In this document: piece by piece, positions 1-35,223 of the stretch | How the letters are laid out: every line of letters starts with the position of its first letter | Position numbering within the stretch: the stretch's first letter is position 1 | NCBI RefSeq assembly: GCF_937951745.1 | Contig: NZ_CALFBQ010000026.1 | Span: forward strand, 1 to 35,223 | Reading direction: 5' to 3' | From: an uncultured Chloroflexus sp. | GTDB lineage: Bacteria; Chloroflexota; Chloroflexia; Chloroflexales; Chloroflexaceae | Length of the DNA stretch: 35,223 bases | Position numbers and translations under genes: made by a program | The notes under the pieces: generated by a model | Told to the model about the DNA's origin: nothing | The model's input: the letters and a program-made list of their open reading frames with translations, nothing else | The model's database searches: none

Positions 1-22
1 AAGACTAGGAGGCCACGTCCGC

Positions 23-241
23 ATGAGCCCTGATTTTGAACGGCTGATCGGCAGAGCCGTGCTTGATCCTACTTTCCGCAAGCGGCTGCTCGCTGATCCG
101 GATGCCGCAGCTAAAGAGGCTGGATTGCAGCCCGATCCTGCCGAAATGGATCGATTGCGCAAAGCGCTTACTGATCCGGCGCAACGCAAGCAGCTTGAAA
201 ATATCGATCAGCAAGCGACTTCACTCAGCGGGTGGAGTTAG
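23..241 (+). CDS. Small NHLP-clan (nitrile hydratase leader-like) protein, possible RiPP precursor
   Basis: A 72-residue protein. Its first half, with the pattern FERLIGRAVLDPTFRKRLLA and then a DPDAA-AGL turn, is the signature of the short nitrile-hydratase alpha-subunit-derived proteins annotated as Os1348 or Franean1_4349 family (NHLP clan). Some members are leader regions of ribosomally made, modified peptides; others are small proteins without known modification. The C-terminus (residues about 50-72) is Gln-rich and ends in Ser/Thr/Gly with no Cys, so it is a poor lanthipeptide or thiazole core. AGGAGG at 7-12 lies 10 nt before the ATG and supports the start. It sits 23 nt (35 nt to the ATG) before the PP2C gene on the same strand and is probably cotranscribed. 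Its own upstream region is outside the window. Family assignment comes from motif recognition only; function unknown. Confidence 0.7.
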   Translation: MSPDFERLIGRAVLDPTFRKRLLADPDAAAKEAGLQPDPAEMDRLRKALTDPAQRKQLENIDQQATSLSGWS

Positions 242-264
242 CGATTAGGTGAGACGCTGAGCAT

Positions 265-1752
265 TTGCAACACGTTATGAAACCGCGAGATGCCAACGTT
301 GTGAATGAATTGCTAGGGCAGATCGATGCCCAGAATGAGCAGTTGCGCCTGCACACGATGTTGCGGATGCTCAACAATCTTGTTGTGCTGCTGACGATTG
401 TCGCGTTGCTGATCATGCTGATTCCACCCCTTTCCCGGCCGTTGTACTATGCAATTGTGGTAACATCCTTAGCAGTCAACGGATGGATAGAATGGTTGAT
501 CCGCCATGAGCGTGAACGAATCGGCGCCGTCTTGTTGGTTCTTTGGACAAATCTCGGCATTTTGTTGATCATGGTGGCGAATGCGATCGAACACGATCTG
601 CTTCGTGTAACGATATTCGCCGAAACGACCCCCTTATTCGTAATTCTCGCCGGATTATTGTTGGGTTGGCGGTTCGCCGGCTTGATCACAATCGGTAATC
701 TGATAGTGATCTTTGCCGTTTATGTCATAATATTTACCGTCAACCCCACACCGCGAGGCGTTTTTGAAGAATCGACTGGGTTCTTTATTCCTATCTTGAT
801 TTACACTATTCTGGTATGGGTCGCTATCTCCTTTTATCAATGGCAACTCTCTGCATCACAGCGCCAGCTCAATCAAGCTCGTCTGCAATTGATGCAAGAC
901 CAGATGGTCCGCTATGAATTAGAACTGGCCCGTCATATCCAGCAGCGCCTCTATCCACCGCCGCCACCACCGCTCGGAGACATTCGGATTGTCGCTCGCC
1001 TAGAAGCGGCCCGTGAAACGAGCGGCGATTTTTACGATTTTGTGCAACTGCCCGATGGGCGCTGGGCCATTGTAGTGGCCGATGTGACCGGCAAAAGTGT
1101 TCCGGCTGCACTCGTGATGGTCATGGCTCGCTCGCTCTTACGTTCATATATTGCTGCCTACCAATCGCCGGCAGCCGTCTTGCGCGCTACGAATGAAATG
1201 CTCTGCCGTGATGGCTTGCAGGCCCAATATGTGACTGTATTTCTCGGCATCCTCGATCCGGCGACCTCAACGCTCATCTTTGCCACCGCTGGTCATCCCT
1301 TCCCCTATCTCCGGCGCGGTGATCAGGTTCACGAGATCGGCTGCCCGAGCCTGCCGCTTGGTGTGCAACCGACCGTTGAATATTCCGAGATCACGCTCAA
1401 CCTCCAATTGGGAGATCAGGTATTTTTGTTGACTGATGGCTTCTTCGAGACCCGTAACGCTCAGCGCGAGCTGTTTGGGTTTGATCGGTTGATGAATCTG
1501 ATCCGCCAAATTGATGCCACTGATCCCCAACAAGCGCTCGACCATATGTGGGCCGCTGTCGCCGATTTTCGCGGTGAGTTAGAACAGAGCGATGATATAA
1601 CGGCGGTGATTATTCAGAGGCTGCCTGAACCACATTATGCTATCGCTGTCACCAACCGAACGCAGGCGCTGGCAAACGATTCAGATCAAGCTAACCCGAC
1701 TGATCGTCAGGCTGCCATTCTCATTGCAGATGCCAGCACGTCAAGCGCTTGA
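265..1752 (+). CDS. Membrane-anchored SpoIIE-type PP2C serine/threonine phosphatase (RsbU-like)
   Basis: About 491-495 residues. The N-terminal part (residues about 35-195) has five to six hydrophobic segments, followed by a short amphipathic linker and the 'ELARHIQQRLYP' helix that typically precedes RsbU/SpoIIE phosphatase domains. The catalytic domain shows metal-binding Asp in SGDFYDF (near residue 255), DVTGKSVPAAL (near 273), ATAGHPFPYL, LLTDGFFE (near 391) and DDITAVII (near 443). The family dephosphorylates phospho-Ser/Thr on STAS-domain anti-anti-sigma proteins, so the membrane region is probably the sensor. The start is uncertain: TTG at 265 has AGGTGA 12 nt upstream, while ATG at 277 has no clear ribosome binding site. 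The poorly conserved last 40 residues overlap the start of the next gene. Two RsbR-like STAS proteins elsewhere in the window are candidate partners (inference). Confidence 0.9.
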   Translation: MQHVMKPRDANVVNELLGQIDAQNEQLRLHTMLRMLNNLVVLLTIVALLIMLIPPLSRPLYYAIVVTSLAVNGWIEWLIRHERERIGAVLLVLWTNLGILLIMVANAIEHDLLRVTIFAETTPLFVILAGLLLGWRFAGLITIGNLIVIFAVYVIIFTVNPTPRGVFEESTGFFIPILIYTILVWVAISFYQWQLSASQRQLNQARLQLMQDQMVRYELELARHIQQRLYPPPPPPLGDIRIVARLEAARETSGDFYDFVQLPDGRWAIVVADVTGKSVPAALVMVMARSLLRSYIAAYQSPAAVLRATNEMLCRDGLQAQYVTVFLGILDPATSTLIFATAGHPFPYLRRGDQVHEIGCPSLPLGVQPTVEYSEITLNLQLGDQVFLLTDGFFETRNAQRELFGFDRLMNLIRQIDATDPQQALDHMWAAVADFRGELEQSDDITAVIIQRLPEPHYAIAVTNRTQALANDSDQANPTDRQAAILIADASTSSA

Positions 1753-2647
1753 CGGTGAATTGCACCGGCTGTTAACGCTGTGGCCATATTGGCTGGCTCC
1801 CCACTGGCCGCTTCCGGCCCCCATTCTTTGTCGTGCGGCGCTCGCCACGCTGTGCGGTAGTTGGGCTGCAACCCTACGCGATGCGTGCCTCGATGGTGAA
1901 ATGCCGGCGTATACCGGACGATTGGCGCACGCATTGGGGCGACGATCGTGGCGGATGTTTCTGCGTCTTGGCATCAGCCATTACTTATTGCACAGCTTGG
2001 AACACCGAATGGTCGCCGCTTACCGGCGCGAACTGGCGGCGCGGGCTGTTGATGGTCAATGGCAACCTTGGCAATTGCAGGCGCTAACCGCGCAGTGGGT
2101 GTGCGATCGTGCTGCGGGTTGGCACGTAACGCAAATCGCACATTTGACACTGGCCGGCCTGCCGCCGGATGATCCGGCTTGGCATACATTGGCTGGCGTG
2201 CTCAACTGGCTAATTCTGGCTCGCCAATTACGCGATGACGCACTTGATCTAGCTGCCGATCTGAACGCTGGACGGGCCGGCTGGTTGATCCATCTGATCG
2301 CCGAAGTCATTTGGCGGGAAGATCGCAATATGAGATCGTTAGATCAGCAGCGCATCGCCGGACGGTGGCTACTTGACGGCGGCCTCGGCCAGCGTATTGC
2401 AAAGCTGCACGCACGGCTCTGCGCTAATGCAGCCAATACAATTGCCACTTATACCAATGATCTCCCACGACTCCGCGACGTGATTGTCGCTGAACAACAA
2501 GCCGGTCAAGCTGTCTTTGCCAGCGTCCCTTCATTCGCCTTCAGTGCAACGCGCGCGCCACTGTGCGATTCGTTCGGCGCTATCAATGCAGGCGTCGAGG
2601 GCAACGCTAGCCTCAGCCAGCGCCTGTTCACGCCCGATCAGCACTAG
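1637..2647 (+). CDS. Helical protein with isoprenoid-synthase-like Asp motifs, unknown function
   Basis: 336 residues, mostly alpha-helical and rich in Trp, Leu, Ala and Arg. Two Asp-rich spots are placed as in class I isoprenoid synthases: LRDACLDGEMP near residue 80 and QLRDDALDLAADLNAG near residue 200. The second resembles the DDxxD-type motif of the fold; the first is DxxxD rather than DDxxD. This suggests a divergent or inactive member of the fold, which I infer from pattern only. The ATG at 1637 overlaps the phosphatase gene by 116 nt; an in-frame ATG at 1730 would reduce this to 23 nt, but neither has a convincing ribosome binding site. The 3' end overlaps the convergent GTPase gene by 117 nt, so the last 40 residues may be poorly constrained. 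Confidence 0.55.
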   Translation: MLSLSPTERRRWQTIQIKLTRLIVRLPFSLQMPARQALDGELHRLLTLWPYWLAPHWPLPAPILCRAALATLCGSWAATLRDACLDGEMPAYTGRLAHALGRRSWRMFLRLGISHYLLHSLEHRMVAAYRRELAARAVDGQWQPWQLQALTAQWVCDRAAGWHVTQIAHLTLAGLPPDDPAWHTLAGVLNWLILARQLRDDALDLAADLNAGRAGWLIHLIAEVIWREDRNMRSLDQQRIAGRWLLDGGLGQRIAKLHARLCANAANTIATYTNDLPRLRDVIVAEQQAGQAVFASVPSFAFSATRAPLCDSFGAINAGVEGNASLSQRLFTPDQH

Positions 2648-3493
2648 TCGGCAGAGCGGTATAGACCGCTGCGCAAGCCGTAGCGCGCTCAAGCGCAGCC
2701 TGCCGGCTACCAGATGCACTTCATCGGCCCACGGCGAGTCGGTGCAGTAGACAATCCCTTTGGCGCGGAAAAGGCCCTTTACCGCCAGATCGCGCAGGGC
2801 CTGTTCGAACGTTGATCGGCGCAACGGCAGATCGGCTTGCCAGCTTAGCGCGTGAAATTCAGCATGCTGGTGGGACAACTCAGCCGGCAGGTGGCCATCG
2901 CTGCGCGGACTGAAGATCAGATCAGGCGAGACATCACCATAGCTTGCTGGCACAATCGGCGCGCGCCGGTTAAGCTGGCGAATCTGTCCGGTGACACCAT
3001 GCATCGTCTGTGCATCAACCAGATCGCCATGGGTCAGTATGATCAGATCGGCAACCTGAATCTGGCGCATCGCCAAGGGAGTTGCAGCCAGCGCCTGCTC
3101 ATAATCGGCGGCTGACACCAGCGTCACGAGCGCATCGAGCGAAATATCCACAGCGCGGAGCTGGCGCACAATCGCTCCCGGCTCGGCCAAACCGCTCGTT
3201 TCAATTGCAATGGCGTCGAGCAGGCCGCTATTCGAGAGCGTTTCGATCGCCAAGATCAGATCGCTGCCGGCCACACAACACACACACCCGCCGCTCAATT
3301 CGATCAACTGACTAGCGCCACTTTGTGCCAACAACGCGCCGTCAATCCCAATCACACCAAACTCATTGACGATCACGCCGATTCGGCGATCGGCACGAGC
3401 CAACAGCCGGCGCAACAGCGTCGTCTTGCCGCTGCCAAGGAAGCCGCTGATCAATGTGATCGGCGGCAGCGCCGGCTCATTTCGTGTCAGCAT
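2531..3493 (-). CDS. G3E family (COG0523/CobW-like) metal-chaperone GTPase
   Basis: 320 residues. It has Walker A GFLGSGKTTL near residue 17, NEFG in switch I, the metal-binding CxCC motif within GGCVCC near residue 70, and ETSGLAEP as the G3 region. The C-terminal CobW_C region is recognisable by the LVAGRLRLSAL and RLVLIGR segments. The family uses GTP to deliver metals such as Zn, Co or Ni, or acts in zinc homeostasis. The usual [NT]KxD guanine-specificity motif reads THGD here. The ATG lies inside the last codons of the upstream lipoprotein gene (17-nt overlap), so the two are almost certainly cotranscribed. Which metal or client protein is served cannot be told from this locus. Confidence 0.88.
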   Translation of the reverse strand: MLTRNEPALPPITLISGFLGSGKTTLLRRLLARADRRIGVIVNEFGVIGIDGALLAQSGASQLIELSGGCVCCVAGSDLILAIETLSNSGLLDAIAIETSGLAEPGAIVRQLRAVDISLDALVTLVSAADYEQALAATPLAMRQIQVADLIILTHGDLVDAQTMHGVTGQIRQLNRRAPIVPASYGDVSPDLIFSPRSDGHLPAELSHQHAEFHALSWQADLPLRRSTFEQALRDLAVKGLFRAKGIVYCTDSPWADEVHLVAGRLRLSALRLAQRSIPLCRLVLIGREQALAEASVALDACIDSAERIAQWRARCTEGE

Positions 3494-4607
3494 AGCCGGT
3501 CAATTCCACATAGCCGCGCCCGCTCATCGTGCCGCTCACCGTCACCGCTCCTTCCCAATAGACCACAGTCACGGGCAATTCTTGATCGCGTATTGCCGGC
3601 GTGATAGTGAGGTCTAACCCATAGCGCGGCAGGCGCAAGCGCCAACCGGAAGGATAGACCGCACCGCTGCGCGGGCTACGCCACGTATCGGTCACGCTCA
3701 GCTCGACATCGCCGGGCTCGAGAATGATCACGGTATCGTCGGGCAATACGAGACTACCGCCAACAAACGGCGACGGCCTGCCGTCGGCTTCGCGTAGTTG
3801 GTAATACATCAGATCGTGCCCACTCTCAAGCTGCAACGCAAACCAATCCCATCCTGTCAGCCCCTCTTCGAGCGCACTGGTACCCCACTCGCGATCCATC
3901 CACGTCAAGCCGCGCACCGCATACGTCGTCGCGCCAATGCGGATCGTACCCTCACTAACCATACGAGTGAGTGAGTAGTACGCCGAGGCATTGCCAATCT
4001 GCGACCCCTTCTGGCTCACGCCAGCATTGCCTTGGAGTACCGGCGGTCGGCTATTGACCGCGATCAAGTCGAGGGCAACATCATCTTGAGCAGCGCGCAG
4101 ATGCATCGTCATGCCTTCCGGGCCGCTGCCTTCCACTGACCAATCGTTGAGAAAAACACGGAACGGTTCGCCGCTGGCGCCGGCCAACCCCGCCGCAGCG
4201 CGACTAAACCGCTCGAAGGCGTAAAACTGGCCGCCATCGATGTCGCTCAGGGCAAAATGGGCCATGTACACTTCACTCGCTGCCCACGCCGACTCGCGGG
4301 CCGGCGGACTGGGGCTGAGCGCGCGGCGGAAGAAGGTCAGTTGAAAGCCAAAGCGCCGGCCATTGTCGGCGGTGAGGTTGCCGGTGTAGTACCACCATTC
4401 GGTTTGGAAGGCCGGGTGCGGGCCGTGATCGGCAGGAAACACGAACAGTCGCGGCGTCGTGACACGCTCAAACCCTTCACTGTTATCAGCATTGACCGCC
4501 TCGATCGCACCGATGCTTGCCCGCACGGTCGGCTGAGCCGGCGCTGCGCAGGCCGCCAACGCGAACACGATGGTTATGATGAGCAAAAATTGACGAAAAA
4601 AGCGCAT
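3477..4607 (-). CDS. CrtC/AttH-type lipocalin-like lipoprotein
   Basis: 376 residues from the ATG at 4607; a TTG four codons earlier is possible but less likely. A hydrophobic signal followed by the lipobox LAAC predicts an exported lipoprotein. The mature protein starts with FPADHGPH, then TEWWYYTGNL and GFQLTFFRRAL, the hallmark of the AttH/CrtC family, whose members include carotenoid 1,2-hydratase. A second conserved block, MDREWGTSAL followed by GWDWFALQL, matches the C-terminal lipocalin-like half. Many such lipoproteins carry no carotenoid function and are linked to ABC exporters, so the substrate is open. It overlaps the downstream G3E GTPase gene, suggesting an operon. No clear Shine-Dalgarno precedes the ATG. 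Confidence 0.87.
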   Translation of the reverse strand: MRFFRQFLLIITIVFALAACAAPAQPTVRASIGAIEAVNADNSEGFERVTTPRLFVFPADHGPHPAFQTEWWYYTGNLTADNGRRFGFQLTFFRRALSPSPPARESAWAASEVYMAHFALSDIDGGQFYAFERFSRAAAGLAGASGEPFRVFLNDWSVEGSGPEGMTMHLRAAQDDVALDLIAVNSRPPVLQGNAGVSQKGSQIGNASAYYSLTRMVSEGTIRIGATTYAVRGLTWMDREWGTSALEEGLTGWDWFALQLESGHDLMYYQLREADGRPSPFVGGSLVLPDDTVIILEPGDVELSVTDTWRSPRSGAVYPSGWRLRLPRYGLDLTITPAIRDQELPVTVVYWEGAVTVSGTMSGRGYVELTGYADTK

Positions 4608-4984
4608 AACGTTTGGCAAGTTGCGACGGTTTCATATATAGAGGGCCTGTTTGTAGTGTACCACGGATCGGCTGGCGGAAACGAGCCAAACTAATGGAAC
4701 GGAGGACATGGATCGCGCCAGCGTTTGTCATTGCGAGGGCACGTAAGCGCCCAAAGCATTTCCCCCTTCAACGTTAACGAATATCCTCCGCTTTTGGGGA
4801 GATTGCTTCGCCGCCTCCGGCGGCTCGCAATGACACCGACGCGCTCACCAATGGAAGATCTTCCTCTCACTCCAACGGGGGAAGGTTGGGGGTAAGCACC
4901 GTCAGCCCTTCCCGCCGGGAGAGGGAGAAAGCGCCCCTCCATTAGAGGAGGCTACCTCCGCGATGTACTCAACCGGAGATCGCT
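4608..4984. other. Intergenic region with dispersed repeats
   Basis: 377 bases between divergently transcribed genes, without a credible gene. It holds a MITE-like repeat (4726-4835), then a short segment around 4856-4935 of the type 'CTCACTCCAACGGGGGAAG ... CCCGCCGGGAGAGGG', a low-complexity inverted motif that recurs near 17130-17165. Promoters for the two flanking genes must lie here but I cannot assign them. Confidence 0.6.
4726..4835. repeat. MITE-like inverted-repeat element, copy 1
   Basis: 110 bp bounded by TGTCATTGCGAG (4726-4737) and its reverse complement CTCGCAATGACA (4824-4835), with an inner GGAGATTGCTTCG just before the right end. Related copies lie at 19576-19697 and 34800-34932, and a left half-copy at 17194. 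It has no coding capacity. Confidence 0.8.
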
Positions 4985-5449
4985 ATGCTAGAACCTGATA
5001 ATGACGCGCGGGTACTGGTGGTAATCGTGCCGCGTCCCCGTGACCTTGAACTAGCCCGCAGCGCGGGGTGGTACCGGCTACCGCTGAGCTATGCCCCGCC
5101 CCGTCTTGCCGCTGATTATCTCGCCTTCTACCAACCGGGATCCTTCGGTGCTGAGCGATGGCGGGTGCAGCGTTACGCTGCCGTGCTGCGCTATCACATC
5201 GTGCAGCGTCGTGATCTCTTGCCTGACGAACCTAACCATCCCCGCGCTAGCGAACGCTACTACCGGATCGATCTTGGGCCGCTGTGCGAGCTGGAGCGAC
5301 CGGTGCTGGCAGCGCGCTTGCGCCGGATCACCTTCATCGCTACCACCTTTGGCCGGTTGCGGCAAGCAATTGATGTGACCGATCTGTTTATGCCGCCGCC
5401 GCCTCCCGACGTGTGGGGCGGCGGGTTGGCGGGCAAGGCGATTACGTAA
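4985..5449 (+). CDS. Conserved hypothetical protein of Chloroflexi type
   Basis: 154 residues with no recognised domain. The order of conserved-looking blocks is: VLVVIVPRPRDLELARSAGW near the N-terminus, YRLPLSYAPPRLAADYLAFY, then RDLLPDEPNHPRASERYYRI, and RRITFIATTFGRLRQA before the C-terminus. I recall proteins with this arrangement as conserved hypotheticals in Chloroflexi genomes, standing alone or beside nuclease-like domains, but cannot verify this here. It is predicted to be soluble and cytosolic. GGAG at 4974-4977 lies 7 nt before the ATG and supports the start. The C-terminal Pro/Gly stretch is probably disordered. The gene stands alone, bordered by repeat-rich spacers on both sides. 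Confidence 0.75.
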   Translation: MLEPDNDARVLVVIVPRPRDLELARSAGWYRLPLSYAPPRLAADYLAFYQPGSFGAERWRVQRYAAVLRYHIVQRRDLLPDEPNHPRASERYYRIDLGPLCELERPVLAARLRRITFIATTFGRLRQAIDVTDLFMPPPPPDVWGGGLAGKAIT

Positions 5450-5617
5450 GGCGCAGCGCATGTAACCGCAAAGGCGTAAAGCACGCACAGGATCGCCAAG
5501 GTTTGATAGACGTAAAAGCGCGAAGCGGTATCGGGCGAGCGAGACAACTCGTCTTATGACATTCCCGCAAACCCATTTGCATTCTTCGCGTCTTTTGCGT
5601 TAAGAACCTCTGCACCT
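5450..5617. repeat. Degenerate 'cgcaaaggcg' heptad-type repeat spacer
   Basis: The spacer between convergent genes contains the motif family CGCAAAGGCGTAAAG, GTAAAAGCGCGAAG and its complements TTCTTCGCGTCTTTTGCG and CACCTCTACGCC. The same family recurs at about 12350-12512 and 14436-14486. It forms a loose inverted arrangement (purine-rich left, pyrimidine-rich right) that could act as a transcription stop for both flanking genes. Confidence 0.55.
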
Positions 5618-6625
5618 CTACGCCTTGGCTTCCTCGTTCACCACCCGCCAGCGCAACGTCTGGCCGGCAGCAAACGGCACGACATTGCCATAACGATCCG
5701 GCACCTGCCACGGTTCTTCAACCAGCCGCACCATACGCGCTGGCGGGGTCAAACCGTGGATACGGCAAGCATTGCCGCTGACAAACGCCGGCAAGCGATC
5801 GAGCGCATCGTGGCGCTCAAACAGCTCAACCAGCAGCGGCAGCAGCACCGGCGCCGAAAAGACCCCGGCAGCGCAGAAGGCGGCTTCTTTGCGATCAATC
5901 GGGTGCGGAGCCGAGTCACTGCCCAACATCAGCTTGGGATAGCCAGCCAACGCCGCCGCCAGCAGCGCATCGCGATCCGCCGGACGCTTTGCAATCGGCT
6001 TACAGAAGAGGTGCGGCTGCAACAACTCACCGGCTACATCATCGAGTGTAATCATTAGGTGATGCAGTGTCACCGTCGCAAACAGATTGGGATAGCGGTC
6101 GAGCAGATCGAGCGCGGCGGCAGTGGTAATATGCTCCATCACAATCCGCAGGCGCGGAAACGCGCGCGCCCACCGCTCGTAGACAGGCAAAAACTCGGCT
6201 TCGCGATCAAGCACAAAGCCGTGGCTCTCGCCATGCACTAGCAGCGGAATACCTAGTTCTTCCATCAGCGCTAGCGTTGGCTCAATCGCGGCCAGATCGC
6301 TCACCCCGCCAGCGCTGTTGGTGGTCACACCTGCGGGGTAGAGCTTAATCGCAAAGATCTGATCACGCAGCGACCGCAACGTCGCCGCATCATACGGGCG
6401 AAAAAAGAGCGTCATCAGCGGCAGAAACGGGTAGGGTTCCGTCGCAGCCAGAATCTCGGCTCGATAGCGCGCCAACCGCTCGGCGTTATCCACCGGCGGG
6501 ATCAGGTTTGGCATAATCACAGCGCCGGCGAATTGGGTGGCGGAAAAAGGCGCGACAAGGCGCAACATCGCGCCTTCGCGCAGATGCAGATGCATGTCAA
6601 GCGGCGCAAAGAGGGTCACCATCAT
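5618..6625 (-). CDS. pyrC: Dihydroorotase, single-domain PyrC type
   Basis: 335 residues, the usual length of the homodimeric bacterial PyrC (COG0418). It catalyses the reversible cyclisation of carbamoyl-aspartate to dihydroorotate in pyrimidine synthesis. Visible active-site elements are the HxH metal pair in DMHLHLR, the carboxylated Lys in IFAIKLYP followed by GVTTNSAGG, the metal His residues in LVHGE and MEHITT, and the catalytic Asp in LGSDSAPH. The ATG overlaps the stop codon of the upstream TerB-like gene in the form ATGA, so the two are probably translationally coupled. A second ATG follows immediately, giving MMV at the N-terminus. No other pyrimidine gene is in the window. Confidence 0.96.
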
Positions 6626-7554
6626 AAGCGTTTTCCGGGTTGGCGCGGCAAACGCATCCGCGCCGCCACAAAGCGATCATGAGGCAGGTTAATAGCGGCA
6701 GTGATCCGGCTAATCTCGGCGCTTTCAGCGCCAGACAGTTCGCCGTCAGCGAGAGCCACCGCAAACAGCGCATCAAGAAATCGTTCGCGCTGCTCGACCG
6801 AGGTTGACTCGGCAAACTCTTTGGCGAGACGGAAGAAATCAAGGCTGGCCGCACTCTCAGCCAAGGCCACCTCGGCCACAAGTGTGGCGCGGGCATGGTC
6901 GAGATGCCACCATTCTTCGAGAATCGCTACAATCTTATCATGCTCAGCCGGGGTCACCTCCTTATCGGCACGCGCGACGTGGGCTAATAGGCCACCGGCT
7001 AAAGCCAGCGCGTAGACCTCGCGCTGATCAACACCCAGTTCGTCAATATGGATGCCAAGACGCATGTTCAATGCGTAATAAATCCGGTTGCGCAAAAACT
7101 CTTGCAACAGATCTTCGCGATTGGGACCACGAGCGCGAATGCCAAGCGCCAAGCGGAAGGCGCGGCCCAATTGGTGGAGCAGGCTATGGTTATCGTGATC
7201 GAGCGCGGCATGAATTTCTTGGGCAACCGCGCGCTCGGCTGGCGTTAACACCCGATCGGCGGCAAGCAAGCGATCGATGGCACTGATTGCAATCTGGCGC
7301 TCAGTCGGCGTTGCAATCAGATCACGCAGATCGGCGATCAACCGCGCCCGTTCGGCAGCCTCCACCGGTGAATGGAGATAAATTTCCAGCTCAGCCCACT
7401 CTTCGGCGGTTAATGCGAGATTGCCGCTGGTTTGGCCCAACTCGGCCAACAACCGCTTCAAATCGTTGATCTCATCTAGCGTCAACTCGCCATCGGCCCA
7501 CGCCGCCGCAATAATCACTTTCGCCAGCGCCATTGCTAGGGGATGTTTAGCCAT
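6622..7554 (-). CDS. TerB-like (tellurite resistance B fold) repeat protein
   Basis: 310 residues from the ATG at 7554; GAGCGGGG a few bases upstream supports this over a TTG at 7569. Three copies of the TerB-type helix signature are visible: [17 protein letters not shown] near the N-terminus, [20 protein letters not shown] in the middle, and [19 protein letters not shown] near the C-terminus. Each has the acidic ADxExxxxE pattern seen in TerB and related proteins. The family occurs in membrane-stress and signalling contexts, but a specific role is not established. Coupled by a stop/start overlap to pyrC. Predicted cytosolic with no signal peptide. Confidence 0.8.
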
Positions 7555-7646
7555 AATCGCCCCGCTCAATCACCAACTGCGCCGCCCGCATGGCACCATC
7601 AACCCAGTTGAGCCATCTGCATCCGGTGCTATCACCGCATAAAACG

Positions 7647-7678
7647 ACTGTACAGTGTAACGTCCATATTGTACAATA
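7647..7678. promoter_or_regulatory. Twin TGTACA palindromes, candidate operator
   Basis: Two perfect palindromes share the core TGTACA: ACTGTACAGT (7647-7656) and TATTGTACAATA (7667-7678). Their centres are 21 bp apart, two helical turns. They lie in the divergent spacer between the TerB-like gene and the zinc-ribbon gene. The arrangement suits cooperative binding by a dimeric regulator; no regulator gene is nearby. Confidence 0.45.
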
Positions 7679-7722
7679 ACTAAGGAGAGATTATCTACCG
7701 GTAAAGAGGCCGAGGAATGCAA

Positions 7723-7760
7723 CGCCGCTGACCCAAAAGGGTCAAGCGGCGTGTGATTTT
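7723..7760 (+). terminator. Strong hairpin in the zinc-ribbon gene leader (attenuator-like)
   Basis: CGCCGCT+GACCC (7723-7734) pairs with GGGTC-A-AGCGGCG (7739-7751) around an AAAA loop, giving 12 base pairs with one bulged A, followed by TGTGATTTT. It ends just before the ribosome binding site at 7761-7770. It could terminate leader transcription or shape translation of the next gene. Confidence 0.5.
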
Positions 7761-7773
7761 GAAGGAGGAGATC

Positions 7774-8004
7774 ATGCACACCAACCTCACCTGCCCCCGC
7801 TGCGGCCAGCCACTCACCTCCGAGGGCACGTACCTCCGGTGCGCGGCACACGGCCTCTTCTTCCGCTACGGCCCCCGCCGGTTGCTGGCGGCGCCGCAAC
7901 CGGAAGTGAATGACGACTATCTCATGCCGTGGCAAACGCTGGCGGAAGCAGCACCGGAGCGGTTAGAATTACCAGCCGCCGCCGCCACCGCGCCTGCCAA
8001 ATGA
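7774..8004 (+). CDS. Small zinc-ribbon protein
   Basis: 76 residues from the ATG at 7774, which is preceded by a very good Shine-Dalgarno (GGAGGAG at 7764-7770). The N-terminus has CPRCGQPL and, 14 residues later, a lone Cys and a His (RCAAHGLFF), a C2-CH pattern typical of short zinc-ribbon or transposon/Tfx-like ribbons. The C-terminal third is Ala/Pro-rich and probably disordered; it overlaps the end of the convergent TPM gene by 36 nt. The gene has an unusually elaborate leader for its size: twin palindromes and a strong hairpin. Function unknown. Confidence 0.72.
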   Translation: MHTNLTCPRCGQPLTSEGTYLRCAAHGLFFRYGPRRLLAAPQPEVNDDYLMPWQTLAEAAPERLELPAAAATAPAK

Positions 8005-10728
8005 GCCGCCACCGCCGCCGCGACCGAACGAACCGCCACCGCCGCCGCGGCTACTCCAGCCACTGCTGCTCGACGAGGAGCTGCCCCAAGAGCTGCGCCG
8101 TGATGAGCTGCTCCAACTCCGGCTGTACCCCCAACCGCCGGCAGCCCGCCCGATTGTCGAAGCGACACTATCGGTGGCAGTCCGCGATGACAATGATGGT
8201 TGCAACGTCAGGAGCAGTTCATCCGCTGCGGTAATAATTGCCTTTGCCTCAGCCAATGCTGCGTTTAGGGCCTGTTCACCGTTGATTGGCAACCGGATGT
8301 GATTAAACCGCTGCTGTAACGCGGTATATTTGCCGCTTACCGAAGCCGGCCAACCCAAGAGCGACGCTGTACGCAGCCGTTCAATCCGATCCAACCGATC
8401 ACGGGCCTGCTGCAACGCTTGATTAAGTTGGGCACGCAACGCTTCCAGCCGTTGCACATCGGCATACGCGGCTTGATAGGCTGCCATCGCCATTTGCAAG
8501 ATGACTTGATAGCGTTCAATCGTCTCGGTCAGCACCTGCCGGCGGGCGGCATCCTCGCGTTCCTCGGCTTGGCGCATCAAGGCAAATGTCTGCTGTACCT
8601 GCTGCCGCACCTGCTCGATCTGCTGGATAGTCGCCGGGGCTAGATCAGCGTCATGCACCGAGGCGTAATGCACCAACTTTTGCACTTCGGCGGTTGCTAA
8701 CTGCTGTGCCTGCTGGGCGCGTTCGCGCAAGCGGGCAGTCTGTTCGGCTTCATCACGCGCGCCAGCTAGCGCCTGATCGGCCAGCCGGTCAGCCTCTTGC
8801 GCATCTTGCACCAGCCGCAGCCAATCGGGGTTAGGTTTGGCGGCTTCGGCTTGGGCTGCTTGCAAGAGGGTGGCCGCGCGTGCCAGCAAGGTGTCGGCCT
8901 GCGGGCTAACATCGGCATCGTGAGCGGCCACAAACGAACGGCCAGCGTTGATCGACCGATCAGCTTCAGCCAAGAGATCGCGGGCAATAGCACGGGCATG
9001 CTCCAGTGCGCGTAAGCGGTCGGTAATCGCGCCGATCAGCCGCTCGACGTGATCAAGCTCCTGCTCGGCGGCATCGAGGTACGAGCGCGCGGCCAAAAAC
9101 TCTTGCGTTTCCATGGTGTTCGCAGCTTTAGCTGCTTCCCAATGCTCAAACGCTCGCTCAGCCGCCGCCTCGGCCTCGCTGCCGTTGCCGCAAATATCTG
9201 CCCACGTACTCTCGGCAAACTCATCAACCAGATCGAACGCCTCGCGCCCTTGGGCAATCAGATCGGCAATCTGCGGGCCACGCTCAGCTAGCGCCGCGAT
9301 CCGCCGCTCGTTCTCGGCACGGATCGCAGGCAGATCGAACCCTTCTTGACGGGCGCGCTCCAACGCCGCTTCCGCTTCCATGATTGCCGCTTCCGCCGTT
9401 TCCAAATCACCTTGCTGCAACGCGGCGGCCAACCGGTCAAGCGCTGCGCGGGCCGCATCCAGCGCGGCATGGCAGGCATCCATGCGATAACCTTCGGCAG
9501 CCAACGCCTCGGCGGTGCGGCGACCCTGCGCAATAGCCGCGCGCGCCTTGGCGTAACGATCCAGAATATTGATCAACGTCTGCCCTATGACCGACGCCGC
9601 TCGCGCCGCCGTACTCGCCACCGCCGCCTCGAGCTGCGCTAGCACCGCGACGGCGCGCTCCAGCTCGCGCTGCGCTGGGGCTAACACTCCGGCATGATCG
9701 GCCAGCTCATTGCCAAACTGCGGCAGCCGTTCAGCGACGCCGGTCAGGACTTTTTTTGCCTGATCGACATCCTCCTGCGCTTGACGCGCCAGCGCATCGA
9801 GTTCGGCGCGGCGCTGCTCAAGCGCGTGTAATCGTTCAGCAACCGTAGCCGCCTTTTCCTGCAATTGTTCATAGGCCGTAGCCGCCGCAGCTAACGCTTC
9901 CAGCGACGGCTTCGCTTCACGGTTCAGTTGCTCGCCGATCTCGTCAAAAGTGACCTTCAGAGCAGTAAAGGCGTTGCGCGCCGCTTCTTGCATTTGGAGC
10001 AACTCGGCCACTGCCGCTGGCGGGTACGAAACGCGGTCGTATTTAGCCTTTTCTGCGGCGTCAGCAAACCGCTGGCCGAGCTGCACTACCCATCCTCCCG
10101 CCTGTTCGCGAGCATCGCGCAGGCGCTTCTCAGCAGCCTGCCGCGTCTGCCGGCGACGGCGCAATTGGTACGCGCCCGCCCCAGCCGCAGCCGCGCCAGC
10201 CAAGCCCAACCCGCCGATTACCACTGGAGTCAAATCGGTATTGATCGTCAAACCGCCGCCGGGCCGGGGCGGATTTACAATCGCTGTTTCAATCGCTGTC
10301 AAAGCGCTGGTCACGCCGCGGGTAAAATCACCGGCGGCCAGACCGGGGTTAAGCTGGGTGGAACGGATCGTCTCATAGTTGTCATTTACTGCCAGCGCCG
10401 CATTCCAATCATCACCGAAAACGATCGCGCTGTAGCGATCATTGACCGCAACATAGATCGCGATCAAATTCGAGCGCACCGAACCATCGCTACGGCCAAG
10501 GCCATCGGCGATCAAGCGGCGATTAAAATCAGCCTCGCCACCGTTATCAACCACATACACCGCCACCTGCGCACCGCGCCGGATCAGGGGGCCGGCAGCG
10601 GCTTGCACCGCCGATTCGTTCAGCCGGCCAGCCGGGTCGACCAGCACCAGCCGACCTTGGGCCAATACCGGCGTAAGCAGCAACAGGGCTAGCGCTAGCC
10701 CAACCAACCAGCGAGTTCTCCTACTCAT
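7969..10728 (-). CDS. TPM-domain protein with very long coiled coil and Gly-rich tail
   Basis: 919 residues from the ATG at 10728, chosen because AAGGAG lies 8 nt upstream and a signal peptide follows directly (WLVGLALALLLLTPVLAQG). Residues about 25-165 form a TPM (YgcG/Psb32-type) domain, with AVYVVDNGG and an acidic GDDWNAAL segment. A membrane helix follows (VVIGGLGLAGAAAAGAGAY), then Arg-rich residues, so the rest is probably cytosolic. About 600 residues of Ala/Glu/Gln/Arg-rich helix with coiled-coil character follow. The C-terminus is Ser-rich and then Gly-rich with GGGGGSFGR repeats, as in many TPM proteins. TPM proteins are linked to membrane-protein quality control and photosystem II repair. 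The usual length is about 250-300 residues, so the coiled coil is the odd part. Confidence 0.85.
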   Translation of the reverse strand: MSRRTRWLVGLALALLLLTPVLAQGRLVLVDPAGRLNESAVQAAAGPLIRRGAQVAVYVVDNGGEADFNRRLIADGLGRSDGSVRSNLIAIYVAVNDRYSAIVFGDDWNAALAVNDNYETIRSTQLNPGLAAGDFTRGVTSALTAIETAIVNPPRPGGGLTINTDLTPVVIGGLGLAGAAAAGAGAYQLRRRRQTRQAAEKRLRDAREQAGGWVVQLGQRFADAAEKAKYDRVSYPPAAVAELLQMQEAARNAFTALKVTFDEIGEQLNREAKPSLEALAAAATAYEQLQEKAATVAERLHALEQRRAELDALARQAQEDVDQAKKVLTGVAERLPQFGNELADHAGVLAPAQRELERAVAVLAQLEAAVASTAARAASVIGQTLINILDRYAKARAAIAQGRRTAEALAAEGYRMDACHAALDAARAALDRLAAALQQGDLETAEAAIMEAEAALERARQEGFDLPAIRAENERRIAALAERGPQIADLIAQGREAFDLVDEFAESTWADICGNGSEAEAAAERAFEHWEAAKAANTMETQEFLAARSYLDAAEQELDHVERLIGAITDRLRALEHARAIARDLLAEADRSINAGRSFVAAHDADVSPQADTLLARAATLLQAAQAEAAKPNPDWLRLVQDAQEADRLADQALAGARDEAEQTARLRERAQQAQQLATAEVQKLVHYASVHDADLAPATIQQIEQVRQQVQQTFALMRQAEEREDAARRQVLTETIERYQVILQMAMAAYQAAYADVQRLEALRAQLNQALQQARDRLDRIERLRTASLLGWPASVSGKYTALQQRFNHIRLPINGEQALNAALAEAKAIITAADELLLTLQPSLSSRTATDSVASTIGRAAGGWGYSRSWSSSSRRSSWGSSSSSSSGWSSRGGGGGSFGRGGGGGSFGRRGGGGGW

Positions 10729-10909
10729 GGGCATACTCCTTTGCCCGCAGCAGACGCAAAGATCCCGCACACTACTATTCTTCCCGCATAACAGTACGTC
10801 TGAGCAGCATAGATCGTTGCATGCTATTGGAAGCACGGGCGGCCCGCCCGCAGCCCGCGCCCCAATATGAGGAGCGCGAGCACCCCTCCCACAGCGCAGC
10901 CTAAATCAC

Positions 10910-11836
10910 TCACGGTCTAGGCGTCCCATTCCCCGGCGCCGGCAAATCACGGAAATCGGCCGGAGGCATAAGCCGGATCGACCCATTGATCTCGCTGAGT
11001 TGCACATCGAGCGCGAATGAGAAGGGTTGCGCTTGACCTTGCGGATCGGTCGCCGTGCCGGTGAAGGTAATGGTAAGTTGGTGCAGATACCCATCATCGC
11101 ACACCCAAACCTGCGCTGCCGCGTCAGTAATTGCACTTTCAGGCAACTGCGTAGGGAGACCGACGGCATTAAGACTGGCGAAAAGGGCTGTCGTTGCGTC
11201 GCGATCACCGCGATACTCTTGGCAACGAACGCCGTTACGTTCAGCGGTCGCACCAGCGGTAAAGCGACTGAAATCGGCGCCGGCGTTGCCTACTGCGCTC
11301 AATGTAGTATCGACCTGCGCTGGCGGCGTGGCAATCGCGCTCTGTTCGGGGGCTAACCGATACCAGACATCATCAGGCGCACCGAGAAAAGTTAGCGGGC
11401 CGCGGGCATAACTTACCCCTCCCACCGTCATTGCCTGCAAGCCGCGGGTCACGTCAGCGCCGAGAAACGCCGCCAGAAAGCCACGCAACGTAAACGAGAC
11501 ATCGGCACCGGCAAATTGCGCATCAAGCCCTAGCAGTTCGGTTGTCGCATTACCCAGATTGAACCCGCCAACTAACCCGCTGCCGCGCAAAACCAACTGC
11601 ATTCGATAGGTATCGATAGTAGCCGTTTGGCGAATTGCCGCCGGAATCGCACTGCCCGCCGGCGCCGCAGCAGCGGTTGGAGTTGGGACAGGGGTCGTTG
11701 TAGGCGAGGGGGTTGGTGAGGGTACCGGCGACGGCGTAGCCGTTGGCGGCGGGGTCGGCGTTGGGGCTGACGGAGCAGCGCAACCAACTATAAATACGGC
11801 TATCAGGACAAGCACGACAAGACGCACCACGTTCAT
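10910..11836 (-). CDS. Secreted lipoprotein with Pro/Thr-rich linker
   Basis: 308 residues from the ATG at 11836. A signal peptide ends in the lipobox IVGC. A 40-residue linker made almost only of Pro, Thr, Ser and Ala follows, as is common for cell-surface lipoproteins of Chloroflexi. The folded part (about 200 residues) begins IDTYRMQLVLRGSG and contains VSYARGPLTFLGAPDDVWY, with alternating beta-type segments reminiscent of LppX/LprG-like beta-barrel lipoproteins; this is a weak likeness only. A pair of Cys residues (VRCQEY and VWVCDDGY) may form a disulphide. AAAGGG lies 5 nt before the ATG. Orientation is the same as the TPM gene, about 180 nt downstream. Confidence 0.75.
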   Translation of the reverse strand: MNVVRLVVLVLIAVFIVGCAAPSAPTPTPPPTATPSPVPSPTPSPTTTPVPTPTAAAAPAGSAIPAAIRQTATIDTYRMQLVLRGSGLVGGFNLGNATTELLGLDAQFAGADVSFTLRGFLAAFLGADVTRGLQAMTVGGVSYARGPLTFLGAPDDVWYRLAPEQSAIATPPAQVDTTLSAVGNAGADFSRFTAGATAERNGVRCQEYRGDRDATTALFASLNAVGLPTQLPESAITDAAAQVWVCDDGYLHQLTITFTGTATDPQGQAQPFSFALDVQLSEINGSIRLMPPADFRDLPAPGNGTPRP

Positions 11837-12150
11837 CCTTTCCCTTTCGATCAGATGATGGGTCGCATCACCGTGGCAACAGCGGGGTGTTACCAATAAC
11901 ACAGGGTTTGGCCGAACTAAATATCAGGGCACAGCGATGCTGTGCCCGTATCATATCGCATCCAAGCTTGATTATAGCAGCGAAGGAAGGCATACGACAA
12001 GGCAAACGCTAGCCAAACACTGGTTGGCGCGGTATCATGGGTAGAGAGACATTGCTGGGCAAAGCCGGTGAGCAGCTTCTGCTGTTGCATTCAGCGTATA
12101 ATCGCAGTATGATATGTCAAAAGCGTACATCCATAGACAGGAGGCGAACG
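11837..12150. other. Divergent intergenic region with a palindrome and a -10-like box
   Basis: 314 bases. GGGCACAGC-GAT-GCTGTGCCC at 11927-11947 is a 9-bp perfect palindrome found again at 28382. TATAAT at 12097-12102 is a likely -10 box for the small membrane protein; its -35 is poor. I see no gene here. Confidence 0.5.
11927..11947. repeat. REP-like palindrome GGGCACAGC/GCTGTGCCC, copy 1
   Basis: Two 9-bp arms around a GAT loop. The same arms occur around AG at 28382-28401 between argH and argA. Probably a dispersed palindrome. Confidence 0.6.
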
Positions 12151-12345
12151 ATGGATTTCTGGATTATGGTCGGGATCGTTATTTTTGTCTTTATTGGGCA
12201 AGCCGTCCTGTGGTCGTGGGTCATTATCCAGCGCAACAAGGTCGCGCCCGACGTCAAAATTTTCAACTGGCGCGAACTGTCGCAAGCGTTTGACCGCTGG
12301 CTCGCCGAGCGCCAACGCCGGCGGCAGAACCGCTCGTTCCGGTAA
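12151..12345 (+). CDS. Small single-span membrane protein
   Basis: 64 residues from the ATG at 12151, with AGGAGG about 6 nt upstream. The N-terminal half is one membrane helix (WIMVGIVIFVFIGQAVLWSW). A short cytosolic tail follows, ending in a strongly basic stretch (ERQRRRQNRSFR). TATAAT at 12097-12102 is a likely -10 box. No family is recognised. The shape (one helix, basic tail) resembles small membrane subunits or modulators, but nothing around it suggests a partner. Confidence 0.65.
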   Translation: MDFWIMVGIVIFVFIGQAVLWSWVIIQRNKVAPDVKIFNWRELSQAFDRWLAERQRRRQNRSFR

Positions 12346-12512
12346 CGTGAAGGGTGCGAAGGGGGTAAACGCACAGGCGCGAAGGATTTTGGTAGGTGGG
12401 GCATCAGCGTGCTGGTAGCTATCCTTGACAACCTTTGCACCTTTGCGTCTGTGCAGTTCAAACGCTTTGCGTCTGTGCGCCTTTGCGGTTCAAACGCTTT
12501 ACGCCTTTGCGG
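12346..12512. repeat. Tandem 'tttgcgyctttgcg' repeat cluster
   Basis: The spacer between convergent genes has several near-identical units: CAACCTTTGCACCTTTGCG, TCTGTGCAGTTCAAACGC and TTTGCGTCTGTGCGCC, then TTTGCGGTTCAAACGC twice more. The left part carries the complementary purine-rich form (GAAGGGTGCGAAGG). Same family as 5450-5617 and 14436-14486. Confidence 0.65.
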
Positions 12513-13592
12513 TTACACTTCCACCTGCTCGCGGCGCAGCGCCGAGGCTAGATCGGCTGCCGTTGCCACATCAGCCAGATCGACGCCAAGCGCAACCATC
12601 GTCTGCGCCACTTCCGGCCGCACCCCGACTAATGTTACCTCGGCGCCAAGCAAGCGGGCGGCTTGCACTAGCTTAATGAGACCGGCAGCAACCGTCGTAT
12701 CGACAAACGGCATGCCGGTAATATCAAGCACCAGATGGCGCGCGCCAGTCTGATCGATCGCTTGCAACGCAGTTGACTGTGCTAGCCGGATCCGATCATC
12801 ATCCAGCTCTCCCACCAAGGGCATTACCAGCGTCGCGCGGCCTACTGGCAAAACCGGCATACTCAGGCCGCGGATCAACTCGCGCTGCCGTTCATTCTCG
12901 GCCAGCAATCGGCTCTGTTCAGTCATTTGCCACTCAACTTCAGCCAACACCTGTTGCAATTCCGCCGTGCGTTCCGCAACCCGCTCTTGCAAACTGGCCC
13001 GTTCGCGCTGCAAATCTTCATTCACTTGCCGTAACTGCGTGATCACGCCGATCAACCGCTCGTGAAATAGCCACAGTTGCAAGAGTAAAATTGCGCTAAT
13101 CCCCAACACCCCGGCAAACTGAAACGGTATTTCCAACACATCAGGAACAGGTGGAAAGAGGCGTAGCTGCGAACCAAGGATGAGTGTGACAAAGACTCCA
13201 ATCCACGCAATGATGAGCAAGCGGCGGAGGATCTGGCCACTGAGGAACGGCAACATGGCAACAATTGCAATCACCGGTCCAAACGCCATTAAACTGGCGA
13301 TGTTTGGCAAGATCACTGCACCAGCTAGACTGTACAATATCAGCGCGATAAATGACGTCATCAACGAAACGCGCACTTGCCCGCTGCGCGCCTGCGCCCA
13401 TGCCTGCAACAGACCGACGACCAACATCCAATCGAGGATCATCAGCGCAATTAGGGTAGCGGTTTGCCAGATAAGCGCGGAAATCGTGGCGATCATAGCA
13501 ACCACTCCCACGATTCCGGACACTATCAAAAAGAAGCGTTGAAGTTGGCGAACTTGTCCCAGCGACAGCGTTGAGATAAACGGTTCGTGCAT
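12513..13592 (-). CDS. Membrane RsbR-like STAS-domain protein with both phospho-Thr sites
   Basis: 359 residues from the ATG at 13592, with GAGGA 5 nt upstream. Residues about 20-190 form six hydrophobic segments, followed by a coiled coil (about 195-245) rich in Glu, Gln and Arg, and a C-terminal STAS domain. The STAS part has VLDITGMPFVDTTVA and VGVRPEVAQTMVALG, matching the RsbR type, with Thr at both positions that RsbR kinases modify in Bacillus (the VDT and AQT sites). In that family STAS proteins form stressosome-like assemblies controlled by an RsbT kinase and PP2C phosphatases. Here a membrane sensor replaces the soluble globin-like N-domain. A paralogue lies at 22750-23859 and a PP2C phosphatase at 265-1752. 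No RsbT-like kinase is in the window. Downstream of an SDR gene, 83 nt apart, same strand. Confidence 0.85.
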   Translation of the reverse strand: MHEPFISTLSLGQVRQLQRFFLIVSGIVGVVAMIATISALIWQTATLIALMILDWMLVVGLLQAWAQARSGQVRVSLMTSFIALILYSLAGAVILPNIASLMAFGPVIAIVAMLPFLSGQILRRLLIIAWIGVFVTLILGSQLRLFPPVPDVLEIPFQFAGVLGISAILLLQLWLFHERLIGVITQLRQVNEDLQRERASLQERVAERTAELQQVLAEVEWQMTEQSRLLAENERQRELIRGLSMPVLPVGRATLVMPLVGELDDDRIRLAQSTALQAIDQTGARHLVLDITGMPFVDTTVAAGLIKLVQAARLLGAEVTLVGVRPEVAQTMVALGVDLADVATAADLASALRREQVEV

Positions 13593-13675
13593 AGCGTCCT
13601 CGATCGCGTCGTTGCTTCCGATAGCGCTGTCATCGTACCATATCTTGACAAACGCGCTGTAATCCCGCTTTTGCC

Positions 13676-14419
13676 TCAATCCATTGTGATCCCGCCATCG
13701 ACATCGAGTGTCTCGCCGGTGATGAAGGCAGCTTCTGCTGAAGCGAGGAAGACCGCTGCTGCCGCCACTTCGACCGGTTGGGCAAAGCGGCCCAGCGGAA
13801 TGAGTGCCTGCACCCGCTCGCGCTGCGCCAGCGTCATCGCGCCAAGCAACGGCGTCTCGACCGGGCCGGGGCAGATGGCGTTGGCGGTGATGCCATGTGG
13901 AGCCAGTTCGCGGGCAAGGGCCTTGGTCAAGCCGATCGCGCCGGCTTTGGCCGCGCTGTAGGCGGCGCTGCCGAGAATGCCGCCACCGCGCTTGCCGGCT
14001 ACCGACGCGATGGTGATCAAGCGGCCATACCGATTGGCGATCATCGCCGGCACGACGGTGCGGCACGTGTGATAGATCGCGCTCAGATTGACCGCCAGCG
14101 TCCGTTCCCATTCGGCAGGAGCTAGTTCGAGGAACGGCGCCGAGCTGATGATTGCGGCGTTGTTGACCAGAATATCCACCCTGCCCCACTGCGCGAGCAC
14201 ATCGCCGATCACCGCCGTCACTGCGGCGGCATCAGCTACATCAACTGCGGCGCTCAATGCGGCGGGGCCAAGCTGCGCCGCCACTTCGGCGACTAGCGTT
14301 GCCTCGCGGTCGAGGAGGGCAACGGACGCGCCGTGTTCGGCGAGGGCGACGGCGATGGCGCGGCCAATTCCGCGTCCCGCGCCGGTGACAATCGCAGTGC
14401 GTCCGGTGAGATCAAACAT
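13676..14419 (-). CDS. Short-chain dehydrogenase/reductase (FabG-like)
   Basis: 247 residues, the usual classical SDR length. The cofactor motif TGAGRGIG is near residue 12, NNAA near 85, the catalytic Ser in IASVAGK, YSAAK as the catalytic Tyr-Lys pair, and PGPVETPLL after it. The last residues FITGETLDVDGGIT fit the FabG/glucose dehydrogenase type. The Asp after the second strand (LLDRE) suggests preference for NAD(H) over NADP(H), an inference from the usual rule. GAGG lies about 6 nt before the ATG. Substrate cannot be deduced from the neighbours. It precedes the STAS gene on the same strand. Confidence 0.9.
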   Translation of the reverse strand: MFDLTGRTAIVTGAGRGIGRAIAVALAEHGASVALLDREATLVAEVAAQLGPAALSAAVDVADAAAVTAVIGDVLAQWGRVDILVNNAAIISSAPFLELAPAEWERTLAVNLSAIYHTCRTVVPAMIANRYGRLITIASVAGKRGGGILGSAAYSAAKAGAIGLTKALARELAPHGITANAICPGPVETPLLGAMTLAQRERVQALIPLGRFAQPVEVAAAAVFLASAEAAFITGETLDVDGGITMD

Positions 14420-14435
14420 AGATACCTCAGAGAGG

Positions 14436-14486
14436 AAAAGTGCAAAGGCGCGAAGATTGTAACGTAAAGGCGCAAAAAGGACAAGC
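14436..14486. repeat. Short 'aaaggcgc' repeat units
   Basis: GTGCAAAGGCGCGAAG followed by GTAAAGGCGCAAAAAGG, members of the repeat family seen at 5450-5617 and 12346-12512. Confidence 0.5.
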
Positions 14487-14497
14487 CAGCAGACAAG

Positions 14498-14526
14498 TTG
14501 CCAGCATGGCCCAAGCCTGCTATACT
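14498..14526 (+). promoter_or_regulatory. Promoter of the parB-like gene
   Basis: TTGCCA (14498-14503), a 17-bp spacer, then TATACT (14521-14526) with TG one base before it (extended -10). The start of transcription would be near 14533, about 68 nt before the ATG. Confidence 0.6.
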
Positions 14527-14555
14527 TGACACACTTGTTCGGATAGCAGTCGCGA

Positions 14556-14575
14556 TGACCGGCGCTGACCGGTCA
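14556..14575. promoter_or_regulatory. TGACCGG repeat/palindrome in the parB-like leader
   Basis: TGACCGGCGC followed directly by the perfect palindrome TGACCGGTCA (14566-14575), so TGACCGG is repeated with a 10-bp period downstream of the predicted promoter. It could be an autoregulatory operator or the DNA site of the encoded protein. Confidence 0.4.
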
Positions 14576-14600
14576 TTGCGTTGTCAAGGGGGAACCCGCG

Positions 14601-15653
14601 ATGCAATTGCTTTATCTCGATCCGCGCCAACTAGACGTTGACCCGGCGGGGGTGCGCGAGGAGCCGGGGGATGTGGCTGGGTTGGCGGCGACGATTGCGG
14701 AATACGGTTTGTTACAGCCGATTGGGGTGACGCCAGCGGGAGGTGGGCGGTACCGGGTGGTCTACGGCGGGAGGCGGCGAGCAGCGGCGATCCAACTTGG
14801 GTTGAGCAAGGTGCCTTGCATCGTGCTCGATAGTGATGACCCTGACCTGCTGCTGCGCCAGTTGATCGAAAATGTGCAGCGCCAAGACCTCAACGATCTC
14901 GAGCAAGCCCGCGCCTTCGCCCGGCTGCGTGAGCACATCATCGCCACGCGCGGCAAACTACCCGACAACGAGCTTGACGAAGCGGTCGGGCAAGCGGTCG
15001 GTCTCGGCGCGCGCACAGTGCGCCGCTACCTCGGCCTGCTCGAACTGCCGGAAGAAGTGCAGCAGATGATCCGGCGCGGCGAGTTGAACGTGACCCAAGC
15101 CCAGCACTTGCGTCGCATTACCAACCCTAAGACCCAGATCGATCTAGCTCGCTTCGCGGTCGAAGAGGGTATGTCGGCAGCAGAACTGAGCCGGCTCACG
15201 ACCTACTTCGCCGCCAACCCCAACCTGACCCTCGACGTCGCCTTGCAGGCGCTCGAACAAGGCGCCGAGCTGCGTACCAAAGCTACCCCGGACGTTAGCA
15301 GCGGCGGCCCGCTCAGCCACACGCCGGTGGCAGTGGTTGATCTGCCTGAACACGATGACGTGTGGGAAGACGAGGAGGGTGCGGCGGACGGCGAGTATTT
15401 GACGGTGGTGGAAGAGACGGTTGAGAATCAACCCAAGAACAAATCCCGTGTTTTCCGCATCCGTTCGCTCGACCAAATGGTTGACGAGAGCGACCGCCTC
15501 GCTCGCGCCGTGCATGACGGCGACCTGCTGAAGTGGATCGAACGCGACGAAGGAGCGGCGTTCAAGGTCAGCTTGCTGTTACGCCAGCTCGAAAGCCTCA
15601 CCCGCGCCCTGCGTGAGATTGCCCGCCAGCGCAATATCCCGATTGAACCGTAA
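14601..15653 (+). CDS. ParB/RepB/Spo0J-family DNA-binding protein, orphan
   Basis: 350 residues. The N-terminal ParB domain has GLLQPIGVTP, the CTP-binding box II as YGGRRRAAAIQLG (canonical GERRxRAA; here Glu is Gly and the second Arg is Ala), and ENVQRQDLNDLEQA as box III (ENxQR). A helix-turn-helix follows (EAVGQAVGLGARTVRRYLGL, near residue 130). An acidic linker rich in Asp/Glu (about 250-280) precedes a C-terminal helical region that probably dimerises. ParB proteins bind parS sites and slide as CTP-dependent clamps; relatives such as Noc have other roles. No parA and no origin genes adjoin it, so chromosome segregation is not implied. GGGGGAA 6 nt upstream supports the ATG. Confidence 0.88.
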   Translation: MQLLYLDPRQLDVDPAGVREEPGDVAGLAATIAEYGLLQPIGVTPAGGGRYRVVYGGRRRAAAIQLGLSKVPCIVLDSDDPDLLLRQLIENVQRQDLNDLEQARAFARLREHIIATRGKLPDNELDEAVGQAVGLGARTVRRYLGLLELPEEVQQMIRRGELNVTQAQHLRRITNPKTQIDLARFAVEEGMSAAELSRLTTYFAANPNLTLDVALQALEQGAELRTKATPDVSSGGPLSHTPVAVVDLPEHDDVWEDEEGAADGEYLTVVEETVENQPKNKSRVFRIRSLDQMVDESDRLARAVHDGDLLKWIERDEGAAFKVSLLLRQLESLTRALREIARQRNIPIEP

Positions 15654-15655
15654 CC

Positions 15656-15686
15656 GCGCGGGGATGGTTGTTGCCATCCCCTGCGC
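15656..15686 (+). terminator. Hairpin after the parB-like stop codon
   Basis: GCGC+GGGGATGG (15656-15667) pairs with CCATCCCC+T+GCGC (15674-15686) around TTGTTG, 12 bp with one bulge. No T-run follows, so an intrinsic terminator is possible but imperfect. Confidence 0.4.
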
Positions 15687-16083
15687 TGACCAACGGCATG
15701 CCCTATACAGGGATGCCGTCGCATCGTCATCCCCGTAACGACGCCCAGCCGAACGTTCAACCAGTCGTCATCCCTGTAGAGACGCGGGGCTGTGCGCCTC
15801 CCCCTCTGCCCCCGATTGCATATCGGGGTGCGCCGGTGGCCGGCGAGTGGCAAGGAGGCAGTGACGAACGTTCAACCGGTCGTCATCCCCGTCACAACGC
15901 ACGGCTGTGCGTCTCCCCACCCAATGCCACCCTCGGATAGCATGCCGAATGCGCTGGCGGGAACCGCGTGATCTGTGGTTGTGCGTGAATTGGCGGATGG
16001 TTGATTCAGGCAATGCGGGGGCGGTATTGATGGAGACGCACGGCTGAGCGTCGCTACGGGATCACAAACCGTTCCCGGCATTG

Positions 16084-16089
16084 TATAAT
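16084..16089 (+). promoter_or_regulatory. -10 box of the patatin-like gene; mRNA possibly leaderless
   Basis: A perfect TATAAT ends 7 bases before the ATG at 16097, so transcription would begin at or next to the start codon. No Shine-Dalgarno is present between them. The -35 region (ATCACA at 16061-16066) is weak. Confidence 0.5.
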
Positions 16090-16096
16090 TAATGAT

Positions 16097-17080
16097 ATGA
16101 ACAACAACATTAGATGGCTCAACCGAATCCGCGCTCGATTGCAACGGCCCGCCGCGCCGCCGGAGGAACGGCGGCTGGGTTTGGCGCTCAGCGGCGGCGG
16201 TGGGAAGGGGGCTGCTCACATCGGCGTCTTGCAGGTGCTACAAGAGCTAGACATACCGATTGACCTGATTGTTGGTACGTCAGCCGGTGGAGCGGTGGCA
16301 GTGCTCTACGCCGCTGGGTTTGACTTACCCGCGATACAAGAGGTCTTTCGCCAGAGCGCACTGCGCCGCATTGCCACGCCTGATCCGACCGGCACCGGTA
16401 TTATCGGTCAGCGCCGGCGCGAAGAGATGCTACGCCGCTTGCTCGGTGATCGCACCTTTGCCGATCTGCGCATTCCTTGCGCCGTCGTCGCCACCGATCT
16501 AGTCAGCGGCGAGCTGGTGGTGTTGCGCGAGGGGCCGGTAGTACCGGCGCTGCTGGCGACAACGGCGCTGCCGGCGCTCTTCCCGCCAGTGCCTTACGGC
16601 GAGATGCTGCTCGCCGATGGCGGCATTCTCAACAATCTGCCGGTTGATGTCGCCTACGAGATGGGGGCGCAGCGGGTGATCGCAGTCGATCTGCGCGATG
16701 CCAACACCGGCTTCTCACTCCAACCCGAAGAGAACGATAACCTGTTCGCTCGCCTCATGTTCGCGCCTAAGCAATTCGCTGTCGCCCAACGGGCGTTGAG
16801 TTTGCTTATGGCGGAGGCGACCGAACTGCGTTTGCAGCAGTATCCACCCGACCTCCTTATTCAGCCCGATGTGAGCAGCATCGCGACCCTCGACCTGACG
16901 ACGCCGGAGAAAGGGTTTGCCATTGGGGTTGAAGCTGCCCACGAGCTAGCCGGTGAGTTGATCGATTTGCGTTTGTGGCGTAAAGGTACTCAGTTGGCTG
17001 CCCAACCCCAACCAGCCCGTCCGCCGCGCCTGCCTGCGCTGCCGGCGTATCGACGGGTGACCACCCCGGTGACGTCGTAA
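16097..17080 (+). CDS. Patatin-like phospholipase (RssA/NTE family)
   Basis: 327 residues. The oxyanion loop LALSGGGGKGAAHIG is near residue 30, the nucleophile Ser lies in VGTSAGGAVA near residue 60, and the catalytic Asp in LADGGILNNLP near residue 178, completing the Ser-Asp dyad of the patatin fold. The N-terminus is basic and lacks a signal peptide, so the protein is cytosolic or peripheral. Family members hydrolyse lipid acyl esters; the substrate is not predictable. The C-terminal 30 residues are Pro/Arg-rich. The start follows a TATAAT box at such a short distance that the transcript may be leaderless. Confidence 0.92.
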   Translation: MNNNIRWLNRIRARLQRPAAPPEERRLGLALSGGGGKGAAHIGVLQVLQELDIPIDLIVGTSAGGAVAVLYAAGFDLPAIQEVFRQSALRRIATPDPTGTGIIGQRRREEMLRRLLGDRTFADLRIPCAVVATDLVSGELVVLREGPVVPALLATTALPALFPPVPYGEMLLADGGILNNLPVDVAYEMGAQRVIAVDLRDANTGFSLQPEENDNLFARLMFAPKQFAVAQRALSLLMAEATELRLQQYPPDLLIQPDVSSIATLDLTTPEKGFAIGVEAAHELAGELIDLRLWRKGTQLAAQPQPARPPRLPALPAYRRVTTPVTS

Positions 17081-17344
17081 TGTGGTTGCCCCCACCTCTA
17101 ACCCCTCCTACGCCGGAGGAGAGGAGCGCCCTTACCCCCTCTCCCACGCCAGTGGGCGAGGGGAAGGGTTGCTACTGCGTTCCGCGATCCGGTTGTCATT
17201 GCGAGCTGAGCGACGCGAGGCGAAGCTATCCCCCACGAAGGCGCATGCTGCCACTCATCGCGTGGAACCGCTTCCCAGCTCGGCTACGTCGTGGTGTGGC
17301 TATTTCGTACCCTCACCCCCACCCCGTCCCCGCTGATTGCAAAC
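17081..17344. repeat. Spacer with half MITE-like copy and 'CCCTCTCCC' motif
   Basis: TGTCATTGCGAG at 17194-17205 followed by GCGAAGCTATCC resembles the left end of the 4726-4835 element, with no matching right end nearby. Before it, CTCCTACGCCGGAGGAG (about 17104-17120) and CCCTCTCCC...GGGCGAGGGG (about 17137-17163) are short inverted motifs related to 4856-4935. Confidence 0.55.
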
Positions 17345-17833
17345 ATGAACATCCCTCCGACAGTCTGGCAAGCAATCCTCTCAGCCACCATTGGGCACCC
17401 GGCTTGGCACGAGCGGTTGCGAGCGTGGCGCGAAGGGCGCAGCACGGCTACCCTTCACCTTGCTATGTTGCGCGAGCCATACTTGGGCCGCATCCTTGCC
17501 GGACGCAAGCGGATCGAAAGCCGGTTTGGGCGCGACCGGCGCGCGCCGTTTGGGCAAGTGAAGGCTGGTGATCTTGTGTTGCTCAAGCGGGCTAGTGGCC
17601 CGTTGGCCGGGTTGGCGCTGGTGACGCATACGATCAGCCGGGAGATAACGCTGTCTGTAATCAATGAACTTCGCACTGTTTACGCCGCTGATCTGGCGAT
17701 TGATGATCCACAATTTTGGGAACTCCACGCCTGTGATCGTTATGTCACCTTGATTTGGATCGACGACATCTATCCACTGCCGGCCATTGCCTTACCTCGG
17801 CGCGACCGGCGCGGGTGGGTGGTGGTGGGTTAG
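17345..17833 (+). CDS. ASCH-domain (PUA-like) protein
   Basis: 162 residues from the ATG at 17345. The segment LAMLREPYLGRILAGRKRIE followed by SRFGRDRRAPFG and VKAGDLVLLKRASGPLAGLA matches the ASCH fold: a first strand and helix ending in Glu-x-Arg, then the GDxxLLxx strand. ASCH domains are RNA- or nucleotide-binding beta-barrels; some have amidohydrolase activity. The conserved K-x-[IV]E-x-R pattern is present (RKRIESR). No Shine-Dalgarno is seen before this ATG, and an upstream in-frame GTG/ATG within the repeat region seems less likely. Function in the cell is not predictable. Confidence 0.75.
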   Translation: MNIPPTVWQAILSATIGHPAWHERLRAWREGRSTATLHLAMLREPYLGRILAGRKRIESRFGRDRRAPFGQVKAGDLVLLKRASGPLAGLALVTHTISREITLSVINELRTVYAADLAIDDPQFWELHACDRYVTLIWIDDIYPLPAIALPRRDRRGWVVVG

Positions 17834-18021
17834 GGTTTTTGCCCGCACAGGGCGCGCAGGAGTGGAGTCGCTCGTTTTCTCTTCTGTCTGCCAACATCCA
17901 TTTGCTCGGCGCTTACGTTACGTTTAGAGGGAGCACCCCCTTCTCTCCACCCTACGACCGATTGACGGCCAATGCCAGTTGTGTTATTTTGTGAATGATT
18001 TCACTAGAAAGGAGGCGGGCA

Positions 18022-19344
18022 ATGGCTTCGCCACTATCAACAACGTCTCTCGCCCCGACAGCCCGCCCGCGCGTTGTGATCGTCGGTGCGGGTTTTGGGG
18101 GCCTCGCTGCAGCGCGCATGCTCGCCAAAGCGCCGGTTGATGTGCTATTGATCAATCGCACCAATTACCATGGCTTCTGGCCGTTGCTGTATCAAGTTGC
18201 TACCGCCGGTCTCGAACCAGAGTCGATCGCGTATCCGGTGCGTGCCATCTTGCGCCGCTACCGCAATGCCAGTTTCTTGCTGGCCGAAGTCACCGGGGTT
18301 GATTTCGCGCGGCATCTTGTGCATACCAATACCGGCCCCGTCAGCTACGATTATCTCATCCTCGCTGCGGGCAGCACGACCAACTTCTTCGGCAACGAGC
18401 GAATTGCACGGTATACGATGGGGATGAAAGACCTCAATGAAGCGCAGCGGCTGCGTAATCACGTGCTCTTGTGCTGCGAGTATGCCGCCGCCGAGAGCGA
18501 TCCAAACCGGCGCGCAGCGTTGCTCACCTTTGCCGTGGTTGGCGGTGGGCCGACCGGGGTCGAGTTGGCCGGTGCGTTTGTCGAGCTGATCCGGCACGTG
18601 ATTCGCCACGACTACCCGATGCTCGATGTGCAACAGGCACGGGTGGTGTTGATCGAAGCAACTGGCCACATCCTTGCCTCTTTTCCTGAATCGTTGCAGT
18701 GGGCAGCTTTGCAACGCTTGCAGCAGATGGGGGTTGAAGTGCGGTTGAATGCACCGGTGGCCAACGCCGATCCGCACGGGCTCAATTTCCGCGATGGTTC
18801 GCGGTTAGACGCCGAGACCGTAGTGTGGGCAGCGGGGGTACGAGGGGCGCCGCTGGCCGATGCGCTTGGCGTGACGCTGGGGCGCGGGGCGCGAGTGGTG
18901 GTGACGCCAGAACTGACCTTGCCGGATGATCAGCGGGTGTTTGTGATTGGCGATATGGCTTATCTCGAAGGCTACCGGCCCGGTGTTGCGTATCCCATGG
19001 TCGCACCGGTGGCGATTCAGATGGGCGAACAGGCGGCACGGAATATCGTTGCGCAGATCAACGGCCAGCCAATGCAGCCCTTTCGCTACGTTGACAAAGG
19101 CCAGATGGCAACCATCGGACGTAGCGCCGCCGTGCTCGACGCTTTTGGCATCAGGCTGAGCGGATGGCCGGCGTGGGCTGGCTGGCTGTTCGTGCATCTG
19201 ATGGCGTTGGTTGGCTTTCGCAACCGGGCATTGGTGCTGTTGAATTGGGCTTATAGTTACTTCACCTATGATCGCGGGGTGCGGCTCATTTTTGGGGTCG
19301 GAGCAGAGGAGCAGCCAGTTGCGGAGGCGGTCTGGCGCGATTGA
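18022..19344 (+). CDS. ndh: Type II NADH dehydrogenase (NDH-2)
   Basis: 440 residues from the ATG at 18022, preceded by AAAGGAGG at a good distance; an ATG at 17995 lacks this. Two dinucleotide folds: FAD-binding VVIVGAGFGGLAAARML near residue 18 and NADH-binding FAVVGGGPTGVELAGAF near 170. HGFWPLLYQVATAGLEPESI and the second FAD contact VIGDMAYLE are typical. APVAIQMG near 330 corresponds to the AQxAxQxG quinone-site motif. The C-terminal 60 residues, with GWLFVHLMALVGFRNRALV, form the amphipathic membrane anchor. The enzyme passes electrons from NADH to quinone without pumping protons. It is followed by a strong hairpin that may terminate transcription. Confidence 0.95.
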   Translation: MASPLSTTSLAPTARPRVVIVGAGFGGLAAARMLAKAPVDVLLINRTNYHGFWPLLYQVATAGLEPESIAYPVRAILRRYRNASFLLAEVTGVDFARHLVHTNTGPVSYDYLILAAGSTTNFFGNERIARYTMGMKDLNEAQRLRNHVLLCCEYAAAESDPNRRAALLTFAVVGGGPTGVELAGAFVELIRHVIRHDYPMLDVQQARVVLIEATGHILASFPESLQWAALQRLQQMGVEVRLNAPVANADPHGLNFRDGSRLDAETVVWAAGVRGAPLADALGVTLGRGARVVVTPELTLPDDQRVFVIGDMAYLEGYRPGVAYPMVAPVAIQMGEQAARNIVAQINGQPMQPFRYVDKGQMATIGRSAAVLDAFGIRLSGWPAWAGWLFVHLMALVGFRNRALVLLNWAYSYFTYDRGVRLIFGVGAEEQPVAEAVWRD

Positions 19345-19362
19345 TGCTCCACTCTGCAGCTT

Positions 19363-19404
19363 GGATGGCGTGCGGCAGTTTGACTGCCGCACGCCATCCG
19401 TTTT
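19363..19404 (+). terminator. 17-bp perfect hairpin after ndh, also a dispersed palindrome
   Basis: GGATGGCGTGCGGCAGT (19363-19379) and its exact complement (19383-19399) flank a TTG loop and are followed by GTTTTG. The inner 23 bp recur, inverted, at about 32751-32773. It is well placed to terminate ndh transcription. Confidence 0.65.
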
Positions 19405-19575
19405 GCGCGTTGTGTTGGTCCGTAGCGTGAGATCTGGCCGGTATTGCATCGCCATGGGTTTGCTAGCCAGCCTTTGGTTTCCCGACCAGAAAGGGCCGGG
19501 CTACGGTTACGAAGCCCGCTACGCGGGCTGAAGCAGCGGTGGGTCCTTCAGTCGTAGCGCAGGAGTGGGTCTGCT

Positions 19576-19697
19576 TGTCATTGTGAGAGCGCCGAGCACT
19601 CGCAGCAATCTCCTGCTTGCTGGCACATCATACCTTGAGCGACCGATCTCACTGTCGGAGGAGATTGCGTTGCCACCCGTGGCGGCTCGCAGTGACA
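19576..19697. repeat. MITE-like inverted-repeat element, copy 2
   Basis: 122 bp bounded by TGTCATTGTGAG (19576-19587) and CTCGCAGTGACA (19686-19697), with inner GCAATCTCC and GGAGATTGC arms. Related to 4726-4835 and 34800-34932. Confidence 0.78.
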
Positions 19698-19860
19698 GGG
19701 GAGCGCGCGCATCAAACCACGATCGTTCATCTTATGCTATAGTGAGCGTACAGCAATGCTATCGGAATGGCATGCATTTAGGACTGCAACCTCGGTGACG
19801 CAACATTAGTCATATTTCGCAAACAGTCGCTCAGCAGATAGAGAAAGATGGAGAAGAGCC

Positions 19861-20619
19861 ATGCCATTCTGCCCGCAGTGTGGAGTATCTAACCCTGATA
19901 CTGCTCGCTTTTGCGATCAATGCGGCGCACAGTTGATCCCGGTACCGGCTCGCGCGCCAACACCGGCGTCTGTGCCCAAACCGGCCACGACGATCAGCGG
20001 GCCGGTGAGCGCCGGCCCGACCAGTTGCCCGCAATGCGGATCAGGCGTGATTCCGGGTGAAGCCTTCTGTGACAATTGCGGTGCGCCGTTGTTTCAGGCG
20101 CCGCCGGTCACCACAGCGCCAGCGCCGGATCTCCCCTTCCCCGGTGCGCCGCCGCAGCCGGTCTACCCGCCGCCGCAACCGGTGACGATGCAACCAGCTC
20201 CTCCGCCGCCGGCAGCGATTCCCGCAGTGTCACCCTCATACCCAACACCGCCACCAGCACCGGCAGCGCCTCCGACGCCGCCAGTGCGCAGTTCACTCGC
20301 TGGCGCGCGGTTGCGTCTTGCTGATGGCACAGTGCTCCTCTTGCCAGCGGCAGCGCAGGCGCTGATCGGGCGAGCTGATCCGGTCAGCAACTTCTACCCT
20401 GATATCGACCTCACCCCACACGGCGGCTTTGAACGCGGTGTAGGCCGTCGGCACGGACGGTTCTTCGTCCAGCAGGGGCAGGTCTATTACGAAGACCTTG
20501 ATAGCACGAACGGCAGTTTTGCTGGCGGGCGGAAACTGTTGCCGCGCCAACCCCAGCCAGTGCGGCACGGCGAGGAATTGCGGCTGGGAACGTTGTCGCT
20601 CATCGTTGAATTGCAATAG
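19861..20619 (+). CDS. Double zinc-ribbon, Pro-rich linker, FHA-domain protein
   Basis: 252 residues. Two zinc ribbons lie at the N-terminus: CPQCG...CDQCG (residues 4-22) and CPQCG...CDNCG (about 58-79). A linker of about 60 residues is dominated by Pro and Ala. The C-terminal FHA domain begins near 150 and has LIGRADP, DIDLTPHGG, then DLDSTNGSFAGGRKL. FHA domains bind phospho-Thr peptides from Ser/Thr kinases. The usual S-R-x-H motif reads GVGRRHGRF, so the Ser that contacts the phosphate is Gly. The remaining Arg and Asn-Gly positions are kept. Predicted cytosolic. The ketopantoate-reductase-like gene starts 9 nt after its stop, so they are probably cotranscribed. Confidence 0.88.
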   Translation: MPFCPQCGVSNPDTARFCDQCGAQLIPVPARAPTPASVPKPATTISGPVSAGPTSCPQCGSGVIPGEAFCDNCGAPLFQAPPVTTAPAPDLPFPGAPPQPVYPPPQPVTMQPAPPPPAAIPAVSPSYPTPPPAPAAPPTPPVRSSLAGARLRLADGTVLLLPAAAQALIGRADPVSNFYPDIDLTPHGGFERGVGRRHGRFFVQQGQVYYEDLDSTNGSFAGGRKLLPRQPQPVRHGEELRLGTLSLIVELQ

Positions 20620-20628
20620 CTGAGAACT

Positions 20629-21585
20629 ATGACTACTGTTGAACCAATGCGCATTGCGATTGTGGGCGTCGGCGGCGTCGGCGGCTATTTCGGTGGACGT
20701 TTGGCGCAGGCCGGGTATGAGGTGTTGTTCATTGCGCGCGGCGAGCATTTGGCAGCGATGCAGCAGCACGGGTTGCGCGTGCGCAGCATTGCCGGCGATT
20801 TTACTTTGCCCACAGTCAAGGCAACCGATAACCCGGACGAGGTGGGGCCAGTTGATTTGGTGATTGTTGCGGTCAAGGGCTGGCAGGTGCGTGAAGTGGC
20901 TGAAATGATGCGCCCGCTGATCGGCCCTGACACAGCAGTGCTGCCGTTGTTGAATGGCGTTGATGCGCCAAACGAACTGGCCGAGGTCCTCGGTCGTGAA
21001 CACACCTTGGCCGGTCTTTGCCGAATCATTGCCTATCGCGAAGCGCCGGGGGTGATCGTTCACGCCGGCGTCAACCCAACCTCGATCGACTTTGGTGAAC
21101 TCGATAACCGGCGAACACCGCGCCTATTGCGCATTAAGGCAGCGTTTGAGCGCGCTGGCATTCGCGGCAACCTACCTGCCGATATTCATGTCGCGATGTG
21201 GCAAAAATTTATGTTAATCTGCGCATGGAGTGGATTTGGCGCCACGACGCGCGCCCCGATTGGTGTGTGGCGGTCATTACCCGAGACCCGCCCGCTGGTC
21301 GAGCGGTGCTTGCAAGAGGTCGTTGATGTAGCCCATGCGCGTGGGATTGCGATGCCTGATGACTCGGTACCGAATATGATGGCCTTCATCGATAGCATGC
21401 CCTACGAAGGCACGGCGTCGCTGCAGCGCGACATCATTGCCGGAAGACCGTCTGAATTGGCGAGCCAGAATGGCGCATTGGTGCGGCTGGCCCGCGAAGT
21501 CGGGGTGCCGGTTCCGGTCAACGAGATGCTTCATGCGATTCTGTTGCCGCAAGAGTTGGCGGCGCGCGGGCAACTACCGAGGTGA
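20629..21585 (+). CDS. Ketopantoate reductase family protein (2-dehydropantoate 2-reductase-like)
   Basis: 318 residues, normal for the ApbA/PanE family. The nucleotide-binding motif GVGGVGGYFGGRLAQAG is at residues 13-29, followed by FIARGEHL, VKGWQV and LLNGVDA. The Lys in MWQKFMLIC and the helical C-terminal domain with TASLQRDI and GRPSEL match the dimer and active-site regions. The family reduces 2-dehydropantoate to pantoate with NADPH in CoA synthesis; close paralogues act on other 2-oxoacids, so panE is not assigned. An ATG at 20647 would remove six residues; neither start has a strong ribosome binding site. Sits between the FHA gene and an M24 peptidase in a tight run of four genes. 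Confidence 0.88.
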   Translation: MTTVEPMRIAIVGVGGVGGYFGGRLAQAGYEVLFIARGEHLAAMQQHGLRVRSIAGDFTLPTVKATDNPDEVGPVDLVIVAVKGWQVREVAEMMRPLIGPDTAVLPLLNGVDAPNELAEVLGREHTLAGLCRIIAYREAPGVIVHAGVNPTSIDFGELDNRRTPRLLRIKAAFERAGIRGNLPADIHVAMWQKFMLICAWSGFGATTRAPIGVWRSLPETRPLVERCLQEVVDVAHARGIAMPDDSVPNMMAFIDSMPYEGTASLQRDIIAGRPSELASQNGALVRLAREVGVPVPVNEMLHAILLPQELAARGQLPR

Positions 21586-21618
21586 CATAGCGACGCGCGT
21601 TTCTGAGCGAGGAAAGCC

Positions 21619-22731
21619 ATGATCCCAGCCCGTCTCCAGCGCTTGATCGACCGCCTCGCCGAAGGCGAGTGGGCCGGAGCGGCCCTGATGCCAGCCACCA
21701 ATCTGGCATATCTAACCGGCTTACAGTTTCACCCCGGCAAGCGGCTGACCCTGCTGCTGATCCCAGCCAGCGGCGCTCAGCCGGTGATGGTCGTGCCGCA
21801 GCTCGAACTGGAGCGAGTGCGCGCGGCGGCGCCGTTTGCGATGCGGTACGTAGCATGGAGCGATGCCGAAGGGCCGCTGCGGGCACTCGCCGTGGGCATG
21901 GAAGCCGCGTTTGGCTCAGGCGTGCCGGCCAAGCCGCTGGCCGTTGAGCATACGATGATGCGGGTGATGGAACTGCGCGCGCTGGAGACGGTCGCACCCG
22001 GTTTGCACACTGGTGACATTGACCCGTTGCTGAGCGAACTGCGTATGGTCAAAGATGCTGAGGAGCTCGCGTTGATGGAACGGGCAGTTGCGATTGTCGA
22101 GCAGGCTTTGCACACCTTCATCGCGCAGGTGCGCCCCGGCCTCAGCGAACGTGCGCTATCGCGGATGCTGAGCGACGCAATTATGGCGGCAGGGGCCGAC
22201 AGCGAAAGCTTTGCTAATATGGTGGCCAGCGGCCCAAACGCAGCTAACCCCCATCACGAAAACAGCGACCGGCTCTTGCAACCCGGCGATCTGGTCATTA
22301 TTGATTGTGGCGCCGTTTACCGAGGTTATCACTCTGACATTACCCGCACGATTGCCATCGGTAATGTAGAACCAGAAGCGCGCCATGTCTACGAGATTGT
22401 GCTGGCCGCCAATGCCGCTGGCCGCGCTGCCGCCCGCCCCGGCGCTAGCGGTGCGGATATTGATGCCGCTGCGCGTACCGTGATCGAGACTGCCGGCTAC
22501 GGCGCGGCGTTTGTCCATCGCACCGGCCATGGGCTTGGTCGCGAAACCCACGAACTACCCAATATCGTCGCCGGCAGCGATACGCCGCTGTTGCCGGGCA
22601 CAACCTTCACTGTCGAACCGGGCATCTACCTGCCGGGCCGGTTTGGTGTACGGATCGAGGATGATGTAGTGATCACCGCTGATGGTAGCCGGTCATTGAC
22701 CAGTTTCCCGCGAGAGTTGATAGTGATATAG
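21619..22731 (+). CDS. M24 family metallopeptidase (Xaa-Pro dipeptidase/aminopeptidase P-like)
   Basis: 370 residues, with the N-terminal creatinase-like domain (residues 1-130) and C-terminal pita-bread catalytic domain. Metal ligands are visible: two Asp in IIDCGAVYRGYHSDITRT, His in HRTGHGLGRE, Glu in TVEPGIYLP, and Glu in GVRIEDDVVI. MVASGPNAANPHHENSDR is the conserved substrate-side loop. Such enzymes remove N-terminal residues before proline or cleave X-Pro dipeptides, using two metal ions. The ATG has GAGGAAAG upstream. Gap to the previous gene 33 nt and to the next 18 nt, same strand, consistent with an operon. Confidence 0.93.
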   Translation: MIPARLQRLIDRLAEGEWAGAALMPATNLAYLTGLQFHPGKRLTLLLIPASGAQPVMVVPQLELERVRAAAPFAMRYVAWSDAEGPLRALAVGMEAAFGSGVPAKPLAVEHTMMRVMELRALETVAPGLHTGDIDPLLSELRMVKDAEELALMERAVAIVEQALHTFIAQVRPGLSERALSRMLSDAIMAAGADSESFANMVASGPNAANPHHENSDRLLQPGDLVIIDCGAVYRGYHSDITRTIAIGNVEPEARHVYEIVLAANAAGRAAARPGASGADIDAAARTVIETAGYGAAFVHRTGHGLGRETHELPNIVAGSDTPLLPGTTFTVEPGIYLPGRFGVRIEDDVVITADGSRSLTSFPRELIVI

Positions 22732-22749
22732 CCTGACCGAGGAAACGTT

Positions 22750-23859
22750 ATGACAGCGCTCGACACCCCAGCTCATCGCTTCCAAGCACATGTATACCTC
22801 CACCAGTTCTTACTTTGGGCCGCACTTGCTGCGGTAGCTGCAAGTATCGCGTTCTTCACTGGTGGTTTCTTACTCAACGCTTTGCCACTTATTATCCTAG
22901 CGATAGGCGCTATTGCTCTCTTGGCGCTCGAACTGTTTGCAATGTGGCTGAATCGGCAAGCAAAGCAATTAGCAGCAATCTACACTGTAAGCAGCGCCAT
23001 AGCAGGGTATAGCATCCTTGTCACATTGGTAGTGCCAGATTTGTTACCATTATCGATACTTGGCCCAATGGTCGTTATTGCGATTGTGTTTCCATACCTT
23101 GACCGCATCACACTGCTTGGGTTCGGCATCGGTGCGGTAGTGCTGTCTGTCATCATCGCTGCACTCGGGGTGTATGTGCGGTTGTTTGAACCACTGCCGT
23201 TCGCAGTGCTAAACCCGCTCCTGATCCTACTTGTTGCGATATCAATGCCAGTCATCATGCTCTTGTTTTGGCACAACTACCAGCGGATAGTAGATGCACT
23301 ACAGCAGAGTGAGCAGAGCAATCGCGCATTACAGGCTATTCGCGAACGGCTCGAAGAGGAAGTTGCCAAGCGAACAAGTGATCTCCAACAAGCAGTTCAA
23401 ACGCTTGAACAGCGATTTATCGAGCAGCAGAATCTTCGACGCGCACTCGAACAGCAACGGGAGGTTATTCGTGGGCTGAGTGTACCGATATTGCCGGTCA
23501 CCAATGATATTCTGGTAATGCCATTAATCGGCGAGGTAGATCATGAACGTCTTACCGAGGTGAGTCGTCGCGCACTGACCGCTATCGCTCAGACGGGCGC
23601 TCGGAACTTGTTTATCGATATTACCGCTGTACCGGTGGTTGATGAAGAAGTCGCCAACGGCTTGATAACAGTGTTCCAAGCGGTTCGTTTGCTCGGTGCG
23701 CAGGTGTCCCTTGTCGGTGTGCGCCCAGAAGTAGCCCAGTCTCTGGTGATGGCGGCCATTGATCTCAAGAATATTCAGACGTTTGCCAGTCTACAAGATG
23801 CGTTAGCGCGAACGCTCGGCTATCGCGAACGTGTAACTGACGGCGAGCGGTACGTATGA
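22750..23859 (+). CDS. Membrane RsbR-like STAS-domain protein with Glu at the phospho-site
   Basis: 369 residues; AGGAAA upstream supports the ATG. Residues about 20-185 hold six hydrophobic segments; a coiled coil of about 50 residues (ERLEEEVAKRTSDLQQAVQT) leads into a C-terminal STAS domain. The STAS region is closely parallel to that of 12513-13592: RGLSVPILPV, MPLIGEVD, IDITAVPVVDEEVANG, GVRPEVAQSLVMAAID. In RsbR proteins the first motif carries a phosphorylatable Thr (VDT); here it is VDE. The second site is Ser (AQS) rather than Thr. This suggests a permanently 'phosphorylated-like' first site. Probably a sensor that feeds a stressosome-like or anti-sigma system; its partners are not here except the PP2C phosphatase at 265-1752. 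Confidence 0.85.
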   Translation: MTALDTPAHRFQAHVYLHQFLLWAALAAVAASIAFFTGGFLLNALPLIILAIGAIALLALELFAMWLNRQAKQLAAIYTVSSAIAGYSILVTLVVPDLLPLSILGPMVVIAIVFPYLDRITLLGFGIGAVVLSVIIAALGVYVRLFEPLPFAVLNPLLILLVAISMPVIMLLFWHNYQRIVDALQQSEQSNRALQAIRERLEEEVAKRTSDLQQAVQTLEQRFIEQQNLRRALEQQREVIRGLSVPILPVTNDILVMPLIGEVDHERLTEVSRRALTAIAQTGARNLFIDITAVPVVDEEVANGLITVFQAVRLLGAQVSLVGVRPEVAQSLVMAAIDLKNIQTFASLQDALARTLGYRERVTDGERYV

Positions 23860-23860
23860 C

Positions 23861-23945
23861 GACCTACGCAGGTACGAAAGTAAACAGAAAAGCACCGGTG
23901 TGCGCCCGTCACTCTTCCAATGCTCAACGTAGGTCAGATCGTCAT
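23861..23945. repeat. Long-range inverted repeat after the second STAS gene
   Basis: GACCTACG (23861-23868) and CGTAGGTC (23928-23935) are inverted, 60 bases apart, with ATGAC and GTCAT matching outside them. It could be a small inserted element or a structured 3' UTR. Confidence 0.35.
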
Positions 23946-23996
23946 CATAATTCTGGTTTAGGCATGCTCTAAGCTGTTCCGCAGCCATTCCACTAA

Positions 23997-24025
23997 TTGC
24001 ACCCCCGCGCCGGCTGTGGTATACT
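23997..24025 (+). promoter_or_regulatory. Promoter of the arginine-rich leader and arg gene cluster
   Basis: TTGCAC (23997-24002), a spacer of exactly 17 bp, and TATACT (24020-24025) form a good sigma-70-type promoter. Transcription would begin near 24032, 20-25 nt before the leader ATG. Confidence 0.65.
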
Positions 24026-24054
24026 GCGTGAGCACAGTTGCAGGCAAGGAGACG

Positions 24055-24162
24055 ATGATCGCAATGGATATCATGGTTCAGCCCAACACCTACCGCAGCC
24101 ACCCGGTGGTTCATCGTCGCCGTCGTCGTTGCCGTCGCCAGCTCATTGCGCGAACTGGCTAG
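24055..24162 (+). CDS. Arginine-rich leader peptide (35 residues), candidate attenuator peptide
   Basis: A 35-codon frame from ATG (24055) to TAG (24160-24162), preceded by AAGGAG (24046-24051) with a short 3-nt spacer; in-frame ATGs at codons 4 and 7 are alternative starts. Nine codons specify Arg, seven of them among the eight codons 21-28 (24115-24138), interrupted only by one Cys. All nine are CGN, mostly CGT/CGC, read by one tRNA in most bacteria. No known protein domain. A promoter lies directly upstream; a terminator hairpin with competing structures follows directly. Downstream on the same strand come a phosphatase, argJ, a hypothetical gene, argH and argA. The design matches leader peptides such as HisL, with arginine as the monitored amino acid. 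Function is inferred from architecture; an accidental CGTCGC-rich stretch is the alternative. Confidence 0.6.
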   Translation: MIAMDIMVQPNTYRSHPVVHRRRRRCRRQLIARTG

Positions 24163-24229
24163 CCGCGCCTGCACTTCTGTACGAGATATTCTCAGGCCAG
24201 CACTGCCAGCGCGCAGGCTGGCTTCTTCT
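24148..24229 (+). promoter_or_regulatory. Candidate arginine attenuator: protector, antiterminator and terminator
   Basis: Terminator: GCCAGC-A-CTGC (24196-24206) pairs with GCAG-GCTGGC (24213-24222), 10 bp with one bulged A and a 6-nt loop, followed by TTCTTCT (24223-24229). Antiterminator: GCCTG (24167-24171) can pair with CAGGC (24193-24197), and CTGGC (24155-24159) with GCCAG (24196-24200 or 24205-24209), taking the 5' arm of the terminator. Protector: GCGCG (24148-24152) can pair with CGCGC (24164-24168). A ribosome at the leader stop codon would cover 24155-24171 and let the terminator form; one stalled in the Arg run would leave it free. Read by eye, no energy calculation. Confidence 0.6.
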
Positions 24230-24260
24230 ATGTATTCGCATCAAGTCAGCGCAGGGAGTT

Positions 24261-24959
24261 ATGACGCACTTATATCTAATCCGTCACGGGGAAGCCGTCG
24301 CCAATATTCAGCCGATTGTGGCCGGGATGCGCGGCGATGCCGGATTGACGCCGCGCGGTATCACGCAAGCCGAACGATTGCGTGATCGTCTCGCCACCAG
24401 CGGCGAGATTAAGGCCGATGTCTTGATCTCATCGACCTTGCCGCGCGCCCGCCAGACTGCCGAGATTATCCAACCCGCGTTGGGCCTGCCGATTATCTTC
24501 GATGATGAAGTGCAAGAGCTGCGCGTCGGCGAGGCTGATGGCATGCCAAATCACGAGGCTTGGGCGCTGTTTGGAGTGCCTGATTTCGACCGCTACCCGC
24601 TGCGCCCGATCGCTCCCGGCGGCGAGAGCTGGGGTGATTTTACGCTGCGCGTGAGCCGCGCGCTTACTCGGATTACGTCCGAATATGAGGGCAAGACGAT
24701 TGTGGTAGTCTGTCACGGCGGTGTGATCGACTGCTCGTTCATTCACTTTTTCCGCATGCCGAGTCTGGTGGTGCCACCAACCGACTTTCATACCCGCAAC
24801 ACGAGCATCACGTGGTGGGAGCGGGTAGAACGGCGGAACCAACAGCTTTGGCGGCTTAATGCCTATAACGACATCGCTCATTTACAGGGGATCGGTGCGG
24901 TCGAGTCGGTACGCTGGGAAGATACCCACCCTGCCTCGCCAGTCCCAACTGAGGAGTAG
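24261..24959 (+). CDS. Histidine phosphatase (phosphoglycerate mutase-like) family protein
   Basis: 232 residues from the ATG at 24261; GGGAG is only 2-3 nt upstream, so translation initiation may be weak or coupled to structure. The catalytic motif LIRHGEAVAN is at residues 6-15, RARQTAEII near 60, and the second catalytic His in VVCHGGVID near 155. ITWWERVE and the acidic C-terminus follow. The family includes cofactor-dependent mutases and broad phosphatases; the length and motifs fit a phosphatase. It lies first in the arginine cluster and its stop is 6 nt before argJ, so it is almost certainly cotranscribed. A role in arginine metabolism is not known for this family. Confidence 0.9.
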   Translation: MTHLYLIRHGEAVANIQPIVAGMRGDAGLTPRGITQAERLRDRLATSGEIKADVLISSTLPRARQTAEIIQPALGLPIIFDDEVQELRVGEADGMPNHEAWALFGVPDFDRYPLRPIAPGGESWGDFTLRVSRALTRITSEYEGKTIVVVCHGGVIDCSFIHFFRMPSLVVPPTDFHTRNTSITWWERVERRNQQLWRLNAYNDIAHLQGIGAVESVRWEDTHPASPVPTEE

Positions 24960-24965
24960 CGCAGT

Positions 24966-26183
24966 ATGATCAGCTTTCTCGCCGATGGACACGTTGCAAG
25001 CCCGCGCGGCTGGCGCGCTGCGGTCGCTGCGTGCGGCATTAAGTACGCTCACCGCGACGATCTAGCGTTGGTGGTCAGCGATCGTCCGGCGACAGCAGCG
25101 GCGGCATTTACCACCAACGCCGTGAAAGCGGCCCCGGTGCTGTACGATATGGCGTTGATGGCCCAAGGCGGCGATTGGCGCGCGGTGGTCATTAACGCCG
25201 GCAATGCCAACGCTTGTACCGGCGCTGATGGCGATGCTGCTGCGGTCGCGATGGCCCGCGCCGTCGAGCAGGCCCTTGATCTGCCAGCCAATAGCGTCTT
25301 TGTCATGTCAACCGGCACCATCGGCGTGCCGATGCCGGTGGAAAAGATCACCCGCGGGATCGCCGAGGCTGCGACCCGCCTTAGTCCTGATCACGGCTTG
25401 GCCGCTGCCCGCGCGATTATGACCACCGATACCCGGCCCAAGCATTGCGCCGTCACAGTGACGTTGCCCGATGGGAACAGGATAACCATTGGCGGAATGG
25501 CCAAGGGCGCGGGGATGATTCACCCGAATATGGCGACCATGCTGGCCGTGGTGACAACCGACGCCGCGGTGCCGCGCGCGGTGCTTGACGCAGCGATGCG
25601 GCAGGCACTCGAGGTGAGCTTTAACAGTATCAGCGTCGATGGCGATACCAGCACCAACGACACGTTGCTGGTGATGGCCAATGGCGCAAGCGGCGCGCCG
25701 CCGATCACCGAGCTGGATTCACCTGCCGGAGCTGCCTTTGTGGCCGGCCTTACCACAGTTTGCCAGCACCTTGCCCACGCAATTGTGCGCGATGGCGAAG
25801 GTGCGACCCGTTTTGTCACCATCACCGTGCATGGCGCCGTCAACAACGCCGAGGCCAAGCAGGCGGCCATGACCATTGCTCGCTCGCCGCTGGTCAAGAC
25901 GGCACTGTTCGGGGCTGATCCGAACTGGGGACGGGTGTTGTGCGCGATTGGCTACTCTGGTGCAACGGTTGATCCTAACCGGGTCGTGCTGCACTTCGGC
26001 GGAATGCGGGTGCTGGAAAACGGTTTACCACTGCCGTTCGATGAGCAAGAGGCTCACAAACTGCTCGATGTGCCTGACATTACGATTGATGCCGATCTTG
26101 GTCTTGGCGAGGGAAGCGCCACAGTCTGGACGTGCGATTTTAGCTACGATTATGTGCGGATCAATGCTGAATACCGGACATAA
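24966..26183 (+). CDS. argJ: Glutamate/ornithine N-acetyltransferase ArgJ
   Basis: 405 residues. ArgJ transfers the acetyl group from N-acetylornithine to glutamate, recycling it in arginine synthesis; bifunctional forms also use acetyl-CoA. The precursor is cut into alpha and beta chains at the Thr in the motif KGAGMIHPNMATMLAVVTTD, which is intact here (near residue 185-205). Other conserved parts are AAFTTNAVKAAPV, VINAGNANACTG, MSTGTIGVPMP, SVDGDTSTNDT and DPNWGRVLCAIGYSGA. GAGGAG of the preceding stop region (GAGGAGTAG) acts as its ribosome binding site. Second gene of the cluster that also carries argH and argA downstream. Confidence 0.97.
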   Translation: MISFLADGHVASPRGWRAAVAACGIKYAHRDDLALVVSDRPATAAAAFTTNAVKAAPVLYDMALMAQGGDWRAVVINAGNANACTGADGDAAAVAMARAVEQALDLPANSVFVMSTGTIGVPMPVEKITRGIAEAATRLSPDHGLAAARAIMTTDTRPKHCAVTVTLPDGNRITIGGMAKGAGMIHPNMATMLAVVTTDAAVPRAVLDAAMRQALEVSFNSISVDGDTSTNDTLLVMANGASGAPPITELDSPAGAAFVAGLTTVCQHLAHAIVRDGEGATRFVTITVHGAVNNAEAKQAAMTIARSPLVKTALFGADPNWGRVLCAIGYSGATVDPNRVVLHFGGMRVLENGLPLPFDEQEAHKLLDVPDITIDADLGLGEGSATVWTCDFSYDYVRINAEYRT

Positions 26184-26227
26184 CCATCCCGTCTGGTATC
26201 GCGGAAGAGGGGCGGGGGGTGAGGGTT

Positions 26228-26971
26228 ATGGATCGCACTGCACGCCAACAACTTGCCCGTGAACTGTGCCAGCGCCTCGCTGCGCAGCCGGGAACGGTCG
26301 TGGTTGTGGCGGGAATGATCGAACCGCCTGCGCCACTGACCGATTTCGATCCGCTTGAGGTGCTGGCAGTGGTCGAGAGTACCGTCACGCGCCCACTTCA
26401 CAGCTTCATCGTGCAGAATCTGCCGGTGACGATACATACCATTGCCGCGGCGGAACTGGCGACGGTTGTGTACGCACCAGACCTGCGCTGGGCGCAGTGG
26501 CTAGGATGGTTGGCGACGTTGCAGCCGCTCATCGGCGATGGCCACAAGGTGAGCGAGTGGCTGGCACAGGCCGGCGCCTTGGCCGAGATCGATTTTCACC
26601 GCAGCATCTGGCCGCACCTGCCGCAACTAGTGTTCGGCGTTTACGGCGAACTACGTGCCGCCGCTGCTCGCCGCCACGAGCGGGAGGCCGTCTTGTTAGC
26701 GCCGGCATTGCTCGCCGAGCTACACACCGCGCTCTGCTTGATCAACCGGCGCTGGCCTACCCAGCGCCGCTTCGCCGGAATCATGGAAAGTTTTTCGTTT
26801 CCGTTGCAGCCCCGCGATTGGCCGCAACTAGCCGAAGAGCTGCTCAATGCTCATCAGCTCGACGAGATTGTGCGCGTGGCCGGCACACTCGTCGCCAACT
26901 ACTGGCAATTACTGGTACGGTGCAGTTTGACCATTGAATCTCATCAGACCACAGCAACCGCGCCTTTATGA
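26228..26971 (+). CDS. Hypothetical protein in the arg cluster, possible nucleotidyltransferase-like fold
   Basis: 247 residues from the ATG at 26228 (GTG at 26219 is an alternative). It begins with a helix and a strand (VVVVAGMIEP), then LTDFDPLEVLAVVES, which recalls the DxD-containing strand of nucleotidyltransferases of the aminoglycoside-resistance type; the GS motif before it is absent. The strand THTIA.. and VVYAPDLRWAQWLGWL follow as in that fold. The C-terminal half is helical. I cannot assign an activity. It lies between argJ (44 nt upstream) and argH (22 nt downstream) on the same strand, so it is part of the arginine operon. No membrane segment or signal. Confidence 0.65.
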   Translation: MDRTARQQLARELCQRLAAQPGTVVVVAGMIEPPAPLTDFDPLEVLAVVESTVTRPLHSFIVQNLPVTIHTIAAAELATVVYAPDLRWAQWLGWLATLQPLIGDGHKVSEWLAQAGALAEIDFHRSIWPHLPQLVFGVYGELRAAAARRHEREAVLLAPALLAELHTALCLINRRWPTQRRFAGIMESFSFPLQPRDWPQLAEELLNAHQLDEIVRVAGTLVANYWQLLVRCSLTIESHQTTATAPL

Positions 26972-26993
26972 TCCAAATGGAGGAGTAGCGCCG

Positions 26994-28382
26994 ATGGAAC
27001 ACCGGCTTTGGGGGGGCAGATTTAGCGAACCAACGGCAGCCGAGATGCGCCGGTTCAATGACTCGTTCCGGTTTGACCGGCGACTGGCCGACGTTGATAT
27101 TACCGGCAGCATCGCGTGGGCCAGCGCCTTGGCGCAAGCCGGCCTGATCAGCGAGGCCGAGTATACCGAGCTAGTGCGCGGCTTAGAGCTGGTACGGGCC
27201 GAATTCGCCAATGGTACGTTCGTGGCAATCGAAAGTGACGAAGACATCCATACTGCCGTCGAACGCCGGTTACGCGAACTGATCGGCGATGCCGCGCTCA
27301 AATTACATACTGGCCGCTCGCGCAACGACCAAGTCGCCACCGATATGCGCCTCTACACGATCGGCATTGCCCGCCAGCTCGACCGGCGGCTACGCGATCT
27401 GCAATTGGCGCTGCTCGCGCAAGCCGAACAGCACGCCGATACCCTCATGCCGGGTTATACCCATCTGCAACGCGCCCAACCGATCACCTTCGGCCACTGG
27501 TGCTTGGCCTACGTCGAGATGTTTGCCCGCGACCGCAGCCGCTTGCGCGACGCAATTGCCCGGATGCGCGTGTTGCCACTAGGAGCGGGGGCGTTGGCCG
27601 GTAACTCGCTCGGCGTTGAGCGTGAGCGGCTGACCGAATTGCTCGACGAATTTGATGAATTGTCTGCCAACTCGCTCGATGCGGTCAGCGACCGCGACTT
27701 CGTGGCCGAGACGCTGTTCGCTGGCGCGCTGATCGGCGTTCACCTCAGCCGGCTGGCCGAAGATGTTATCCTCTATGCTAGCAGCGAATTTGGTTTTGTT
27801 GAACTCGCCGATGCCTACAGTACCGGCTCGAGTCTGATGCCGCAGAAGAAAAATCCTGATAGTATGGAATTGTTGCGCGGCAAGAGCGGGCGATTGCTGG
27901 GCAATCTGGTGGCGCTGCTAACCGTGCTGAAGGGCTTGCCGCTCACCTACAACAAAGATATGCAAGAGGACAAAGAGCCGCTCTTTGACAGTTTTGACAC
28001 GCTCGATCTCGGCTTGCAAGTAGCGGCGGCGGCCATTGCCACCATGACCGTGCGCCGTGAGCGGATGGCTGCCGCACTCGATGATGCGATGCTGGCCACC
28101 GATTTGGCCGACGAACTGGTGCGGCGCGGCGTGCCATTCCGCGTCGCCCACGGCAAAGCCGGTCAACTCGTGCAGCGGGCAATGGCGCTGGGCATTAGCC
28201 TGCGCCATCTGCCGCTGAGCGAGTATCAGGCGATTGAGCCAAGCCTTGATGCGAGCATCTATGCCGTGTTCGATATGGCGCGCAGCGTCGCCCAAAAGGC
28301 CAGCTATGGCGGCACCGCGCCGCAACGAGTCCGTGAGCAATGCGCCCGCTGGCACGAGATCTTAGAGGAAGAAGACGAGTAG
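26994..28382 (+). CDS. argH: Argininosuccinate lyase
   Basis: 462 residues from the ATG at 26994, with GGAGGAG 8 nt upstream; the usual ArgH length. The enzyme splits argininosuccinate into arginine and fumarate, the last step of arginine synthesis. Typical blocks are MEHRLWGGRFSEP at the N-terminus, DEDIHTAVERRL, LHTGRSRNDQVATDMRLY, PGYTHLQRAQP with the catalytic base region, and the superfamily signature GSSLMPQKKNPD near residue 280 with the active Ser. NKDMQEDKEPLFDS follows, all intact. Fourth gene of the cluster. A short GGGCACAGC/GCTGTGCCC palindrome begins within its stop codon and separates it from argA. Confidence 0.97.
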   Translation: MEHRLWGGRFSEPTAAEMRRFNDSFRFDRRLADVDITGSIAWASALAQAGLISEAEYTELVRGLELVRAEFANGTFVAIESDEDIHTAVERRLRELIGDAALKLHTGRSRNDQVATDMRLYTIGIARQLDRRLRDLQLALLAQAEQHADTLMPGYTHLQRAQPITFGHWCLAYVEMFARDRSRLRDAIARMRVLPLGAGALAGNSLGVERERLTELLDEFDELSANSLDAVSDRDFVAETLFAGALIGVHLSRLAEDVILYASSEFGFVELADAYSTGSSLMPQKKNPDSMELLRGKSGRLLGNLVALLTVLKGLPLTYNKDMQEDKEPLFDSFDTLDLGLQVAAAAIATMTVRRERMAAALDDAMLATDLADELVRRGVPFRVAHGKAGQLVQRAMALGISLRHLPLSEYQAIEPSLDASIYAVFDMARSVAQKASYGGTAPQRVREQCARWHEILEEEDE

Positions 28383-28401
28383 GGCACAGCAGGCTGTGCC
28401 C
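28382..28401. repeat. REP-like palindrome GGGCACAGC/GCTGTGCCC, copy 2, between argH and argA
   Basis: 9-bp arms around AG (28391-28392). It overlaps the last base of the argH stop codon and has no T-run after it, so it is more likely an mRNA-processing or stability element, or a dispersed repeat, than a terminator. Same arms at 11927-11947. Confidence 0.55.
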
Positions 28402-28421
28402 CTTATGAGACACCTAAAGCT

Positions 28422-28943
28422 ATGACCATCCCGCTCTATACACCGCCAGTCAGCCTGCCGGCACTCCACATCCGGCCCGACGCCGCCGTATCGATTCGCC
28501 GCGCGCGGGTCAGCGATGTACCGCGGCTCTACGAGATCATCAACTACTATGCTGCTCGTGGCGACATGCTGCCTAAGACGCTCGATCAGCTCTACAACCG
28601 CGTGCGTAATTTCAATGTAGCCGAAGCCGATGGCGAAGTGATCGGCTGTGCCGCGTTGCATATCACGTGGGCCGATCTGGCTGAAGTGGTCAGCGTCGCC
28701 GTGCATCCCGCGTTTCAAGGTCGCGGCATTGGCCGCCGCCTCGTTGAACCGCTCTTCGCCGAGGCGATAGAGCTAGGTATTCCCACTCTCTTCACGCTAA
28801 CCTTGCAGGTCGGCTTCTTCAGCTCGCTTGGCTTCCGCGAAGTGCCCAAATTGCGCCTTCCGCACAAAATCTGGCAAGATTGCGCCACCTGTTTCAAACA
28901 GGATCGGTGCGATGAAATTGCGATGATCCGGCAGGTGCCGTAA
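28422..28943 (+). CDS. argA: Short GNAT-type N-acetylglutamate synthase
   Basis: 173 residues. The first step of arginine synthesis, acetyl-CoA plus glutamate to N-acetylglutamate. The sequence fits the short stand-alone GNAT NAGS type: IRRARVSDVPRLYEIINYYA, LPKTLDQLYNRVRNF, GCAALHITWADLAEV, VAVHPAFQGRGIGRRLVEPL (acetyl-CoA loop), FFSSLGFREV, LPHKIWQDCATCFKQDRCDE. The paired Cys motif near the C-terminus is typical of this group. It lies 39 nt after argH on the same strand. ArgJ can make the same intermediate by recycling, so ArgA supplies it anaplerotically. Arginine feedback inhibition is known for some members. No strong Shine-Dalgarno before the ATG. Confidence 0.92.
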   Translation: MTIPLYTPPVSLPALHIRPDAAVSIRRARVSDVPRLYEIINYYAARGDMLPKTLDQLYNRVRNFNVAEADGEVIGCAALHITWADLAEVVSVAVHPAFQGRGIGRRLVEPLFAEAIELGIPTLFTLTLQVGFFSSLGFREVPKLRLPHKIWQDCATCFKQDRCDEIAMIRQVP

Positions 28944-28948
28944 TCGTG

Positions 28949-28991
28949 ACAACCATCGGGCCGTCACGATCACGTGCGGCTCGATGGTTGT
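28949..28991 (+). terminator. Long hairpin downstream of argA
   Basis: ACAACCATCG+GGCCG (28949-28963) pairs with CGGCT+CGATGGTTGT (28977-28991), 15 bp with one G-U, around a 13-nt loop. There is no T-run after it, so it may be a Rho-assisted stop or a 3' stabiliser. It marks the likely end of the arg cluster. Confidence 0.45.
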
Positions 28992-29131
28992 GCGAATCGT
29001 CACATATTCCCTGCTCATAACGCGACTATTTCCACTGTGGCCACGCGCCAAACCGCCCTTTTGCCGAGTCGGACTCAGGCATACAATAAATCTAGGTTCT
29101 TGCAGATGCACTGAAAGCTAGGAGTCATCGT

Positions 29132-29491
29132 ATGCGGATGAATAGCACTATTGCTGCCGCAACTCTGCTGATCGTTCTTGGTGTTGGCGGTGTCTTCTCA
29201 ACCGGTGCTGCAACGTCGGCCATTCCTGCCTTGTTCGGGATCGTCTTGCTGGGGTTAGGGGTGGCGATTGAACGATCGCCAACGCCACGTCGCTTTGAAT
29301 GGATCGCCGCGTTGGTTGGGTTGCTCGGCTTTCTGGCACCGGTCGCCAACCTTGCTCGCGTGATCGGACAAAGCGGCTTCGTCATCAATGCAGCTGTCTT
29401 TGCCAATATCGTGATGTTGGGCACGTGCGGCCTCTACCTGTTGGTCTGGCTGTGGGAGCAGCGCACCGGTGAGCGGTTGCGCATTCGGTAG
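29132..29491 (+). CDS. Small four-helix membrane protein, unknown function
   Basis: 119 residues. AGGAG about 8 nt before the ATG supports the start. Four hydrophobic helices are visible: residues about 6-25, 28-46, 56-78 and 86-110, separated by short loops; ERSPTPRRFEW and a basic C-terminus (RTGERLRIR) lie on the cytosolic side by the positive-inside rule. No family is recognised. It stands alone, followed by a two-way terminator. Confidence 0.72.
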   Translation: MRMNSTIAAATLLIVLGVGGVFSTGAATSAIPALFGIVLLGLGVAIERSPTPRRFEWIAALVGLLGFLAPVANLARVIGQSGFVINAAVFANIVMLGTCGLYLLVWLWEQRTGERLRIR

Positions 29492-29514
29492 ACCACGAAC
29501 AGGATAATGAATAA

Positions 29515-29553
29515 ACGAATGGTGAGGTAGTATCGCCTCTCCTCACCATTCGT
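29515..29553. terminator. Bidirectional terminator hairpin
   Basis: ACGAATGGTGAGG (29515-29527) and CCTCACCATTCGT (29541-29553) are exact complements around a 13-nt loop, with AT-rich flanks on both sides. It lies between convergent genes. Confidence 0.6.
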
Positions 29554-29565
29554 CTATTCGTTCAG

Positions 29566-30462
29566 TTATTCGTTGCTTCCTACTTCAACCCCCGCTAGCC
29601 GTTCGATCGCTTTAATCAGCGCGTGATTGCCTTCGTGGCCCAAGCCGGCGGCTTGCAGCGTGCGATAGAGGTGGAAGACGGTTGATGTGGTGAGCATCGG
29701 TGCGCCGACGGCATCGGCGGCGGCCAGCACTAACCGCAAGTCTTTTTGTTGTAGGTCGATGGTGAAGCCGGGCCGCCAGTCGCGCCGGATCACCTGTGGC
29801 CCTCGGTTCGAGAGCATCCAACTGGCTGCTGCGCCACCGCTGACCGCTGTCAACGTCTTTTCGAGATCGACACCGCTGGCCTGCGCGAAGACCAGCGCCT
29901 CGCTGATCGCCAGCATTGTACCAACGACCAGTATCTGATTAACCAGCTTGACGGTTTGGCCGGCGCCGTGCCCGCCGACATGGGTGATCGTTTTGCCCAT
30001 CGCTTGAAACACCGGCATCGCCCGATCAACCAGTTCCGCTGGCCCGCCCACCATAATGCTGAGCGTGCCGCGCGCTGCCCCTTCGCTGCCGCCGCTGACC
30101 GGCGCGTCAAGGAAGCCGATGCCGCTCTCGCCGAGCCGAGCAGCGAATCGCTGCGCTCCCTGCGGACTGATCGTGCTCATGTCGATCATCAGCGTACCAA
30201 CCCGCGCACCCTCAATCACTCCCTGCGGCCCGAAGATCACTGCCTCGACATCAGGCGTATCGCTGACGCAACTGATCACAATATCGCTGCGGGTAGCCAC
30301 ATCAGCCGGCGATGTTGCTAGTTGCGCACCAGCGGCTACCAGCTCATCGGCGCGCCCCGGCGTGCGGTTCCAGACCGTCAGCGGAAAACCGGCGCGCAAG
30401 ATGTTGGCCGCCATCCCGCGCCCCATAATGCCCAATCCAATAAAGCCGATTCGTTCGGTCAT
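29566..30462 (-). CDS. Beta-hydroxyacid dehydrogenase (3-hydroxyisobutyrate dehydrogenase family)
   Basis: 298 residues from the ATG at 30462, with GAGGAG 7 nt upstream. NAD(P)-binding IGFIGLGIMGRGMAANI at the N-terminus, substrate-site DAPVSGGSEGAARG near residue 120, and the catalytic Lys in GAGQTVKLVNQI near 170. The helical C-terminal domain includes FTIDLQQKDLRL. VWNRT after the first strands (Asn-Arg) fits NADP(H). The family includes 3-hydroxyisobutyrate and tartronate-semialdehyde enzymes and succinic semialdehyde reductases; the substrate cannot be fixed. It is divergent from the CoA-transferase gene with 118 nt between them, which could share control. Confidence 0.92.
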   Translation of the reverse strand: MTERIGFIGLGIMGRGMAANILRAGFPLTVWNRTPGRADELVAAGAQLATSPADVATRSDIVISCVSDTPDVEAVIFGPQGVIEGARVGTLMIDMSTISPQGAQRFAARLGESGIGFLDAPVSGGSEGAARGTLSIMVGGPAELVDRAMPVFQAMGKTITHVGGHGAGQTVKLVNQILVVGTMLAISEALVFAQASGVDLEKTLTAVSGGAAASWMLSNRGPQVIRRDWRPGFTIDLQQKDLRLVLAAADAVGAPMLTTSTVFHLYRTLQAAGLGHEGNHALIKAIERLAGVEVGSNE

Positions 30463-30580
30463 GGCACTCTCCTCGTTGCTATGTGCGTGGTGTACCAATG
30501 GTATCATACCTGCCGGTGGGCAAATCTGCCGTTTCGGGAGCCACACAGCCGTGCGACTCTACCGGAGGGATCAATTCGCT

Positions 30581-31759
30581 ATGCCTGCTGCACTTTCTGA
30601 TCTGCTGGTGCTCGATCTCAGCCGAGTGCTGGCTGGCCCCTACGCTACGATGGTGCTTGCCGATCTAGGGGCGCGGGTGATTAAGGTTGAACAACCCGGC
30701 CTTGGTGATGAAACTCGCCAGTGGGGGCCACCTTTTGCCGAGAATGGCTTGAGCGCCTACTTCATCGCCGTCAACCGCAATAAACAGAGCATTGCCGTCA
30801 ACCTCAAACATCCTGACGGGCAAGCGATCGTGCGCGCGCTCGCCCGCCGGGCCGATGTGCTGATCGAGAATTTCTTGCCGGGAACGTTGGCACGGATGGG
30901 GTTGGGTTATGAAGACTTGCGTGTGCTTAATCCGAGGTTGATCTATTGCAGCATTACCGGTTATGGTCAATCTGGCCCTGACGCACTACGGCCCGGCTAC
31001 GATACGGTGATACAGGCCGAAGGCGGGTTGATGAGCATTACCGGCGAACCCGCTGGCCCGCCGCTGAAGACCGGCGTGGCCGTCGTTGACATCACCACCG
31101 GTTTGTACGCCGCCACCAGCATGTTGGCCGCGCTGCACTACCGCGCGCAGAGCGGCGTAGGCCAGTACATCGATATCGCCCTCTTTGATGTGCAGCTCAG
31201 TTGGTTAGCGAATGTCGCCTCGGCCTACCTCGTCTCCGGCCAACCACCGCAGCGCTACGGCAATGGTCATGCCACGATCGTGCCATACCAGCCCTTTGCC
31301 GCAGCCGACGGTTACCTCATGATCGCGGTTGGCAACGATCAGCAATTCGCTCGTTTCTGCGCTGCGCTCGACCACTCGGAATGGGTGACCGACGAACGCT
31401 TTGCCACCAACCCGGCCCGTGTCGCTCATCGCGCCATTCTCGTGCCGCTGATCGCAGAGGTCATTGCCCGCGAACCGGTCGCGGTCTGGCTGAAACGGCT
31501 CCGCGCTGTTGAAGTGCCGTGCGGGCCGGTGAACGATATTCCAACCGCACTGCGCAGTCCGCAGGCGCAGGCGCGAGCGATGGTGCAGAGTATCGAAGAC
31601 ATACGTATGATTGCTCCCGCCCCCAAACTGAGCGAAACCCCGGCCACTATTCGTACCGCCCCGCCCGCGCTTGGTGCCGATACCGAAGCGGTGTTACGCG
31701 AGATGGGCTATGAATCTGACCAGATCAGCGCGCTGCGTGCAGCCGGAGTGGTGGGGTGA
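30581..31759 (+). CDS. Class III CoA-transferase (CaiB/BaiF/Frc family)
   Basis: 392 residues from the ATG at 30581; GGAGGG lies about 11 nt upstream. The fold signature LLVLDLSRVLAGPYATMVLADLGARVIKVE is typical of the N-terminus, then FFAVNRNKQS-type and VLIENFLPG segments. The catalytic Asp is in GVAVVDITTGLYAATS near residue 165, and GQYIDIALFD and ERFATNPARV follow. The family moves CoA between carboxylates. In Chloroflexus, paralogues act in the 3-hydroxypropionate bi-cycle (succinyl-CoA:malate and mesaconyl-CoA transferases), but none of those neighbours is here, so the substrate stays open. No frameshift or missing active-site residue. Confidence 0.93.
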   Translation: MPAALSDLLVLDLSRVLAGPYATMVLADLGARVIKVEQPGLGDETRQWGPPFAENGLSAYFIAVNRNKQSIAVNLKHPDGQAIVRALARRADVLIENFLPGTLARMGLGYEDLRVLNPRLIYCSITGYGQSGPDALRPGYDTVIQAEGGLMSITGEPAGPPLKTGVAVVDITTGLYAATSMLAALHYRAQSGVGQYIDIALFDVQLSWLANVASAYLVSGQPPQRYGNGHATIVPYQPFAAADGYLMIAVGNDQQFARFCAALDHSEWVTDERFATNPARVAHRAILVPLIAEVIAREPVAVWLKRLRAVEVPCGPVNDIPTALRSPQAQARAMVQSIEDIRMIAPAPKLSETPATIRTAPPALGADTEAVLREMGYESDQISALRAAGVVG

Positions 31760-31783
31760 TTAAGCGGCCAGAAAGGCCAAGCC

Positions 31784-32620
31784 CTACTGTAACGTGCCAG
31801 TGAAGTCCGGTGGGTAATCGTGGCTCACACCGCGGCGCACTTCGATCTCGCACGGTATACTGGCCTGCTGAAGCGTAGTGACCCACTCGAGCACCGGCTG
31901 GGAGAGGCTAGCGAGATCGCAGATCACTACATACCCCCGCAGGTGCCGATCAGTATTTGTGTGCAGCGGCTTGACCCGCTCTGGCCTGATCGCCGGCATA
32001 ACGGTAAAAAACCGGTTCACGGCGACTGTCCCGCTCAACGCCGCGCGCACCGCCAGCGCCGCTCCCATCGAAGAACCGGTGATAACCGTCACTGGCATCG
32101 GCGCTAGTGCAGCCAGATGCTGGCGAAGCTCGGCTAATGCCTGCGCTGTATCGGCCCAGTGGTAACGGTTAGAGGCCCAAAGCTGCGCCGATTGCAGCAT
32201 CGCTACCCGCTAGCCAAACGCCGTCGCCGGTTGCCAGTTCGCCATCACTTACGATACTGCTGCTTGTCATACCCGGCGCTGCGGAGTTGCCACGGCTTGC
32301 GCTTGCGCGTATCGCTGCTGAAACAGAACCTGTAACTTCGCGAACACCTCCGTGCCCCGCACGATATCGAGATCAGAATCGCGTAGCATCCGCTCGTGAT
32401 ACCAAAGACCACGATCGGCGGCTTGTTGTAGCCACCCGATCACACTGGTTCGATCGCCCGTGCAACCGGCAAGACACGCTCGCCGAAAGAAGAGATCGCT
32501 TTCGTATTGTCGGAATAGTGACATTCGCTGATCGATCAGCGTCGGTGCCGCCGCACACGAATGCTGGTTGTACCGTGCAAAGACCTGCGCGCGCAATCCG
32601 CGCAAGGCAGGTTCGGTCAT
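31784..32620 (-). pseudogene. Broken TPR + alpha/beta-hydrolase gene
   Basis: Two pieces remain in one direction. The 5' piece (32620 to 32267, 117 residues, GAGGAT before its ATG) has the TPR-like module seen in Chloroflexi fusions: VFARYN, LFFRRACLAGC, then GLWYHERMLRDSDLD. The 3' piece (32200 to 31784) has the nucleophile elbow VITGSSMGAALA and the catalytic His in GVSHDYP of an alpha/beta hydrolase. Between them, in the frame of the second piece, the translation reads NWQPATAFG, stop (TAG), RVAMLQSAQLW, where the family expects Trp (TGG) at the stop. A TAA lies farther upstream and the segment with the HG oxyanion motif is missing. The TPR piece could still be translated as a separate short protein. 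Confidence 0.7.
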
Positions 32621-32746
32621 TACGGTATCCTCGGATTGCACACTGGCAACGCACCATAGGCTGTCCATACGTGCGGTACATACGGCGTCGCTATCGAGTA
32701 TCGAAGCGGGTGCGTGTTGAGTACATAATATCGCGGTTTTACTTGG

Positions 32747-32775
32747 AGTGCGGCAGTCAAACTGCCGCACCACGT
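32747..32775. repeat. Palindrome GTGCGGCAG-TCAAA-CTGCCGCAC, inverted copy of the ndh hairpin
   Basis: The 23-bp core GTGCGGCAG/CTGCCGCAC matches 19370-19392 except that the 5-base centre is reversed (TCAAA here, TTTGA there), as expected for the same element in the opposite orientation. It is followed by CACGTGGTG. Confidence 0.7.
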
Positions 32776-32812
32776 GGTGCCTATGAGTTATCTTACCCCC
32801 GCCCGCTCATGC

Positions 32813-32818
32813 TACAAT
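32813..32818 (+). promoter_or_regulatory. -10-like box of the GH31 gene
   Basis: TACAAT at 32813-32818 with weak -35 choices (TTATCT at 32788-32793, spacer 19). It overlaps an in-frame ATG at 32817, which argues for the later ATG at 32871 as the true start. Confidence 0.35.
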
Positions 32819-32870
32819 GCCGCTACCCGTAGACAATTGGCGTCTGCGGCACGTAGACGGAGAGACGGCA

Positions 32871-34766
32871 ATGCGACATGAATTGCACAGTCCAGCCGGC
32901 ACGGTTGTGATCGATAACGCTGGCCGGATGGCCTTTTTCCACGAAGGGCGCGAGGTGCTACAGGGCTACGGCGCAGTAGCCCACGCCTATGGCGTTGATT
33001 TCCCGATCACCGGCGTCGCCAGCGCCAACGTCACCTTGCACCATGCCCGTATTCATTACACCACCACGCGCCCGGAAATCACGTTGCGCGCCGAGATCGA
33101 AGCCACGCCGACCGGGTTTCGCTTGGTCTGGTCGGGGCCACCCCACCTCCACGCCGTGCGCGTCGAATGGCAGCTCGATCCGGGCCGGCCATGGTATGGC
33201 ATGGGCGAACGTATCTTCCAACACTGGCCGCTCGATCGCGCGCCGGTCGTTTCCGATCCGTTCGAGCCGATCGATCATGGCCGCGATGGGACGTTGAACA
33301 TCGCTACCCCTTTCTGGCTCAATGCTGCTGGCACGGCGATCTTGCTTGAGGAAAGCGATGGCGAGTTAGCGGTGACGATGGATCGAGCAGGAGACGGCTT
33401 GTTGCGCATTACCAGCCGCGAAGCGCCGTCGCCGCCCAACCTTGGCTTTGACGAACGCTATGCGGCGCCCGGCCCCAGCCTCGCCAGCCACGTCATTCTA
33501 GCCGCCAATGCTCCGGCTGCGTTCTATGCCTCATTGCCGTTGCTTGGTCGCCCGACCGCCGCCCCGCCGCGCGATCTCTTCGCTCGCCCGATCTGGACAA
33601 CGTGGGCGCATTATAAGATGCACGTCACCCAGCGCGATGTGACTGAGTTCGCCACTCAAATCGTTGCTCGCGGCTACCCTTACTCAGTGCTTGAAATCGA
33701 TGACCGTTGGCAGCGCGGCTATGGCGCGTATGTGTTCGACCAACACAAATTTCCCGATCCGCGGGCAATGATTGACGAGTTACACGCCGCTGGTTTTAAG
33801 GTCACGCTCTGGACGCCGATCTTTTTCGATCCGGTTGATCCGGCCTTTGCTGTCGCCACCCGGCGCGGCTACCTGATTCGCCATCCCGCTGATGGCTCGC
33901 CCTATCTCGTGCGCTGGTGGCAAGGCTACGGCGGTGTGCTCGACTTGACCAATCCTGAAGCGGTGGCGTGGTGGCTGAGCGAACTGCGCGCGTTGCAAGC
34001 TGAAACCGGGGTTGACGGCTTCAAGTTTGACGCCGGCGAAGCCAACTTCATCCCGCCCGACGCCATCTGCTATGCACGTGAACCGCGCCGTCGCTACGCC
34101 GACCGCTACACCGAGTTTGTTGCCGACCACTTCGCCTACACTGAAGTGCGTGCCGGTTGGCGCAGCCAGCGCCGCGGCATCCTCTTTCGCGAGTGGGATA
34201 AGTGGAGCCGCTGGGGAATTGATAACGGCTTGCACAGCGTGCTGACGCAGGCACTAACTCTCAGTGTCTGCGGCTTTCCGTTCGTTTTGCCCGACATGAT
34301 CGGCGGCAACGCCTACCAAGATGAAGTGCCCGACGGCGAACTTATGGTGCGTTGGACGCAACTGAGCGCATTGTTGCCAACCATGCAATTCAGCGTCCAT
34401 CCGTGGCAGTACGGCGCTGAAGTTGACGCCATCTGCCGACAGTATGCCCACTTGCACACTGAACTCGACACGTATCTCGCTGAACTGATTGATGAAAACC
34501 TGCGTGATGGCACGCCCCTAGTGCGTCCGCTGTTCTGGCACGATCCTACCAATGAGCAGGCGCTGCGCTGCAACGACCAATTCCTGCTCGGCGCACGCTA
34601 CCTCGTGGCGCCGGTGGTGCAGCCGGGCCAGCGCCAACGCGATGTCTATCTGCCGGCAGGCGTCTGGCGCGATTACTGGAGCGGCGCGATCCATCAGGGG
34701 CCAGCGCTCTTGACCAATGTACCGGCGCCGCTGGCACAGATACCGCTGTTTGAGCGGCAGGAATAG
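32871..34766 (+). CDS. Glycoside hydrolase family 31 enzyme
   Basis: 631 residues from the ATG at 32871 (GGAGAG 7 nt upstream; an ATG at 32817 overlaps a -10 box). An N-terminal beta-sandwich (residues about 1-230, with WYGMGERIFQHWP) precedes the TIM barrel starting near 245 (RPIWTTWAHYK). The catalytic nucleophile is Asp in GFKFDAGE, near residue 387, and the acid/base is probably the Asp in WGIDNGL, near 451. PDMIGGNAY after it resembles the subgroup that includes human MYORG and bacterial YihQ-type relatives. EIDDRWQ is the conserved barrel strand. Family members cleave alpha-linked gluco-, xylo-, galacto- or sulfoquinovosides with retention; the substrate is not decided. No signal peptide, so probably cytosolic. 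Confidence 0.93.
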   Translation: MRHELHSPAGTVVIDNAGRMAFFHEGREVLQGYGAVAHAYGVDFPITGVASANVTLHHARIHYTTTRPEITLRAEIEATPTGFRLVWSGPPHLHAVRVEWQLDPGRPWYGMGERIFQHWPLDRAPVVSDPFEPIDHGRDGTLNIATPFWLNAAGTAILLEESDGELAVTMDRAGDGLLRITSREAPSPPNLGFDERYAAPGPSLASHVILAANAPAAFYASLPLLGRPTAAPPRDLFARPIWTTWAHYKMHVTQRDVTEFATQIVARGYPYSVLEIDDRWQRGYGAYVFDQHKFPDPRAMIDELHAAGFKVTLWTPIFFDPVDPAFAVATRRGYLIRHPADGSPYLVRWWQGYGGVLDLTNPEAVAWWLSELRALQAETGVDGFKFDAGEANFIPPDAICYAREPRRRYADRYTEFVADHFAYTEVRAGWRSQRRGILFREWDKWSRWGIDNGLHSVLTQALTLSVCGFPFVLPDMIGGNAYQDEVPDGELMVRWTQLSALLPTMQFSVHPWQYGAEVDAICRQYAHLHTELDTYLAELIDENLRDGTPLVRPLFWHDPTNEQALRCNDQFLLGARYLVAPVVQPGQRQRDVYLPAGVWRDYWSGAIHQGPALLTNVPAPLAQIPLFERQE

Positions 34767-34799
34767 GTCGGCCCGACAAGCCGCTACCCGCTCGCCGGT

Positions 34800-34932
34800 T
34801 GTCGTTGCAAGCCGTGTGCAGTGCGGCGAAGCAATCTCCCGCGAGCACGGATGAATCCTGCGCAGGCGTGCTTCCTGTCCTCCCATCTCCCGTATGTTGC
34901 GGCTGCGGGGGCTGCGCGCCCTCGCAATGACA
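34800..34932. repeat. MITE-like inverted-repeat element, copy 3
   Basis: 133 bp between TGTCGTTGCAAG (34800-34811) and CTCGCAATGACA (34921-34932), with GGCGAAGCAATCTCCC near the left end. Related to 4726-4835 and 19576-19697. Confidence 0.75.
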
Positions 34933-34956
34933 GACGCACCATGTCATTGCATACCG

Positions 34957-35223
34957 CTATTTATCTCCTCCCAACGCCACAAACGCGATCACCTCAGCCA
35001 CCCGCGCCCGCCATGCCGCCTCGTTGTGATCCGCGCCGGGAAATTTGCGCGTGATCCAATCGTGACCGTGCTGGTAACCAGCCCGCCGCATCCACTCGTC
35101 CATCCGCTGCTGGAACGGCTCATATTCGGCGTCAAGGCCAACCGTGCCGTAATCGAAGTAGAAGCGGTGGCGGCCCGGTGGCGGCAAGAGCGCAGCTAGT
35201 TCATCAACCAAGATATTGCCGCC
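34957..35223 (-). CDS. C-terminus of an alpha/beta-hydrolase-fold esterase (partial)
   Basis: The last 88 residues of a protein that continues beyond the window end. The sequence has FYFDYGTVGLDAEYEPFQQR, MRRAGYQHGHDWITRKFPGA and DHNEAAWRARVAEVIAFVAL. This fits the end of the esterase-D/enterochelin-esterase group, with the acidic residue in the 'GLDAEY' segment and the catalytic His in GADHNE. The substrate is not predictable. No downstream gene in the same direction; a MITE-like element lies just after the stop. Confidence 0.8.
   Translation of the reverse strand, partial: GGNILVDELAALLPPPGRHRFYFDYGTVGLDAEYEPFQQRMDEWMRRAGYQHGHDWITRKFPGADHNEAAWRARVAEVIAFVALGGDK

Follow-up and report, generated by a model that had tools for sequence, protein, structure and literature searches.

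A candidate arginine-sensing transcription attenuator in Chloroflexus and its lysine-codon counterpart

An arginine-codon leader upstream of arginine biosynthesis genes

The window, that is, the whole stretch of 35,223 nucleotides analysed here, carries on its forward strand a group of genes that includes argJ and argH, preceded by a promoter-like sequence and a short open reading frame rich in arginine codons:

23997-24025, + strand: sigma-70-like promoter TTGCAC-17 bp-TATACT (TTGCAC 23997-24002, TATACT 24020-24025)
24046-24051, + strand: Shine-Dalgarno-like AAGGAG, 3 nt upstream of the leader ATG
24055-24162, + strand: leader peptide ORF, 35 codons, nine of them Arg; start ATG 24055-24057, stop TAG 24160-24162
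24115-24138, + strand: putative Arg sensor, codons 21-28 (RRRRRCRR), with seven of the nine leader Arg codons
24261-24959, + strand: histidine phosphatase superfamily gene (PF00300), first of the operon
24966-26183, + strand: argJ (NF003802, 515 bits, above cut-off)
26219-26971, + strand: ORF of 250 aa between argJ and argH, with no NCBIfam or Pfam match
26994-28382, + strand: argH (TIGR00838, 581 bits, above cut-off)
28422-28943, + strand: argA-like N-acetyltransferase (N-acetyltransferase model NF005840, above cut-off)

The leader peptide reads MIAMDIMVQPNTYRSHPVVHRRRRRCRRQLIARTG, and its frame contains alternative in-frame ATGs at 24064 and 24073. All the parts on which the original prediction was built, namely the promoter, the AAGGAG and the 35-codon frame, in which seven of the nine Arg codons fall within codons 21-28, are present in the sequence; the -10 hexamer is good and the -35 weak (3/6 match to TTGACA). 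A scripted search finds a -10-like hexamer with a -35 matching at least 4/6 positions in 23 of the 33 aligned Arg leaders described below, a set that includes some doubtful cases and to which the window's own promoter does not belong. The locus thus has a short and apparently translatable leader ORF with clustered Arg codons, as would be expected of an attenuator.

The phosphatase gene starts about 30 nt beyond the predicted terminator. The three arginine biosynthesis genes that had been read downstream are recovered, argJ and argH above cut-off and the third as an argA-like gene by NF005840; the amino-acid N-acetyltransferase models score below their cut-offs for its product. Judged by these models, the genes downstream would make the very amino acid that the leader appears to sense.

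Conservation of the leader and its genomic context

Searched at the DNA level, 15 of 61 genomes, among them that of the window, proved to contain the region. A covariance model (R1) built from 14 of the 16 loci from this search, with the terminator as its sole structure, matches 49 of the 82 genomes of the window's order at E <= 0.01, a count that includes lysine-codon elements (see below) and chance matches. By covariance model and inspection together, the Arg-type element is present in 37/82 genomes: 33/41 in the window's family, where the remaining 8/41 have no Arg-type match to the covariance model, 3/6 in a second family, 1/9 in a third and 0/26 in a fourth. In 36 of these 37 genomes argG or the phosphatase gene lies downstream, and in the remaining one the element lies 151 bases from the end of the contig. 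The leader, terminator, antiterminator and operon context, whose conservation the original prediction had left to comparison with relatives, are kept in most of the family and in parts of two others.

The gene that follows the leader differs between genera. The eight genomes of the window's genus have the leader before the phosphatase gene and argG at a separate locus; many other genera have argG as the first gene after the leader (its identity confirmed by NCBIfam in one relative, L061). Inspection by eye of six loci upstream of argG in the window's genus revealed no leader-stop-terminator plan, and Arg-rich frames occur in five of the six; among the covariance-model matches listed, none falls upstream of argG in this genus.

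The Arg alignment (A2) comprises 33 rows. Four loci with argG downstream are outside it: L085 aligns poorly, L087 has a displaced leader stop, and the parser missed L075 and L076. A second copy in genome G001 is also outside; L093, for which an arginine gene was not found, is outside both the alignment and the Arg-type count. The last 17 codons of the aligned leaders hold on average 5.39 Arg codons in frame (minimum 3), against means of 1.0-1.45 in the other frames, so that the enrichment set as a test for orthologous leaders is found, and in one frame only. The N-terminal parts of the leaders diverge strongly among genera. Comparing leaders from many genomes with genes from one, the leader Arg codons are CGT 114, CGC 44, CGA 13, CGG 4 and AGG 3, and those of eight window genes CGC 101, CGG 55, CGT 25, CGA 13, AGG 3 and AGA 2.

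Several loci depart from the common arrangement. In L087 (G059, third family), the usual TAG reads CAG, with a TGA upstream of it and argG downstream. Genome G001 has a second Arg leader and terminator (L046, G001:C607:5639-5875) about 1.8 kb upstream of the first copy, and the stretch after it looks like a fragment of a disrupted peptidase gene. The second-family leaders L079, L080 and L081, with their ATG 10 nt past the -10 box, may be leaderless. A further group of weak model matches (L104, L109-L113, L170 and L179) was judged to be due to chance; the best of these has an E-value of 9e-6, and E-values of about 1e-5 are therefore unsafe by themselves.

Alternative pairings and a predicted folding switch

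Between the leader and the phosphatase gene lie a predicted intrinsic terminator and the strands of its competing pairings:

24137-24143, + strand: region 1 (24140-24143, conserved 1:2 strand; 24137-24141, used in the window's own fold)
24155-24171, + strand: region 2, antiterminator strand, overlapping the leader stop codon
24193-24209, + strand: region 3, partner of region 2 or 5' arm of the terminator
24194-24230, + strand: predicted intrinsic terminator, a 12-pair hairpin with one bulge followed by UUCUUCU

The terminator arms pair 24194-24201 with 24217-24224 (8 bp) and, beyond one bulged base, 24203-24206 with 24213-24216 (4 bp). The fold of 24190-24230 has an energy of -19.9 kcal/mol (z -3.3), with 2/200 shuffles equally stable. 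Across the Arg alignment, 92.7% of cells are paired in the terminator and 14 are double-changed (0/500 shuffles as high, and likewise 0/500 when double changes are counted by pairs), although these shuffle controls, like those below, take no account of relatedness among rows. Compensatory changes in the hairpin, proposed as a check, are thus found.

The pairing of 24155-24171 with 24193-24209, already proposed from the single sequence, exists and is conserved: in its aligned form (24155-24159:24205-24209 plus 24167-24171:24193-24197, 5 bp + 5 bp), 92.1% of cells are paired over 32 distinct rows (0/500 shuffles). Double changes are confined to three cells (31/500 shuffles as high; 130/500 reach the count by pairs), and one pair is mismatched in 10/32 rows. 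Region 2 can also pair with the 3' arm of the terminator, in two versions with 90.2% and 96.0% of cells paired in the Arg set. This pairing is about as well conserved as that between regions 2 and 3, and either may dominate as the antiterminator. By conserved pairing and by folding, such an antiterminator is predicted to exclude the terminator.

For the 1:2 hairpin, the conserved register is 24140-24143:24157-24160, whose four pairs form in 32/32 distinct rows, with covariation not above shuffles; the best short fold of the window uses a shifted register, 24137-24141:24155-24159. The 1:2 pairing first put forward, 24148-24152:24164-24168, exists in the window and is rejected as the 1:2 hairpin, not being conserved across the 33 rows (62.4% of cells paired). 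Nor did the suggested check by minimum free energy of the whole leader region give a signal: the 231-nt fold has no unusual stability (z -0.78), and the single-sequence stability of the whole is therefore not taken as evidence.

The position of the ribosome was modelled in a sweep with an assumed footprint edge 15 nt ahead of the start of the P site. In the window, the probability of the terminator, P(terminator), is 0.00 with the A site at codons 24-30, 0.26 at codon 32, 0.91 at codon 33 and 0.97 at the stop. Folding predicts that transcription reads through while the A site is within the Arg cluster and terminates once it has reached about codon 33, and bears out in direction both halves of the expected switch, namely that a stalled ribosome leaves region 2 free and that one at the stop masks 24155-24171 and permits termination. 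Given the assumed 15-nt footprint, the stop codon appears to be so placed that a terminating ribosome would mask region 2. The ribosome-free P(terminator) varies with the limits of the fold, being 0.85 when 24032-24230 is folded and 0.01 for 24118-24230, so that the untranslated state may be either terminated or read through.

The same direction is seen in most relatives, as far as equilibrium folds can represent a process that is in reality kinetic. Over the 33 Arg rows, mean P(terminator) is 0.56 with a stalled ribosome and 0.85 with one at the stop; it is higher at the stop in 28/33 rows and does not rise in 5/33.

A sister element with lysine codons

The Arg model also picks up, with weaker scores, elements that carry Lys codons and precede homocitrate synthase and homoaconitase-like genes; their leaders typically end in K-Q-x-K-R-x-K-K-P-x-x-x-S-G-stop. 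The window's own genome has one such element, outside the window:

G000:C30:36217-36332: predicted Lys attenuator (L099), before homocitrate synthase and homoaconitase-like genes

The first gene after L099 encodes a homocitrate synthase of the LysS type, which scores above cut-off. The L099 leader mRNA may be leaderless, because its ATG lies 7 nt past the script-picked -10 hexamer.

The Lys alignment (A3) comprises 23 loci, later Lys-model matches being left out; a lysine gene is recognized by motif at 22 of them and by the start of the ORF at the 23rd (L107). The last 17 codons hold on average 3.83 Lys codons in frame (minimum 3) and 0.43-0.70 in the other frames. The terminator has 22 double-changed cells (0/500 shuffles; 363/500 by pairs). 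The antiterminator, counted in the majority-row register, which was adopted once a shifted version was seen to score higher, has 20 (0/500 shuffles; 91/500 by pairs). Counted in the register of L099, the Lys leader of the window's genome, the antiterminator failed, with 65.3% of cells paired. Mean P(terminator) over the 23 Lys rows is 0.74 stalled and 0.95 at the stop, and it is higher at the stop in 23/23; for the Lys element of the window's genome, it rounds to 1.0 in both states.

At E <= 0.001, a model built exclusively from Lys elements matches 72 of 158 genomes of the class; it also recovers Arg elements, the best being L073 of G008 (1.2e-11) and L079 of G049 (2.3e-9). That a Lys-only model finds Arg elements argues for common descent of the two, although convergence on the same pairing may be the alternative. 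The Arg/Lys pair can be regarded as a natural experiment on the change of what a regulatory RNA senses, because the replacement of codons on a common scaffold is testable by codon swaps.

Proposed mechanism and competing explanations

We consider it highly likely that the phosphatase-argJ-argH-argA-like operon is preceded by a classical ribosome-mediated transcription attenuator whose signal is charged Arg-tRNA. With sufficient arginine, the ribosome would reach the stop codon at 24160 and cover region 2 (24155-24171), the terminator hairpin (24194-24224) would form and transcription would end near 24225-24230. When Arg-tRNA is short, the ribosome would stall on codons 21-28 and region 2 would pair with region 3, or might instead pair with the 3' arm of the terminator once this is made; the terminator would then fail to form and the phosphatase-argJ-argH-argA-like operon would be transcribed. 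The leader and its switchable hairpin would very probably turn on the arginine genes only under arginine shortage. What the analysis shows is the arrangement of the parts, its conservation together with that of the alternative pairings, and a switch in computed folds. That the leader is translated, that transcription terminates and responds to arginine, and that the genes share one transcript is what we infer from an element that has most of the features of an attenuator that can be checked in a sequence. Its original reading as an Arg-sensing attenuator is supported, as a prediction of regulation, by conservation and folding.

The ribosome could instead be halted by its own product, a basic peptide that arrests in the exit tunnel and may bind free arginine as its ligand, rather than by scarcity of Arg-tRNA. 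Arg-rich stretches are able to slow ribosomes, and the peptide tail Q-P-x-x-R-S/P-G is partly conserved. Much of this tail can nevertheless be explained by RNA pairing, because CAG-CC and CTGGC-TAG are strands of the hairpin and the antiterminator; moreover, the number and positions of Arg codons vary from leader to leader, and the sister element preceding lysine genes carries Lys where the leader here carries Arg, thus tracking the end product. Nascent-peptide arrest is very improbable.

Equally, the hairpin might act on translation, hiding the start of the phosphatase gene mainly without terminating transcription, a possibility suggested by the interrupted U-tract of the window (TTCTTCT). 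Yet in several relatives at least four consecutive T follow the equivalent hairpin, and a motif of the first gene lies anywhere from 20 to 270 nt past the element, a range that makes masking of a start site ill-suited; we rate this explanation as very improbable.

It is extremely unlikely that the hairpin is an ordinary terminator or constitutive spacer, with Arg codons a by-product of CG-rich repeats. In the six frames of the window, runs of at least six Arg in eight codons occur 18 times, which makes the Arg run by itself modest evidence, and runs of at least seven occur at the leader site only, once per strand. The decisive evidence for the observation is conservation: the element is present in 37/82 genomes with Arg codons kept in one frame only, an equivalent element stands before both argG and phosphatase-argJ genes, and the alternative pairings come with it.

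Control by an arginine repressor or a metabolite-binding riboswitch, with the leader incidental, would accord with the common role of ArgR/AhrC as arginine regulator in bacteria and is scarcely to be credited here, as ArgR (PF01316) was not found in 82/82 genomes of the order, by a search positive in 9/14 control genomes, and within the window no Rfam model attains its gathering score. Attenuation by the arginine leader is a likely answer to how arginine synthesis is controlled in an order where ArgR was not found. Two Rfam matches in the leader, both far below gathering scores, are taken as chance.

Relation to known attenuators

Attenuation is an established mode of control for several amino acids, whereas the synthesis of arginine is usually assigned to ArgR; comparative work on attenuators in many phyla exists in subscription journals and may include an earlier prediction. 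The open-access literature searched yielded no account of an arginine-sensing attenuator with an intrinsic terminator that controls arginine biosynthesis; as far as that literature shows, what is new is the predicted sensing of arginine, the lineage in which it occurs and the common plan of an Arg and a Lys element. The classical ribosome-mediated attenuators are those of the his, trp, leu and thr operons of Proteobacteria, which we take to be a phylum other than that of the window. The window element resembles them in its leader peptide with tandem codons for the end product, in the biosynthetic operon downstream and in its mutually exclusive antiterminator and terminator; it differs in sensing, as predicted, arginine, in matching no Rfam family and in a region 2 that overlaps the leader stop codon. 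Closer to the Lys sister is a lysine leader-peptide attenuation system reportedly described by Tsubouchi and colleagues in 2005 for the homocitrate synthase cluster of Thermus thermophilus. Both appear to be leader-peptide control of alpha-aminoadipate lysine genes, a likeness of description rather than homology, and the Thermus leader concerns lysine, not arginine.

Other leaders share single features with that of the window. In Salmonella orf34-speF, a 34-codon upstream ORF senses arginine through ribosomes that pause on its consecutive Arg codons, much as proposed here for the Arg run of the window's short ORF; the Salmonella ORF controls ornithine decarboxylase via Rho, masking of the ribosome binding site and RNase G, and not arginine synthesis through an intrinsic terminator (PMC6386406). 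The carAB leader of Pseudomonas aeruginosa likewise encodes a leader peptide before a gene feeding arginine synthesis and has been suggested to act by attenuation, a resemblance of description, not homology; the paper has arginine acting at the transcriptional level and ties the possible attenuation to pyrimidines, not to arginine (PMC4997734). Attenuation of the his operon is described as the classical ribosome-mediated type (PMC9413887), and leader-peptide attenuation outside Proteobacteria is described for the His leaders of Firmicutes (PMC9413887, PMC2965389); the latter are, by description, comparable to the window element in lying outside Proteobacteria and differ from it in sensing histidine.

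Distribution in the wider phylum and beyond

A scan of 400 genomes of the phylum at E <= 1e-4 gives matches in 32 with the Arg model, 28 of them in the window's order, and in 38 with the Lys model, 31 of them in that order. A distant genome of the phylum carries the Arg leader RSRRYEPDKPSG and a hairpin before argC (L195, E 5e-5). When 80 ArgJ loci of named records were searched, the Arg model gave one weak match (E 0.23), L222, at 80-245 of JABFFZ010000069.1 (Chloroflexi bacterium CFX8). Here the Arg leader ..FIRRRRQTIGLDFEVA precedes argC and is followed by a 13-pair hairpin with a T-run, with argB-, argD-, argJ- and argH-like ORFs further on. A generic scan of the same 80 loci for Arg-rich ORFs before terminators returned 49 rows, four of which were inspected (L222, L210, L237 and L213): L222 and L210 precede argC, and L237 and L213 do not. 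We take most of the other 45 as chance.

We incline, with some reserve, towards a single ancestral attenuator scaffold, phylum-wide, that has been re-aimed among amino acids by exchange of its sensor codons for Arg, Lys and perhaps Gln, in lineages without detected ArgR. Under this reading, the leader would end in ..P-x-x-x-[S/P]-G-stop, its last bases and stop forming the antiterminator strand; the targets would be argG, argJ or argC operons for Arg, homocitrate synthase, homoaconitase and lysX for Lys, and perhaps LysE-type transporter genes for Gln.

Further observations concern individual loci. In Candidatus Gastranaerophilales, argC and an argJ-like ORF are preceded at L210 (about 4750-4912 of CALVAY010000008.1) by a short ORF, MNNKTQQFVIRRRLIRCESY, two strong hairpins and a T-run; this is possibly an independent Arg attenuator in another phylum. 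G068 has a second Lys-type element (L161), before lysX and an argC/lysY-like ORF, and the Lys-type leader KQQKRAKKPDNVSG of L180 lies immediately upstream of a LysE-type gene. Similar elements with Gln-containing leaders occur in other families (L173, L174, L177, L178, L190, L191, L192 and L194), such as QQQQSQNNLGLIDRRSG of L177, and precede LysE-type-transporter-like genes, PF01810 having been tested for L173, L177 and L190. In another family of the class, L149 and L150 are weak matches with the leaders RQRQQTRRSG and QRQRQQTGRSG. L169, a weak match, has a short ORF ending in GPDPRSD before gltX (glutamate-tRNA ligase).
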